NCBI RefSeq assembly: GCF_006351005.1
Contig: NZ_VENP01000021.1
Coordinates: forward strand, 1 to 53,119
Direction: 5' to 3'
DNA: 53,119 nucleotides
Source: Miniimonas arenae
GTDB taxonomy: Bacteria; Actinomycetota; Actinomycetes; Actinomycetales; Beutenbergiaceae
Shown here: in pieces, positions 1 through 53,119 of the stretch
How positions within the stretch are numbered: position 1 is the stretch's first letter
Layout: each line of letters begins with the position of its first letter
The notes under the pieces: model-generated
The model's input: the letters and a program-made list of their open reading frames with translations, nothing else
What the model was told of the DNA's origin: nothing
Database searches by the model: none
Translations under genes and position numbers: made by a program

Positions 1-260
1 AACCGGCTCTGCCGCCACCCCGCTCACCCCCTCGTCAGCCAACCCCACGCGAATCGAACGCGTGTACCGAGAGTAAATCCGAACACCGACAAACGCACCC
101 CCCACCACGCCCCTGTGGACACCGCGACACCCCACCCACCTGAGGACAACCGAGGACCGTGGGGCAGGCGACCGACGACGAGCGAGGGCCTCGTTGGATC
201 ACAACAAGAAGGCGCCACGTCACGCCGTCGGAGGGATGACCGATGCCCGAGCAACCCTCC
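1..260. other. Non-coding stretch at left edge
   Basis: I see no convincing gene here. Open frames exist on both strands, but their composition is arginine/serine-rich noise without a recognisable domain. On the minus strand, near positions 42-58, there is a 5-bp stem with a 7-base loop, ACGCG-TTCGATT-CGCGT, which matches the T-arm of a tRNA. No matching acceptor, D or anticodon arm follows upstream, so it is at most a tRNA 3' fragment and may be chance. The stretch lies downstream of comEC, where holA often sits in related bacteria, but holA is not visible. Confidence 0.5.
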
Positions 261-2957
261 TCACGGACAACCCGTGACCACGAGCGCACCATCAGTCCGC
301 GCGCTGACCGAGATCCGTCCGCAGAGGTCGGTGCGCGCGACCATCCCGATCTGCGAGAGCCGAGCGACTACGTCGTCCGCGGGATGCCCGTAGTGGTTTC
401 CGGCACCGACGCTCACGAGCGAGACCCGACCGGCCGTCGCCGACAGGAGCGCCTCATCCTGGTCACGCGACCCGTGGTGGGCGACGACCAGCACGTCAGG
501 ACGGGGTAGGGCCGGCCACTGCCGCGTAATCCCGGCCTGAGCCCACGCACCCGCGTCGCCGTGTGCGAGCACCGTCAGCTCCGGCGCGCTGATCCAGAGC
601 GAGAGACTGAGCTCGTTCGCGGTGCCCTCGGCCTCCTCCTCTGAGCTCGCTGCCTCGTCGGAGCCGACCGTCGCCGTCGTACCCGTCGTGGAACCCGCCA
701 CGACGCCTACCGCCCCGCCGCCGCCCTCGCCGCCACCGATCAGCCCGCCCTCCGGCGGCGCACGGAGCGCGACCGCACGCGAAGTCGGCCACAGCACGCT
801 CACCTCGAGCGCGCCGAGACCGAGCGCCGGCGTGTCGGCATCCGCCGCGACCACGGGCACGTCCGCCTCCTCGAGGGCGCCCACCACCCGCACGAGCCGC
901 GGGTCGAGCGCGCGCGGCACCAGCGCCTGCCGCACGGGGACGGCCGCCAGCACGTCCCCCAGCTCCCCCACGTGGTCCGCATCAGCGTGCGTGAGCACGA
1001 GCGCCGCCAGCTCGCGGACTCCCCCGGCCTCGAGGCAGTCGCGCACCGGCGCGCCTGCGGGTCCGGTGTCCACGAGTACCGCCGCGCCCGGTCCGCCGTC
1101 GGGCTCGGCCGAGACCAGCAGCGCGGACCCCTGCCCGACGTCGCACTGAAGCAGCCGCCAGTCGGCCGGGACGGCTGCGGGCACCGAGCCCAGCGCGATA
1201 CGCCCGACCAGCCCACGAGTCGCTGGGAGGACCGAGAGAACGACGACGAGGCTCAGCACGCCCAGCACCGACGGCGCGGCCCAGACCCGCAGTCGCGCCT
1301 GGGCAGCTGCCGAGAGCCCACCACGCCTCACGAGGAGCCAGACCCCGGCCCCCAGCCCGACGGTCAGCACCGTCCCGCCGGCCCCGCCGGGCCACGGCAG
1401 CCGAGCAAGCGGGAGCGCCGCGGCGCGCGTGGCCACGGCCTCGATCCACCACGTTCCGCTCTGCGCGACGACGAGGAGACCGTGCGCCACGAGTGGCGCC
1501 ACCGGCTGCACGAGCGTCGCGAGCAGAGCGAGCACCGTCACGGGCGGAACGACGGGCGCGACCAGCGCGTTCGCAAGCACGGCGTAGGTCGCGAGCCCGC
1601 CGTCCAGCCCGACGAGCACGGGAAGGCAGGCGACCTGCGCGGCGAGCGGCACCGCCAGCGCCGGTGCGACCGGCGCGAACCGGCCGAGCCGAGCGGCCAT
1701 CGCCTCACCCCACGGCCGCGACCAGAGCACGATCCCGGCCGTGGCCAGCACCGACAGGGCGAACCCCGGCGAGCGCGCGAGCCACGGGTCGGTCAGCACC
1801 AGCACCGCGCCGGCGACGGCGAGCGCCGGCACCGCGGCGGAGCGGCGCCCCAGGCCGAGCGCGAGCATCGCGACGAGACCCATCGCGCCCGCCCGCACGA
1901 CGCTCGGCTCGGCGCCGACGAGCAGCACGAGGCCGGCGAGCACCACAGCAGAGACTCCGAGGCGCACGGCACGAGGCACACCGGCCGTGCCGATGAGCAC
2001 CAGTCCGACGACGATCGCGACGTGCGCTCCCGACACCGCAAGCAGGTGTGTCAACCCCGCCGCACGCATGGCGTCCACGAGCGCAGGCGGCACGGCGGAG
2101 TCGTCGCCGACCGCGATCCCCGGCAGCAGACCCCGTGCATGGGGTGGCAGGCCCTCGACGGCGGAGCGCAGCCCGTCGCGGAGCGCCACGATCCCGGCGC
2201 GCCAGGACGGCGGGGGCGCTCGCACGTCGGGGTCGCCCGAGGCGAGCACGAGAGCGACGGCGCGCTCGCCGTCGGCCGTCGCGACGAGACGTACGGATGC
2301 CGACACGGTGGACCCGGGCGGGAGCGACGCCCACCGCGCGCCGGCGAGGACGACCACCGGCGATCGAGCGCGCCGCGCCTCGCCCCGGACGTCCACCTCG
2401 AGCAGGGTCGCGTCGAGGCGCAGGCGTGGGGACCCGTCTCGCTGGGTGGTGGTCGGCTGCGGCTCCGACTCGGTGCGCAGCAGCGCCGTGACGGTGCCGC
2501 CCCAGTCGAGCCCGGCCGTCACAGCGGGACCGTGCCGCACGGTGTCCTGCGCCGCGATCGACCCGAGCACGCACAGCGCGAGGACGGCCGTCGCGAGCAG
2601 TGCGGTCGGCCCGCGGGGCCAGCGGGTGCGATGGCGTCCACGACCCGCTCGTGCCGCCCGGACGAGCGCCGCGATCGCGACGGCCAGCAGCGCGAGGGCC
2701 GCCACCGCACGTGCCGATCCCGACCACCCGACGGCGAGCGCCGCCGTCGCCCATGCCGCCGCTGCCGGGAGGACGAGCCGGGTGTCGAGGGAGCGGCGTG
2801 GGTCCGGCCGCAGCGGCGCAGGAGCCTTCAGGACGTCTCCGCCGGCACGCCCCTCCGGCGCGAGACCCCGAGCCGACACGAGGCCCCGAGCCGGGCCGTC
2901 ACCGTCGAGAGTCCGCCCGCGGTCGCGCAGGGCAGCGGCCCCGTCGCCGCCCGTCAC
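261..2957 (-). CDS. comEC: ComEC/Rec2-type DNA-uptake channel protein
   Basis: Inner-membrane channel that carries single-stranded DNA into the cytoplasm during natural transformation. The 898-residue product has an N-terminal hydrophobic block (two helices near residues 25-75), a DUF4131/OB-like segment, the many-helix 'Competence' domain (about residues 270-560, with LLPGIAVGD and HLLAVSGAHVAIVVG), and a C-terminal metallo-beta-lactamase-like domain with THADADH and VVAHHGS. I chose the GTG at 2957 because it overlaps the comEA stop as GTGA; a longer frame to 3059 would run deep into comEA. An acidic/glycine-rich insert sits inside the C-terminal domain near 620-760. Family membership is clear. 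Transformation in this organism is inferred only from comEA-comEC; comF and pilus genes are not in view. Confidence 0.93.
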   Translation of the reverse strand: MTGGDGAAALRDRGRTLDGDGPARGLVSARGLAPEGRAGGDVLKAPAPLRPDPRRSLDTRLVLPAAAAWATAALAVGWSGSARAVAALALLAVAIAALVRAARAGRGRHRTRWPRGPTALLATAVLALCVLGSIAAQDTVRHGPAVTAGLDWGGTVTALLRTESEPQPTTTQRDGSPRLRLDATLLEVDVRGEARRARSPVVVLAGARWASLPPGSTVSASVRLVATADGERAVALVLASGDPDVRAPPPSWRAGIVALRDGLRSAVEGLPPHARGLLPGIAVGDDSAVPPALVDAMRAAGLTHLLAVSGAHVAIVVGLVLIGTAGVPRAVRLGVSAVVLAGLVLLVGAEPSVVRAGAMGLVAMLALGLGRRSAAVPALAVAGAVLVLTDPWLARSPGFALSVLATAGIVLWSRPWGEAMAARLGRFAPVAPALAVPLAAQVACLPVLVGLDGGLATYAVLANALVAPVVPPVTVLALLATLVQPVAPLVAHGLLVVAQSGTWWIEAVATRAAALPLARLPWPGGAGGTVLTVGLGAGVWLLVRRGGLSAAAQARLRVWAAPSVLGVLSLVVVLSVLPATRGLVGRIALGSVPAAVPADWRLLQCDVGQGSALLVSAEPDGGPGAAVLVDTGPAGAPVRDCLEAGGVRELAALVLTHADADHVGELGDVLAAVPVRQALVPRALDPRLVRVVGALEEADVPVVAADADTPALGLGALEVSVLWPTSRAVALRAPPEGGLIGGGEGGGGAVGVVAGSTTGTTATVGSDEAASSEEEAEGTANELSLSLWISAPELTVLAHGDAGAWAQAGITRQWPALPRPDVLVVAHHGSRDQDEALLSATAGRVSLVSVGAGNHYGHPADDVVARLSQIGMVARTDLCGRISVSARTDGALVVTGCP

Positions 2958-3880
2958 GTCGTCACCAACGGCGTGAGCTGCGCCATGAGCGCGGGCCCGA
3001 TCCCGGACACCTCGTCCAGCTCGGCCACCGCCGTGAACCCGCCGTGCTGCTCCCGCCACGCGATGATCCGCGCGGCGAGCGCCGGACCGATCCCGGGCAG
3101 CTCCTCCAGTGTCGCCGCGTCGGCGGTGTTGAGGTTCACCAGGCCGCCGGAGCCCGCCCCGCCCGACGCCGCCGCACCCGGGCCAGACCCCGAGCCCGTC
3201 CCCGGAACGTCGGGCTCGGTCACCGCTTCTCCCGGCGCGGCGATCAGCACGCGTTCGCCGTCGACGAGCAGGCGAGCGAGGTTCACGGCGTCCAGGTCGG
3301 CCGTCGCCGTCGCTCCTCCCGCCGCTGCCACCGCGTCCTGCACGCGCGACCCCACCGGGAGCGTCACCACCCCTGGCGCGAGCACCTCCCCCGCGACGTG
3401 CACCACCACGACCCCGCTCGGCGTGGGCGACGCCGCCGTCGACGGCATCGCGTCAGCGGCTCCGGCCGGCGGTGCGGAACCTTGCGCGGAGCCGGGGCCG
3501 GCGTCCTGGGTGGGGGCGCCCTCGGCGGTCACATCGGGTACGGCGGCCTTCGCCGACGCGTTCGCCGCGTCGGGCAGCACGGTCGTCGCGACGCTCGTCG
3601 CCGCGGAGCGCACGAGGACGACGGCGAGCACCGCCACCGCGGCGAGCACCAGCGCCAGCGCCGTGCGGGCCGTGAAGGGTCGACGTCGTGGACCGGCGCT
3701 GCGTCCGGCGCGTCGCCGTCGTCGCCCGGTCGGGTCGGTGTCGGCCGAGACGCCTCGATCCGTGCCATCACCGTCGTCACTCGGGTCGAGGTCCCACGCC
3801 GCGACGCCGTCCGCGGTGCCGTAGGCCGCGCGGGTGAGCGCCGCGAGCCGCGCCCGCTGGACCATGTCACGACGCACCAT
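2954..3880 (-). CDS. comEA: ComEA family DNA-binding protein
   Basis: Membrane-anchored receptor that binds incoming double-stranded DNA and passes it to ComEC. The 308-residue form has a basic N-terminus, one transmembrane helix (ALALVLAAVAVLAVVLV), a Ser/Thr/Pro/Gly spacer, a SLBB domain (VVVHVAGEVLAPGVV) and a C-terminal pair of helix-hairpin-helix motifs (LVNLNTADAATLEELPGIG, then VSGIGPALMAQL). This is the usual actinobacterial ComEA order. It is the first gene of a two-gene operon and its TGA overlaps the GTG of comEC. The start is uncertain: ATG at 3880 and ATG at 3865 are both plausible and neither has a strong ribosome site. The frame opens to 3982, but that extra part looks like non-coding DNA. 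Confidence 0.9.
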   Translation of the reverse strand: MVRRDMVQRARLAALTRAAYGTADGVAAWDLDPSDDGDGTDRGVSADTDPTGRRRRRAGRSAGPRRRPFTARTALALVLAAVAVLAVVLVRSAATSVATTVLPDAANASAKAAVPDVTAEGAPTQDAGPGSAQGSAPPAGAADAMPSTAASPTPSGVVVVHVAGEVLAPGVVTLPVGSRVQDAVAAAGGATATADLDAVNLARLLVDGERVLIAAPGEAVTEPDVPGTGSGSGPGAAASGGAGSGGLVNLNTADAATLEELPGIGPALAARIIAWREQHGGFTAVAELDEVSGIGPALMAQLTPLVTT

Positions 3881-4229
3881 GCCGATCACGCTAAGCAGCG
3901 CTCCTGCCGGACGCTCCCGCCGCTGGGGACGGTCCCCGCGCGGGCGACGAGAGCGCTCGCTGGGGACAACCGGTCCGCACATGGTCCAGCGCCGCGACGG
4001 TCCCGGCCCCTAGGCTCGGGCCACCGCGAGGACGCGTGGCCGGCTGCCCCGGGACTCGATCGCGGTCGTGAACGGACGGGCCCCGAGGTCGGACGGGATC
4101 CCGAGTCGGGCACGGCCGACGATCGACTCGGGCCGCGACAGCCGCGCCCTCGCGGTCGGGCGACACCCGTCGCAGGCAGGTCACGCAGACACGGATACGC
4201 AGGCAGGTCACGCAGGCAGGGAGGCCAGG
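3881..4229. promoter_or_regulatory. Divergent intergenic region comEA / DUF853 ATPase
   Basis: This 349-base region separates two divergent genes. A TAGGCT box at 4011-4016 (plus strand) could be a -10 element for the downstream ATPase, which would give a leader of about 200 bases; I see no good -35. A perfect 18-bp direct repeat, CGCAGGCAGGTCACGCAG, occurs at 4171-4188 and 4198-4215, just before the ribosome site GGGAGG. The frame is open through this part, but start choice and composition argue that it is untranslated. Confidence 0.35.
4171..4215. repeat. Two 18-bp direct repeats upstream of DUF853 gene
   Basis: CGCAGGCAGGTCACGCAG is present twice without mismatch, with starts 27 bases apart, and the second copy runs into the Shine-Dalgarno region. 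It could be an operator pair or a replication-slippage product. Nothing else in the window matches it by eye. Confidence 0.7.
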
Positions 4230-6332
4230 ATGAGCACACCGTCCGCCCAGGAGCTCGCGCAGCTGCGCGCCGCAGCGGCGCAGGCCGAGGCCGACGCGGC
4301 GGAGGCACGCGCAGCCGCTGCCCGGGCGGCGCTGGCCGCTGCCGAGGCCGCCGCGGCCAGCGCGGCCCAGCCCGACCCCGCCACCACCTCGGGCGAGGCG
4401 TCCGCGACGGCGACCGACGCCGTCGTCGTCGTCGGCGATGGAGGGGCGGCCAGCACGGGCAGCACGGGCAGCACGGGCAGCACGGCCAGCGCGGGCGGCA
4501 CAGGGGCGGGCGCCGGCGACACGGCGGGCGCACGCGGCGCACGCGATGCGGCCGACCCGACGACCACCGACGGCGACCCGGCGACGACCGCGAGCGACGC
4601 CGTCATGCCCCCCGCCCCCGCACCAACACCCGCACCCGCACCAACACCCGCACCCGCACCCGCACCCGACGCCACCACCGCGACCACGACCGCGTCGAGC
4701 CTCACCGGCTACGCGGCCGAGGTCGCGCAGGCGTACGCCTTCCCCGGCGGCACGCTGCCGCTCGGCGCACTCCTGGTCGACGGCGAGCCCGAGCCGCGCA
4801 GCCAGGTCGCCTTCTCGCTCGGCATGCTCAACCGGCACGGGCTCGTCGCAGGCGCCACCGGAACGGGCAAGACGCGCACACTGCAGGCAATGGCGGAGGG
4901 CCTCTCGGACGCCGGCGTTCCCGTCTTCCTCGCCGACGTGAAGGGTGACCTGTCGGGGCTGCTGACGCCGGGCACGCCGAGCGAAAAGCTGCTCGCGCGG
5001 ACGGAGTCGCTCGGCCAGGACTGGTCCGCGACCACCTACCCTGTCGAGCTGCTCACCCTCGGCGGCCTCGGCACCGGCACGCCCGTGCGCACGACGGTGA
5101 CCGACTTCGGTCCCCTGCTGCTCTCGCGCGTGCTCGGCCTCAACGAGACCCAGGAGTCCAGCCTCGGCCTCATCGTGCACTGGGCGGACCAGCAGGGACT
5201 CGCGCTCCTGGACCTCAAGGACCTGCAGTCGACGATCGCCTACCTCACCTCCGACGACGGCAAGGCCGAGCTCAAGGGCATCGGCGGCGTCTCGTCGGCG
5301 ACCGCGGGCGTCATCCTGCGCGAGATCGTCGCGCTGCAGGCGCAGGGCGCGGACGCGTTCTTCGGGGAGCCGGCGTTCGGGGTGCACGAACTGCTCCGGA
5401 CCGCGCCGGACGGGCGGGGCGTGATCACGGCGCTGGAGCTGCCCGCCGTCGCCGACCGGCCGGCGCTGTTCTCGACGTTCCTCATGTGGCTGCTCGCGGA
5501 GCTCTACTCCGAGCTGCCCGAGGTGGGCGACCAGGACCGGCCGCGGCTCGTGTTCTTCTTCGACGAGGCGCACTTGCTGTTCACAGGCGCCTCGAAGGAC
5601 TTCCTCACGCAGGTCGTCCAGACCGTCCGGCTCATCCGGTCCAAGGGCGTCGGGGTCTTCTTCGTCACGCAGAGCCCGCAGGACGTTCCCGCGGACGTCC
5701 TGGCGCAGCTCGGCAACCGCGTGCAGCACGCACTGCGCGCCTTCACCCCGCAGGACGCCTCGGCCCTGCGCGCGGCCGTGCGCACCTACCCGAAGTCGCC
5801 CTACGACCTCGAGCAGCTGCTCACGGCGCTGGGCACGGGCGAGTGCGTCGTCACGGTGATGTCCGAGCGCGGGGCGCCGACACCGGTGGCCTGGACGCGC
5901 GTGCGCGCACCGCAGTCGTCCATGGACCCCGCGCCCGCGACTGCACTCGAGGCGGCGGTGGCGGGTTCGCCCCTCGCGGCGCGTTACGGCACGCGGGTCG
6001 ACAACGCCTCGGCGTACGAGCTGCTCGCCGAGCGCGTGGAGCACCAGTCCCGCGAACGTCTCGCGGAGGAGCAGCGCGCCGCGGCCGAGAAGGCCGCCGC
6101 CTCCGAGGCGGCGGCGCGGGAGAAGGAGCTCGCGAAGATGCAGCGCGACCTCGAGAAGCAGGCCGAGCGCGCACGCGGGTCGTCCGGGCGGTCGTCGGGG
6201 TCGTCCGGGTCGGGGCGCTCGTCCTCGCGCTCGGCGTCGCACGCCTCCCCGCTGGACAACTTCCTCCGCTCTGCCGGCACCCAGCTCGGCCGCGAGATCA
6301 CGCGGACGATCTTCGGCACGCGTCGGAGGTGA
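4230..6332 (+). CDS. DUF853 / HerA-like ATPase
   Basis: A 700-residue P-loop ATPase of the HerA-FtsK superfamily, DUF853 (helicase HerA-like, C-terminal) type. Residues 1-75 form an Ala/Glu-rich coiled coil. Residues 75-160 are low-complexity, with Gly-Ser-Thr repeats from a 9-bp minisatellite and Pro-Ala-Thr repeats. The ATPase core follows, with Walker A GATGTGKTRT and Walker B LVFFFDEAHLLF, and the family phrase FFVTQSPQDVP. A charged coiled coil and a Ser/Gly-rich stretch precede the C-terminus, which ends NFLRSAGTQLGREITRTIFG. The family's physiological role is not established. The ATG at 4230 is preferred because GGGAGG precedes it; an earlier in-frame ATG at 4068 would add a non-domain-like extension. 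Confidence 0.9.
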   Translation: MSTPSAQELAQLRAAAAQAEADAAEARAAAARAALAAAEAAAASAAQPDPATTSGEASATATDAVVVVGDGGAASTGSTGSTGSTASAGGTGAGAGDTAGARGARDAADPTTTDGDPATTASDAVMPPAPAPTPAPAPTPAPAPAPDATTATTTASSLTGYAAEVAQAYAFPGGTLPLGALLVDGEPEPRSQVAFSLGMLNRHGLVAGATGTGKTRTLQAMAEGLSDAGVPVFLADVKGDLSGLLTPGTPSEKLLARTESLGQDWSATTYPVELLTLGGLGTGTPVRTTVTDFGPLLLSRVLGLNETQESSLGLIVHWADQQGLALLDLKDLQSTIAYLTSDDGKAELKGIGGVSSATAGVILREIVALQAQGADAFFGEPAFGVHELLRTAPDGRGVITALELPAVADRPALFSTFLMWLLAELYSELPEVGDQDRPRLVFFFDEAHLLFTGASKDFLTQVVQTVRLIRSKGVGVFFVTQSPQDVPADVLAQLGNRVQHALRAFTPQDASALRAAVRTYPKSPYDLEQLLTALGTGECVVTVMSERGAPTPVAWTRVRAPQSSMDPAPATALEAAVAGSPLAARYGTRVDNASAYELLAERVEHQSRERLAEEQRAAAEKAAASEAAAREKELAKMQRDLEKQAERARGSSGRSSGSSGSGRSSSRSASHASPLDNFLRSAGTQLGREITRTIFGTRRR
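4451..4495 (+). repeat. 9-bp in-frame minisatellite in DUF853 gene
   Basis: Five tandem copies of CAGCACGGG (the last two with single changes) encode a Gly-Ser-Thr linker. A second simple block of ACCCGC/ACCAAC units follows at about 4608-4668 and encodes Pro-Ala-Thr. Both are multiples of three, so length changes keep the frame. Confidence 0.85.
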
Positions 6333-6445
6333 GCCCCGGGCGACCCGCGCACCGCCGCGAGTCGCGCCGTCGGCGCCGGACCCCGGCGGGGCGACCCCGC
6401 ACCCGGGCAACGCGCCACCCGAACCCGAGCCACGCCGTCGTGCAT

Positions 6446-7913
<1,468 letters not shown>

Positions 7914-7915
7914 CC

Positions 7916-8569
7916 TCAGCGCAGCTCGACGGGCCCGTCCGGCCCCTGCACCACGAGCACGAGGGCGACGGCGTCGCCCGGCTCGGGCACGATGTCGACC
8001 CCGAGCGCGCGGTACTTCTCCGCCAGCGCCTCCGCGTCGGGGTGCTCGACCCGCAGCTCGAGGAGCTCGAGCGTCGGCAGGTCCGACAGCCCCGGCTGCG
8101 GCGTGCTGCCCCAGTCGATGAGGAACGGGACCGCCGGGTCGGAGTCGCGGCCCTCGCCACGGGTGAGCCGCCACTCCAGCAGCGTCCCGTCCGGCGTGCG
8201 GCGCGACAGCGGCGACACCGGGCCGACCCGCACGCCGGCCGCCTCGGCCGCGCTCGCCGTCGCGTCGATGTCGTCCGGGTGCACCGCGAACGTGGCGACG
8301 CCGGGCGCCGTCCGGCCCGAGATCCCGAACGTCTCGACGTCCTCGGCGCGCGCGCCGGTCTCCGGGTTCGGACCGATCACCTCGAGGTAGTGCGGCACGC
8401 GTTCGCCGTGGACCGTGAACGCGACGAGGTGGTTCGCGGTCCCGGTCGGGTGCGCGCCGCCGGGCGCCGCGCGCACGCCGGTGAGCGCCTCGACGTGCGC
8501 CACCGCCTCGGCGAGGTCGGGTCCGGCGAGCACGACGTGGTCGAGCGTGGACGGGAACGGTGCGGGCAT
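7916..8569 (-). CDS. VOC (glyoxalase-like) family protein
   Basis: A 217-residue protein with two glyoxalase-like halves: LDHVVLAGPDLAEAVAHVEALTG at the start, and a second betaalphabetabetabeta unit near residues 85-210. It resembles the Glyoxalase_3-like / VOC superfamily, in which members are metal-dependent lyases, dioxygenases or binding proteins; the substrate cannot be told. ATG at 8569 is preceded by GGAGG; an upstream frame to 8749 would lack family similarity. It lies 80 bases downstream of the M20 peptidase gene on the same strand and may be co-transcribed with it. Confidence 0.75.
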   Translation of the reverse strand: MPAPFPSTLDHVVLAGPDLAEAVAHVEALTGVRAAPGGAHPTGTANHLVAFTVHGERVPHYLEVIGPNPETGARAEDVETFGISGRTAPGVATFAVHPDDIDATASAAEAAGVRVGPVSPLSRRTPDGTLLEWRLTRGEGRDSDPAVPFLIDWGSTPQPGLSDLPTLELLELRVEHPDAEALAEKYRALGVDIVPEPGDAVALVLVVQGPDGPVELR

Positions 8570-8649
8570 CAGGGCCTCCAGCGGGATGGACGACGGCGCA
8601 GCGCGCCTCGGGTGGTCGGGTGCAGGTCGGGGGTGGCTGGGCGGGGACG

Positions 8650-10002
8650 TCAGGCGGACACGGGCGGCGTCGGGAGGTCGGGCCACGGCGCGCCGGGGAA
8701 CAGCGCGTCGACCCGCACCGGGTCGCCGGCCTCGCGGAACTCCGCCCACGCGGCCTCGCGCAGGGCCGGGTCGTCCAGCACGCTCGCGGCCGTGAGGGCG
8801 AGCGCGATCGCGGAGTCGACGATCGCGCGGCGGCCGTCCGGCGTGAGGGTGGAATCGGCGCGCTCGCGCGAGTGCCCGGGGATGCCGGGGTCACCGATCG
8901 CGACGGTGGGCTGGATGGTCGGGAGCAGGTGACTCACGTTGCCGACGTCGCTGGACCCGACCGCCTCGGCCTCGCGCTGCACCGAGAGCACCTCGCGGCG
9001 CGGCGCCGAGTGAGCCGCGAAGACCTCGGCCAGCGTCGCGTTGATCCGCTGCGGCAGGTAGACCGGCTCGCCGTCCCACACCACGTCGACCTCCACGCCG
9101 GCCGCGAGCGCGGCGCCCCGGAAGGCCGCCTCGACCCGCTCGGACAGCGCCACCAGGCCCTCGACGGTCCGCGAGCGCAGGAAGAACTCGAGCACGGCCC
9201 GCTCGGGCACGATGTTCGGCCGCGTCCCGGCCTCGAGGAACACCCCGTGCACGCGGTCGGTGGGCAGGATGTGCTGCCGCAGCTGCGCGACGGACTGGTA
9301 GGCGGTCACGGCGGCGTCGAGCGCGTTCCGGCCCAGGTGCGGGTTCGCGGCCGCGTGCGCGGTGCGGCCCTGGAACGTCGCCACGACCTGGCGCTTCGCC
9401 GCCGACGGCCCGGCGGCGACGTCGGCGCCGCCCGGGTGCACCATGATGGACGCGTCGAACCCGTCCAGGGCGCCGGCGCGGATGAGCAGCTCCTTGCCGC
9501 CGCCGCCCTCCTCGGCGGGCGTGCCGAGCAGCGTGACGCCGCCGGGCACCACGCCCGCCTGCACCAGCGGGGCGATCGAGAGGAAGGCCCCGAGCGAGGA
9601 GGCCGCGATCACGTTGTGGCCGCAGCCGTGCCCGACACCGGGCAGCGCGTCGTACTCCGCGGTGATGACCACCTGCGGTCCCTCGGTGCTGCCTGCCCGC
9701 GCGCGGAACGCCGTCGGCAGGCCGCCGGTCCCGACCTCGAGCGCGACGCCGTGCCGCGCCAGCAGCGCCTCGATCGCCGCCACCGAGCGGAACTCCACGA
9801 AGCCGACCTCCGGGTGGGCGTGCAGGTCGCGGGAGAACGTGTCGAGCTCGTCCGCGAGCGCCTCGGCACGCGCGACGACGGCGGCGCGGAGCCCGTCGGG
9901 CGCGGCGCTCTCGTCGGTCGCCGTGTGGGTCGCAGTGGGCGTCGGGGTGTCGGTCGCCTCAGGGCTCGTCCCGGTGGCGTCCGCCGTCGTGGTGCTCGTC
10001 AT
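8650..10002 (-). CDS. M20 family metallopeptidase / amidohydrolase (PM20D2/AbgB-like)
   Basis: A 450-residue cytosolic zinc hydrolase. After a Thr-rich N-terminus of about 40 residues it shows the M20D pattern: EYDALPGVGHGCGHN (metal ligands), TPAEEGGGGK (catalytic Glu pair), MVHPGG, dimerisation-domain start GRTAHAAANPHLGRNALDA, and C-terminal SSDVGNVSHLLPTIQP with a late His in GIPGHSRE. The wording is closest to amidohydrolases acting on N-acyl or dipeptide amide bonds (p-aminobenzoyl-glutamate hydrolase B or PM20D2 types); the exact substrate is unknown. ATG at 10002 sits 7 bases after TAGCGT (10010-10015, minus strand), so the transcript may be leaderless. Confidence 0.85.
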   Translation of the reverse strand: MTSTTTADATGTSPEATDTPTPTATHTATDESAAPDGLRAAVVARAEALADELDTFSRDLHAHPEVGFVEFRSVAAIEALLARHGVALEVGTGGLPTAFRARAGSTEGPQVVITAEYDALPGVGHGCGHNVIAASSLGAFLSIAPLVQAGVVPGGVTLLGTPAEEGGGGKELLIRAGALDGFDASIMVHPGGADVAAGPSAAKRQVVATFQGRTAHAAANPHLGRNALDAAVTAYQSVAQLRQHILPTDRVHGVFLEAGTRPNIVPERAVLEFFLRSRTVEGLVALSERVEAAFRGAALAAGVEVDVVWDGEPVYLPQRINATLAEVFAAHSAPRREVLSVQREAEAVGSSDVGNVSHLLPTIQPTVAIGDPGIPGHSRERADSTLTPDGRRAIVDSAIALALTAASVLDDPALREAAWAEFREAGDPVRVDALFPGAPWPDLPTPPVSA

Positions 10003-10102
10003 ACCCGCGACGCTACGCACGCCCGTGACCCGGACTGGCGACCGCTCGGCTCGTCTCACATCACGGGACCGTACTGGTCAGCGTCCGGACCGCCCGGAAG
10101 CG

Positions 10103-10786
10103 CTAGCCGTCCTCGCCCCCGCCCCTGGACCGCAGCCCGCGCCGGCGCGCCAGGCGCCCCCACAGGTCCCCCGCCTCGACGGTCTGCCAGCCGAAGAGCG
10201 GGGACGCGTAGCGCGCGAGGACGATGACGGCGAAGGCGAGCAGGTCGCGCAGCAGGTCCGGCGTTCCGAGCTCGCGCAGCAGCAGGAACAGCGCGGCGCC
10301 GAGGGCGGCCGCGGCCGCGTTCCACTCCCCGCGGCGCAGCACCTGGACCGGCAGCCCCGAGATCATGTCCCGCGTCACCCCACCGCCGATCCCCGCGACG
10401 ACGCCGATGAGCAGCGCCCCGGTGAACGGCGCGCCGTTGAGCACCGCCTTCTCCACCCCGACGACCACGAACAGCCCGAGCGCGAGCGCGTCGAACAGCC
10501 CGAACAGCCGCACGAACCGGGTCACCACGCGCAGCAGCACGACGGCGCCGAGGCCCGCGCCGAGGGCGGCGAGGACGTACGCCTGGTTCGTCACGGCGAC
10601 CGGGCGCAGGCCGAGCATGACGTCGCGCACGACGCCGCCGCCCAGTCCCATCACGACGGCGACGAACAGCACCCCGACGAGGTCGAACCGCTGGCGCACC
10701 GCGCCCGCCGCGCCGGCCAGTGCGCCGACCGCGATCGCGACGACCTCGATCCACAGCGGGACCTGGAGCAGCGGGAAGGTGTCCAC
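10103..10786 (-). CDS. TRIC/UPF0126 family membrane protein
   Basis: A 227-residue membrane protein with about seven hydrophobic helices arranged as two three-helix repeats. Each repeat carries the glycine-rich UPF0126 signature (GLGGGVVRDVMLG near residue 47 and GIGGGVTRDMISG near residue 132). Prokaryotic TRIC homologues form trimeric monovalent-cation channels; transport in this organism is inferred. Cytoplasmic C-terminal tail is Arg/Gly-rich. It lies 100 bases downstream of leuS on the same strand. The gap between them holds three copies of GTCAA(C/G)GAGGC (10812, 10835 and 10849). Confidence 0.88.
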   Translation of the reverse strand: MDTFPLLQVPLWIEVVAIAVGALAGAAGAVRQRFDLVGVLFVAVVMGLGGGVVRDVMLGLRPVAVTNQAYVLAALGAGLGAVVLLRVVTRFVRLFGLFDALALGLFVVVGVEKAVLNGAPFTGALLIGVVAGIGGGVTRDMISGLPVQVLRRGEWNAAAAALGAALFLLLRELGTPDLLRDLLAFAVIVLARYASPLFGWQTVEAGDLWGRLARRRGLRSRGGGEDG

Positions 10787-10811
10787 GGCGGATCGGCGGC
10801 GTCAGCGAACG

Positions 10812-10859
10812 GTCAACGAGGCAGGGCGAGCGAGGTCAAGGAGGCGAGGTCAACGAGGC
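10812..10859. repeat. Short direct repeats between leuS and TRIC gene
   Basis: GTCAACGAGGC occurs at 10812-10822 and 10849-10859, with a one-base variant at 10835-10845. Unit spacings are 23 and 14 bases. Function unknown; probably slippage. Confidence 0.6.
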
Positions 10860-10886
10860 GTGGTCGGCGCAGCCGGGCGGCACCGC

Positions 10887-13800
10887 TCAGGGCACCACGT
10901 TGACGAGCCGCGGCGCACGCACGATCACCGTGCGGGGGGTGGCCCCCGCCAGGACGCGCTGCACCCCGGGCGTCGCCAGCGCGGCCGCCTCGAGCTCGGC
11001 ATCGGAGATCGACGGTGCGACCTCCAGCCGGTCGCGGACCTTGCCCGCGACCTGCACCACGCACGTCACCGTCTCCTCCACCAGCAGCGCCGGGTCGGCG
11101 ACCGGGAAGGCCTCGTGCGCGAGCGAGCTCTCGTGCCCCAGCCGCGACCACAGCTCCTCGGCGATGTGCGGCGCGACGGGCGCCACCATGAGCACCAGCG
11201 CCTCGGCCGCCGCGCGCGGCACCTGCGGCAGCGACGTCAGGTGGTTGTTCAGCGTGATGAGCTTCGCGATCGCCGTGTTGGGCCGCATCGCGGCGTACTC
11301 GGTGGTGACGTCCGCGATCGTGCGCGCGACCAGGCGCGCGGTGGCGACGTCGGGTGCGTCGTCGACCACCGTGACCAGGCCGGAGTCCTCCGACACCACG
11401 TTGCGCCACAGCCGCTGCAGGAACCGCTGCGCGCCGACCACGGCGCGGGTCTCCCACGCGCGGGACTGGTCGAGCGGACCCATCGACATCTCGTACACCC
11501 GGAAGGTGTCCGCGCCGTAGGCGGCGTACATGTCGTCGGGCGTCACCATGTTCTTGAGCGACTTGCCCATCTTCCCGTACTCGCGGGTGACGGGCTCGCC
11601 GCGCCAGGTGAAGGTCGGCCCCTCGTGCGCATCAGCCCCGGCTGCCCCCGCAGCGACCTCCTCGACCTCGTCGGCCGGCACGTACACGCCGCGCGCGTCG
11701 GTGTAGGCGTACGCCTGGACGTACCCCTGGTTGAACAGCTTGTGGAACGGCTCGCGGCTGCTCACGTGGCCCAGGTCGAACAGCACCTTGTGCCAGAACC
11801 TGGAGTACAGCAGGTGCAGCACCGCGTGCTCCACGCCGCCGACGTACAGGTCCACGCCACCGGTCTCACCGCGCGCGCCGCCCGGCTGCGGCCCCATCCA
11901 GTACCGCTCGAGCGCCGGGTCGACAGGCGCGTCGGCGTCGAACGGGTCCAGGTAGCGCAGGTAGTACCAGCACGAGCCGGCCCAGTTGGGCATCGTGTTG
12001 GTGTCGCGGCGGTAGGTCTGCAGGCCCTCGCCCAGGTCGAGCTCGACGTTCACCCAGTCCGTCGCGCGCGACAGCGGCGACTCCGGGGAGGACGCCGCGT
12101 CGTCGACGTCGAACGTGCGCGGGGAGAAGTCGGCCACCTCGGGCAGCGCCACGGGCAGCATGTCCTCGGGGATCGGGACGACCCGCCCGTCGGCGTCGTA
12201 CACGACCGGGAACGGCTCGCCCCAGTACCGCTGGCGGCTGAACAGCCAGTCGCGCAGGCGGTAGGTCGTGGTGCCGGCGCCCTGTCCGGTGCGCTCCAGC
12301 CACGTCACGATCGCGTGCTTCGCCTCGGCGACGGCCAGCCCGTTCAGGCTCACCTCGTCGTTCGCGGACGCGACGGCCACGCCGTCGCCCGTCCACGCGG
12401 ACTCCTGCACGCCCGACGGCGAGCCCGAGACCACCTCGCGGATCGGCAGCCCGTAGGCGGTCGCGAAGGCGTGGTCGCGCTCGTCGTGCGCGGGCACGGC
12501 CATGATCGCGCCCGTGCCGTAGCCCATGAGCACGTAGTCGGCCACGAAGATCGGCAGCCGCTCGCCGTTGACGGGGTTGACCGCGTACCCGCCGGTGAAC
12601 ACGCCGGTCTTCGCACCGGCGTCGGCCTGGCGCTCCTGGAGCGTCTTCGCGGACGCCGCGGCGACGTAGGCACGGACCGCGGCCGCGGGCGTGTCGGCCC
12701 CCGAGGCGGCTGCGCCGCGCCACGACGCCGGCACGTCCGCGCCCCACGGCTCCTCGCTCGCCAGCAGCTCCTCGACCAGCGGGTGCTCGGGAGCCACCAC
12801 CATGTAGGTAGCGCCGAACAGCGTGTCCGGGCGCGTGGTGAACACGGTCAGGTCACGCTCGCCCGCGGCAGTCGCGACGGAGAAGTGCACGTGCGCGCCC
12901 TCGGACCGCCCGATCCAGTTGCGCTGCATGGCCTTGACCTTCTCCGGCCAGTCCAGCGGGTCCAGGTCGGCGACCAGGCGGTCGGCGTAGGACGTGATGC
13001 GCATGACCCACTGGCGCAGGTTCCGCTTGAACACCGGGAAGTTGCCGCGCTCGGAGCGGCCGTCGGCGGTGACCTCCTCGTTCGCCAGCACCGTGCCAAG
13101 CCCCGGGCACCAGTTCACCGGCACGTCGGCGACGAACGCCAGCCGGTGGTCGGCCAGGACGTCCTCGCGCTCGCGCGGGGTCAGGTCGGCCCAGGTCCGG
13201 CCCTCGAACGCGGCCGGGAGCGCGACCTCGCCGGCCGCCAGGCGGCCGACCAGCTCGCTCACGGGGCGCGCGGCGCCGCGGGAGCCGTCCGGCGCGGTCG
13301 CGTCCGGGTCGAACCACGAGGAGAAGATCTGCAGGAAGATCCACTGCGTCCAGCGCACGAACTCCGGGTCCGTGGTGGCGAAGCTGCGGCGCGGGTCGTG
13401 CGCCAGGCCCAGGCGGCGCAGCTGGCGCCGCATGACGGCGATGTTCTGGTCGGTGGTGATCGCCGGGTGCTGCCCCGTCTGCACGGCGTACTGCTCGGCG
13501 GGCAGCCCGAACGCGTCGTAGCCCAGCGCGTGCAGCACGTTCTTGCCGCGCATCCGCTCGAACCGTCCGGTCACGTCCGTGGCGATGTACCCCAGCGGGT
13601 GCCCGACGTGCAGCCCCTTGCCGGAGGGGTAGGGGAACATGTCCATGACGTAGAAGGACTCCCCCGGCACGGCCGCCGCAGCGGCCGCCGCGGCGCCGTC
13701 GGCAGCACCGTCGTCGACACCGTCACCAAAGCTCGAGAGGTCCCCGACGGGGTTCGGCGCCTCGAAGGTGCCCGCCTGCTCCCAGCGGTCCTGCCACGCG

Positions 13801-13889
13801 AGCTCGATCGCGTTCGCCAGCGCGGGGGTGTAGCGGAACGGTGGCGCCTCGGTGGCGGGGCCGGAGTGCTCGGACGTCGTGGTGGTCAT
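10887..13889 (-). CDS. leuS: Leucyl-tRNA synthetase
   Basis: Charges tRNA-Leu with leucine in the cytoplasm. The 1000-residue enzyme has the class I HIGH signature as HVGH in [17 protein letters not shown], a CP1 editing domain with [14 protein letters not shown], the KMSKS equivalent GKMGKSLKN, a helical anticodon-binding domain ([16 protein letters not shown]) and the small C-terminal domain. It is longer than the usual bacterial enzyme, with Ala/Gly/Asp-rich inserts near residues 45-70 and before the KMSKS loop. ATG at 13889 has AAGGAAAG upstream. Expression is predicted to be attenuated through a leucine-rich leader peptide and terminator in the 5' region. Confidence 0.97.
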
Positions 13890-13941
13890 CGCGCTTTCCT
13901 TCGGTGGGCTGCTGGTCGCCGGGCGGGGCGCCTCAGGCAAC

Positions 13942-13972
13942 AAAAAGACCTCCGCGGTGGTCGCAGGAGGTC
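13942..13972 (-). terminator. Attenuator terminator in leuS leader
   Basis: On the minus strand, GACCTCC and GGAGGTC form a 7-bp stem around a 12-base loop, followed directly by TTTTT. It lies about 50 bases before the leuS start and after the leader peptide, so it is best read as a premature-termination hairpin rather than the end of another gene. Confidence 0.85.
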
Positions 13973-13974
13973 GG

Positions 13975-14015
13975 CCGCGCTGACGGACACGGATGTCCGG
14001 CTGAGGTCAGCGCGG
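13975..14015 (-). promoter_or_regulatory. Alternative hairpin of the leuS leader
   Basis: CCGCGCTGAC and GTCAGCGCGG pair perfectly and enclose a second stem, CGGACA/TGTCCG. The 5' arm contains the stop codon of the leader peptide. A competing small hairpin, GCTGA-CC-TCAGC, can form in the same place. A ribosome stalled on the leader's leucine codons would change which fold forms and so whether the terminator hairpin appears; this mechanism is inference from layout. Confidence 0.7.
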
Positions 14016-14042
14016 CTGGGTAAGCAGCTCCAGGTGGGTCAC
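14007..14042 (-). CDS. leuS leader peptide, 11 codons (3 Leu)
   Basis: GTG-initiated frame reading VTHLELLTQPR then TGA. Three of eleven codons are leucine (CTG, CTG, CTT), the amino acid of the downstream synthetase. A TAGGCT -10 box at 14049-14054 ends 6 bases before the GTG, so the transcript probably starts at the initiation codon. The stop codon lies inside the 5' arm of the leader hairpin, the normal geometry of ribosome-mediated attenuation. Confidence 0.75.
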   Translation of the reverse strand: MTHLELLTQPR

Positions 14043-14048
14043 GGGGTC

Positions 14049-14054
14049 AGCCTA
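14049..14054 (-). promoter_or_regulatory. -10 box of leuS leader transcript
   Basis: TAGGCT on the minus strand, 6 bases upstream of the leader GTG. A weak -35 candidate, TTAGCC, lies 18 bases further upstream. The same TANNNT box with a 6-8 base gap recurs at several starts in this window. Confidence 0.55.
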
Positions 14055-14116
14055 CCCACGCCACCGCCATCCGGCTAACCCTCAGGTGCGTCACCCAGAC
14101 ACGTCCCCCAGGCATG

Positions 14117-14674
14117 TCACCGCCCGTGCCCGACGGCGTCCGCCAGCTCGCGCGCGGACCTCGCCACGCGCTCGGCGAGCGCGGGCACCGGGCGCACGCC
14201 CAGCACGAGGTCCTCGGGCGTGGCGACGATCGTCGTGGGCAGCGTGAGGGCACCGAGGTAGGACAGCAGCGGCCGCATGGCGTGCTCGGTGACGAGCGTG
14301 TGCCGCACGGTGCCGGTCGTGGCGGCCAGCACCGTCGGGGTCATCCGCAGCGAGCCCGGCTCGAGCAGGTCGAGCACCGTCTTGAACACCCCGGCGTAGC
14401 TGCCGCGGAACACGGGCGAGGCGACGACGAGCCCGTCGGCGTCCTCGATCGTGCGCAGTGCGGCGTCCAAAGCGTTCGAGCGCAGGCCACCCAGCACCTC
14501 GTCGGTGGCGTCCCGCGCGACGTCGCGGACCTCGACCACCTCGGTGGTCACCGTGAGCCCGCGCTCGGTGAGCTGCGCGGCGGCGGCGTCGAGGACCGCG
14601 GCGAGCACCGCCGTCGTGCTGGAGGGCGTGCCGACGCCGCCGGACAGGCCGACGAGGCGGACGGGAGCGGTCAT
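14117..14674 (-). CDS. NAD(P)H-dependent FMN reductase (CE1759-like)
   Basis: A 185-residue flavodoxin-like reductase that supplies reduced FMN. It opens with LVGLSGGVGTPSSTTAVL (FMN phosphate loop) and has the family segment ADGLVVASPVFRGSYAGVFKTVLDLL. In actinobacteria this subtype (CE1759 family) is found beside a luciferase-like monooxygenase of the CE1758 family, as here. Its ATG overlaps the MarR stop as ATGA, and it is third in the operon monooxygenase, MarR, reductase. The chosen start is supported by that overlap. Confidence 0.88.
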   Translation of the reverse strand: MTAPVRLVGLSGGVGTPSSTTAVLAAVLDAAAAQLTERGLTVTTEVVEVRDVARDATDEVLGGLRSNALDAALRTIEDADGLVVASPVFRGSYAGVFKTVLDLLEPGSLRMTPTVLAATTGTVRHTLVTEHAMRPLLSYLGALTLPTTIVATPEDLVLGVRPVPALAERVARSARELADAVGHGR

Positions 14675-15240
14675 GAGCGACCTCCGATCGGGCCGACCGC
14701 GTCGGCCTGCTGCCGGGCGCCCGCTCGAACGGCGGGCGGGGTGTGCTGCGCGCGTCGCACGGTGGCGAGCAGCGCGGTGAGGGTCTCGAGCTGGGCAGCG
14801 TCGAGACCGGCGGCCATGGCCTGGTGGATCGAGCGCACGTGCCGCCGGCCCACCGCGGCCTGGACCTCGCGGCCCCGGGGCGTGAGCCGGACGAGCACGC
14901 CGCGCCCGTCCTGCGGCGCGGAGCACCGGCTCACGAGGCCGCGCCGCTCGAGCCGCTCCACGAGCCGGCTCATCGAGGGCTGCGGGAGGTAGGTGACCTC
15001 GGCGAGCCGACCGAGCCGGGCGCCCCCGTCACCGTCGCGGGACTCCGCCAGCGCTCGGAGCACGTCGTACTCGCGCACCGTGAGGTCGCCGAAGTCGCCG
15101 GTCTCCTCGAACCAGCGCATGAGCTCGGTCGAGGTGCGCAGGAGCTCGCGCCACGCCGTCGTCGTCGCGCGCAGGCCGGGCTGACCCGTGCGGGCCGCGG
15201 TCATCGCGGGGCCCTCGCGGCCCGCTGCCGTCTCACTCAC
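14671..15240 (-). CDS. MarR family transcriptional regulator
   Basis: A 189-residue winged-helix regulator. Residues 45-140 show the MarR core: LTVREYDVLRALAES, recognition helix LPQPSMSRLVERLERRGLV and wing DGRGVLVRLTPRGREV. MarR proteins bind short dyads and release them on binding phenolic or other ligands or on oxidation. It lies between the monooxygenase and the FMN reductase, so it probably controls this operon through the dyad at 16557-16581. The GTG at 15240 is the longest start; ATG at 15204, with GAGGG upstream, is an equally good alternative. Confidence 0.9.
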   Translation of the reverse strand: MSETAAGREGPAMTAARTGQPGLRATTTAWRELLRTSTELMRWFEETGDFGDLTVREYDVLRALAESRDGDGGARLGRLAEVTYLPQPSMSRLVERLERRGLVSRCSAPQDGRGVLVRLTPRGREVQAAVGRRHVRSIHQAMAAGLDAAQLETLTALLATVRRAQHTPPAVRAGARQQADAVGPIGGRS

Positions 15241-15249
15241 CTGTCCCGC

Positions 15250-16542
15250 TCACCGCTGCGAGGCGGGGACGAGGTCGTCGTCCGCGAGCCCCGGGGTGTC
15301 GTAGGCGTTCGGCTCGTCGGCGCCGCCGGCGGCGGCAGCGTCAGCACCGGGCCCGACGGCGAGCGCCGCGTCCCGGGCGCCCACGCGCGCGGCGTGCGTG
15401 GGTCCGCCGGGCACGTGGGCCGGCCGGGCGGCGTCGAGCTCGCGGCGCAGCACCGGGACGACCTCGCTGCCGAGCAGGTCGAGCTGCTCGAGCACGGTCT
15501 TGAGCGGCAGGCCCGCGTGGTCGACGAGGAACAGCTGGCGCTGGTAGTCCCCGAAGGTCTCGCGGAAGGTCAGCGTCTTGTCGATGACCTCCTGCGGCGA
15601 GCCCACCGTGAGCGGGGTGAGGTCGGTGAAGTCCTCGAGGCTCGGGCCGTGCCCGTAGACCGGTGCGTTGTCGAAGTAGGGCCGGAACTCCCGGACCGCG
15701 TCCTGGGAGTTCTTGCGCACGAACACCTGGCCACCGAGTCCGACGATCGCCTGGTCGGCGCTGCCGTGCCCGTAGTGCTCGTAGCGCTCGCGGTACAGGC
15801 CGATCAGGCGCGCGAAGTGCTCCTTGGGCCAGAAGATGTGGTTCGCGAAGAACCCGTCGCCGTAGTACGCGGCGAGCTCGGCGACCTGCGGCGTACGGAT
15901 CGAGCCGTGCCAGACGAAGGGGGCCACGCCGTCGAGCGGGCGCGGTGTCGAGGTGAACGACTGCAGCGGGGTGCGGAACCGCCCCTCCCACGTCACGGTG
16001 TGCTCGTCCCAGAGCCGGCGCAGCAGCTGGTAGTTCTCGACCGTCAGCGGGAGCGCGTTGCGCCCGTCCTGGCCGAACCAGGGATAGACCGGCGCGGTGT
16101 TGCCGCGACCGAGCATGAGGTCCATCCGCCCGCCCGAGAGGTGCTGGAGCATCGCGTACTCCTCGGCGATGCGGACCGGGTCGTTGGTCGTGATGAGGGT
16201 CGTGGAGGTCGACAGGATGATCCGGGACGTGCGCCCGGCGAGGTAGCCGAGCATCGTGGTCGGCGAGCTCGGGACGAACGGGGAGTTGTGGTGCTCGCCG
16301 GTCGCGAACACGTCCATCCCGACGTCCTCGGCGTGCTGCGCGATGGTCATCATCGCCGTGAGCCGCTCGTGCTCGGTGGGAGTGTGGCCGGTGGTCGGGT
16401 CGGTCGTGACGTCGCCGACGCTGAAGATGCCGATCTGCACGCCTCCGGTCGGGGGGCCGGGGCGCGGCGCTGCCTGGTTCGTGACGCCGTTCACCGGGTT
16501 GTCCGCCGACTGGTTCGCTGCGTTGTTCGCCGCCTGAGCCAT
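15250..16542 (-). CDS. Luciferase-like (LLM) flavin-dependent monooxygenase, CE1758-like
   Basis: A 430-residue TIM-barrel oxidoreductase using reduced FMN and oxygen. Key stretches are GIFSVGDVT, AEDVGMDVFATGEHHN, STSTTLITTNDPVRIAEEYAMLQHLSGGRMDLMLGRGN and a long C-terminal tail rich in Ala/Asp. The bacterial LLM class covers alkanesulfonate, nitrilotriacetate, aldehyde and other monooxygenases; the CE1758 subgroup has no established substrate. It leads an operon with a MarR regulator and its partner FMN reductase, and is divergent from dps. ATG at 16542 has GAGGG upstream. The first 30 residues are Asn/Ala-rich and probably disordered. Confidence 0.9.
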   Translation of the reverse strand: MAQAANNAANQSADNPVNGVTNQAAPRPGPPTGGVQIGIFSVGDVTTDPTTGHTPTEHERLTAMMTIAQHAEDVGMDVFATGEHHNSPFVPSSPTTMLGYLAGRTSRIILSTSTTLITTNDPVRIAEEYAMLQHLSGGRMDLMLGRGNTAPVYPWFGQDGRNALPLTVENYQLLRRLWDEHTVTWEGRFRTPLQSFTSTPRPLDGVAPFVWHGSIRTPQVAELAAYYGDGFFANHIFWPKEHFARLIGLYRERYEHYGHGSADQAIVGLGGQVFVRKNSQDAVREFRPYFDNAPVYGHGPSLEDFTDLTPLTVGSPQEVIDKTLTFRETFGDYQRQLFLVDHAGLPLKTVLEQLDLLGSEVVPVLRRELDAARPAHVPGGPTHAARVGARDAALAVGPGADAAAAGGADEPNAYDTPGLADDDLVPASQR

Positions 16543-16556
16543 GGTGCCCTCACTCC

Positions 16557-16581
16557 ACTAGATTCATCTGCATGGACTAGT
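16557..16581. promoter_or_regulatory. Dyad operator between LLM operon and dps
   Basis: ACTAG at 16557 and CTAGT at 16577 form an inverted repeat, with inner partial symmetry TTCAT/ATGGA around CTGC. The right half contains the self-complementary GACTAGTC. It lies 15 bases upstream of the LLM start and about 65 bases upstream of dps. Size and symmetry fit a MarR-family operator, and autoregulation by the operon's MarR is inferred. Confidence 0.5.
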
Positions 16582-16601
16582 CGGAACAACCGGGCCATGC
16601 T

Positions 16602-16616
16602 CGGGGTTATTCCCCG
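16602..16616. promoter_or_regulatory. Small hairpin or dyad before dps
   Basis: CGGGG-TTATT-CCCCG forms a perfect 5-bp inverted repeat. TTATTC inside it could be part of the dps -10. The start codon lies 30 bases further on. Confidence 0.35.
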
Positions 16617-16645
16617 TGGTCCCAACCGCGACACAAGGAGGAACC

Positions 16646-17083
16646 GTGAGCACCCCCGAGATCGTCACCTCAAGCCTTCAGCAGGCCCTGGTCGACCTCA
16701 TCGACCTCTCGCTCCAGGCCAAGCAGGCCCACTGGAACGTGTGCGGCCCGCAGTTCCGCTCGGTGCACCTGCAGCTGGACGACGTCGTGGCCGACGTCCG
16801 CACGTGGTCCGACGACGTGGCCGAGCGCCTCGTGGCGATCGGCGGCACGCCGGACGGCCGCGCCGCGACAGTCGCCGCCGAGTCGGCGGTCGAGCAGTAC
16901 GAGTCCGGTGCCGTGGCCTCCGACAAGGTCATCCAGCAGTTCGCCGAGCGCCTGTCCGCGACCGCCGAGCGGATCAAGGAGGAGCTGCCCGAGCTCGAGG
17001 TCGACCTGCCGTCGCAGGACCTCCTCATCGGGGTCGCGTTCGGGCTCGAGAAGCACGCCTGGATGTTCCGCGCCTCGCACTGA
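16646..17083 (+). CDS. dps: Dps/ferritin-like DNA-protecting protein
   Basis: A 145-residue four-helix protein of the Dps type. Dps dodecamers oxidise and store iron using hydrogen peroxide and shield DNA in stress. The intersubunit ferroxidase residues are visible: His in KQAHWNV, His 12 residues later in SVHLQLDD, and Asp/Glu in WSDDVAER. There is no long basic N-terminal tail, so DNA binding is not assured. GTG at 16646 follows a strong AAGGAGGA; the frame continues upstream to 16616 without a ribosome site. A large GC-rich hairpin lies just downstream. Proximity to the MarR-LLM operon hints at shared oxidative-stress control, which is inference. Confidence 0.92.
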   Translation: MSTPEIVTSSLQQALVDLIDLSLQAKQAHWNVCGPQFRSVHLQLDDVVADVRTWSDDVAERLVAIGGTPDGRAATVAAESAVEQYESGAVASDKVIQQFAERLSATAERIKEELPELEVDLPSQDLLIGVAFGLEKHAWMFRASH

Positions 17084-17099
17084 GCGCTCCAGCACCACC

Positions 17100-17139
17100 G
17101 GCAGCGGGCCGGCACGCCTCGGCGTGCCGGCCCGCTGCC
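17100..17139. terminator. 18-bp-stem hairpin after dps
   Basis: A perfect inverted repeat with 18-bp arms (17100-17117 and 17122-17139) and a 4-base loop CTCG lies 17 bases after the dps stop. There is no T-run, as is common for GC-rich actinobacterial terminators. It may also serve the convergent metallophosphoesterase gene. Confidence 0.8.
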
Positions 17140-17235
17140 GTGTCGTGGGGCCGGTGTGTTGTGGGGCTGCTGTGTCGTGGTGCCGATGTGGCGTGGCGCC
17201 GCCGCGTCCTCGGTGCGTCCTTTCGCGTGGCCGCG

Positions 17236-19059
17236 TCAGGGGCGCGGGTTGGCCGCGACGGACAGGTCGGCGTCCACCGACGTCGTCGGGGGCTCGGGGA
17301 ACGGTTCCCACTCCCCCAGCGTGACGCTCTGGTCGGTGCCGAGGACGATCTCGCGCAGCGCGACCGGACGGTGGTTCGCGCGGTCGTACAGGAGCACCGA
17401 CACGTAGCCCGGCGCCTCCAGCTGCCCGACCGGCACCGTGCCCTCCTTGGCGCCGCCGCTCGAGCCGTTGACGTAGAGCAGCCCGAGGCCCTGCTGGATC
17501 GGGCCGATCCGGCGGTGCAGGTGGCCGGACAGCTCGAGCACCACGCACCCGGACGGCATCACACGGTTGCCCACGTACGGGTCGTGGATCGCGAGGATGT
17601 CCACCCGCGTCGACGGGTCGTCCGGATCCACGCCCGGGCACGCCGCGTCGGTGAGCGCCTGCGCCGCGTCGGTCTTGGTGCGGAACTCGGTGTTCCCGAG
17701 CGTCACCGACGTCAGGCGCGGGTCGCGGTCGCCGACGATGCGCAGCCCCTCGACCTCCACCACGCCGCCGTCGAGCACGGTCCAGCCGCGCACGGCCTCC
17801 TGGCGACCGGTCTCGGCCGAGTCGTGGTTCCCGTCGGCGACCACCACCGGGAAGCCCTTGAGCGCGTCGGCCATCTGGTTCACGCAGATCGACTCCACGC
17901 TCGAGCCGCCGAGCGTGGTGTCGCCGAGGTTGAGCACGACGTCGGCCTCCGCCTGGCGGCCGATCTCGCCGAACACGCGGGTCGCGCCGGTGTTGCAGTG
18001 GTTGTCCGAGACGATCATCGCGGTGACGATGTCCGGCTCGGCCGGGGTCGGCGACGCGCTCGGCGTCGGGGTGGAGCCGTCGGTCGCGTCGTCTGTCGCC
18101 TGCGCATTCGACTGCTCGCCGTCGCCCGCCTGCGCGTCCGACTGCCCGCCGTCGCCCGCCTGCGCATCCGACGGCCCGCCGTCGCCCGCCTGCGCGTCCG
18201 TCTGCTCGCCGTCGCCCGGCTCGACGGCGACGGGCCCGGGCAGCACGTCGGGCGCGAGCGGCTCGGGGTCGGCCGCGTAGGCCGCGGCGGCGTTCGCGAC
18301 CATGACGTCGTAGTACGCCTCGTTGGCCCGTACGGCATCGAGCGCCATCTCGCCGTAGGTGTCGACGAGGCCGCCGAGCCGCCCCGTGACGCGCGCACCC
18401 GCCAGCGGACCGCCGAGGTCGGCGAGCACCTCGGACGGCCGACCCGCCGGCTCGGGCGCCGTCACGGCCCCGACGACAGGCACGGCCACGACGGCGAGCA
18501 CGCTCACCACGACCAGGGTCGCCACGGCGGGCTGGGAGAGCTTCCGCCGCACCTCGTCGCGCAGCAGACCACCGGCGGCCAGGCGCCCCGCCGCGAGCAG
18601 GACCACCGCGATCGACCAGGCGAGGAACGTGCGCCGCGCGACGTCGGCACCGAGCGCGAGCAGGGACGTGCGCACCGAGGACGCCGGGTCGGAGAAGAAC
18701 TGGGCGTAGGCGGCGACGTCGCCGCCGAGGGACGCGAGCGGGTCGTCGATCTCGGTGAGCGTCGCCGGGATCTCCCCCACGTCGACGTGCACGCCGAGCG
18801 GCCAGGGCGCCGGGGAGTCGAGGATCACCGAGCCGAGCGGGCCGAGGTCGATCACCACCTGGTGGTCGACGGTGGTCGACAGCCGGGCCTCGTGCGGGCC
18901 CACCGCACCGTCCGCGCTCGCCGTGAGCAGCCCGAACAGGAACGCGCACACGCCTGCGGCCAGCACCGCGAGCGTCTGTCGCGTCGCGCGGCGCGTCGCG
19001 GGGCGCAGGCCGTGCCACCAGCGGGCGACGGGGTTGCGGACGGGGTCTGGTGCGGTCAT
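17236..19059 (-). CDS. Membrane-anchored metallophosphoesterase
   Basis: A 607-residue protein. Residues 1-170 hold an N-terminal transmembrane helix, an extracytoplasmic beta-like segment and two further helices (near 135-155 and 175-200). A spacer near residues 285-340 holds four copies of a 10-residue Asp/Gly/Gln/Ala repeat. The C-terminal domain is a calcineurin-like phosphoesterase with IVSDNHC, NLGDTTLGG, ADGNHDS, AIHDPYVG and SGHLHRR, the full set of metal ligands. The catalytic domain is predicted to be outside the membrane. The substrate is unknown. ATG at 19059 is preferred; the frame opens to 19089. It is divergent from the CNNM genes. Confidence 0.85.
   Translation of the reverse strand: MTAPDPVRNPVARWWHGLRPATRRATRQTLAVLAAGVCAFLFGLLTASADGAVGPHEARLSTTVDHQVVIDLGPLGSVILDSPAPWPLGVHVDVGEIPATLTEIDDPLASLGGDVAAYAQFFSDPASSVRTSLLALGADVARRTFLAWSIAVVLLAAGRLAAGGLLRDEVRRKLSQPAVATLVVVSVLAVVAVPVVGAVTAPEPAGRPSEVLADLGGPLAGARVTGRLGGLVDTYGEMALDAVRANEAYYDVMVANAAAAYAADPEPLAPDVLPGPVAVEPGDGEQTDAQAGDGGPSDAQAGDGGQSDAQAGDGEQSNAQATDDATDGSTPTPSASPTPAEPDIVTAMIVSDNHCNTGATRVFGEIGRQAEADVVLNLGDTTLGGSSVESICVNQMADALKGFPVVVADGNHDSAETGRQEAVRGWTVLDGGVVEVEGLRIVGDRDPRLTSVTLGNTEFRTKTDAAQALTDAACPGVDPDDPSTRVDILAIHDPYVGNRVMPSGCVVLELSGHLHRRIGPIQQGLGLLYVNGSSGGAKEGTVPVGQLEAPGYVSVLLYDRANHRPVALREIVLGTDQSVTLGEWEPFPEPPTTSVDADLSVAANPRP
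18091..18210 (-). repeat. 30-bp in-frame tandem repeat (4 copies)
   Basis: Four consecutive 30-bp units at 18091, 18121, 18151 and 18181 share GTCGCCCGCCTGCGC-type cores with a few changes. They encode the 10-residue repeat GDGGQSDAQA in the linker of the phosphoesterase. Copy number could vary without frameshift. Confidence 0.9.
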
Positions 19060-19082
19060 CGCGACCATTGTCACGCGCGCTC

Positions 19083-19111
19083 GTGGCACGTGCCGCCCCG
19101 TCCCTTATCCT
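19083..19111 (+). promoter_or_regulatory. Candidate promoter of CNNM operon
   Basis: GTGGCA at 19083-19088 (4 of 6 to TTGACA) and TATCCT at 19106-19111 are 17 bases apart. Transcription from about 19118 would leave a leader of roughly 200 bases before the first CNNM ATG at 19319. I find no reading frame or certain riboswitch match in that leader. Confidence 0.45.
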
Positions 19112-19318
19112 GGAGCCTCGCCCCGGCCTCCGCGGGCACCTCGACCTAACTCGGACGGAGACGATGCGCGCCTCCAGCGCCGGCGACCATAGCGCCGCCA
19201 CCTGCCTGACCCCCACCCCGCTCGGTGACGACGACCCGGAGGGCGACAGTCCCACCCGGCCGTTCCTCCCCCTCCGGCCACCCGGCCGCGCTTCCCGCCT
19301 GAGCGGTGGTGAGCCCCG

Positions 19319-20914
19319 ATGACCCAGGTCCTGCTCCTGCTGCTCGCGATGGCGCTCGTCGCCGCGTGCGGTGCGTTCGTCGCCGCCGAGTTCTCGTTCA
19401 TCACCGTGGGCCGCGCCCAGGTGGAGTCGCAGGCCCAGCGCGGGGACCGCCGCGCGGTGGGTGTGCTCGCCGCGCTGCGCACCCTCTCGACGCAGCTCTC
19501 GGGTGCCCAGGTCGGCATCACCGTCACGAACCTCGCGATCGGTTTCCTCGCCGAGCCCGCGATCGCCGAGCTCATCCGCCCCGTGCTCCTGGACTGGGGC
19601 GTGAGCGAGTCGGCGGTGTCCACCTGGGCCGTGACGATCGGCCTCGTCGCCGCGACCGTGATCACGATGGTCTTCGGCGAGCTCGTGCCCAAGAACCTCG
19701 CGATCGCCCGTCCGATGGGCACGGCCAAGGCCGTGGCGGGCTTCCAGCGCGGCTTCACGCGCGCCGTCGCCTGGCCCATCCGCCTGTTCAACGGCACCGC
19801 GAACCGGCTCCTGCGCGCGGTCGGCATCGAGCCCCAGGAGGAGCTCGCGTCGGCCCGCAGCGCCGAGGAGCTGTCCGCCCTCGTCAAGCACTCCGCCAAG
19901 GAGGGCACGCTCGCGCTGGAGACGGCCGAGCTCGTCGAGCGCAGCCTCGCGTTCGGCGACCGGCGCGCGCGCGACGCCATGACGCCGCGCTCGAGGATGA
20001 TCGCGCTCGACTCGACCGACACCGTCGCCGAGCTCATCGACCGCGCGTGCTCCTCGGGCCACTCCCGCTTCCCCGTCATCGACATCACCGAGGACGAGGA
20101 GGGTCACTCCGAGGCCGAGGTGCGCGGCATCGCGCACATCCGCGCCGCCCTCGCCGTCCCCTACGACGAGCGCGCGACGACCCTCATCGGCCCGTTCGTG
20201 CGGCCCGCCATCATCTGCCCGGACTCCATCCCGCTCGACGAGCTCATGGACGACCTGCGGGCCGGCGGCCTGCAGATGGCCGTCCTGATCGACGAGTTCG
20301 ACTCGATCGCCGGCCTCGTCACGCTCGAGGACCTCGTCGAGGAGATCGTCGGGGAGGTGCGCGACGAGCACGACGAGGACGAGCGCGCCCCCTCCTCCGA
20401 CGGCGCGGGCGTGTGGACGTTGCCCGGCCTCATGCGCACCGACGAGGCCACCGAGATCCTCGACGTCGCCGTCCCCGAGGACGAGGCGTGGGAGACCCTC
20501 GGCGGGCTCGTCACGGCTCACCTCGAGCGCTTCCCCGACGTCGGCGACGTCGCCGAGGTGACGAGCGCGCACGTGCCCGGGGTCGACGACAGCCTGCTGC
20601 GGTTCGAGGTGCTCGAGCTCGACGGACGGCGGGTCGAGCTGCTCAAGGTCGAGGTCGTGCCGCTGCGCGCGGAGGGTGACGACGAGAAGGACGAGAACGA
20701 GGACGACGGCGACACGCGTGGCGCCGACGCGAGCGACGCGCACGACGCGCTCGACGGCGAGCCTCGCGACCCGCAGGACTCTCGCCTCGGCGACGCCACG
20801 GGTCCCGAGCTGGGCGACGTGCGGAGCCTGGTCGTGGGCGTCGAGCCCGGCGCCGACGCAGGCGGCTCCCGTGACGCGGGCCCGGCCGACTCGCGGACGG
20901 AGGAGGAGCGATGA
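19319..20914 (+). CDS. CNNM/CorC-type hemolysin family protein (CBS domains)
   Basis: A 531-residue membrane protein. Residues 1-200 are the CNNM domain with several hydrophobic helices (AEFSFITVGRAQVE, SGAQVGITVTNLAIGFLAEP, VFGELVPKNLAIARP). A CBS-domain pair follows at about 220-350 (RARDAMTPRSRMIALDSTDT, IDEFDSIAGLVTLEDLVEEI), then a CorC_HlyC domain to about 455 and an acidic Asp/Glu/Arg tail. Homologues take part in magnesium or cobalt efflux and sodium-magnesium exchange; 'hemolysin' is a historical label. Its TGA overlaps the ATG of the second CNNM gene, so the two are probably co-translated and may pair. The Shine-Dalgarno is weak. Confidence 0.92.
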   Translation: MTQVLLLLLAMALVAACGAFVAAEFSFITVGRAQVESQAQRGDRRAVGVLAALRTLSTQLSGAQVGITVTNLAIGFLAEPAIAELIRPVLLDWGVSESAVSTWAVTIGLVAATVITMVFGELVPKNLAIARPMGTAKAVAGFQRGFTRAVAWPIRLFNGTANRLLRAVGIEPQEELASARSAEELSALVKHSAKEGTLALETAELVERSLAFGDRRARDAMTPRSRMIALDSTDTVAELIDRACSSGHSRFPVIDITEDEEGHSEAEVRGIAHIRAALAVPYDERATTLIGPFVRPAIICPDSIPLDELMDDLRAGGLQMAVLIDEFDSIAGLVTLEDLVEEIVGEVRDEHDEDERAPSSDGAGVWTLPGLMRTDEATEILDVAVPEDEAWETLGGLVTAHLERFPDVGDVAEVTSAHVPGVDDSLLRFEVLELDGRRVELLKVEVVPLRAEGDDEKDENEDDGDTRGADASDAHDALDGEPRDPQDSRLGDATGPELGDVRSLVVGVEPGADAGGSRDAGPADSRTEEER

Positions 20915-21963
20915 GCGACGTCGCCGGCCTCGGCCTCACCGCCCTGCTGCTCGTGCTCAACGCGTTCTTCGTGGGCGCGGAGTTCGCGCTCATCTCGGCG
21001 CGGCGCACGAAGATCGAGCCGCGTGCCGCGGAGGGCAACCCCGTCGCACGCATCACGCTCTACGCGATGGAGCACGTGTCGCTCATGATGGCCGGCGCGC
21101 AGCTCGGCATCACGATCTGCTCCCTCGCCCTCGGCTCGATCTCCGAGCCCGCGATCGCGCACCTCATCGAGGCGCCGATGCACGCGATCGGCGTGCCCGA
21201 CGCCTGGCAGCACCCGATCGCGCTCGTCATCGCGCTCTCGCTGGTGACCTACCTGCACGTCGTGTTCGGCGAGATGGTGCCGAAGAACATCGCGCTCGCC
21301 GGCCCGGACCGGATGGCGATGGGCCTCGCGCCGTTCCTCGTCGTCATCGTCTGGCTGCTCTACCCCGTGCTCTGGCTGCTCAACGGCATCGCGAACATCA
21401 CGCTGCGCATGCTGCGCGTGACCCCGAAGGACGAGGTGACCAGCGCGTTCACCCGCGACGAGGTCGCCGAGCTCGTCGAGGAGTCGCACGAGGGCGGGCT
21501 CATCGAGCTCAACGACGAGAAGCTGCTCCTCGGGGCGCTGCAGTTCACCGAGCGCGACATCTCCTCGGTGGTCCTGCCGCTGTCCCGCGTGCGGACACTA
21601 CGGCCCGACGTCACCCCGGCCGGCGCCGAGGCGGCCTCGGTCCAGGGCTTCTCCCGGTTCCCGCTCGCGGATGCCGACGGGCGGCTCGTCGGCTACCTCC
21701 ACATCAAGGACATCATCGGCGTGAGCGAGCAGGAGCGCTGGGTGCCGATCGACCCGGCGCTCGTGCGTCCGCTGCCGCGGGTCTCCGCGTCGGACAGCCT
21801 GCGCGCGGTGATGCAGTCGATGCAGCGCACGAGCAGCCACCTCGCCGCGGTGCACGAGGGCGACGGCGACCGCCCGATCGGCGTGGTGACGTTGGAGGAC
21901 GTGCTCGAGGAGCTCGTGGGCGAGATCCGCGACGACTCCCGCCGGATGGCCGGCCGCGGCTGA
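20911..21963 (+). CDS. CNNM-domain hemolysin family protein, short form
   Basis: A 350-residue paralogue of the preceding gene: CNNM membrane domain (LNAFFVGAEFALISARRTKI, MAGAQLGITICSLALGSISEP, VFGEMVPKNIALAGP) and a CBS pair (about 205-340, ending GVVTLEDVLEELVGEIRDD). The CorC_HlyC domain and acidic tail are missing. Long and short CNNM genes are commonly paired in actinobacteria, suggesting a heteromeric transporter; that is inference. It starts inside the ATGA overlap and ends at a strong hairpin. Confidence 0.9.
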   Translation: MSDVAGLGLTALLLVLNAFFVGAEFALISARRTKIEPRAAEGNPVARITLYAMEHVSLMMAGAQLGITICSLALGSISEPAIAHLIEAPMHAIGVPDAWQHPIALVIALSLVTYLHVVFGEMVPKNIALAGPDRMAMGLAPFLVVIVWLLYPVLWLLNGIANITLRMLRVTPKDEVTSAFTRDEVAELVEESHEGGLIELNDEKLLLGALQFTERDISSVVLPLSRVRTLRPDVTPAGAEAASVQGFSRFPLADADGRLVGYLHIKDIIGVSEQERWVPIDPALVRPLPRVSASDSLRAVMQSMQRTSSHLAAVHEGDGDRPIGVVTLEDVLEELVGEIRDDSRRMAGRG

Positions 21964-21986
21964 GCCGACCCGGCGGGTCGGCTCAG
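21960..21986. terminator. Bidirectional hairpin terminator
   Basis: CTGAGCCGACCC and GGGTCGGCTCAG form a perfect 12-bp stem around GGC. The stop codon of the short CNNM gene is its second to fourth base. It lies between convergent genes (CNNM and DUF4097), so it can serve both strands. There is no T-run. Confidence 0.8.
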
Positions 21987-22048
21987 CCCGCGGCCGCTTG
22001 CACTCCGCGCAGGGGACGGCCCGGACGCTCTGACTGGTCGGGCGCAGG

Positions 22049-22972
22049 TCAGCTCACGCGGCGCAGCGTCACGCTGCCGCTGCCCGCGCGCACGTGCACC
22101 TCGAGCGTGCGCTCGAACCCCTCGGCGCCCGGCACGCTCTCCAGCTCGCTGCGCACCCGGCCGGAGCGTGACTCGGCGTCCACGAGCACCGCGGTGCCGT
22201 ACGGCACGCCGATCGTCGACGAGCCCGAGCCGCTCACGCCCTCGACCCGCCCCGAGGTCGCCTTCGCGACCGCGAACGAGCCCGAGCCGGTCGTGGCAGC
22301 GACCCGCCCGGTCAGCTCTCCGATCCGCACGGCGCCGGATCCCGCGCGCAGCTCGAGGTCGCCCGAGACCTCGTCGATCGAGACGGCGCCCGACCCCGAC
22401 ACGAGCCTGCTCTCCCCGGCGATCGCGCCGACCCGCAGGCTGCCGCTGCCGGACTTGGCCACGAGGCGCCCGGTCCGGCCCACCTCGACCGCTCCTGACC
22501 CGGACGTGAGCGAGAGGTCCTCGACGGCGTCGATGCGCACGCGCCCCGAACCCGACCGCACCACGGCGGAGGCGGCCGACTCGAGCGTGAGCACGCCCGA
22601 ACCGGACCGTGCGTCCACGTCGAGCAGGCGACCGCGCAGGTCGACGCCGCCGGAGCCCGACACCACGCGCGCGTCGCTGCCGGCCGGCACGTGCACGTCG
22701 AGGCGTACCGAGCCGCCGAGGCCGAACAGCGTGACCTGGGCGGGAACCTCGACCACGAGCCCGTGCTCGTCGAGGTGCACGACGACGGAGTCGGCGAGCT
22801 GCTGTGCGCGCGGTCCCGTCGCCGTCACGGCGACGCGAGCCTGCGCGAGGTCCTCGACCGCGGTGACGGTCGCGGCGGCGTGGCGCAGGTCGAGCCGGGC
22901 GGCGTAGGGCAGTGCGGCCGGCCCCTCCTCGACGCGGTGGAGGTTCGAGCCGGTGGGGGTGTCGGTGGTCAT
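22049..22972 (-). CDS. DUF4097 family beta-strand repeat protein
   Basis: A 307-residue putative adhesin-like beta-helix of the DUF4097/DUF4098 type. From about residue 90 it is a run of short repeats centred on SGSG (VVSGSGGVDLRG, ARSGSGVLTLES, VRSGSGRVRIDA, LTSGSGAVEVG and so on), each a strand-turn-strand. There is no signal peptide or transmembrane segment, so this copy is probably cytoplasmic; that makes a surface-adhesin role unlikely. It follows the ribbon-helix-helix gene on the same strand after 63 bases and is probably co-transcribed from the TGACACC promoter region. Function is not established for the family. Confidence 0.85.
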   Translation of the reverse strand: MTTDTPTGSNLHRVEEGPAALPYAARLDLRHAAATVTAVEDLAQARVAVTATGPRAQQLADSVVVHLDEHGLVVEVPAQVTLFGLGGSVRLDVHVPAGSDARVVSGSGGVDLRGRLLDVDARSGSGVLTLESAASAVVRSGSGRVRIDAVEDLSLTSGSGAVEVGRTGRLVAKSGSGSLRVGAIAGESRLVSGSGAVSIDEVSGDLELRAGSGAVRIGELTGRVAATTGSGSFAVAKATSGRVEGVSGSGSSTIGVPYGTAVLVDAESRSGRVRSELESVPGAEGFERTLEVHVRAGSGSVTLRRVS

Positions 22973-23035
22973 GGTGATCTCCTCGTTCTGGGGTTGGACG
23001 CGATTCGGGGCGGTGGCGGTGGTGCGAGCCGGCGG

Positions 23036-23668
23036 TCAGCCGACCCAGCCGGTGAGGCGGTGACCGCGACGCGGCGGCGGCCCCTGCTGCCCGGCCGGGC
23101 CGGCCTGCCACCCCGCGCGCAGGCGGAGCTCGGCGGCCTGGACGAACCAGGTGTTGGTGGACTGGCCGGCCGCGGCGGCCGCGGCATCGACCCGCGCCTT
23201 GAGCGCGTCGGGGATGCGGAGCGTGAACCGCGTGGCCCCGCCGTCACCGCCCCCGCCGTCGCCGCCCGCCGCATCGCCGGAACCGTCGACCGGGGAGTCC
23301 ACGGGCCCCCCGGCCGACCCGGCGGGCCACGCGGAAGGCGTGCCGTAGGGCGAGGTGTCGAGCACCGCGGTGGGGTCGAGCGCGTCCGTCGGCTCCAACG
23401 CCGCCGTCGGCCCGAACGCCTCGGTGCGGAGCCGGGCGACGAGCACGGGCTCGCCCTCCTGCAGGCGCACCTCGACGTCGGCCACCGCTCCGAGCTGGTC
23501 GTCGAGCGTGCGGGCGGCGTCCTCGAGGACGCCCTGGAGAGCGAGGCGGACGGCGGGCTCGACGGCGAGCGAGAGCCGTATCGCGGCCTCCTCCACCGGG
23601 CCACCGGTCGAGGCGCCGAGGACGGTGAGCTGGTCGCGCACGGTGCGCACGTGGTCGTCGAAGGTCAT
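23036..23668 (-). CDS. Ribbon-helix-helix DNA-binding protein
   Basis: A 210-residue protein with two parts. Residues 1-75 are helical (VRTVRDQLTVLG, AAIRLSLAVEPAVRLAL, ARTLDDQLGAV) and unassigned. After a Gly/Asp/Pro linker comes an Arc/MetJ-like RHH motif near residues 145-190 (TRFTLRIPDALKARVDAAAAA, STNTWFVQAAELRLR). RHH dimers bind short repeated half-sites through a beta-ribbon; the upstream region is packed with TGACACC half-sites, so autoregulation is likely. The start at 23668 lies in the first half-site. DUF4097 follows downstream. Target genes elsewhere cannot be judged. Confidence 0.8.
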   Translation of the reverse strand: MTFDDHVRTVRDQLTVLGASTGGPVEEAAIRLSLAVEPAVRLALQGVLEDAARTLDDQLGAVADVEVRLQEGEPVLVARLRTEAFGPTAALEPTDALDPTAVLDTSPYGTPSAWPAGSAGGPVDSPVDGSGDAAGGDGGGGDGGATRFTLRIPDALKARVDAAAAAAGQSTNTWFVQAAELRLRAGWQAGPAGQQGPPPRRGHRLTGWVG

Positions 23669-23747
23669 GACACCATGGTGACACACCATGACACCAGATG
23701 TCACCCCTTCGGTGTCACCTACCCGAATGCGGTGTCACGGTGACACC
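23668..23747. promoter_or_regulatory. Operator array of TGACACC/GGTGTCA half-sites
   Basis: Exact or near copies of TGACACC occur in both orientations at 23668-23674, 23679-23685 (TGACACA), 23689-23695, 23698-23705 (ATGTCACC) and 23711-23719 (GGTGTCACC). A perfect 17-bp palindrome follows at 23731-23747: GGTGTCAC and GTGACACC around one G. The array fills the gap between the upstream lipoprotein stop and the RHH start, so it covers the RHH-DUF4097 promoter. RHH regulators typically bind such multimerised half-sites; that the local RHH protein does so is inference. Confidence 0.8.
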
Positions 23748-23756
23748 GTCGGCCTG

Positions 23757-25388
23757 CTACGACCCCGACGTCACCACCACCGGCGCCGGGTTCAGCGCCT
23801 GCAGCTCCCCGAGCGAGACGGCGTTCGCGCCCTGCCACCAGCCCCACCACGCGGGTCCCGGCACCACGGCGCCCTCCCACACCTGTCCGGCCGACACCGC
23901 CGCCGGCGCACCCGGCACGTCGGAGGCAGGCGTGACCGCTCCACCGTCGACCTGGACCACAAGGTTCACCTCGGGCCGCGACGTCACCATCGCCGAGGCG
24001 TCCACGGGCGAGCGCACGACGACGAGCTTCGGCGGGAGCGCGGCGTCGCGCGTGAGGTCCGCGAGCCAGTCCACGACCCCCGCCACCTCGGCGTCGCCGA
24101 AGGTGCCGCTGTGCGACTCGGGGGTCTCGGACTCCGCCAGCCGCCAGCGCGGCTCGAGCACGAGCCCGACGTTGGGCGAGCCGAGCACGTCCGCGTACGC
24201 CTGCACCTGATCCAGGAACGACTCCCGACCCGGCTGGAACGCGAGGAGCACCATCACCCCGCGCTCCTGCGCGTCGGCCACGACGTCGCGGATCGCGGCG
24301 AGCTCCGCACGCGCGCTGTAGGTGCCCGAGCGCCCTCGGGAGGAGGTGACGACCGTGGTGATCACCTCCGCCGTCGGCACGCCCTCGCCGTCGGCGATCT
24401 GCCCCGCCGTCGAGGCGAGCGCGTCCCAGTCGGGGAACCCGGAACCGGCCGTGCCGCGCACCCCCACGTAGACCGAGCCCGGCAGGAGGAGCTGGCCGCC
24501 GCCGGGCAGCTGCGTGCCGGTGGCCGCCACCGCGACCTCGTAGGAGAGCGCCTCGAGCGTGCCCACGTCGCCGACGCCGACGGCGCGGGTCGGCTGCAGC
24601 CCGTAGATCTGCGCGCTCGCGGCGCTGTCGGCGAGGACGGGCTCGTCGGTCACCACGACGGCGGAGCCCGCGGCACGCGCGGTGCCGAGCGCGGCGACCT
24701 GGTGCGCTCCGCCGTCGGAGACCGTCACCGTGTCGGCGAGGCGCGCCGTCGCGAGCACGGGCGGCAGCCCCGGCAGGTCCGCGAGCGCGGGCGCACTGGC
24801 GTCCGGGCTCGGCGTCTGCGTCGACTCGGTGGTGAGCAGCCAGTCGAACGGGGCCTGCGCATCGGCGATGGCCTCCACCGCGTCCTCGGGCTGGATCACC
24901 TCCTCGCCCGCGAGATCGTGGCCGAGCACCACCTGGAGCGCGCTCAGCTCGCGCGGCGCCTGCACCGCGCGCAGCAGCGGGCGGTCCTCGCCGAGCTCGG
25001 GCACCTCGGCGCCGTCGACCACGAGCACCGTGTGCGTGCCGAGCCGCGTGAGCTCGGTCGCCACGGCGTCGTCGGCGCCGTCGCCCATGACCAGGGCCGG
25101 CACGCCGAGCAGCATCGCGATCGACGCGGCGCGCACCTGGGACGCCTCGTCGGCGGGCGTGAGGACGACGATCCCGGCCGTGGTGAAGAACTCCTGGCTG
25201 GCGGAGACGGCGAGGGTGCCGGCCGTGTCGCCGGACAGGATGACGTCGGGCAGGTCGCCGGCGACCAGCGCGCCCGGGCTTGCGCTCGCGGCGGGGTCGG
25301 CGGGCAGCTCGGCGAAGCCGGAGCACGCGGTGAGCGCGCCGACGGCGAGCGCCAGCGCGGCAGTCGCCAGCCGGAGACGCCGGTGCAC
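23757..25388 (-). CDS. Lipoprotein, cell-wall-binding-repeat-2-like
   Basis: A 543-residue exported lipoprotein: Arg-rich start, hydrophobic helix and lipobox LTAC followed by Ser. The mature part resembles putative cell-wall-binding repeat 2 (CWB2) folds in places (LLGVPALVMGDGADDAVATEL, LGTHTVLVVDG; also AAGSAVVVTDEPVLADSA) and has a second, TIM-barrel-like half (GVMVLLAFQPGRESFLDQVQ, NVGLVLEPRW). The CWB2 resemblance is partial and I do not recognise an enzyme. ATG at 25388 lies 3 bases after the stop of the HAD gene, so both are co-transcribed behind the XRE-cupin regulator. Confidence 0.7.
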   Translation of the reverse strand: MHRRLRLATAALALAVGALTACSGFAELPADPAASASPGALVAGDLPDVILSGDTAGTLAVSASQEFFTTAGIVVLTPADEASQVRAASIAMLLGVPALVMGDGADDAVATELTRLGTHTVLVVDGAEVPELGEDRPLLRAVQAPRELSALQVVLGHDLAGEEVIQPEDAVEAIADAQAPFDWLLTTESTQTPSPDASAPALADLPGLPPVLATARLADTVTVSDGGAHQVAALGTARAAGSAVVVTDEPVLADSAASAQIYGLQPTRAVGVGDVGTLEALSYEVAVAATGTQLPGGGQLLLPGSVYVGVRGTAGSGFPDWDALASTAGQIADGEGVPTAEVITTVVTSSRGRSGTYSARAELAAIRDVVADAQERGVMVLLAFQPGRESFLDQVQAYADVLGSPNVGLVLEPRWRLAESETPESHSGTFGDAEVAGVVDWLADLTRDAALPPKLVVVRSPVDASAMVTSRPEVNLVVQVDGGAVTPASDVPGAPAAVSAGQVWEGAVVPGPAWWGWWQGANAVSLGELQALNPAPVVVTSGS

Positions 25389-25391
25389 GGC

Positions 25392-26165
25392 CTAGCCCTG
25401 GGCGTCCAGCAGCGGCAGAAGCTCGTCGCGCAGGTAGGCGACGGTGCCCTCCCAGCCGTCGACGGCGTGGCAGCGCACGCCGAGGTCGAGGACCGGCCGG
25501 TCGTTGCCCCCCTCGTCGAGGCGGTCGCCCACGAAGAACATCTCCGCCAGCGGCACGCCCGCGAGGTCGACGAGGGCGCGCATGCCGTACGCCTTGTCGA
25601 TTCCCTTGCGCGTGATGTCCACGGACGTGGAGCCGCCGGAGCGCACCTCGAGGTCGGGCAGCAGCACGGCCACCGCGTCCCGCAGCGCGCCCTTGCGCGC
25701 ACCGGTCGGGTCCCAGGCCGCCTTCGCGTCGACGGGCGCGGCCTGGCCGAGCGCCGAGAAGGTGATCTGGGAGCCGCGGTCCTCCAGGACCGGCCCCCAC
25801 GTCTGCGTCTCCCACAGGCCCAGCGCGCGGGCCTGCTCCTCGAGCGCGGCGAGCGCGGCGTCGCGCTCGGCTTCGGTGAGCGTCTCGGCGTAGACCTGCG
25901 CGAACTCGGTGCCGTCCCAGCGGTAGTACTGCGTCCCGCACGTGGGCATGAGGTGGAGGCGGGCCGCGAGCTCGGGCGTGAGCTCGAGCCGGTCCAGCAC
26001 CTGGTGGCGGAACTGCGCGTACTGCCCGCCCGAGATCACGCAGACGGGCACGCGCGCGAGCAGCCGGCGCAGCAGGTCGGCCACGGGGTCCGGGAGGGGG
26101 GACTTCGAGGGGGCCAGGGTGTCGTCGAGGTCGAAGGCCACCAGCCGGATCGGAGCGTCTGTCAC
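25392..26165 (-). CDS. HAD-IIB family phosphatase
   Basis: A 257-residue HAD-superfamily hydrolase with a class IIB cap. Motif I is AFDLDDTLAPSK, motif II is in VCVISGG, the motif III lysine lies in TRKGIDKAYG and motif IV is FVGDRLDEGGND. The combination and length resemble eukaryotic-type phosphomannomutase-like and sugar-phosphatase HAD proteins. Substrate unknown. The GTG start overlaps the XRE stop as GTGA, and the lipoprotein gene follows closely, making a three-gene unit. Confidence 0.85.
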   Translation of the reverse strand: MTDAPIRLVAFDLDDTLAPSKSPLPDPVADLLRRLLARVPVCVISGGQYAQFRHQVLDRLELTPELAARLHLMPTCGTQYYRWDGTEFAQVYAETLTEAERDAALAALEEQARALGLWETQTWGPVLEDRGSQITFSALGQAAPVDAKAAWDPTGARKGALRDAVAVLLPDLEVRSGGSTSVDITRKGIDKAYGMRALVDLAGVPLAEMFFVGDRLDEGGNDRPVLDLGVRCHAVDGWEGTVAYLRDELLPLLDAQG

Positions 26166-26719
26166 CGCCCCAGGGTACGGGCTGGCTCGGACTCGGGCGT
26201 CGTGATCGTGAGGACGCCGCTCGCGCCGGCAGGCCCGCCGGCGTAGGTGTGCTCGACGTCGCTCGCCCAGGCGTGACAGTGCCCGACGGCGAGCGTCCGT
26301 TCCGCGTCGGCGGCGCCGACCCGCGCCTCGCCCGCCGTGACGAGCAGGTGCTCCACGACCCCCGGGCCGTGCGGCGGCGACACCCGGTGCGCGCCGGGCG
26401 CGAGCTGGAGGGCGTAGACCTCACGCACCACCGCGCCCTCGCGGCGGGCCTCGAGCAGCGTCACGGCGACGCCGTCGCTGTCGGCGCCGGCGCCGGCATC
26501 GGCGAGCAGCGCCGCGAGCGGGACGCCGAGCGGGCCTGCGATGGAGTACAGCGTGGCGAGCGTCGGGTTGCGGGTGCCGTTCTCGAGCTCCGAGAGCGAC
26601 CCCTTGCCCACCCCGGACGCCTCGGCCAGCGCCGAGAGGCTCAGGTTCCGGGCGGCGCGCAGCGCGCGCACGCGCTCGCCCACCCGTCCCGCCAGCGCTT
26701 CCGCGGTGGTGTCCGTCAT
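26162..26719 (-). CDS. XRE family regulator with cupin sensor domain
   Basis: A 185-residue regulator with an N-terminal lambda-repressor-like HTH (residues 10-68, [20 protein letters not shown]) and a C-terminal cupin barrel (about 95-175, [25 protein letters not shown]-like [11 protein letters not shown]). Members of this class sense small molecules and often control the adjacent divergent gene. Here the divergent gene is acdS, and two matching dyads lie between them. ATG at 26719 is 7 bases after TAGGCT (26727-26732), so the transcript is probably leaderless; the first dyad fills the promoter spacer, consistent with autorepression. Confidence 0.9.
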
Positions 26720-26726
26720 GGGGGCG

Positions 26727-26732
26727 AGCCTA
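26727..26732 (-). promoter_or_regulatory. -10 box of XRE-cupin operon
   Basis: TAGGCT on the minus strand, 7 bases before the ATG. The dyad at 26735-26750 occupies the space between this box and the expected -35, so a bound regulator would block polymerase. Confidence 0.55.
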
Positions 26733-26734
26733 TC

Positions 26735-26750
26735 GTTCCGTTTACGGAAC
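26735..26750. promoter_or_regulatory. Operator 1 (XRE-cupin/acdS)
   Basis: GTTCCGT and ACGGAAC form a perfect 7-bp inverted repeat with a 2-base centre. It sits in the promoter spacer of the XRE operon and overlaps the expected -35 region of acdS, whose candidate -10 TACGGT is at 26760-26765. Confidence 0.75.
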
Positions 26751-26775
26751 AGCAGGCGCTACGGTGGGCGCAGAT

Positions 26776-26791
26776 GTTCCGCAAACAGAAC
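26776..26791. promoter_or_regulatory. Operator 2 (XRE-cupin/acdS)
   Basis: GTTCCGCAAACAGAAC has the same length and outer half-sites (GTTC and GAAC) as operator 1, with weaker inner symmetry. Centre-to-centre distance is 41 bp, about four helical turns, so two dimers could sit on the same face. It lies just downstream of the predicted acdS transcription start. Confidence 0.65.
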
Positions 26792-26916
26792 GCTGTTGGC
26801 GGCGGCATCGGCGTCGGCGTCACCCGGTGTGTTCACGCCTGTTTGCCGGTCCATCCGTTTGCCCGGCCCCCTCCGTTTGCCCGTCCGTCCGACCACACCA
26901 CCACCAAGGAGCCCCC

Positions 26917-27954
26917 GTGCCGCTGTCCGACTTCCCGCGCTACCCGCTCACCTTCGGCCCGAGCCCGGTGCACCCTCTCGACCGCCTCTCGGCCCACCTC
27001 GGCGGACCGCGGATCTGGGCCAAGCGCGAGGACTGCAGCTCCGGACTGGCCTACGGCGGCAACAAGGTGCGCAAGCTCGAGTACCTCGTGCCGGACGCGA
27101 TCGCCTCGGGTGCGGACACGCTCGTGAGCATCGGCGGCGTGCAGTCCAACCACACACGGCAGGTCGCCGCGGTCGCCGCGCACCTGGGGATGCAGGCGGT
27201 GCTCGTCCAGGAGCGGTGGGTGGACTGGCCGGACAGCGTCAACGACCGCGTGGGCAACATCCTGCTCTCCCGCGTCATGGGCGCCGAGGTCCGCCTCGAC
27301 GCCTCGGGCTTCGACATCGGCTTCCGCGACTCCTGGCGCCAGGCGATCGAGGACGTCGAGCGACGCGGCGGCACGCCCTACGCGATCCCCGCCGGCGCGT
27401 CCGACCACCGCCTCGGCGGACTCGGCTTCGCCGGCTGGGCGCACGAGGTCGCGGCGCAGGAGGCCGAGCTCGGCGTCTTCTTCGACACGATCGTGGTGTG
27501 CACGGTGACCGGGTCGACGCACGCGGGCATGATCGCCGGCTTCGCCGACCTCGAGGCCGCGGGCGGACGACGGCGCACCGTCCTGGGCATCGACGCCTCG
27601 GCGACGCTCGCGCAGACCCGCGAGCAGGTCGAGCGGATCGCCCGGCGCACCGCAGCGCTGATCGGCGTGCCGCGCGACCTGCGCGAGGACGAGATCACGG
27701 TGCTCGAGGGCTGGGCCGGGGACGAGTACGGCATCCCGGTGGACTCGACGCTGCGGGCGATCCGGCTCGTCGGTCAGCTCGAGGGCGTGATCCTCGACCC
27801 CGTGTACGAGGGCAAGTCGATGGCGGGGCTGATCGACCTCGTCCGCACGGGCCGCATCGAGCCCGGCTCGAACATCCTTTACGCCCACCTCGGCGGCCAG
27901 CCCGCGCTCAACGCCTACTCGGCGCTGTTCACGCAGACGGTGCGCGAGCTCTAG
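26917..27954 (+). CDS. acdS: 1-aminocyclopropane-1-carboxylate deaminase
   Basis: PLP enzyme that opens ACC, the plant ethylene precursor, to 2-oxobutanoate and ammonia; cytosolic. The 345-residue product fits the family length. Key residues are present: PLP lysine K50 in [13 protein letters not shown]77 in [10 protein letters not shown]297-E298 in VYEGKSMAG and L325 in AHLGGQP. The Tyr-Glu pair and leucine separate true ACC deaminases from D-cysteine desulfhydrases. GTG at 26917 follows AAGGAG. The gene is divergent from an XRE-cupin regulator, which probably controls it. Its stop overlaps the stop of the convergent EamA gene (CTAG). The enzyme is common in plant-associated actinobacteria. 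Confidence 0.93.
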
Positions 27955-28889
27955 CGCCGGGTGCGCGCGAGCCTCATGCCCGGCGTCGGCGTGACGCTGA
28001 GCAGCACGACGGCGAGCGCCACCACCGCGACGCCCGCCCACGCGAGCGGCGCGAGCCGCTCGTCGAGCACGAGCAGCCCGAGCAGCGCCGCGGTCGCGGG
28101 CTCGGCCAGCGTGAGGGTCGAGACCGTGGCCGCGGGCAGGTGCCGCAGGCCCGCCCCGAACAGGAGGTAGGCGACGATGACGGTCACCACGCCGAGCCAC
28201 GCCACCATCGCGAGGCCCGACGGCGTGGCGAGCCAGGCCGTGTCCGTCGCCAGCAGCAGGGGCAGCGCGAGCACGCCGCCGACGCCGAACACCGCCCCGA
28301 CCGCGTCCGCCGACGCCCAGCCGCGGTCCAGCAGGACCTTCACCCCCACGGCGTAGAGCGCGTACGACGTGCCCGCACCGAGGGAGAGCAGCAGCCCACC
28401 CGGGCCGCCGCCCGCGTCGCCCTCCCCCGAGGCGAGCAGCCCGATGCCGACGACGGCGAGCGCCGTCGCCCCCAGCCACACCCGCCCGGGTCGGCGGCCG
28501 AGCAGGGTCCACTCCAGCAGGCCCGTTAAGAGGGGCGCCGAGCCGAGCGCCAGGACGGTGCCGACGGCGACCCCGTTGGCGCGGGTCCCGCCGAAGAAGG
28601 TCGGCTGGTAGGCGAGCACGCCCGCCGCCGCGACCAGCACGACGAGCCAGGTCGGCACCCGCGCGAGCACGCCCTGCCCGGGGCCGTCAGGCGTCGCCTT
28701 CGGGAACGCAACATCCCGCCCGGCTCGCGCCCGGGCGACCCACGCCACCAGCGCCAGCCCGAGCCCACCCAGGACCAGGCGCGCGCTGCCGAGCGAGACG
28801 GACGTGGCGCCGTCGGGCGCGAACGCCTGCGCCGTGCCGGTCGTGCCGAAGCAGACCGCGGCCAGGAGCACGAGGAGCTGCGGGGGCAC
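27951..28889 (-). CDS. EamA/DMT family permease
   Basis: A 312-residue ten-helix transporter of the drug/metabolite superfamily with two EamA repeats (first near 5-140, [20 protein letters not shown]; second near 150-300, [18 protein letters not shown]). The substrate is not predictable; relatives export amino acids or metabolites. GTG at 28889 is chosen because the membrane domain begins right after it; the frame runs on upstream without family similarity. It converges on acdS with overlapping stop codons and is divergent from the kinase-like gene. Confidence 0.85.
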
Positions 28890-28986
28890 CCCCGAAGCCT
28901 GGCAGACCGAGCGCCACGACCCTTGCCGACGACGCTCCGGCGCGCGGACACTGTCCGCGTGGACCAGCTCGATCGTCGGCCCTGAG

Positions 28987-29988
28987 ATGCTCCCCCGGCG
29001 CGCCCAGCTCGCACGGGCCCGCGCGGTGGCGACGTCCGCGCTGCGGGAGTACCCGATGCCGCCGGGGCGCCTGACGTTCCTCACGCACGGGGAGAACACG
29101 ACGTTCCGCCTCGACTGCGACGACGGCCGCTTCCTCGTGCGCGTGCACCGCCCGTTGCGGCACGGCCGGTCGCTCGACCCCCACGTCGCGATCGGATCGG
29201 AGCTCACCTGGCTGCGCGCGATCGCGTCGGGCGCCGACGTCGGCGTCCCCGAGCCGATCGAGACGCGCGACGGCTCGCTCACGGCGACGGGCGCGGGGGG
29301 CGACTGGACCCGGGTGTGCTCCGTACTGCGCTGGGTCGAGGGGCGGATCATCGAGGACTTCACGCACCCGGTCCACTTCGCGCGGCTCGGCCGGGCGATG
29401 GCCACGCTGCATCACCAGGCCGACACGTGGACCCCACTCCCCGGGTTCGCACGCCTGACCTGGGACCACGAGGCGTTCTTCGGAGACGTCATGGTCTACG
29501 GCACGCTGCGCGCCTCCGAATGCTGGGAGCTTCTGCCGCGAGCGCTGGCCGAACGCTTCGACGCCGTCCGCGACCGGCTAGGTCCGGTCATGGCGAACGA
29601 CGCCGACGTCGGCCTGATACACGCCGACCTGCATCTCGGCAACGTCGTGCACCACGACCGCACGATCAGCCTCATCGACTTCGACGACTCCGGCACCGGC
29701 CCGAGGGTGTACGACCTCGCGGTCGCCCTGTGGGAGCGGCGCGACGAGCCGGAGTACCCGATGCTGCGCGACGCCCTCCTCACCGCCTACCGCAAGGTCC
29801 GGCCGATCGACACGACCCACCTCGACGACTACATCGCGGCGCGACAGGTCGCGTTCGACCTCTGGTACACCGGGACCGCGCAGGTCGACCCGGCGTTCGC
29901 CGACCGGCTCGACGTGGTCCACCGGTGGTCCGCGGACATGCTCGACCTGCTGGAGGCGGCGCCGCCCAGCCTGGTCACAACGCCCTGA
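28987..29988 (+). CDS. APH-fold phosphotransferase
   Basis: A 333-residue small-molecule kinase-like protein (APH/ChoK fold, SrkA/homoserine-kinase-II type). N-lobe starts near FLTHGENTTFRLDCDDGRFL. The catalytic loop is IHADLHLGNV and the metal-binding motif LIDFDDSG. The substrate is unknown; relatives phosphorylate aminoglycosides, choline, homoserine or protein residues. ATG at 28987 lacks a clear ribosome site, and the open frame reaches further upstream. The last codons and stop of this gene lie in the decayed copy of the pntB 3' end, so its C-terminus (SLVTTP) is partly borrowed from that sequence or overlapped pntB before the island arrived. Confidence 0.82.
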   Translation: MLPRRAQLARARAVATSALREYPMPPGRLTFLTHGENTTFRLDCDDGRFLVRVHRPLRHGRSLDPHVAIGSELTWLRAIASGADVGVPEPIETRDGSLTATGAGGDWTRVCSVLRWVEGRIIEDFTHPVHFARLGRAMATLHHQADTWTPLPGFARLTWDHEAFFGDVMVYGTLRASECWELLPRALAERFDAVRDRLGPVMANDADVGLIHADLHLGNVVHHDRTISLIDFDDSGTGPRVYDLAVALWERRDEPEYPMLRDALLTAYRKVRPIDTTHLDDYIAARQVAFDLWYTGTAQVDPAFADRLDVVHRWSADMLDLLEAAPPSLVTTP

Positions 29989-30048
29989 CGAGCTCCTCCA
30001 CCCCGCTGCTTCGCGTTGCCGGACAGCGTCGAGGTGTTGGCGTGGAGC
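29973..30048 (-). pseudogene. Decayed second copy of the pntB 3' end
   Basis: About 76 bases align with the last 75 bases of the pntB region (31585-31659) with roughly 85 percent identity by eye and one single-base gap. On the minus strand it reads ANTSTLSGNAKQR where pntB reads [13 protein letters not shown]. An extra base (a run of four C at 30001-30004 against three in pntB) then shifts the frame; without it the end would read VEELVRAL then stop, as in pntB. The copy marks the far boundary of the two-gene island and overlaps the end of the phosphotransferase gene. Confidence 0.85.
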
Positions 30049-30049
30049 G

Positions 30050-30793
30050 TCAGTCCTGGTCGTCGAGGATGAGCTCGAGTCGGCCGAGTCCCCTGTCGGC
30101 CCCGCCCACGAAAGCCCAGGCGGGGCGGTTGGTGCGCATCTCGGAAACCATCCACGTCAGTCGTCCGCGCTCACTGCGGTCCAGCGTCTCGGCCTCCACA
30201 CCGTCGCTCGGGTCGAGCAGCGAGCAGAGGACGCCGAAGTCGATCAGGTGGCGGTCGCGGTGGCGGTCGAGGGCGACGCTGCGCGCAGCCGCCTTTCCGA
30301 CGAGCGCACCGATCAGTGAGGGGCGCAGGATCGCGCCCGTCCGCTTCCCCACCTTCACCGGCGCAATGCTGGAGCGATCGATGACCTTCTGGGCGCCGGG
30401 AGTAGCCAGGGTGGTCCCGCCGCTGACGCCGGTCCGACTGTCGGCACGGGCCCCGAGGTGGCGTGGAATGAGCAGGTCGATCACGGCGTCCCCCCGCTGC
30501 CAGCGGTGCTGGTGCCCGGTGGGTGTCGTCCCGGTCGCGGCGAAGCCGAGGTCGCGCAGAACGCCAGTGACCAGGAGTAGCGCATGAGGCTCGCCGCGGA
30601 CGTCCAGCACGGTGTCGGCGTCGTCAGTGGCTCGCTCGGGCCACCGGCCGCGGACCGCGCACCAGTAGTGCACCAGTTGGCCGCCCACCAAGGTCCAGTG
30701 TCGCGGGAGTCGCTCGAACAGCTCGAGCAGGCCGATCCAGCCGCTCTCCTGTGCACGACCGAGCACCGGGATCACGGTGGGCTCACCCGTCAC
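30050..30793 (-). CDS. Nucleotidyltransferase-like protein (AbiEii-type, putative toxin)
   Basis: A 247-residue protein with a minimal nucleotidyltransferase pattern: WTLVGGQLVHYW, then ERATDDADTVLD (D-x-D metal pair), and a third acidic residue in AVIDLLIPRHLG. The C-terminal helical part with LVGKAAARSVALDRHRDRHLIDF resembles AbiEii/AbiGii-type toxins of bicistronic toxin-antitoxin and phage-exclusion systems. Its GTG start overlaps the upstream HTH gene by 11 bases, as in such pairs. Toxicity is inferred from fold and layout only. The gene ends 2 bases from the pntB-like remnant. Confidence 0.7.
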   Translation of the reverse strand: MTGEPTVIPVLGRAQESGWIGLLELFERLPRHWTLVGGQLVHYWCAVRGRWPERATDDADTVLDVRGEPHALLLVTGVLRDLGFAATGTTPTGHQHRWQRGDAVIDLLIPRHLGARADSRTGVSGGTTLATPGAQKVIDRSSIAPVKVGKRTGAILRPSLIGALVGKAAARSVALDRHRDRHLIDFGVLCSLLDPSDGVEAETLDRSERGRLTWMVSEMRTNRPAWAFVGGADRGLGRLELILDDQD

Positions 30794-31460
30794 GTTCGAC
30801 CCCCCAGTACCTGCCCAGGTCTCTCAGGATGATCTCGGCCTGTTGCGCCTCGCGGGAGCCGGCCTGCGCCAGGTCGGCGGCCACGAGCAGCAGCGGCACC
30901 GGCGCGCGCAGTCCTTCGGGGACATTGCCGACGTGAACCACGAGGTTGTGCCGCTCGCCTGCCTTGGCCTCGACCGCGAGGTGCCGGCGTCGGACTGCCC
31001 GCAAGTCTTCGGGCCGGACGTACCCCTCGGCGAAGTCGGGACCGTACATCCCCGAGCGGGGGTCGCTGCGTCCCGACGCGATGAACGCATCCTCCACGAG
31101 GAGCGCCTCGGGCTCGTCCACGTGGAGCCGGTGGCGCTCGGCGCGCGAGTCCAGCAGCGCACGGAGCAGGGGCAGAGGGTCGGGGCTCGCGAGCAGCTCG
31201 TCGAACCGGCGACGGAGGCGGTGGCGCGCGACAGCCGAGAGACCGTCAAGACGGTCACCGTCCGAGAGCGCGATGAGCGACCACGCCATCTCGACGCCGG
31301 CGGTCCTGCCCGCACGCACGGGAACCACGGGGAGCGACGCGGGGTCCACCAGCCAGCACCCGGCGATGCGCTCGCCGTCGAGCCGTCCGTCGGCGAGCAT
31401 CGCGCGGACCCATCGCTCACTGCGCCCCAGGTGCCGGGCGGCCTCCTCGACCGAGATCAT
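30783..31460 (-). CDS. HTH protein, putative antitoxin partner
   Basis: A 225-residue protein. Residues 1-45 form an excisionase/MerR-like helix-turn-helix (SVEEAARHLGRSERWVRAML, then RIAGCWLVDPASL). The rest (residues 55-225) is helical and then beta-rich, with VEAKAGERHNLVVHVGNVP and LLLVAADLAQAGSREAQQAE near the end. Layout matches AbiEi-type antitoxins: DNA-binding N-terminus, neutralising C-terminus, and a nucleotidyltransferase gene overlapping downstream. I do not recognise a precise family for the C-terminal part. A palindrome covers its leader, consistent with autoregulation. The ATG at 31460 has GGAAG 9 bases upstream. Confidence 0.7.
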   Translation of the reverse strand: MISVEEAARHLGRSERWVRAMLADGRLDGERIAGCWLVDPASLPVVPVRAGRTAGVEMAWSLIALSDGDRLDGLSAVARHRLRRRFDELLASPDPLPLLRALLDSRAERHRLHVDEPEALLVEDAFIASGRSDPRSGMYGPDFAEGYVRPEDLRAVRRRHLAVEAKAGERHNLVVHVGNVPEGLRAPVPLLLVAADLAQAGSREAQQAEIILRDLGRYWGVERDG

Positions 31461-31469
31461 TTCACTAGT

Positions 31470-31485
31470 CTTCCGCTAAAGGAAG
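31470..31485. promoter_or_regulatory. Palindrome upstream of HTH/nucleotidyltransferase pair
   Basis: CTTCC and GGAAG form an inverted repeat with a 6-base AT-rich spacer, 9 bases before the HTH start codon and overlapping its ribosome site. A looser outer repeat, TCACT and AGTGA, brackets it. TTGCAC near 31491-31496 (minus strand) could be a -35. The likely role is autorepression by the HTH protein. Confidence 0.6.
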
Positions 31486-31586
31486 TGATGTGCAATCGAT
31501 CGTCGGCTCCCAAAGGCACCCTCGCGAGCGAGCGCCTCACCCGCAACGCTACGCGGGTGCGGGCCGGCCAGCATGACCTCGCCCGG

Positions 31587-32978
31587 TCACAGCGCCCTGA
31601 CGATGTCCTCCACCCGCTGCTTCGCGTCACCGAACAGCATCGAGGTGTTGTCGCGGAAGAACAGCGGGTTCTGCACACCCGCGTAGCCCGTGGCCATCGA
31701 CCGCTTGAACACCACGACGTGACCCGCCTCCCACACCCGCAGCACGGGCATCCCCGCGATCGGCGACGTCGGGTCGTCCTGCGCCGCCGGGTTCACCGTG
31801 TCGTTCGCACCGATCACCAGCACCACGTCGGTCGCCGCGAGGTCGTCGTTCACCTCGTCCATCTCGAGCACGACGTCGTAGGGCACCTTGGCCTCGGCCA
31901 GCAGCACGTTCATGTGGCCCGGCAGGCGCCCGGCCACCGGGTGCACGCCGAACCGCACGTCGACGCCGCGCTCGCGCAGCTTGGCGACGAGCTCAGCGAC
32001 GGGGTACTGCGCCTTTGCGACCGCCATGCCGTAGCCCGGCGTGATGACGACCGTGCGGGCCGCGAGGAGCTCGGCGGCGACGTCCTGCGCCGTCGTCTCG
32101 CGGTGCTCCCCCGCCGGCCCGGCGCCAGCCGCTGCGGCCGGCGACCCCTCGCCGAAGCCGCCGAGGATGACCGAGACGAACGAGCGGTTCATGGCCTTGC
32201 ACATGAGGTAGGACAGGATCGCACCGGAGGAGCCGACGAGCGCACCGGTGACGATGAGCAGGTCGTTGCCGAGCATGAAGCCCGCCGCGGCCGCCGCCCA
32301 GCCCGAGTAGGAGTTGAGCATCGACACCACGACCGGCATGTCCCCGCCGCCGATCGAGGCGACGAGGTGCCAGCCGAGCGCGAGCGACAGCAGCGTCATC
32401 CCCAGCAGCGGCAAGATCGAGTGGCCGTCGACGAACCAGACCCCCAGGGCCACCGAGGCCACGAGGATCGCGACGTTGAGGACCTGCTTGCCCGGCAGCC
32501 GCAGGGCCTTGGAGGGGATCCGGGCGGACAGCTTGAGGTAGGCGACGATCGAGCCGGTGAACGTCAGCGCACCGATGAAGACGCCGAGGAACACCTCCAC
32601 GAGGTGCACCGCGTCCGGCTCCTCGGTGAGGAAGGAGTTGTAGCCCACGAGCACCGCCGCGAGGCCCACGAAGGAGTGCAGGATCGCGATGAGCTCGGGC
32701 ATCTGGGTCATCTCGACCGTGCGGGCGCGCCACGTCCCCACCACGATGCCGATGAGCAGCACGAGCGCGATGAGCAGCCCCGTGACGAGCACGTTGCGCT
32801 CGGAGCCCTCGAGCGACAGCACGATCGTCGCGGCGAGCGCGAGGCCCATGCCGACCATGCCGAGCACGGTGCCCCGCCGCGCCGTCGTCTGCTTGGACAG
32901 GCCCGCGAGGGAGAGGATGAAGAGGATCGCCGCCGCGAGGTAGGCGACCTGCGCGAGCGTGGTCATCTGGATCCTCAT
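31587..32978 (-). CDS. pntB: NAD(P) transhydrogenase subunit beta
   Basis: Membrane part and NADP-binding domain (dI II-III) of the proton-translocating transhydrogenase, which drives NADPH formation from NADH. The 463-residue product has eight to nine helices (residues 5-260) and the C-terminal NADP(H) domain with [48 protein letters not shown] and [17 protein letters not shown]. The start overlaps the pntA stop (ATGA). Its last 75 bases are repeated, in decayed form, 1.6 kb downstream on the other side of the HTH/nucleotidyltransferase pair. Confidence 0.96.
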
Positions 32979-34552
32979 GCGTCAGCGCCCTTCTGGAACA
33001 TGCCGATCATGCGGTGGGTCACGAGGAAGCCACCGAAGATGTTGATGCTGGCCACGGCCGCTGCGACGAACGCGAGCCCGGTCACGAGCCAGTCGGAGCT
33101 GCCGAGCTGCAGCATCGCGCCGACCAGGATGATCCCCGAGATGGCGTTGGTCTGCGCCATGAGCGGTGTGTGCAGCGCGTGGCTCACGTTCGAGATGACG
33201 TAGAACCCGATCACGACGGCGAGCGCGAACACGGTCATGTGACCCAGGAACGCGACGGGTGCGAGGGTTAGGGCCAGGCCGAGGAGCACCGCACCCAGGG
33301 CGTAGCCGACGACGCGACGGGTGCCGCGCCGTCGTGCCTCCTCCGCGGCGGCCGCCGCACGCGCGGCGACCTCCGCCGGGGTGGGCGGCGGCGGTGCGGG
33401 CGGCCCGGCCGGCGCGGCGGGCGCCGCGGACACCTGCACGGGCGGCGGCGGCCAGAGGATCTGCCCGGCGTGCGCGACGGTCATGCCGCGCTGCACGACA
33501 TCGTCGAGGTCGAGCACGAGCGTGCCGTCCTTGCCCGGCGTGAGCAGCTGGAGCAAGTTGACGATGTTGGTGCCGAGCAGCTGGGAGGTGTGCCGCGGCA
33601 TGCGCGCGGTGAGGTCGGTCTCGCCGAGCACCGAGACGCCGTTCGCGGTGACGACGCGCTCCCCCGGCACGGTGTCCTCGCAGTTCCCGCCGCCGGACGC
33701 GGCGAGGTCGACGATCACGCTGCCGGGCCGCATCGCGGCGACCATCGCGTGGGAGATCGTCGTGGGAGCCGTGCCGCGCACGAGCGCGGTGGTGATGACG
33801 ACGTCGGCCAGCTCGGTCTCGACGGCGTACACGTCCATCGCGGCGGCCTGCTGCTCGGGCGTGAGCGGCTTGGCGTAGCCGTCGGCCGCGATCTCCTGCT
33901 GCGCCTGCGGGGCCACGACGGGCGTCCCGCCCATCGACGCGATCTGCTCGCCGGCCTCCGGACGCACGTCGAACGCGCGCACCCGGGCGCCGAGGCTGGA
34001 CGCGGCGCCGATCGCCGCGAGCCCCGCGACGCCCGCGCCGATCACGAAGACGGTGGCGGGGTCGGTCTTGCCGGCCGCGGTGACCTGGCCGGAGAACATC
34101 CCGCCGTACTCCTCGGCGGCCTCGATGACGGCGCGGTACCCGGCGATGTTCGACTGCGTGGACAGCACGTCGAGCGCCTGCGCGCGCGACAGCCGCGGCA
34201 CCGCGTCCAGCGCGAGCGAGGTCACACCGCGCTCGGCGAGCGCCTGTACGAGGTCGGGATGCTGCGCGGGGGCGACCATCGAGACGAGCACCGCGCCGGG
34301 CCGCACGCGCGCCACGTCGGAGAGCGTCGGGGTGTGGACGAGGATCACGACGTCGGCCTGCCACGCCTCCTCGGGACCGACGAGGCGCGCGCCGGCCGCC
34401 TCGTAGTCCGGGTCCAGCAGGCTGGCGCGGGCGCCGGCGTCGTGCTCGACGGCGACGTCGTAGCCCAGCGCGCGCAGCGCGCGCACCGTCGTGGGGGTCG
34501 CGGCGACGGTGCTGGCCCCGTGCACCGTCGCGCGAGGGACTCCGATGATCAT
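32975..34552 (-). CDS. pntA: NAD(P) transhydrogenase subunit alpha
   Basis: A 525-residue alpha subunit carrying the soluble NAD(H) domain and the first membrane helices in one chain, like E. coli Pnt[13 protein letters not shown] starts the alanine-dehydrogenase-like fold; the Rossmann turn is [37 protein letters not shown] follows. A Pro/Ala-rich linker near 385-425 leads to four C-terminal helices. ATG at 34552 is the start by family match; the frame runs upstream without similarity. It is divergent from the NCS1 permease gene and forms a two-gene operon with pntB. Confidence 0.95.
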
Positions 34553-34649
34553 GGGCCCATCATGGCGGGTCGGGGGGTGGGCCCCCGTGCGACGTTGGAC
34601 CCAGACAAGGGCTCGGCGAGCCTGGGCGGGCGAGCGGCGGCGGTGTTCC

Positions 34650-34678
34650 TCGACACGTCCCGACGCGCTGCCTAGGTT
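34650..34678 (+). promoter_or_regulatory. Promoter of the NCS1-phosphorylase operon
   Basis: TCGACA at 34650-34655 (5 of 6 to TTGACA) and TAGGTT at 34673-34678 are 17 bases apart. The ATG at 34686 follows the -10 by 7 bases, so the permease message is predicted to be leaderless. This is the best-matching promoter in the window. Confidence 0.7.
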
Positions 34679-34685
34679 GAGCGCC

Positions 34686-36239
34686 ATGGCCACCCCCGCT
34701 GCCTCGCCGGCACCGCCCCCCGCTCCCGGCCCCGAGCCGGCCGCCCGCACGCTCACCGTCGAGATGGCGGGCACCGACGTCATCCCGGAGTCCGAGCGCA
34801 AGGGAAAGCCCGCGGACCTGTTCATGCCGTGGTTCGCGGCGAACATCTCGGTGTTCGGGATCTCCTGGGGCGCGTTCGTGCTCGGCTTCGGGATCTCGTT
34901 CTGGCAGGCGGTGCTCGCCTCGGTGGTCGGCGTCGTCGCGAGCTTCGTGCTCGTCGGCCTCATCGCGATCGCGGGCAAGCGCGGGTCCGCGCCCACGCTC
35001 GTGCTCTCGCGCGCGGCGTTCGGCTACAACGGCAACCGCGTGTCCGCGGCGATCTCGTGGATCCTCACGGTCGGCTGGGAGACGTTCCTGTGCGTCATGG
35101 CGACGCTCGCGGCCGCGACCGTCATGGAGGCGCTCGGGTTCGGCAACCACACCGCGGCACAGGTGGTCGCGCTCGTCGTCGTGGTGCTCGTCGCGGGCGG
35201 CGCCGGCGTACTCGGGTTCGACACGCTCATGAAGGTGCAGACCTGGATCACGTGGATCACGGCCGCGCTCACGATCGTCTACCTCGTCCTCGTCCTCCCA
35301 CGGATCGACCTCGACGTCGTCACCGCCCTCCCGGCGGGCAGCGCGACGGCGGTGGTCGGCGCGTTCGTCATGGTGCTCACGGGCTTCGGCCTCGGCTGGG
35401 TGAACGCGGGCGCCGACTACTCCCGCTACCTGCCCCGGTCCGCCTCCACGCGCGGGGTGGTCGGCTGGACGACGTTCGGCTCGGCGCTGCCGTGCGTCGC
35501 CCTGGTCGTGTTCGGGCTCCTGCTCGTCGGCTCCGACCCCGACCTCGGCGCTGCGATCCAGAGCGACCCGATCGGCGCCCTCACCACGATCCTGCCCACC
35601 TGGTTCCTCGTGCCGTTCGCCGTCGTCGCGATCCTCGGCCTGATCGGCGGGATCATCCTCGACATCTACTCCTCCGGCCTCTCGCTGCTCGCGACCGGCC
35701 TGCCCGTCGCGCGCCCGGTCGCGACGGCGATCGACGGCACGATCATGACGCTCGGCACGATCGTCATCGTCTTCTTCACCGACAGCTTCTTCGTGCCGTT
35801 CCAGGGCTTCCTCATCACGCTCGGCGTGGTCATCGCCGGCTGGGCCGGCATCATGCTGGCCGACATCGCGCTGCGCCGGCGCGACTACGCCGAGGCCGAC
35901 CTGTTCACCACGCGCGGCGTCTACGGCGCCGTCAACGGCCGCGCGATGGCCGTCCTCGCGGTCGCGACCGTCGTGGGCTGGGGCTTCGTGGTCAACACCT
36001 ACGCCGGCTGGCTGGGCTGGCAGGGCTACCTGCTGGGCGCCGTCGGCGGTAAGGAGGGCGACTGGGCGTGGGCCAACCTCGGCGTGCTGTTCGCGCTGGT
36101 CATCGGCTTCGTCGGCTACCTGCTGCTGTGCCGCGGCCGTGTCCGGCACCAGGAGGAGACCGGGTCGCTCGTGTCGTTCGGCACTGCGGGCACCGCGGGC
36201 CCGGCGGGCGCTGCCGACACCGCATCCTCCCCGCGATGA
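34686..36239 (+). CDS. NCS1 family nucleobase permease (cytosine/purine type)
   Basis: A 517-residue, twelve-helix transporter of the NCS1 (nucleobase:cation symporter-1) family. After a Pro/Ala-rich cytosolic N-terminus (1-45) come [19 protein letters not shown], the helix-3 region [13 protein letters not shown], and [14 protein letters not shown], characteristic of cytosine, allantoin and purine permeases. Cytoplasmic-membrane uptake of a nucleobase or nucleoside is inferred. The stop overlaps the ATG of the nucleoside phosphorylase (ATGA), so transport and phosphorolysis are coupled in one operon. Transcript probably leaderless. Confidence 0.9.
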
Positions 36240-37051
36240 CGCCCGAGCAGTTCCGCGACGCCCTGCTCGACGGCGAGGATCGCGCCGCAGCGGAGCACCT
36301 CGCCGCCGCCACGGGCACGGCCCGGCACGACGCGCTCGTCGTGCTCGGGTCGGGCGTCGCCCCGCTCGCCGACGCCTGGGCGCAGGCGGACCCGACCGCG
36401 AGCTCGGGTCGGCTCTCGGACCTGCCCGGGGTGCTGGCGCCCACCGCGGACGGTCACGTCGACCGCTGGCTCTCGCTCGCCGTCGGCGGCCGTCGCACGC
36501 TCGTGACGCTCGGCCGCACGCACCTGTACGAGGGCGTCCCGCGGCGCGCGGTGACCGCACTGGTGCGCGTCGCCGCGGCCGCGGGGGTCGGGCGCGTGGT
36601 GCTCACGAACGCCAACGGCTGCCTCGTCGAGCGCGCACTCGGCGACGTCGTCGCGATCGGCGACCACGCCAACCTCACCGGATCCTCGCCGTTCGACGGC
36701 ACGGTGTTCCTGGACCCGCGCGACACGTGGGACACCGGGCTGCGCTCGGCGGTCGGGGCGATCGTCGGCGTGCGCGGCGAGGCCGTCTACGCGCAGCTGC
36801 GCGGGCCGGAGTACCAGACAATGGCCGAGACGCGGCTGCTCGCGGCGTCGGGCGTGGAGGTGGTGGGCATGTCGACCGTGCACGAGGCGCTCGTGGCGCG
36901 GGCGCTCGGCCTGCGGGTGGCCGGGCTCAGCGTCGTCTCGGACCTCTCCTTCGCCACCGCCCCGGTGGACGCGGACACCGTGCTCGCGGCGGCCGGTCGG
37001 GCGCGGGAGACGCTGCGGGCGGCGGTCGAGGCGGCGCTCGCCGCGCCGTGA
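36236..37051 (+). CDS. Purine nucleoside phosphorylase, trimeric type with adenosine-type base site
   Basis: A 271-residue family 1 nucleoside phosphorylase: phosphate loop VLGSGVAPL, GRTHLYEG, VLTNANGCLVERALGDVVAI, GMSTVHEALVARALGLRVAGLS. Enzymes of this fold split purine nucleosides with phosphate. The two residues that read a 6-oxopurine in human PNP (Glu201 and Asn243) are replaced here: GPEYQTMAE has Gln194 and VVSDLSF has Asp236. The same two changes, made on purpose in human PNP (E201Q/N243D), confer activity on adenosine-type nucleosides. I therefore predict an adenosine/6-aminopurine phosphorylase; methylthioadenosine is an alternative. It is translationally coupled to an NCS1 permease. 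Confidence 0.85.
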   Translation: MTPEQFRDALLDGEDRAAAEHLAAATGTARHDALVVLGSGVAPLADAWAQADPTASSGRLSDLPGVLAPTADGHVDRWLSLAVGGRRTLVTLGRTHLYEGVPRRAVTALVRVAAAAGVGRVVLTNANGCLVERALGDVVAIGDHANLTGSSPFDGTVFLDPRDTWDTGLRSAVGAIVGVRGEAVYAQLRGPEYQTMAETRLLAASGVEVVGMSTVHEALVARALGLRVAGLSVVSDLSFATAPVDADTVLAAAGRARETLRAAVEAALAAP

Positions 37052-37070
37052 CGTCGGCACTCGGCGGGGC

Positions 37071-37119
37071 GTCAGGCGTCAGGCGTCAGGCGTCAGGCGT
37101 CAGGCGTCAGGCGTCAGGT
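37071..37119. repeat. 7-bp tandem repeat (GTCAGGC)x7
   Basis: Seven consecutive GTCAGGC units (last one GTCAGGT) lie between convergent genes. The TGA stop of the minus-strand membrane protein is inside the last unit (37114-37116), so loss or gain of units does not change the protein unless that unit is hit. Confidence 0.9.
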
Positions 37120-37560
37120 GAGTTTGCGGTCCGCAGCGTCGTACGCGCTGGCCACCTTCGCCTCGAGGGAGTCCACCACCTGCGCGTAAATCCACCAGGC
37201 GACCAGCAGCACCAGCGGCGGCACCACGTAGCCCCAGAACCAGCCGTGCACGTCGATGTCGGTCAGCAGCACCACGAGCACCCAGATCACCACCGCGACG
37301 GCGAACACCGCGAGCGCTGCCACCAGGCGCTGCGTACCGGGGCTGCGCCGCGGGGCTCCCGCCTGCGCCTTTCGCGTGGCGTAGCGCGAGAGCGCGGGGC
37401 GGATCCACACCGTCGCGAGCGCCAGCACGACGCCGGCGCCGATCATCGCCAGGACGCCGCCGGTGACCTGCGGGACGATCAGGACGATCGCGAGGACCAC
37501 CGCGATGTTGAACAGGGTGAGCGCGACCAGTCGGACCACCCAGCGCTTCGTGCTCGACAT
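37114..37560 (-). CDS. Small membrane protein, unknown function
   Basis: A 148-residue protein with four predicted helices in two pairs (VVRLVALTLFNIAVVLAIVL, GGVLAMIGAGVVLALATVW; then LVAALAVFAVAVVIWVLVVL, GYVVPPLVLLVAWWIYAQVV) separated by a basic loop (SRYATRKAQAGAPRRSPG). C-terminus is charged. No family recognised. ATG at 37560 is chosen as membrane segments start directly after it. It is divergent from the iron-uptake operon and convergent with the phosphorylase gene. Confidence 0.7.
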   Translation of the reverse strand: MSSTKRWVVRLVALTLFNIAVVLAIVLIVPQVTGGVLAMIGAGVVLALATVWIRPALSRYATRKAQAGAPRRSPGTQRLVAALAVFAVAVVIWVLVVLLTDIDVHGWFWGYVVPPLVLLVAWWIYAQVVDSLEAKVASAYDAADRKLT

Positions 37561-37650
37561 GGGCCCAGCGTGGCACGGACTGCGGCCGTGACGTGAGGCA
37601 CGCCACTCCCCGACGCGAAACTCGTCCGGTCCACGCCGTCCCGGCACAGG

Positions 37651-37669
37651 TAAGGATCGCCTACGCTTA
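37651..37669. promoter_or_regulatory. DtxR/IdeR-type iron box before siderophore-uptake operon
   Basis: TAAGGATCGCCTACGCTTA matches 13 of 19 positions of the DtxR/IdeR consensus TTAGGTTAGCCTAACCTAA, including the central GCCTA. It lies 60 bases upstream of the first gene of an iron-siderophore uptake operon, the expected place for iron repression. Confidence 0.75.
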
Positions 37670-37729
37670 CCCCTCGGACGACGGCGGAACTGCCGTCTCC
37701 CCCCGCACCCGCCACAGGAAGGTTGCCCC

Positions 37730-38800
37730 GTGCGACTCCGACGCGCCCTTGCCCTGCCCACCGCCCTTGCCCTCACCCTCGGCCTCGCCGCGTGCGCCTC
37801 GTCCGACGACGCGTCCGACGACGCCACGGCCGACGACTCCGCGGACGCCACCACCGCCACGGACGGAGGCGCCGGGGGCGACGCGGACGCGTTCCCGGTC
37901 ACGATCACCAACGCCCACGGCGACACCACCATCGAGGCCAAGCCCGAGCGCGTGGCCACCATCTCCTGGGGCAACCAGGACGTCGCGCTGGCGCTCGGCG
38001 TCGTGCCCGTCGGGATGGACTCGCAGGTCTGGGCCTGGACCGGCGCCGCCGAGCCGGGCGTCTACGACTGGACGAGCGAGAAGCTCGACGAGCTCGGCGC
38101 GGACATGCCGGTCCTGTTCGACGTGACCGACGGCATCGACTTCGAGGCCATCTCCGACACGACGCCCGATGTCATCCTCGCCGCGCAGTCGGGCATGAGC
38201 GCGGAGGACTACGCGACGCTCAGCGACATCGCGCCCACCGTCGCCTACCCGACGGTGCCGTGGTTCACGCCGTGGCGCGACCAGATCACGATCAACGCCG
38301 AGGCGCTCGGGCTGAAGTCCGAGGGTGAGGCGCTCGTCGCGGACCTCGAGGACCAGATCGCCGCCGCCACGGCCGACGCCGGCTTCGAAGGCAAGACCGC
38401 GGCGTTCCTCTACGCCAGCCCCACCGACCTCTCGACGATCTCGCTGTACAGCGCGGGCGACGCGCGCACCGCGTTCCTGCAGGACCTCGGCTTCGACCTG
38501 CCGCAGGTCGCCACCGACCTCGCGGAGCAGGACGCGTTCTACCAGGACTTCAGCGCCGAGAACGCCGACCAGCTCGCCGACGTCGACGTGATCGTCAGCT
38601 ACGGCGACGACACGCTGCTGGCCGCGATGCAGGCCGACCCGCTGTGGAGCACGCTGCCGGCCGTCCAGAACGGCGCAGTCGTGGCCGTCGGCGAGGGCGA
38701 CGCGTTCAGCGCTGCGGTCACCCCGACCGCGCTGTCGATCCCGTGGGTGCTCGACGACTACGTCGCCGCGCTCACCGACGCCGCCGCGAAGGCCCAGTGA
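37730..38800 (+). CDS. Iron-siderophore ABC transporter substrate-binding lipoprotein
   Basis: A 356-residue FecB/FepB-type solute-binding lipoprotein that captures ferric siderophore outside the membrane. Signal: MRLRRALALPTALALTLG with lipobox LAAC. An acidic Asp/Ala/Thr linker (25-50) precedes the two-lobe domain starting FPVTITNAHGDTTIEAKPERV. GTG at 37730 follows AGGAAGG. It is first in an operon with two FecCD permeases, an ATPase and a siderophore-interacting reductase, under the iron box. Confidence 0.93.
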   Translation: MRLRRALALPTALALTLGLAACASSDDASDDATADDSADATTATDGGAGGDADAFPVTITNAHGDTTIEAKPERVATISWGNQDVALALGVVPVGMDSQVWAWTGAAEPGVYDWTSEKLDELGADMPVLFDVTDGIDFEAISDTTPDVILAAQSGMSAEDYATLSDIAPTVAYPTVPWFTPWRDQITINAEALGLKSEGEALVADLEDQIAAATADAGFEGKTAAFLYASPTDLSTISLYSAGDARTAFLQDLGFDLPQVATDLAEQDAFYQDFSAENADQLADVDVIVSYGDDTLLAAMQADPLWSTLPAVQNGAVVAVGEGDAFSAAVTPTALSIPWVLDDYVAALTDAAAKAQ

Positions 38801-38807
38801 CCCCGTC

Positions 38808-39863
38808 GTGACCGCCACCCTCGCGACACCGCGCCGCGCGCCCGCTGCCTCAGCGGGCGCGCGGCGTCGCGTCGTCGCGCTGGTGGTCGCCGTCGTCGCG
38901 GTGCTCCTCGCGGTGCTGCTCTCGCTCGCGTTCGGGTCGCGCCCGGTGACGGTCGACCAGGTCGTCGAGGGCATCACGACCTGGCTGCGGGGCGAGACGC
39001 CCACCGACATCGGCGCGATCGCGGTGCAGAGCCGCATCCCCCGCACGGTGGTCGCACTGCTCGCCGGGAGCGCGCTCGCGCTGTCCGGCGCGCTCATGCA
39101 GGCGATCACCCGCAACCCCCTGGCCGACCCCGGGATCCTCGGGGTGAACACGGGAGCCGCGCTCGCCGTCGTGATCGGCATCGCGTTCTTCGGACTGTCG
39201 AGCGCGGCCGGCTACCTCGTCCTCGCGCTGATCGGCGCGTTCGTCACGGCGTTCTTCGTGTACTTCGTGGGCTCGGTCGGGCCCGGCGGCACGACGCCGA
39301 TCAAGCTCGCGCTCGCCGGCGCCGCCACGACGGCCGCGCTCTCCTCGCTCGTCGCCGCGATCCTCCTGCCGCGTCAGGCCGTGATGGACGAGTTCCGCTA
39401 CTGGCAGGTCGGCAACGTGGGCCGCGCGGACTGGGGCTCCCTCGGCGTCGTGCTGCCCGTGCTCGTGATCGGCACGATCGTCGCGCTGCTGTGCGCCTCC
39501 GCGCTCAACGCGCTCGCTCTGGGCGACGACGTCGCCGTCGGGCTCGGCGTGCACGTCGGCCGGATCCGAGTGGTGGCCGCCGTGGCCGGAGTCGGGCTGT
39601 GCGCGGCCGTCACCGCGATCGCCGGCCCCATCGGGTTCGTCGGGCTGATGGTGCCGCATGCCGTGCGGCTGGTGGCCGGCACGGACCAGCGCTGGCTGCT
39701 GCCGCTGTCGGCGCTCGGCGGGGCCGTGCTGCTCACGCTCGCGGACACGATCGGGCGCGTCATCGGCTCCCCCGGCGAGGTCGAGGCCGGCATCATCACC
39801 GCGTTCCTCGGAGCGCCCGTGCTCATCGCCATCGCCCGCCGCACCCGAATGAAGGCCCTGTGA
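38808..39863 (+). CDS. FecCD family iron-siderophore permease (first)
   Basis: A 351-residue permease of the BtuC/FecCD family with about ten helices; one half of the membrane channel. Marks: RIPRTVVALLAGSALALSGALMQAITRNPLADPGILGVNTGA and, near the end, GFVGLMVPHAVRLVAGTD. GTG at 38808 lies 7 bases after the substrate-binding-protein stop. TGA and the next ATG overlap as TGATG. Confidence 0.93.
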   Translation: MTATLATPRRAPAASAGARRRVVALVVAVVAVLLAVLLSLAFGSRPVTVDQVVEGITTWLRGETPTDIGAIAVQSRIPRTVVALLAGSALALSGALMQAITRNPLADPGILGVNTGAALAVVIGIAFFGLSSAAGYLVLALIGAFVTAFFVYFVGSVGPGGTTPIKLALAGAATTAALSSLVAAILLPRQAVMDEFRYWQVGNVGRADWGSLGVVLPVLVIGTIVALLCASALNALALGDDVAVGLGVHVGRIRVVAAVAGVGLCAAVTAIAGPIGFVGLMVPHAVRLVAGTDQRWLLPLSALGGAVLLTLADTIGRVIGSPGEVEAGIITAFLGAPVLIAIARRTRMKAL

Positions 39864-40927
39864 TGGCCGCGCTCCTGGACTCCCTGCCCGCCGTCTCCGA
39901 CGCCGATGTCGAGCGCGTCCGCGCGGGTCGCCGCCGTCGCTCGCGTCGGCGGACCGTGGCGCTCGTCGTGCTGTCGGTGCTCGCCGTCGCACTGTTCGCC
40001 GCGATGCTCATGCTCGGGAACACGATCTACCCGGTCTCCGACGTCCTCGCGGTGCTCCGCGGCGAGGACGTCTCGGGAGCCTCGTTCGCCGTCGGGACCC
40101 TGCGCCTGCCTCGCGCGCTCACGGCGGTGCTCGCGGGCGCCGCGTTCGGCGTGGCCGGCTCGACGTTCCAGACGATGCTGCGCAACCCCCTGGCCAGCCC
40201 CGACGTCATCGGCATCACGTCGGGCGCGAGCGCCGCGGCGGTGCTGTCGATCGTCGTGCTCAAGTGGTCCGGCACCGCCACGATGGGACTGTCGCTGGCG
40301 GTGGGCATCCTCACGGCGCTCGTCATCTACCTCGCGGCGCGCGGCGGCGACTCCACGGGCGGGCGCCTCATCCTCATCGGCATCGGGGTCGGCGCGATGC
40401 TCGACTCCGTCGTCGCCTACCTGCTGCTCAAGGCCGCCGTGTGGGACCTCGCGGTCGCGACCCGGTGGATGACGGGCAGCCTCAACGGGTCGCGGATGGA
40501 GGACATCCTCCCGCTGGCGATCGCCGTCGTCGTGCTCGTGCCGATCGTGCTGTTCCTCGCGCGCGACCTCGGCGCGCTCGAGCTGGGCGACTCGTGGGCC
40601 ACCGCCCTCGGCGTGCGGGTGGACCGCACCCGCGTGCTGCTCGTCGTCGCCGCCGTCGCCCTCGCGTGCGTCGCGACGGCGACCACCGGTCCGATCGCGT
40701 TCGTCGCCTTCCTTGCCGGGCCGATCGCGGCCCGGATCGTCGGGCCGGGCTCGTCGGTGGTGCTGCCCGCCGCACTGACCGGCGCGTGCCTCGTGCTCGC
40801 CGCCGACCTGCTCGGCCAGTTCGCGTTCGACACGAAGTTCCCGGTCGGCGTCATCACGGGGATCCTCGGTGCGCCATACCTCATCTACCTCCTTGTCCGC
40901 ACGAGCCGCCGCGGGGGTTCCGCATGA
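39863..40927 (+). CDS. FecCD family iron-siderophore permease (second)
   Basis: A 354-residue FecCD permease and partner of the preceding one. Basic N-terminus (RAGRRRRSRRR), then LRLPRALTAVLAGAAFGVAG, TMLRNPLASPDVIGITSGAS and GPIAFVAFLAGPIAARIVG. ATG overlaps the upstream stop; its own stop overlaps the ATPase ATG. Confidence 0.93.
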   Translation: MAALLDSLPAVSDADVERVRAGRRRRSRRRTVALVVLSVLAVALFAAMLMLGNTIYPVSDVLAVLRGEDVSGASFAVGTLRLPRALTAVLAGAAFGVAGSTFQTMLRNPLASPDVIGITSGASAAAVLSIVVLKWSGTATMGLSLAVGILTALVIYLAARGGDSTGGRLILIGIGVGAMLDSVVAYLLLKAAVWDLAVATRWMTGSLNGSRMEDILPLAIAVVVLVPIVLFLARDLGALELGDSWATALGVRVDRTRVLLVVAAVALACVATATTGPIAFVAFLAGPIAARIVGPGSSVVLPAALTGACLVLAADLLGQFAFDTKFPVGVITGILGAPYLIYLLVRTSRRGGSA

Positions 40928-41838
40928 GCGCACAGCACGAGATCCGCACCGAGCAGCTGCGGTCCGGGTACGGCGCGAGGGTCGTCGTCGACGGCGTCGA
41001 CCTCGTGGTCCCCTCGGGTCGGATCAGCGTGATCGTTGGGGCGAACGCGTGCGGGAAGTCGACGCTGCTCAAGACGATCGCGCGGCTCCTGCCCGCGCAG
41101 GACGGCGCCGTGGTGCTCGACGGGCGGCGCATCGACACCATCCCGACGAAGGAGCTGGCGCGCACGCTCGGCCTGCTCCCGCAGCAGCCCGTGGCACCCG
41201 AGGGGATCGTGGTCACCGACCTCGTGGGGCGCGGGCGGCACCCGCACCAGAAGCTGTTCCGGCCGTGGACCACCGCGGACGACCAGGCCGTGACGAGCGC
41301 GATGGCCGCGGCGGGCGTGCTCGACCTCGCCGACCGCGCCGTCGACGAGCTGTCCGGCGGGCAGCGTCAGCGGGTCTGGATCGCGATGGCGCTCGCGCAG
41401 TCGACCGACGTCCTGCTGCTCGACGAGCCGACCACTTTCCTCGACGTGTCCCACCAGATCGAGGTGCTCGACCTGCTCACCGACCTCAACCGCACGCGCG
41501 GCACGACGATCGTCATGGTGCTGCACGACATCAACCTCGCCGCGCGCTACGCCGACCACATGGTCGCGCTGCGCGCGGGGCGCGTCGTCGCGGACGGGCC
41601 GCCGCACGCCGTCGTGACCGCCGAGCTCGTGCGCGAGGTGTTCGCGCTGGACTCCCTCGTGGTGCCCGACCCCGTCTCGGGCGCGCCGATGGTGCTGCCG
41701 CGCGGGCGGCACCACGTGGGGATCGCGCCCGGTGGGGCTCTCGACGGCGTCGCTGACCCGAGCTCGGCCGCCGCCTCGCTCGCCCCCGCTCTCTCCTCCG
41801 CCCTCTCCCCCACCTCCGACGTCCTGGAGCGCCCATGA
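40924..41838 (+). CDS. Iron-siderophore ABC transporter ATPase
   Basis: A 304-residue FecE/FepC-type ATPase on the cytoplasmic side. Walker A is VGANACGKSTLLK, the signature LSGGQRQRVWIAMALAQ, Walker B VLLLDEPTTFLD, and the switch His lies in MVLHDINLAARYAD. The C-terminal 50 residues (Ala/Ser/Pro-rich) are an extra tail. ATGA overlaps link it with both neighbours. Confidence 0.95.
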   Translation: MSAQHEIRTEQLRSGYGARVVVDGVDLVVPSGRISVIVGANACGKSTLLKTIARLLPAQDGAVVLDGRRIDTIPTKELARTLGLLPQQPVAPEGIVVTDLVGRGRHPHQKLFRPWTTADDQAVTSAMAAAGVLDLADRAVDELSGGQRQRVWIAMALAQSTDVLLLDEPTTFLDVSHQIEVLDLLTDLNRTRGTTIVMVLHDINLAARYADHMVALRAGRVVADGPPHAVVTAELVREVFALDSLVVPDPVSGAPMVLPRGRHHVGIAPGGALDGVADPSSAAASLAPALSSALSPTSDVLERP

Positions 41839-42773
41839 GCACCCTGACTCCCCCGGCGGTCTCCCCCTTCCGCTTCTTCGACCTGCGCGTCGAGCGCGTC
41901 ACCGACCTCACGCCGTCGTTCCGGCGCGTGACGCTGACCGGTCCGGAGGCGCACCTGTTCGCCGACCCGGGCTGGGACCAGCGGATCAAGGTGGTGCTGC
42001 CGCACCCCACGCTCGACTTCGGCGCGCTCCCCCGCGGGAACGACTGGTACCAGCGGTGGCGCGAGCGCGACGCCGCAGAGCGGCACGAGTTCCGCACCTA
42101 CACGACGCGCGCGGTGCGGCCGGCGCGGGACGGCGCGGAGGCCTCGATCGACATCGACATGGTGGTGCACCAGCCCGTGCTCGGCCCCGCCTCGGCGTGG
42201 ATCGCGCAGGCGAGGGCCGGTGACGAGGTCGTGGTGCTCGGGCCGAACGCCGAGTGGACCGAGGGCGAGTCCGGCGGAGTCGACTTCCTGCCGCCCGCGC
42301 AGACCTCGTGCCACCTGCTGGTGGGCGACGAGACCGCGGCGCCCGCGATCGCCGTGATGCTGGAGCACCTGCCCGCCACGGCGCGCGGCATCGCGGTGCT
42401 CGAGCTGCCGAGCCTCGCCGACGCCGCCTACCTGCCCGAGCACCCGGGGTTCGAGGTGCGGGTCTTCGCGCGCGCGGCCGGCGAGCGCGGGCGGCACCTG
42501 GTCGAGGAGGGCGTGCGCGCGGCGCGCGAGCTCGCACCCGCGGGCGAGCCCCACACGGTCGAGGAGATCCCCGCCGACGAGCTCATCTGGGAGGTGCCGC
42601 GCCGGGCGCGCGGTGGCGCCGCGCTGCGCTCGACCACGATGTACGCGTGGATGGCCGGTGAGGCGGGCTCGATCCGCACGCTGCGCCGCGCGCTCGTGGG
42701 TGATCTGGGCGTGGACCGCCGCACCGTGGCGTTCATGGGCTACTGGCGCGAGGGCGTGGCCGAGGGCGCCTGA
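41835..42773 (+). CDS. Siderophore-interacting protein (ferric-siderophore reductase)
   Basis: A 312-residue SIP-family NAD(P)H-flavin reductase (ViuB/YqjH type) that releases iron from imported ferric siderophore. FAD-binding part: TPSFRRVTLTGPEAHLF, HEFRTYTTRAVR, IDIDMVVHQPVLGPAS. SIP domain: HLLVGDETAAPAIAVMLEHL and the C-terminal YAWMAGEAGSIRTLRRAL and MGYWREG. It completes the operon and is followed by the left 22-bp repeat array. Confidence 0.94.
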   Translation: MSTLTPPAVSPFRFFDLRVERVTDLTPSFRRVTLTGPEAHLFADPGWDQRIKVVLPHPTLDFGALPRGNDWYQRWRERDAAERHEFRTYTTRAVRPARDGAEASIDIDMVVHQPVLGPASAWIAQARAGDEVVVLGPNAEWTEGESGGVDFLPPAQTSCHLLVGDETAAPAIAVMLEHLPATARGIAVLELPSLADAAYLPEHPGFEVRVFARAAGERGRHLVEEGVRAARELAPAGEPHTVEEIPADELIWEVPRRARGGAALRSTTMYAWMAGEAGSIRTLRRALVGDLGVDRRTVAFMGYWREGVAEGA

Positions 42774-42794
42774 CCCCCTGTCTGCCCTTCCGCC

Positions 42795-42970
42795 CCGTTC
42801 GCGAGAGGGTTTCCGTCCTTTCGCGAGAGGGTTTCCGTCCTTTCGCGAGAGGGTTTCCGTCCTTTCGCGAGAGGTTCTCGGTCCTTTCGCGAGAGGTTCT
42901 CGGTCCTTTCGCGAGAGGGTTTCCGTCCTTTCGCGAGAGGTTCTCGGTCCTTTCGCGAGAGACTCCCGGC
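42795..42970 (+). repeat. Array of eight 22-bp repeats (left)
   Basis: Eight contiguous 22-bp units begin CCTTTCGCGAGAGG. Two sequence types alternate: type A ends GTTTCCGT, type B ends TTCTCGGT. The order is A (first unit with one change), A, A, B, B, A, B, then a divergent eighth unit. The 14-bp core is an imperfect palindrome centred on TCGCGA. There are no unique spacers, so it is not CRISPR. It follows the siderophore operon and ends about 100 bases before a lipoprotein gene. Confidence 0.92.
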
Positions 42971-43071
42971 CCGCGCAAGACGGCGAGCCCCGCCTCCCGC
43001 ACGACGGCGGGGGTCACCCGGAGCGTCGGCGGGCGCCGGGTACCGTGGCCGCACTCGTCCGAGGGAGAGAC

Positions 43072-43761
43072 ATGCGCACCGATCGGCTCCGAGCACGGCA
43101 CCCCCGCCTCCGTCCGACCCCGGCACCCGCCCTCGCGACCGCCGCCCTCGTGGTGGCGACGTGCGCGCTGACGGGGTGCTCGCCGTCGGGCGGTGATCCG
43201 GACGCCGATGTCACCGGTGTCCCGGACGACTGGCGGACGAGCACCGCGAAGGCCTGGCCGGACTCCGACTCGTTCGGCTCGAGCATCCCCGTGTACGCGC
43301 GCGACACGTGCCTCCTCGGCGACCCACCGAACCCGCTCGACGCCGGGCCGGAGACGACCGACGTCGGCTTCCTGACGCTCGGGGACGCCACCGACCCCGA
43401 CTCCTACGGCTACGACTGCCGGTTCTGGGCGCCCGACCTCTACGCCGGCTCGCTGCGCCTGTACCAGGCGGGCGATGCCGCGGCGCTCGACGGACTGGTC
43501 GCCGACTTCGTGGGCGCGTCGAGCAGCACCAACACCGTGACGCACAGCGACCAGACGTCGCACGGCGCCTCGGTCTCGGTCACGCGCACCGCAATCAACG
43601 GCGAGCCCGCGGGCAAGGTCGAGGCGCTCTACGTCGACGAGGACGCGCTCGCAGCCGTCGTGCTCGAGGTGAACTCGCTGGACGAGAAGGAGTTCGGCGA
43701 GTACACGGACGCCGCCGCGGCCGAGGAGCTGATGCGCACGCTCGCCGTCGCGAACGGTTGA
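43072..43761 (+). CDS. Small lipoprotein, unknown function
   Basis: A 229-residue exported lipoprotein: basic start, hydrophobic helix, lipobox LTGC. The mature part (about 195 residues) has two cysteines (DTCLLGD and YDCRFW) that could pair, and ends with a helical LMRTLAVANG. I do not recognise a family. ATG at 43072 follows GAGGGAGAG. It lies between oppositely oriented 22-bp repeat arrays and is alone between the iron operon and the glycosidase genes. Confidence 0.8.
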   Translation: MRTDRLRARHPRLRPTPAPALATAALVVATCALTGCSPSGGDPDADVTGVPDDWRTSTAKAWPDSDSFGSSIPVYARDTCLLGDPPNPLDAGPETTDVGFLTLGDATDPDSYGYDCRFWAPDLYAGSLRLYQAGDAAALDGLVADFVGASSSTNTVTHSDQTSHGASVSVTRTAINGEPAGKVEALYVDEDALAAVVLEVNSLDEKEFGEYTDAAAAEELMRTLAVANG

Positions 43762-43783
43762 GCCGAGCCGAGCGGGCCGCGCC

Positions 43784-43849
43784 CTCGAGATCCTCTCGCG
43801 AAAGGACGGACATCCTCTCGCGAAAGGACGAAGAACCTCTCGCGACTTC
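43784..43849 (-). repeat. Array of three 22-bp repeats (right, inverted)
   Basis: Three 22-bp units (43784, 43806, 43828) carry CCTCTCGCGAAAGG, the reverse complement of the left-array core; the last unit is degenerate. The stop codon of the GH106-like gene is at its edge (43848-43850). Left and right arrays thus form an inverted pair around the lipoprotein gene. Confidence 0.88.
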
Positions 43850-46499
43850 AGGGGAGGCGGAGCACCGGCTCCGTGCGCAGGCCGAGCACCAGATCCGTCG
43901 GTCCGCGGTCGACCTCCTGCAGTACGAACCGCTGCCCGTAGCGCTCGGTCAGCGCCTCCTGCCGCGCGACCAGCTCCGCGTTGCCGACGACGGCGCCCAC
44001 CAGGCTTCCGAGGCTCCTCACCTCGACCGTGTGCCGGCCGGGCGACACGGGCACCGCGATCCGGTACGGCGGCGCCCACAGAGCGCCGACAGGCGCGCCG
44101 TCGACGGCGAGCACCACCGCCGTCCCCGCCGGCGGCCGGTAGGGCGTGCGATAGGCCGGGCCGCCGCCGTCCCCGGACCGCGTCACCGGACCGGTGCTCA
44201 CGCCGTCGCCGAGGTCGACCTCGAGACGCGCGACGCCGTCGGGCACGTCCACCTCCGCGCGCACCGTGCGCGAGCCGGGCGGCGTGCGCCAGTCCGCGAG
44301 CAGCGGGAACGCCGCGACGGCGCCGTCCTCGTCCCGCCACTCGACCGGCACCGGCATCGGCCCCGACACACACCCCGCCGGCTCGACCACACCCGCCCCG
44401 CCCTCGGGCGCGGGCAGCCCCGACCCGGTCGCCAGCACGAGCGCGCCGTGCGGCGGCACCGTGACGTCGCCCGCGAGCGCCGCTCGCGAGCCGTCGCGCG
44501 GGTCCCACACCTGCCAGCCGTCCTCGCCCGCGGCCACCCGCGCCGTCGCCGGCTCGGACGCGACGTTGATCAGCAGCACGAGCTCGCCGTCGGCGAGCCG
44601 GCGGTGCACCGGCAGCAGCGTCGGCGCGTCGGTCTCGACCACCGGACGCACGACGGCGAGCACCCGCTCCACGAGGTCACTCGCCTCGGCAGGGACGAGC
44701 CTCACGCCGTGCGCGCGCAGCGCCGCGTCGCCCGCACCAAGCCCGCCGCCCGCACCAAGCCCCCCACCCGCGCCAAGCCCGTCACCCTCGCCGAGCCCCG
44801 CATCCGCACCCGCAACCGAGCCCGCACCCCCGACCCGCACCACCACCCGGTGCCGCTCGTGCGCCGTCGCGAGCGCGGCGTCGTCGAGCACCGAGAGGTC
44901 CAGGCCTGCGGAGCGCAGCGCCCCGAGCACGTCCGCCCCGACCAGCTCGTGCGTGGCTCGCCACAGATCCACGGGCGCGATCAGCTCGCCCGAGGCGGGC
45001 CGCAGGGCGGCGTACGCGACTCCGTCGGCGACGTGCACGCCGACCGGCCGGACCGCCTCACCGAGGCGGGCCACCGCTCCCAGCCGCGCGAGCCACGTGG
45101 TGAGCGCGGGCATCACGGGCCACCACGGGTTGCGGTCGGTGAGGGCGCCCGCAGCGTAGAAGATCCAGCCCGGGTCCGGCACGGCGGGCGGGCTCGAGGG
45201 CCAGCCGTGCCCGATCAGCTGCGTGACGCCGAGCGAGAGGTGCTCCACGGCCTCGGCCTGCAGGTCCAGCGGTGTCGCGCCGTAGGACGGCGAGGCGACC
45301 CACGTCCACGCCTCGGCGGAGACGACGTTCTCGCCCAGCGCGTGCGCCGCGGACGAGGCCCACCGGGTGGGCGGCAGCTCGTCCCAGCCCCAGGACTCCC
45401 CCTCGACGAGGTCGGCGTCGGCGTAGCTGCGCATCGCCGCGGGCGGCTTGCCGTACCCCTGCAGGCGCAGCAGCACGTCGCGCTCGGCGGCGAACGCGTG
45501 CAGCGGCCCCACGAACCGCTCCTCGTACAGCGCGGTGAGGGTGCGGCCGAGGTCCCGGCGCAGCCGGCGCACCTCCTCGTCCGTCGACCAGGGGTGCCGC
45601 TGCGCCCGGAAGAGCCGTGGCAGCAGGGGCACGGGGTCGTACCCGCAGCGCTGCTCGACCTGGGCGGGCAGGTCCGGCGTCCAGTCCGCACCGTGCACCT
45701 CGAGGCTGTCGCAGAACACGGCCGTCACGCGGTCGGGTCCGCCGGCCTGCGCGGCGTCGAGCAGGGGGACGGCCACCGCGTCGAGGTGCAGCCGGGTGGC
45801 CTCGGCGTCGTAGTGGTCCAGCACGTAGCCCTCGCCGCCCAGCGGAGCGCGCTTCACGGTCTGCCCCGTCGGGGTGCACCACGCGAGCGCGAGCACGCGC
45901 GGCCCCGGGTGCGGCGGGAGGTCGATCACCCGACCCGGCGCTGCGCCGTCGAGCACCGGCAGGTCGGGCGGGAACGACTCGAGCGTGCCCGGCCCGAGGT
46001 AGGCGGCCACGAGCGTCTCGCCCGGGGTCGCCGCCGGCACCGCGAACGACCGCTCGGTCGGCGCGAGCTCGGTGGTCTCCCAGCGCAGCCGCTTGGCCCC
46101 GCGCTCGCGCGTGATGTGCGGCCCGCCGTAGGACCACCCGCCGCTCAGCGTGAGGTCGAGCCGCAGCCCGAGCGCGTGTGCCTGCTCGGCCGCGTACCCG
46201 ACGCGCGCGAGCAGCTCCGGGGATCCGAAGGAGTACGTCTCGGGCTCGCCCGCGCCGTCGGCCAAGGGATACACGACGGCGAGCTCGGCTCCGGCGAGGC
46301 CGGCCGCGGACATCGCGGTCAGGTCGTGGTCGATCATCGCCTCGGTCTGTGCGGGGCCGAACCACCACCACCGGACCATGGGGCGGGCGTCCGACGGCGG
46401 GCCGGCGAACGCTGCCGCGGCGGTCGTGAGGTCGGCGGAGCGCAGCGCGGCGTTGCGCGTCGTGCGGGCCCCGGGGCGAAGATGTGGCGGGCGAGTCAC
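43848..46499 (-). CDS. GH106-like glycoside hydrolase (putative alpha-L-rhamnosidase)
   Basis: An 883-residue protein whose N-terminal part has the GH106 opening RPMVRWWWFGP, followed by LRLDLTLSGGWSYGGPH, TAVFCDSLEVHGADWTPDL and LRLQGYGKPPAAMRSYADADLVEGES, then IGHGWPSSPPA; a barrel of this type removes terminal rhamnose in known members. The C-terminal third is beta-rich. There is no signal peptide, so intracellular action on imported oligosaccharides is likely. GTG at 46499 is chosen since it follows TAGGGT (46507-46512) by 7 bases (leaderless); the frame opens to 46601. An 18-bp minisatellite lies in the middle. It is downstream of a GH2 gene on the same strand. Confidence 0.8.
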   Translation of the reverse strand: MTRPPHLRPGARTTRNAALRSADLTTAAAAFAGPPSDARPMVRWWWFGPAQTEAMIDHDLTAMSAAGLAGAELAVVYPLADGAGEPETYSFGSPELLARVGYAAEQAHALGLRLDLTLSGGWSYGGPHITRERGAKRLRWETTELAPTERSFAVPAATPGETLVAAYLGPGTLESFPPDLPVLDGAAPGRVIDLPPHPGPRVLALAWCTPTGQTVKRAPLGGEGYVLDHYDAEATRLHLDAVAVPLLDAAQAGGPDRVTAVFCDSLEVHGADWTPDLPAQVEQRCGYDPVPLLPRLFRAQRHPWSTDEEVRRLRRDLGRTLTALYEERFVGPLHAFAAERDVLLRLQGYGKPPAAMRSYADADLVEGESWGWDELPPTRWASSAAHALGENVVSAEAWTWVASPSYGATPLDLQAEAVEHLSLGVTQLIGHGWPSSPPAVPDPGWIFYAAGALTDRNPWWPVMPALTTWLARLGAVARLGEAVRPVGVHVADGVAYAALRPASGELIAPVDLWRATHELVGADVLGALRSAGLDLSVLDDAALATAHERHRVVVRVGGAGSVAGADAGLGEGDGLGAGGGLGAGGGLGAGDAALRAHGVRLVPAEASDLVERVLAVVRPVVETDAPTLLPVHRRLADGELVLLINVASEPATARVAAGEDGWQVWDPRDGSRAALAGDVTVPPHGALVLATGSGLPAPEGGAGVVEPAGCVSGPMPVPVEWRDEDGAVAAFPLLADWRTPPGSRTVRAEVDVPDGVARLEVDLGDGVSTGPVTRSGDGGGPAYRTPYRPPAGTAVVLAVDGAPVGALWAPPYRIAVPVSPGRHTVEVRSLGSLVGAVVGNAELVARQEALTERYGQRFVLQEVDRGPTDLVLGLRTEPVLRLP
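44731..44802 (-). repeat. 18-bp in-frame tandem repeat in GH106-like gene
   Basis: Four 18-bp units (44731, 44749, 44767, 44785) with core CCCGCACCAAGCCC encode repeats of Gly-Leu-Gly-Ala-Gly-Gly. It lies in a loop between domains and keeps the frame. Confidence 0.88.
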
Positions 46500-46641
46500 C
46501 CGAAGAACCCTAGCCGCGGGCCGGCCTCGCCGCCGGAGCCTCGTTCGCCTTCCGGCCCCTCCCGACCGCAGCGTCACCACGAGTGCCGGCAGCTGCGTCA
46601 CCAGGATCGGTGCCGAGCCTAGCGGCGTGCCCTCGCGCGGA

Positions 46642-49600
46642 TCAGCGCAGCACGCTGCGCAGCTCCTGCGCCGTGATCCGCGCCGCGGGCACCCGATCCG
46701 CGCGACCCAGGTGCGCGAGCACGCCCCGGCGCAGGTGCGCCGGCGCCGGCCGGTCCGCGCCGAGCGCCAGCGACGTCACGATGATCCGCCCCGCTCCGAG
46801 GCGCGCCTCGAACAGCGCGGTGAGCCGACGCGCGGAGAACCACGTGTCGATCGGCCGGACGATCGGGGTGAGGGCCGACGGCAGACCGTCGGCGAGCATC
46901 GCGCGTGCGCCGTGCAGCAGGTCCCACCACAGCCAGTCGGTGTGGTCCTGCGTCGGGAAGTCCTCGAATACCGGGTGCGTGGCGTCGATCAGCAGGCCGA
47001 GCGTGTGCGGCGCCTGCCCCGACGTCCACGCCGTGTTCCAGAACACCGGCGTGAACCCCAGCGCCACGTCGTTGCCGATGCTTGCGCTCGGCAGCTCGAG
47101 CAGCACCGCAGCGCCCGCCTCCGCGGCTGCGATCGCCTCGGTCACCTCGTGGGTACCCACCACGCACGACGGCGCAGCCCGGGTCGCGCGCTCGGCCGGC
47201 GGCAGGGCGGGGGTCGCGCCGCCGGGACCTGCGGACCCGGACGCCTCGGGCGAGCCCGGCGTCACGGGCAGCGCGGGCGTCGCCGGCAGCGCGGACGTCG
47301 CCGGCAGCGCGGCGGTCGCGGTCGGCGCCGGCAGGAACCACAGCGGCCAGTCGTTCTCGTGCACCGACCCGTCGTCGGCGGTCACGGTGAGCCACAGCGT
47401 GAGCCGCTCGGCCCGCGCGCGAGCCGCGATCGGCACGGTCACCGGGCCCAGCCGGTTCCCGTTGCCCAGGGCGACGTGCACGCCGTCGGCCACCTCGCCG
47501 TCGTGCACCACCCCGCCTGCGTCGTCCCGCAGGCTCCACGTGACTCGCGCGCGCAGCGGCGCCGCGCCGAAGTGCGCGATCACGACGTCGAACGTGAGGT
47601 CCTCCCCCGCCGTCCAGACCCGCTGGGGCAGGAGCGCGAGCGGCACCGTGGGCCCGCAGAACCGGGAGAACTCCTCGGGGCTGCAGTAGCCCTTGGACTC
47701 CCAGAACGCGTTGAGCACCCCGACGGTGGCGGTGCCCTGGCCCGGGAAGTCGCTGAGCCCGAGCAGGTGGAAGCCGCCGAAGCCCTCGGTGCGCAGCGCC
47801 GACTCGACCTCCTCCTTGTAGCAGAGGGTCTGCAGCCGGCCGGAGACGCGCAGCAGGTCCGGGGCGAGGTCGGCGAGGCCGGCCCAGGCGAGGAAGTCCG
47901 CGAACACGTCGAAGTTCCGCGGCTGCATGAGGCCGGTGTAGCGCGCGCGTTCGGTGAGGTCCGGGTAGGCGCACCACTGGCCGATCTCGTGGCTCACCAC
48001 CGGTCGGGGCGAGGCCGCGACGGCGTCGCGGTAGTCCGTCCGCGTCTCCGGCGGCAGGGCGTTGAGCCGTGAGGCCAGGCCGTCGCCCCACTGGTGGGCG
48101 CGGGGGGCCGGGACGTTGTCGAGGTCGTTCTCCTCGATCGCGGGCCAGCCCGCGGCGCTCGTGTAGAGGCGGCGCGGGTCCAGGCGCTGGCACCAGCGCA
48201 GCCAGCCGCCGAGGAGCTCCGCGTCGCGACCCGCGGGCTCGTTGCCGTGCGCCATCACGACGAACGAGGGGTGGTTGCCGAACGTGTCGAGGATGCGGCG
48301 GGTCTCGGCGTGCAGGAACGCGTCGACGGGCCGGCCCTCGCCGATCGCGGCGCCCTGGTTCGCCCACAGCGGGCCCTCGACCTGCAGGTACATGCCCGCC
48401 TCGTCGGCCGCGACGAACGCCGCCTCGGGCGGGCACCACGAGTGGAACCGGACGAGGTTGAGGCCGTGCGCGCGGCAGACCTCGACGATGCGGCGCCAGG
48501 CGGCGACGTCCGTGGGCGGGAAGCCGGTGAGGGGGAAGACGGCGCACTCGAGCGTGCCGCGGAAGAACGCCGGGCGGCCGTTGATCTCCAGGCGGCCCTC
48601 GCGGACCGCGATCTCGCGCAGGCCGAACCGGGTGCGGTGGGTGTCAGTGTGCTCGACGTCGTCCACCCGCGTGCTGAGTTCGACCGTCAGCTCGTACAGC
48701 GCCGGGTCGAACTCGTCCCAGGTGCGGGCGTCGGGGCCGAGGTCGAGCACGAGGTCGACGCCGGCGCGCGAGGCGGTGAGGCCGCGCTCGCGCAGGTCGA
48801 CCTCGTAGACCTCGTCGAAGGACGCCTCGGCAGTCGCGGTCGGGGTGGTCGCGGTCGTGGCCGACGGCGCGGCGGCGGTGGCGCCGTCGGCCGACGGCGA
48901 GCCGGGCGTGCTCGGGGGCGTGCTCGCGGAAGGTGACGCCTCGCCGTCGGGAGCGTTCGCGGAGGGCGCGCCTGCCTCAGGAGGCGCGCCCGGGGACACG
49001 AGGCGCGCGGTGGCGCGCACGACGCCGCGGCCGGTGCCCGCCGTCGTGCCCGCGAGATCGACACGGACCTCGACGCGGCGCGCGGCGACGTCGGGGAACG
49101 TGCGCACGCGCGAGATGACGACGTCGGGCAACGCCGTGAGCGTGAGCGCGCCGATCGCGCCGTTCCAGTTCCCCTGCGTGTGGTCGGAGACGCTGTGCGC
49201 GTTCGGGCCGACGTCGACGACGGTGCGGTTGTCGATCCGCACGGTGAGCACGTGCGGGCCCGGCGCGAGAGGTGCGAGGTCGACCTCGTGCGGCGTGCAG
49301 AGGCTGTCGGCGCAGCCGGCGCGCTCGCCGTCGAGCCACACCGTGGACTCCCAGTGCACGCGCTCGAGCGACAGGCGCACGCGCCGGCCCGCCCACTCCG
49401 GCGGGATCGCGACGGTGCGCGTGAACCACGCGGCGCCGCGGTAGTAGCGCCGCGGCTGGAGCCAGAACGGCACCGCGATGTTGCCGGGCCGCCGGTAGGG
49501 CGCGTAGCGCTCGTCGGTGAAGAACGAGCGGTCGACGATGCTGCCGGTCCAGGGCGTGTCGAGGGCGATCTCGTCGCCGAGTCCCTGGTGCTGGATCGAG

Positions 49601-49794
49601 CCGGGCAGGGTCACGGGGGTCGTGGCCATCCCAGCGGCGGACGCCGCACCGTTCGCCACACCGTGGCGGAACCACGCCTCCCGCTCCCCCACTCCGTCGG
49701 GGTCGAGCGCGCACGTCCACTCCCCGGCGAGGCTGAGGTGCCAGCGGTCCTGCGCAGATGCGTCGGGCACGACCTCAAGCGACGGCACAGTCAT
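46642..49794 (-). CDS. Glycoside hydrolase family 2 protein
   Basis: A 1050-residue GH2 enzyme. Order: sugar-binding jelly roll (residues 15-200, LPGSIQHQGLGDEIALDTPWTG-type start and VHWESTVWLDGERAG), immunoglobulin-like domain interrupted by a Pro/Ser/Thr-rich insert (about 255-315), TIM barrel with acid/base Glu in AHGNEPAG and candidate nucleophile Glu in VVSHEIGQW, and C-terminal beta domains with an 18-bp-encoded Ala/Pro/Thr linker. Substrate cannot be read (beta-galactoside, glucuronide or pectin side chains are all possible). ATG at 49794 follows TACGGT (49801-49806) by 6 bases. No signal peptide. It probably works with the downstream GH106-like enzyme. Confidence 0.87.
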   Translation of the reverse strand: MTVPSLEVVPDASAQDRWHLSLAGEWTCALDPDGVGEREAWFRHGVANGAASAAGMATTPVTLPGSIQHQGLGDEIALDTPWTGSIVDRSFFTDERYAPYRRPGNIAVPFWLQPRRYYRGAAWFTRTVAIPPEWAGRRVRLSLERVHWESTVWLDGERAGCADSLCTPHEVDLAPLAPGPHVLTVRIDNRTVVDVGPNAHSVSDHTQGNWNGAIGALTLTALPDVVISRVRTFPDVAARRVEVRVDLAGTTAGTGRGVVRATARLVSPGAPPEAGAPSANAPDGEASPSASTPPSTPGSPSADGATAAAPSATTATTPTATAEASFDEVYEVDLRERGLTASRAGVDLVLDLGPDARTWDEFDPALYELTVELSTRVDDVEHTDTHRTRFGLREIAVREGRLEINGRPAFFRGTLECAVFPLTGFPPTDVAAWRRIVEVCRAHGLNLVRFHSWCPPEAAFVAADEAGMYLQVEGPLWANQGAAIGEGRPVDAFLHAETRRILDTFGNHPSFVVMAHGNEPAGRDAELLGGWLRWCQRLDPRRLYTSAAGWPAIEENDLDNVPAPRAHQWGDGLASRLNALPPETRTDYRDAVAASPRPVVSHEIGQWCAYPDLTERARYTGLMQPRNFDVFADFLAWAGLADLAPDLLRVSGRLQTLCYKEEVESALRTEGFGGFHLLGLSDFPGQGTATVGVLNAFWESKGYCSPEEFSRFCGPTVPLALLPQRVWTAGEDLTFDVVIAHFGAAPLRARVTWSLRDDAGGVVHDGEVADGVHVALGNGNRLGPVTVPIAARARAERLTLWLTVTADDGSVHENDWPLWFLPAPTATAALPATSALPATPALPVTPGSPEASGSAGPGGATPALPPAERATRAAPSCVVGTHEVTEAIAAAEAGAAVLLELPSASIGNDVALGFTPVFWNTAWTSGQAPHTLGLLIDATHPVFEDFPTQDHTDWLWWDLLHGARAMLADGLPSALTPIVRPIDTWFSARRLTALFEARLGAGRIIVTSLALGADRPAPAHLRRGVLAHLGRADRVPAARITAQELRSVLR
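47261..47332 (-). repeat. 18-bp in-frame tandem repeat in GH2 gene
   Basis: Four 18-bp units (47261, 47279, 47297, 47315) with core GTCGCCGGCAGCGCGG encode Ala/Pro/Thr linker repeats (ALPATS, ALPATP and so on). The last unit is divergent. Confidence 0.85.
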
Positions 49795-49876
49795 GGGTCG
49801 ACCGTAGGCAGCAGACGGCCGGTGCGGGAATGGAGGTTGGCGAGGCTGGTATGGACGATCCACCGCTCAGGTCGTC

Positions 49877-52105
49877 TCATGACCTGAGGACCACCAGCTG
49901 CTGCGTGGCACGGGTCATCGCGACGTACCGGTCCACCGCCCCCGTGATGCCGCCGCCGAAGGTGTCGGGGTCGACGAGCACCACGAGGTCGAACTCCAGC
50001 CCCTTGGCGTGCTCGGGCCGCAGGCGTCGCACCCGACCGTGGGTCTCCTCCTGCCCGAGCCGCGTGCTGATGGTGCAGGCGGTCCCCTCTTCGTGCTCGG
50101 CCAGCCAGCCGGCCAGGAGGTCGTCCAGCTCGTCGACGGACGCGTGGGTGACCGGCACCCCCGACGCGCGGATCGAGGTGGGCACGGTCACGTTGGGGAT
50201 CGCCGCGCGGATGACCGGTTCGGCCTCGGCCATCACCTCCGACGGCGTGCGGTAGTTCACGCTCAGCGTCCGCACCGCGACACGACTCAGGCCGACCCGT
50301 GCCAGGCGGTCGGTCCACGACTCGGTGAACCCGTGCCGGGCCTGCGCGCGGTCGCCGACGATCGTCAAGTTCCCCTGCGGGCACCGGCTCAGCAGCATCT
50401 GCCACTCCGCGTCGGTGAGCTCCTGGGCCTCGTCGACCACGATGTGCGCGAACGGCCCGGCCAGGGGGTCGGCGTCGGACAATGCCACGTCCGCCTGCAG
50501 CGCGTGGCGCAAGTCCTGCCCGCGCAGCATGGACATCACGTGCAGCTCGGAGTCGTCGGTGGCGATGAGCTGCGCGGTCACGTCGGCGCGGTCGCGTGCC
50601 TCGGCCCTCGCCTCGGCCTGCTGCCGCTGCCTGCGACGCCATGCGTCGGGGTCGCCGAGCCGGCGCCGGGCGGCGTCGAGCAGCGGGAGGTCCGCCGTCG
50701 TCCACGCGTGCGATCGCCTCCGCCGCAGCTTGGCGGCCTCCGACGGCGTGAGCCACGGCGCGCACCGGCGCAGGTACGCCGGCACCTCCCACAGGTCACC
50801 CACGACGTCCTGCGCCCTCAGCCGTGGCCACACCCGCCCGAACGCGTCAGCGAGCTCCGCGCTGGACTCCAGCGCACGCCTGTCGGCCGCGCCGTCGTCC
50901 CGGTCGAGTCCGTAGGCGTCGAACTCCGCCTCGCCCTCGTCCTCCACGCCCTCGCCCCCCTCGTCGCCCCAGGCGTCGAGCGGATCCTGACCCTCGCCGT
51001 CGGACACCCGCTTGTCGGCGAGGATCTCGAGCAGCGCTGACCACACGCGGTCGCGAGCGTCGTTGTGCGGCGTGCCGGGTTCCACCGACGCGATCGCCTC
51101 CGCCCAGTCGCCCGGGCTCACCCGTACTGTTCCCTCGGGCAGGGCGATCTCCATGCCCTCGGTCGGCGCCTCCTCGTAGAACGCGACCGCCGGCTCGATC
51201 GCGGCCACCATCCGCACGTCGGCCTTGAGCTTCGCGACGTCCGGCTCGGGCTCGTCCGGGAATGCCTCGGCGCCCGGGACCATCTCGCGCAGGGTGCACG
51301 TCCGCACGCCCTCCTCGCCGAGGCTCGGCAGAACGTCGGCGACGTACGCGAGGTACGGGGCGTGCGGCCCGACGACGAGCACGCCTCCCGCGCGTCGGCC
51401 CACCTGGGCGTCGGCGTACAGGAGGTAGGCCGTGCGGTGCAGCGCGACGACCGTCTTGCCGGTGCCGGGACCGCCGTCGACGACGAGCGCCCCGCGCGCG
51501 GGGGCCCGGACGATGGCGTCCTGGTCGGCGGCGATGGTGCCCAGCACGTAACGCATCTGCGCGGAGCGACTGGCGCCGAGCGAGGCGATGAAGGCGGACT
51601 GGTCGTCGAGAGCGGCCGGGTTCGCCTCGTCAGTGCCGACGTACACCTCGTCCCAGTAGTCGATGACGCGTCCGCCCTCCCAGCGGTAGCGGCGTCGGCT
51701 GACCAGGCCGCGGGGGTCCTGGTGCGTGGCGGCGAAGAACGGCTCGGCGGCAGGCGAGCGCCAGTCGACGAGCAGGCGCTCGTCGCTCGCGTCCAGCAGG
51801 CCGAGCCGGCCGATGTAGACCGTGTCGCCCGAGTCGGTCACCATGCGCCCCAGGCACAGGTCGAGGCTGTAGCGGCTGAGCGTGCGCAGTCGCGCGCTGA
51901 GCCGGTGGACCTCCGTGTCCCGGTCCATCGCCGACTGACCGGTTCCGGCGGGCCGCGCCCGCGCCGCATCCAGCCGGGTCTGGAGCTGCGTCTTCTGCTC
52001 CTCGAGGCTGCGAGCGATCCTCGCGAAGTGCGACTCGTCGTCGACGACGAGCTCCGGGGCCGCCTTGGCCCGCAGACGGTTGGGCAGGTCGAACGTGAAT
52101 GGCAT
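49877..52105 (-). CDS. helR: HelR-type RNA polymerase-recycling ATPase
   Basis: A 742-residue UvrD/Rep-like superfamily 1 ATPase of the HelD/HelR family. These proteins enter RNA polymerase, open its clefts and release nucleic acid; HelR can displace rifamycin and give tolerance. Seen here: an N-terminal coiled coil (residues 25-50, IARSLEEQKTQLQTRLDAAR), RNAP-binding-like region, Walker A DGGPGTGKTVVAL, acidic inserted region (about 365-410), DEAQ box HIVVDEAQELT, motif LTIVGDRAQARHG and C-terminal VDRYVAMTRATQQLVV. ATG at 52105 follows GGGGGAG. The rifamycin-associated palindrome at 52184-52208 supports HelR rather than generic HelD. Confidence 0.9.
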   Translation of the reverse strand: MPFTFDLPNRLRAKAAPELVVDDESHFARIARSLEEQKTQLQTRLDAARARPAGTGQSAMDRDTEVHRLSARLRTLSRYSLDLCLGRMVTDSGDTVYIGRLGLLDASDERLLVDWRSPAAEPFFAATHQDPRGLVSRRRYRWEGGRVIDYWDEVYVGTDEANPAALDDQSAFIASLGASRSAQMRYVLGTIAADQDAIVRAPARGALVVDGGPGTGKTVVALHRTAYLLYADAQVGRRAGGVLVVGPHAPYLAYVADVLPSLGEEGVRTCTLREMVPGAEAFPDEPEPDVAKLKADVRMVAAIEPAVAFYEEAPTEGMEIALPEGTVRVSPGDWAEAIASVEPGTPHNDARDRVWSALLEILADKRVSDGEGQDPLDAWGDEGGEGVEDEGEAEFDAYGLDRDDGAADRRALESSAELADAFGRVWPRLRAQDVVGDLWEVPAYLRRCAPWLTPSEAAKLRRRRSHAWTTADLPLLDAARRRLGDPDAWRRRQRQQAEARAEARDRADVTAQLIATDDSELHVMSMLRGQDLRHALQADVALSDADPLAGPFAHIVVDEAQELTDAEWQMLLSRCPQGNLTIVGDRAQARHGFTESWTDRLARVGLSRVAVRTLSVNYRTPSEVMAEAEPVIRAAIPNVTVPTSIRASGVPVTHASVDELDDLLAGWLAEHEEGTACTISTRLGQEETHGRVRRLRPEHAKGLEFDLVVLVDPDTFGGGITGAVDRYVAMTRATQQLVVLRS

Positions 52106-52183
52106 GTGCTCCCCCAGATCGGCGAGGGCTGGGGTGCTGCGCGGTGCAGCATTCGCCCTCGAGCCGGCGATCCTTCCCTGACA

Positions 52184-52208
52184 GGGGGGTCTTGCGGCAA
52201 GACCCCCC
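52184..52208. promoter_or_regulatory. Rifamycin-associated element (RAE)
   Basis: A perfect 25-bp palindrome: GGGGGGTCTTGC and GCAAGACCCCCC around a central G. It contains the CTTGCGGCAAG core of the rifamycin-associated element found before rifamycin-inactivating genes and helR in actinobacteria. It lies 79 bases upstream of helR and within the shared region with the divergent Lsr2-like gene, and could affect both. Confidence 0.88.
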
Positions 52209-52300
52209 GTGGGGTAAAGACTGGAACTGCGGGCGAGACGTGGAGCCGCTGAGGTCGATGCGGTCGTCGCGCGCTCCGGATCTGCGGTGCTGTCCCGCTA

Positions 52301-52328
52301 TCGCCAGGGTCCGCGCGCCCCGTAGGCT
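52301..52328 (+). promoter_or_regulatory. Promoter of Lsr2-like peptide gene
   Basis: TCGCCA at 52301-52306 and TAGGCT at 52323-52328 are 16 bases apart. The ATG at 52337 is 8 bases after the -10, so a leaderless message is expected. Confidence 0.45.
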
Positions 52329-52336
52329 CCCGCTCC

Positions 52337-52519
52337 ATGGGTACTCGCACGATCGTGGAGACGCTGTCCGACCTCAGCGGCCAGAAGGCGGACCGGCTCG
52401 TCACGTTCGGCGTGGGATCGGCCCGGTACGAGATCGACCTCACCGACAGCGAGGCGCACGCGTTCCTCGAGCTCCTTCAGCCGTACATCGAAGTGGCGCG
52501 CAAGGCGCCCAAGGCGTAG
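52337..52519 (+). CDS. Lsr2-like dimerisation-domain peptide
   Basis: A 60-residue protein resembling only the N-terminal dimerisation domain of Lsr2 (TIVETLSDLSG, VTFGVGSARYEIDLTDSEAHAFLELLQPYIEVAR). The AT-hook-like C-terminal DNA-binding half of full Lsr2 is absent, and the frame ends in KAPKA then stop. It could be a dominant-negative or modulating partner of a full-length Lsr2 elsewhere; that is inference. Divergent from helR across a region containing the RAE. A GC-rich hairpin follows. Confidence 0.78.
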   Translation: MGTRTIVETLSDLSGQKADRLVTFGVGSARYEIDLTDSEAHAFLELLQPYIEVARKAPKA

Positions 52520-52534
52520 GTTCCGGGCTTTCGC

Positions 52535-52573
52535 GGCGCCCCTGCCCCGGCCTCTGACGCGCGCAGGGGCGCC
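52535..52573 (+). terminator. Hairpin terminator after Lsr2-like gene
   Basis: GGCGCCCCTGC and GCAGGGGCGCC form a perfect 11-bp stem around a 17-base loop, 15 bases after the stop. No T-run follows. Confidence 0.7.
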
Positions 52574-52630
52574 GAGATCGGCATGGCGGTGTCGACTCCC
52601 CTGACGTCGCGCCGCGCGGTGAACGGAGTG

Positions 52631-53119
52631 CTATGCCTGGTCAGGCCTCGCCAGCCGGAACTGCTCAGCGTCGATGTCGATACGCCGATCGCGCCAGTAG
52701 AACTCGGCGTCGTGCTCGCCGATCGCGCCAGTGGAACTCGGCGTCGTGCTCGCCGATCCCACGGAGGACGCGACACCGCGCTCCCACGGCCACGACGTTC
52801 GCGGGGATGTCTCTGGTGACGATGCTGCCGGCGCCGATCACCGAGCTCCCCCGATCGACACCTCGGCATGACGGTCGCTCCCGAACCGATCCACACTTTG
52901 CTGCCGATCGTGACCGGAAAGGTTGAACTGCGCGCCGAGCCCACGAAGCTCGGGCAGCACCGGATGGCCTGCCGTGGTGATCGTGACGGGCGGCCCGAAC
53001 ATGACACGGTCGCCGATGTAGATCGGCGCGTCGTCGGGGCCTGACCCCGGATCTTGGACACGCTGAATCCGGCACCTGGTGCTGGGGAAGCGAGATGATC
53101 CGAGAATCATGGCCAGGAA
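52631..53119 (-). pseudogene. Decayed hexapeptide-repeat acetyltransferase (maltose/galactoside type)
   Basis: Left-handed beta-helix acetyltransferase phrases appear in three different frames: APIYIGDRVMFGPPVTITTAGHP, then PVTIGSKVWIGSGATVMP, then SSVIGAGSIVTRDIPANVVAVG and GEHDAEFHWRDR. At least two frameshifts separate them. Near the 3' end a 34-bp tandem duplication (52683-52716 and 52717-52750) adds a further shift. The N-terminal part expected of the LacA/Maa family is not seen before the window edge. The original stop would be TAG at 52631-52633. It is a pseudogene, unless the last part of the sequence has errors. Confidence 0.8.
52683..52750. repeat. 34-bp tandem duplication
   Basis: Two adjacent 34-bp units beginning CGCCGATCGCGCCAGT differ at a single base. 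As 34 is not a multiple of three, the duplication breaks the acetyltransferase frame. Confidence 0.9.

Follow-up and report, generated by a model that had tools for sequence, protein, structure and literature searches.

A helically phased octamer array as the predicted operator of an RHH-DUF4097 gene pair in Miniimonas arenae and other actinobacteria

The repressors Arc and Mnt of phage P22 have the ribbon-helix-helix (RHH) fold assigned here to the protein under study; 1mnt_A is among its closest solved sequences (E 0.047), and Arc is among its fold matches. The half-sites of Arc are spaced 11 bp apart, and the loci compared here resemble this arrangement, with adjacent octamers about one helical turn apart (228 pairs at 11 bp and 93 at 22 bp over 193 loci). 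In contrast to Arc and Mnt, the RHH domain is C-terminal, joined by a long linker to an N-terminal domain of helices and a beta hairpin; as a rule the operator consists of three octamers over a predicted leaderless start, and the neighbouring gene encodes a DUF4097 protein. Autorepression by an RHH protein is also described for RelB/RelE, in which, according to the available text of PMC2812701, dimers bind cooperatively on one face of the DNA and the product of the partner gene acts as co-repressor. That text describes hexads without half-site spacing and a toxin as partner, whereas here the partner is a Toastrack (DUF4097) protein and no toxin was seen. The omega protein (ParB of pSM19035) is likewise an RHH protein that occupies many short sites in both orientations over promoters, but those sites are consecutive 7-bp heptads and the protein has a role in partition, as far as the accessible part of PMC9499535 describes it. 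An omega-type array was rejected for this locus, in which consecutive 7-bp sites are absent and the octamers recur every 11 bp and multiples of it. By comparison with these systems, the array would very probably work through cooperative autorepression of the Arc/RelB type, a familiar mode of control that shows some new features here.

An actinobacterial operon of an RHH factor, Toastrack and ABC transporter genes has appeared in a PSP survey (PMC11237479), whose available text names no operator, recognition code or tail for it. Within the open-access literature, this was the only paper found in which DUF4097 and ribbon-helix-helix occur together; no description of the operator, the residue-149 code or the C-terminal tail was found there, and the one paper found with TGACACCA and related terms concerns LexA. 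Judged from sequence, the arrangement is common to many actinobacteria, and this widespread family, hypothetical in the one annotated record examined, gains a predicted operator, a predicted recognition code and a predicted target promoter.

Genes of the locus and the RHH protein

The window analysed is the whole 53,119-nt stretch of DNA from M. arenae, and its coding features considered here are the following:

22049..22972, minus strand: DUF4097 (Toastrack) gene, 307 aa (Pfam PF13349)
23036..23668, minus strand: RHH (HicB/Arc-type) gene, 210 aa, with its ATG at 23668-23666 (Pfam HicB; start supported by relatives)
23039..23065, minus strand: conserved C-terminal tail of the RHH protein, GHRLTGWVG, of low model confidence (alignment, model)
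23105..23239, minus strand: RHH domain, residues 144-188, with recognition residues R147, T149 and R151 (Pfam, alignment, model)

A sequence-only reading of the window had proposed that a dense repeat array feeds an RHH gene and then a DUF4097 gene, and both genes indeed pass Pfam cut-offs. The first product matches the HicB family (PF05534) with 25.4 bits over residues 147-178, against a cut-off of 21, and the second matches PF13349 (DUF4097/Toastrack) with 36.2 bits, against a cut-off of 22.9. The DUF4097 protein has no membrane segment by hydropathy (top 19-residue mean, 1.33), which agrees with the cytosolic appearance attributed to it earlier. A six-frame search of the genome with PF13349 at E 0.001 listed another place (contig C35) and not the DUF4097 gene of the window. 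The LiaG equivalog (NF049997) was rejected as an identity for this protein, the score being 45.8 bits with a cut-off of 285. A HicAB toxin-antitoxin pair was also rejected: there is no HicA neighbour, the next gene being DUF4097 and the preceding gene having no Pfam match. PADLOC returned no match for either the RHH or the DUF4097 protein.

The operon comprises two genes here because the next gene past DUF4097, of CNNM type, is convergent; it belongs to a CNNM/CBS membrane protein gene pair on the plus strand at window positions 19319-21963. On the other side, at 23757-25388 of the minus strand, lies the gene of a 543-aa protein with a lipoprotein-like start by eye, which ends 8 bp before the array and belongs to no family found in Pfam at E 0.1 or in NCBIfam at E 1. 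Two plasmid records, both from Streptomyces, matched in a check for mobile origin; in a check for phage origin, only the RHH part matched PHROGs, and weakly.

As modelled by AlphaFold from 80 sequences (mean pLDDT 71.9, pTM 0.36), the RHH protein has two N-terminal helices (residues 3-21 and 23-59) and a beta hairpin (63-80), followed by a low-confidence linker, two C-terminal helices (154-166 and 171-188) and a low-confidence tail; as a monomer, it shows no DSSP ribbon strand. Solved RHH structures, among them AtaR, TacA, AmrZ and Arc, can be superposed on residues 144-194 (Z about 5-6). The AtaR match (Z 6.0 over 48 residues) is below the level at which the tool is telling, and Foldseek E values exceed 0.1; the Pfam match carries the RHH assignment, since fold comparison alone does not decide. 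For the N-terminal domain (to residue 80), no Pfam or NCBIfam family was found at the limits used, and residues 1-60 gave only generic helical fold matches (Z 5-6), which are no proof of kinship.

The octamer array, its conservation and the predicted promoter

Within 23668-23748 we found five exact TGACACC/GGTGTCA sites, starting at 23668, 23689, 23711, 23731 and 23741, and two sites with one mismatch (TGACACA at 23679 and GATGTCA at 23697), giving a total of seven and bearing out an earlier count of at least seven half-sites in both orientations. The array ends, as had been stated, in a 17-bp palindrome, GGTGTCACGGTGACACC at 23731-23747, perfect except for its central base; no second exact copy occurs in the 3.4 Mb genome, and each of nine further places listed has 3 mismatches. 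The description of the array as filling an 80-base intergenic region fits the array but not its surroundings: 88 bp (23669-23756) lie between the genes, the array stops at 23748, and its last site (23668-23674) enters the RHH gene by sharing the A of the ATG (23668-23666, minus strand), a one-base overlap. The sole other exact TGACACC/GGTGTCA heptamer of the window lies at 48640, 25 kb off. The heptamer total in the whole window is at chance level (6 vs 6.07 expected), whereas the clustering is not, with five in 80 bp against a maximum of three in 200 first-order Markov simulations of the window.

An octamer, TGRYRYCA, proved to be a better repeat unit than the heptamer. Window octamers matching at 7 or 8 of the 8 letters are found at -7, -15, -28, -35, -49, -69 and -80, and a further one at -105 is within the preceding gene. 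A phase of 10-11 bp is held by those at -7, -18 (6/8), -28, -49, -69 and -80, and those at -15 and -35 (7/8) are off phase; with its degenerate -18 octamer and its out-of-phase -15 and -35 sites, the window has an untypical, looser version of the array. The sites are as follows:

23668..23748, minus strand: predicted operator array of TGRYRYCA octamers, mostly phased at 10-11 bp (sequence and relatives)
23668..23675, minus strand: core octamer -7, TGGTGTCA, with a one-base overlap with the start codon (sequence)
23676-23683, minus strand: 7/8 octamer -15, overlapping the -18 octamer (octamer scan)
23679..23686, minus strand: degenerate octamer -18, GTGTGTCA, 6/8 (sequence; slot conserved in relatives)
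23689..23696, minus strand: core octamer -28, TGGTGTCA (octamer scan)
23696..23703, minus strand: octamer -35, TGACATCT, 7/8, overlapping the predicted -35 element (octamer scan)
23710..23717, minus strand: upstream octamer -49, TGACACCG (octamer scan)
23731..23747, no strand assigned: 17-bp palindrome GGTGTCACGGTGACACC, formed by octamers -69 (23730-23737) and -80 (23741-23748) with the usual 3-bp linker (sequence)

For comparison, relatives were collected from several searches, in which the RHH protein was matched in 23 of 59 genomes, in 50 of 396 genomes across the phylum and in 112 of 296 genomes of the class, each count including the window's own genome. The named loci are the best 80 of 290 relatives, picked with one conserved RHH peptide pattern, and distant relatives are under-sampled among them. 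Those from the three genome searches are the best-scoring matches, to which 60 further near-full-length matches of the class, not all of them, were added. The relatives are mostly Actinomycetota (Cellulomonas, Promicromonospora, Ruania, Arthrobacter, Nonomuraea and others), and some are metagenome bins labelled Dormiibacterota, Acidobacteria and others. Removal of one locus without an RHH match, four without an N-terminus or start, and near-duplicates reduced 223 loci to 194 non-redundant ones. Five of these (L133, L136, L137, L144 and L233), with no array at the chosen start, were counted in the 194 and left out of the tree, class-prediction and promoter tests.

Octamers near -29, -18 and -7 (at least 7/8 letters, with a shift of 1 allowed) are all present in 153 of the 194 loci, and the rest have two (33 loci), one (2) or none (6). 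Two or more core octamers thus accompany the RHH gene in 186 of 194 loci, and the absence of the array from relatives with the same gene pair, named earlier as an outcome that would refute the sequence-only reading, was not seen. In the first set (114 loci, ungapped and aligned by start codon), the three sites read TGRCRCCA at -29, TGGTGTCA at -18 and TGGCGTCA at -7, the last of which ends in relatives with the A of the ATG. The octamer at -7 is perfect in 140 of 193 loci. Among the same 193 loci, perfect octamers are spaced not only by 11 and 22 bp, as given above, but also by 32-33 and 43-44 bp. That the repeats are a functionless product of chance or base composition is hardly credible: the heptamer count in the whole window equals expectation, but the clustering exceeds all 200 simulations, and the octamers keep their fixed offsets in 153 of 194 loci, which contradicts chance.

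The sequence-only reading had further suggested cooperative, filament-like repression, of which repression by the RHH protein, given the covariation described below, is the best reading. A filament, with RHH protein spreading over the whole array as omega does on heptads, would suit the seven sites in 80 bp of the window. The octamers, however, are separated by 3-bp linkers, with steps of 20-21 bp in the window, in contrast to the consecutive heptads described in the accessible part of PMC9499535. Relatives have a mean of just 3.1 perfect octamers, phased at 11 bp with linkers between them, and two to four are present in 162 of 193 loci, making such coating very unlikely. We favour instead an autoregulatory operator of the RHH-DUF4097 operon, its octamers probably bound by RHH dimers that repress transcription, and consider this reading likely.

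The octamers probably overlie a promoter with a leaderless start, in which the transcript would begin at the ATG. Its predicted elements in the window are:

23699..23704, minus strand: predicted -35 element, GTGACA, TTGACA-like in relatives (inferred)
23675..23680, minus strand: predicted -10 element, CACCAT (inferred, partly confounded with the octamers)

The layout is GTGACA (23704-23699), 18 bp, CACCAT (23680-23675), six bases and the ATG. Among 189 loci, a TTG starting at -38 to -34 is found in 176 and xAnnnT at -12 in 174 (CACCAT there in 17), and the two occur jointly in 163, compared with 3 of 1880 in a shifted-position control; no Shine-Dalgarno-like motif was found in any of the 189. 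Leaderless bacterial genes, common in Actinobacteria, carry a TANNNT signal about 12 bp before the start codon according to the available text of PMC3160421, and TANNNT also figures as a -10 motif in that of PMC3898074. The fit of the -10 element is partly forced, because the A at -11 and the T at -7 are octamer letters, which leaves as independent signs the TTG of the -35 element, the A/T-rich bases of the linker (-10 to -8) and the missing Shine-Dalgarno motif. The first base of the -10 element is, in addition, mostly C and not T (CAnnnT), and together with the shared letters this keeps the leaderless start at no more than likely.

Under the autoregulatory reading, one RHH dimer would bind each TGRYRYCA octamer, with strand residues R147, T149 and R151 entering the major groove, and adjacent dimers 11 bp apart would sit on one face of the helix, probably cooperatively as in Arc and RelB. 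The three core octamers would together occupy the spacer, the -10 element and the point where transcription starts, and in relatives the -35 element would lie between octamers; an octamer start near -40, the place of the -35 box, is outside the 25 commonest positions. A filled array would then block RNA polymerase and hold down RHH, DUF4097 and any downstream ABC genes. Candidates for lifting repression, presumably in response to an inducer, are the N-terminal domain, the C-terminal tail and the DUF4097 partner.

Activation or dual control, with upstream octamers activating and core octamers repressing, would parallel AmrZ, an RHH protein described as both activator and repressor in the available text of PMC3325190. 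Three window octamers (-49, -69 and -80) do lie upstream of the -35 region, and relatives have a mean of 0.8 perfect octamers upstream of -37. The sites that vary least, however, are those over the -10 element, its spacer and the start of transcription, which suit repression, and the upstream sites vary; we regard dual control as unlikely and autorepression from the core octamers as the better account.

Residue 149 and operator class

Strand residues of RHH proteins read bases, and in RelB the contacts modelled in the accessible part of PMC2812701 are S3, D5 and R7, three alternate strand residues. The equivalent alternate positions in the predicted RHH domain here are R147, T149 and R151, and residue 149 aligns with Asn8 of Mnt. 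The recognition triplet is RTR in 109 loci, RNR in 49 and RSR in 36, accounting for 194 of 194. The operators themselves fall into two classes, TGAC/GTCA and TGGC/GCCA, and the class follows residue 149. Loci with N149 comprise 47 of the TGGC class and 2 ties, with none of the TGAC class, whereas T149 goes with TGAC in 98 loci, TGGC in 4 and ties in 7, and S149 with TGAC in 29, TGGC in 4 and ties in 3. Of the four T149/TGGC exceptions, three lack an array at the chosen start and one is mixed (2:3).

Of 160 alignment columns, none predicts the class of the operator as well as column 149, with 0.718 bits above shuffled labels against 0.250 for the next column (179 loci, ten ties being left out in addition); column 149 also came first in the first set (0.676 vs 0.374). 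When proteins that share about 50% identity outside the strand are compared in pairs, the class differs in 2479 of 2556 pairs discordant for N149 and in 216 of 2940 concordant pairs, these pairs not being independent of one another. At about 80% identity, none of four N-discordant pairs, which are N/S pairs of Nonomuraea (L056, L078), differs in class. Among APC-corrected column pairs, 149/-13 ranks first, and 61/-16 and 203/-27, outside the strand, are also high. On a tree built without the strand columns, N versus T/S at position 149 changes 8 times. Supported branches carry only two independent pairs, usually one in the same direction and one without a difference, with none opposite, and two such pairs are too few for a tree-corrected test to be significant at all. 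Overall, these comparisons point to a one-residue code in which T149 or S149 would mostly go with TGAC and N149 with TGGC, and the RHH protein encoded just downstream very probably reads the array.

Partner gene, C-terminal tail and sites away from the promoter

Among 111 loci offering 1.2 kb of room or more, 108 have a DUF4097 gene on the same strand no further than 1.5 kb downstream, as detected with a neighbour profile built from the compared loci themselves; PF13349 places beside RHH genes in the genome search support the pairing. The earlier suggestion that RHH and DUF4097 form a functional unit is upheld to the extent that the pair is conserved, but the pair was not wholly unnoticed, the operon being present in the available text of PMC11237479. 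Where 4 kb of room or more was available (60 loci), 34 loci are followed within 5 kb by a same-strand frame with ABC ATPase motifs. Ten neighbour proteins were scanned, of which five are ABC_tran or ABC2_membrane proteins, one of them with a DrrA C-terminal domain; the other five are a tRNA synthetase, a PPDK-like protein, an AlkZ-like protein, a CGNR protein and one without a family. The order in a Streptomyces plasmid record is hypothetical protein, DUF4097, ATP-binding cassette, permease. In the lunaemycin cluster, the 177-aa protein Lun1, of unknown function, directly precedes the DUF4097 protein Lun2 according to the accessible part of PMC9866976, and from this size and order we infer that Lun1 is the RHH protein described here. 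The function of a cytosolic Toastrack protein, encoded beside ABC genes and, in the part of PMC9866976 available, in an antibiotic gene cluster, becomes testable with a reporter.

The C-terminal tail carries G[WFY] within the last 12 residues in 184 of 188 complete proteins, mostly as TGW or SGW, although the match in L142 is due to chance. Among 18 loci checked, DUF4097 accompanies the tail in each of the 13 that have it; three loci of one family (L235, L249 and L250) lacked the tail and no DUF4097 was found, and two divergent loci had DUF4097 without the tail. One further locus (L025) has the tail and no DUF4097 in its 1.5 kb. Conservation of the tail despite low model confidence suggests docking, which we offer as a lead, not a result. 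A more far-reaching proposal, doubtful as it stands, is that RHH and DUF4097 form a switch comparable to a toxin-antitoxin pair but non-toxic. In it, the cytosolic Toastrack protein would dock on the RHH tail (R-x-T/S-G-W) and set how many dimers fill the phased octamers, and an envelope or drug signal sensed through Toastrack would open the leaderless promoter, both for the pair and, in many species, for a Drr-type ABC exporter. The frequency of the tail and its joint presence or absence with DUF4097 speak for this proposal, the two divergent loci and L025 against it.

In one family (L138, L142 and L225), the RHH gene and its array are kept, with no DUF4097 in 2-3 kb downstream and no C-terminal tail found. 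Since these loci keep the array although no DUF4097 was found, the array goes with the RHH gene.

A double-octamer pattern had 45 sites in the 59 genomes, 35 at the RHH operon and 10 elsewhere, compared with 6 for a reversed control. The operon sites span 18 of the 23 genomes with an RHH match; the window's own genome (G000) and four others (G009, G020, G032 and G035) have no exact match there. All but one of the 35 are at the RHH promoter, and two are on another contig (G014:C52), the locus being broken; these two were assigned on the ground that they repeat a relative's array. With up to one mismatch, the window's own genome has 6 places against 3 in the control, and the window array is not among them, a result that weighs against the autoregulatory reading. 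With 35 of 45 sites at the RHH operon and an off-site count near control, the pattern points to a dedicated autoregulatory operator, and no regulon is visible at double-octamer stringency in the 59 genomes.

If the array were instead the operator of another regulator, with the RHH protein acting elsewhere or not on its own gene, sites away from the RHH gene would be in keeping with it, and 10 of the 45 are of this kind, among them the single exact match that the window's own genome contains; the link between protein and array is, moreover, a computed one. Against this stand the presence of the array with the RHH gene in 186 of 194 loci, the covariation of RHH residue 149 with the operator, an off-site count of 10 that is close to the control count of 6, and the retention of the array by loci without DUF4097. 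We judge another regulator distinctly unlikely and retain autoregulation by the RHH protein.

Some of the individual sites deserve mention. The exact double octamer in the window's own genome, TGACGCCATGGTGATGCCA (L145 1501-1519; G000:C65:10354-10372), lies close to where a long frame begins, a frame that has the ABC-type motifs GSGKS and LSGGE and is UvrA-like by eye, with no Pfam family at E 1e-5; the site is a chance occurrence or a second target. The 19-mer TGGTATCACTGTGGTATCA is identical in three genomes of one genus (G020:C10:38717, G022:C2:3617752 and G023:C293:2362), and these sites, away from the RHH gene, are probably the operator of another regulator. The one operon site outside the RHH promoter (G031:C1:12890) is an additional double octamer, TGGTGTCAGTCTGGTGTCA, in the gap that separates RHH from DUF4097 (L024 1438-1456; G031:C1:12890-12908), hinting at separate control of DUF4097.
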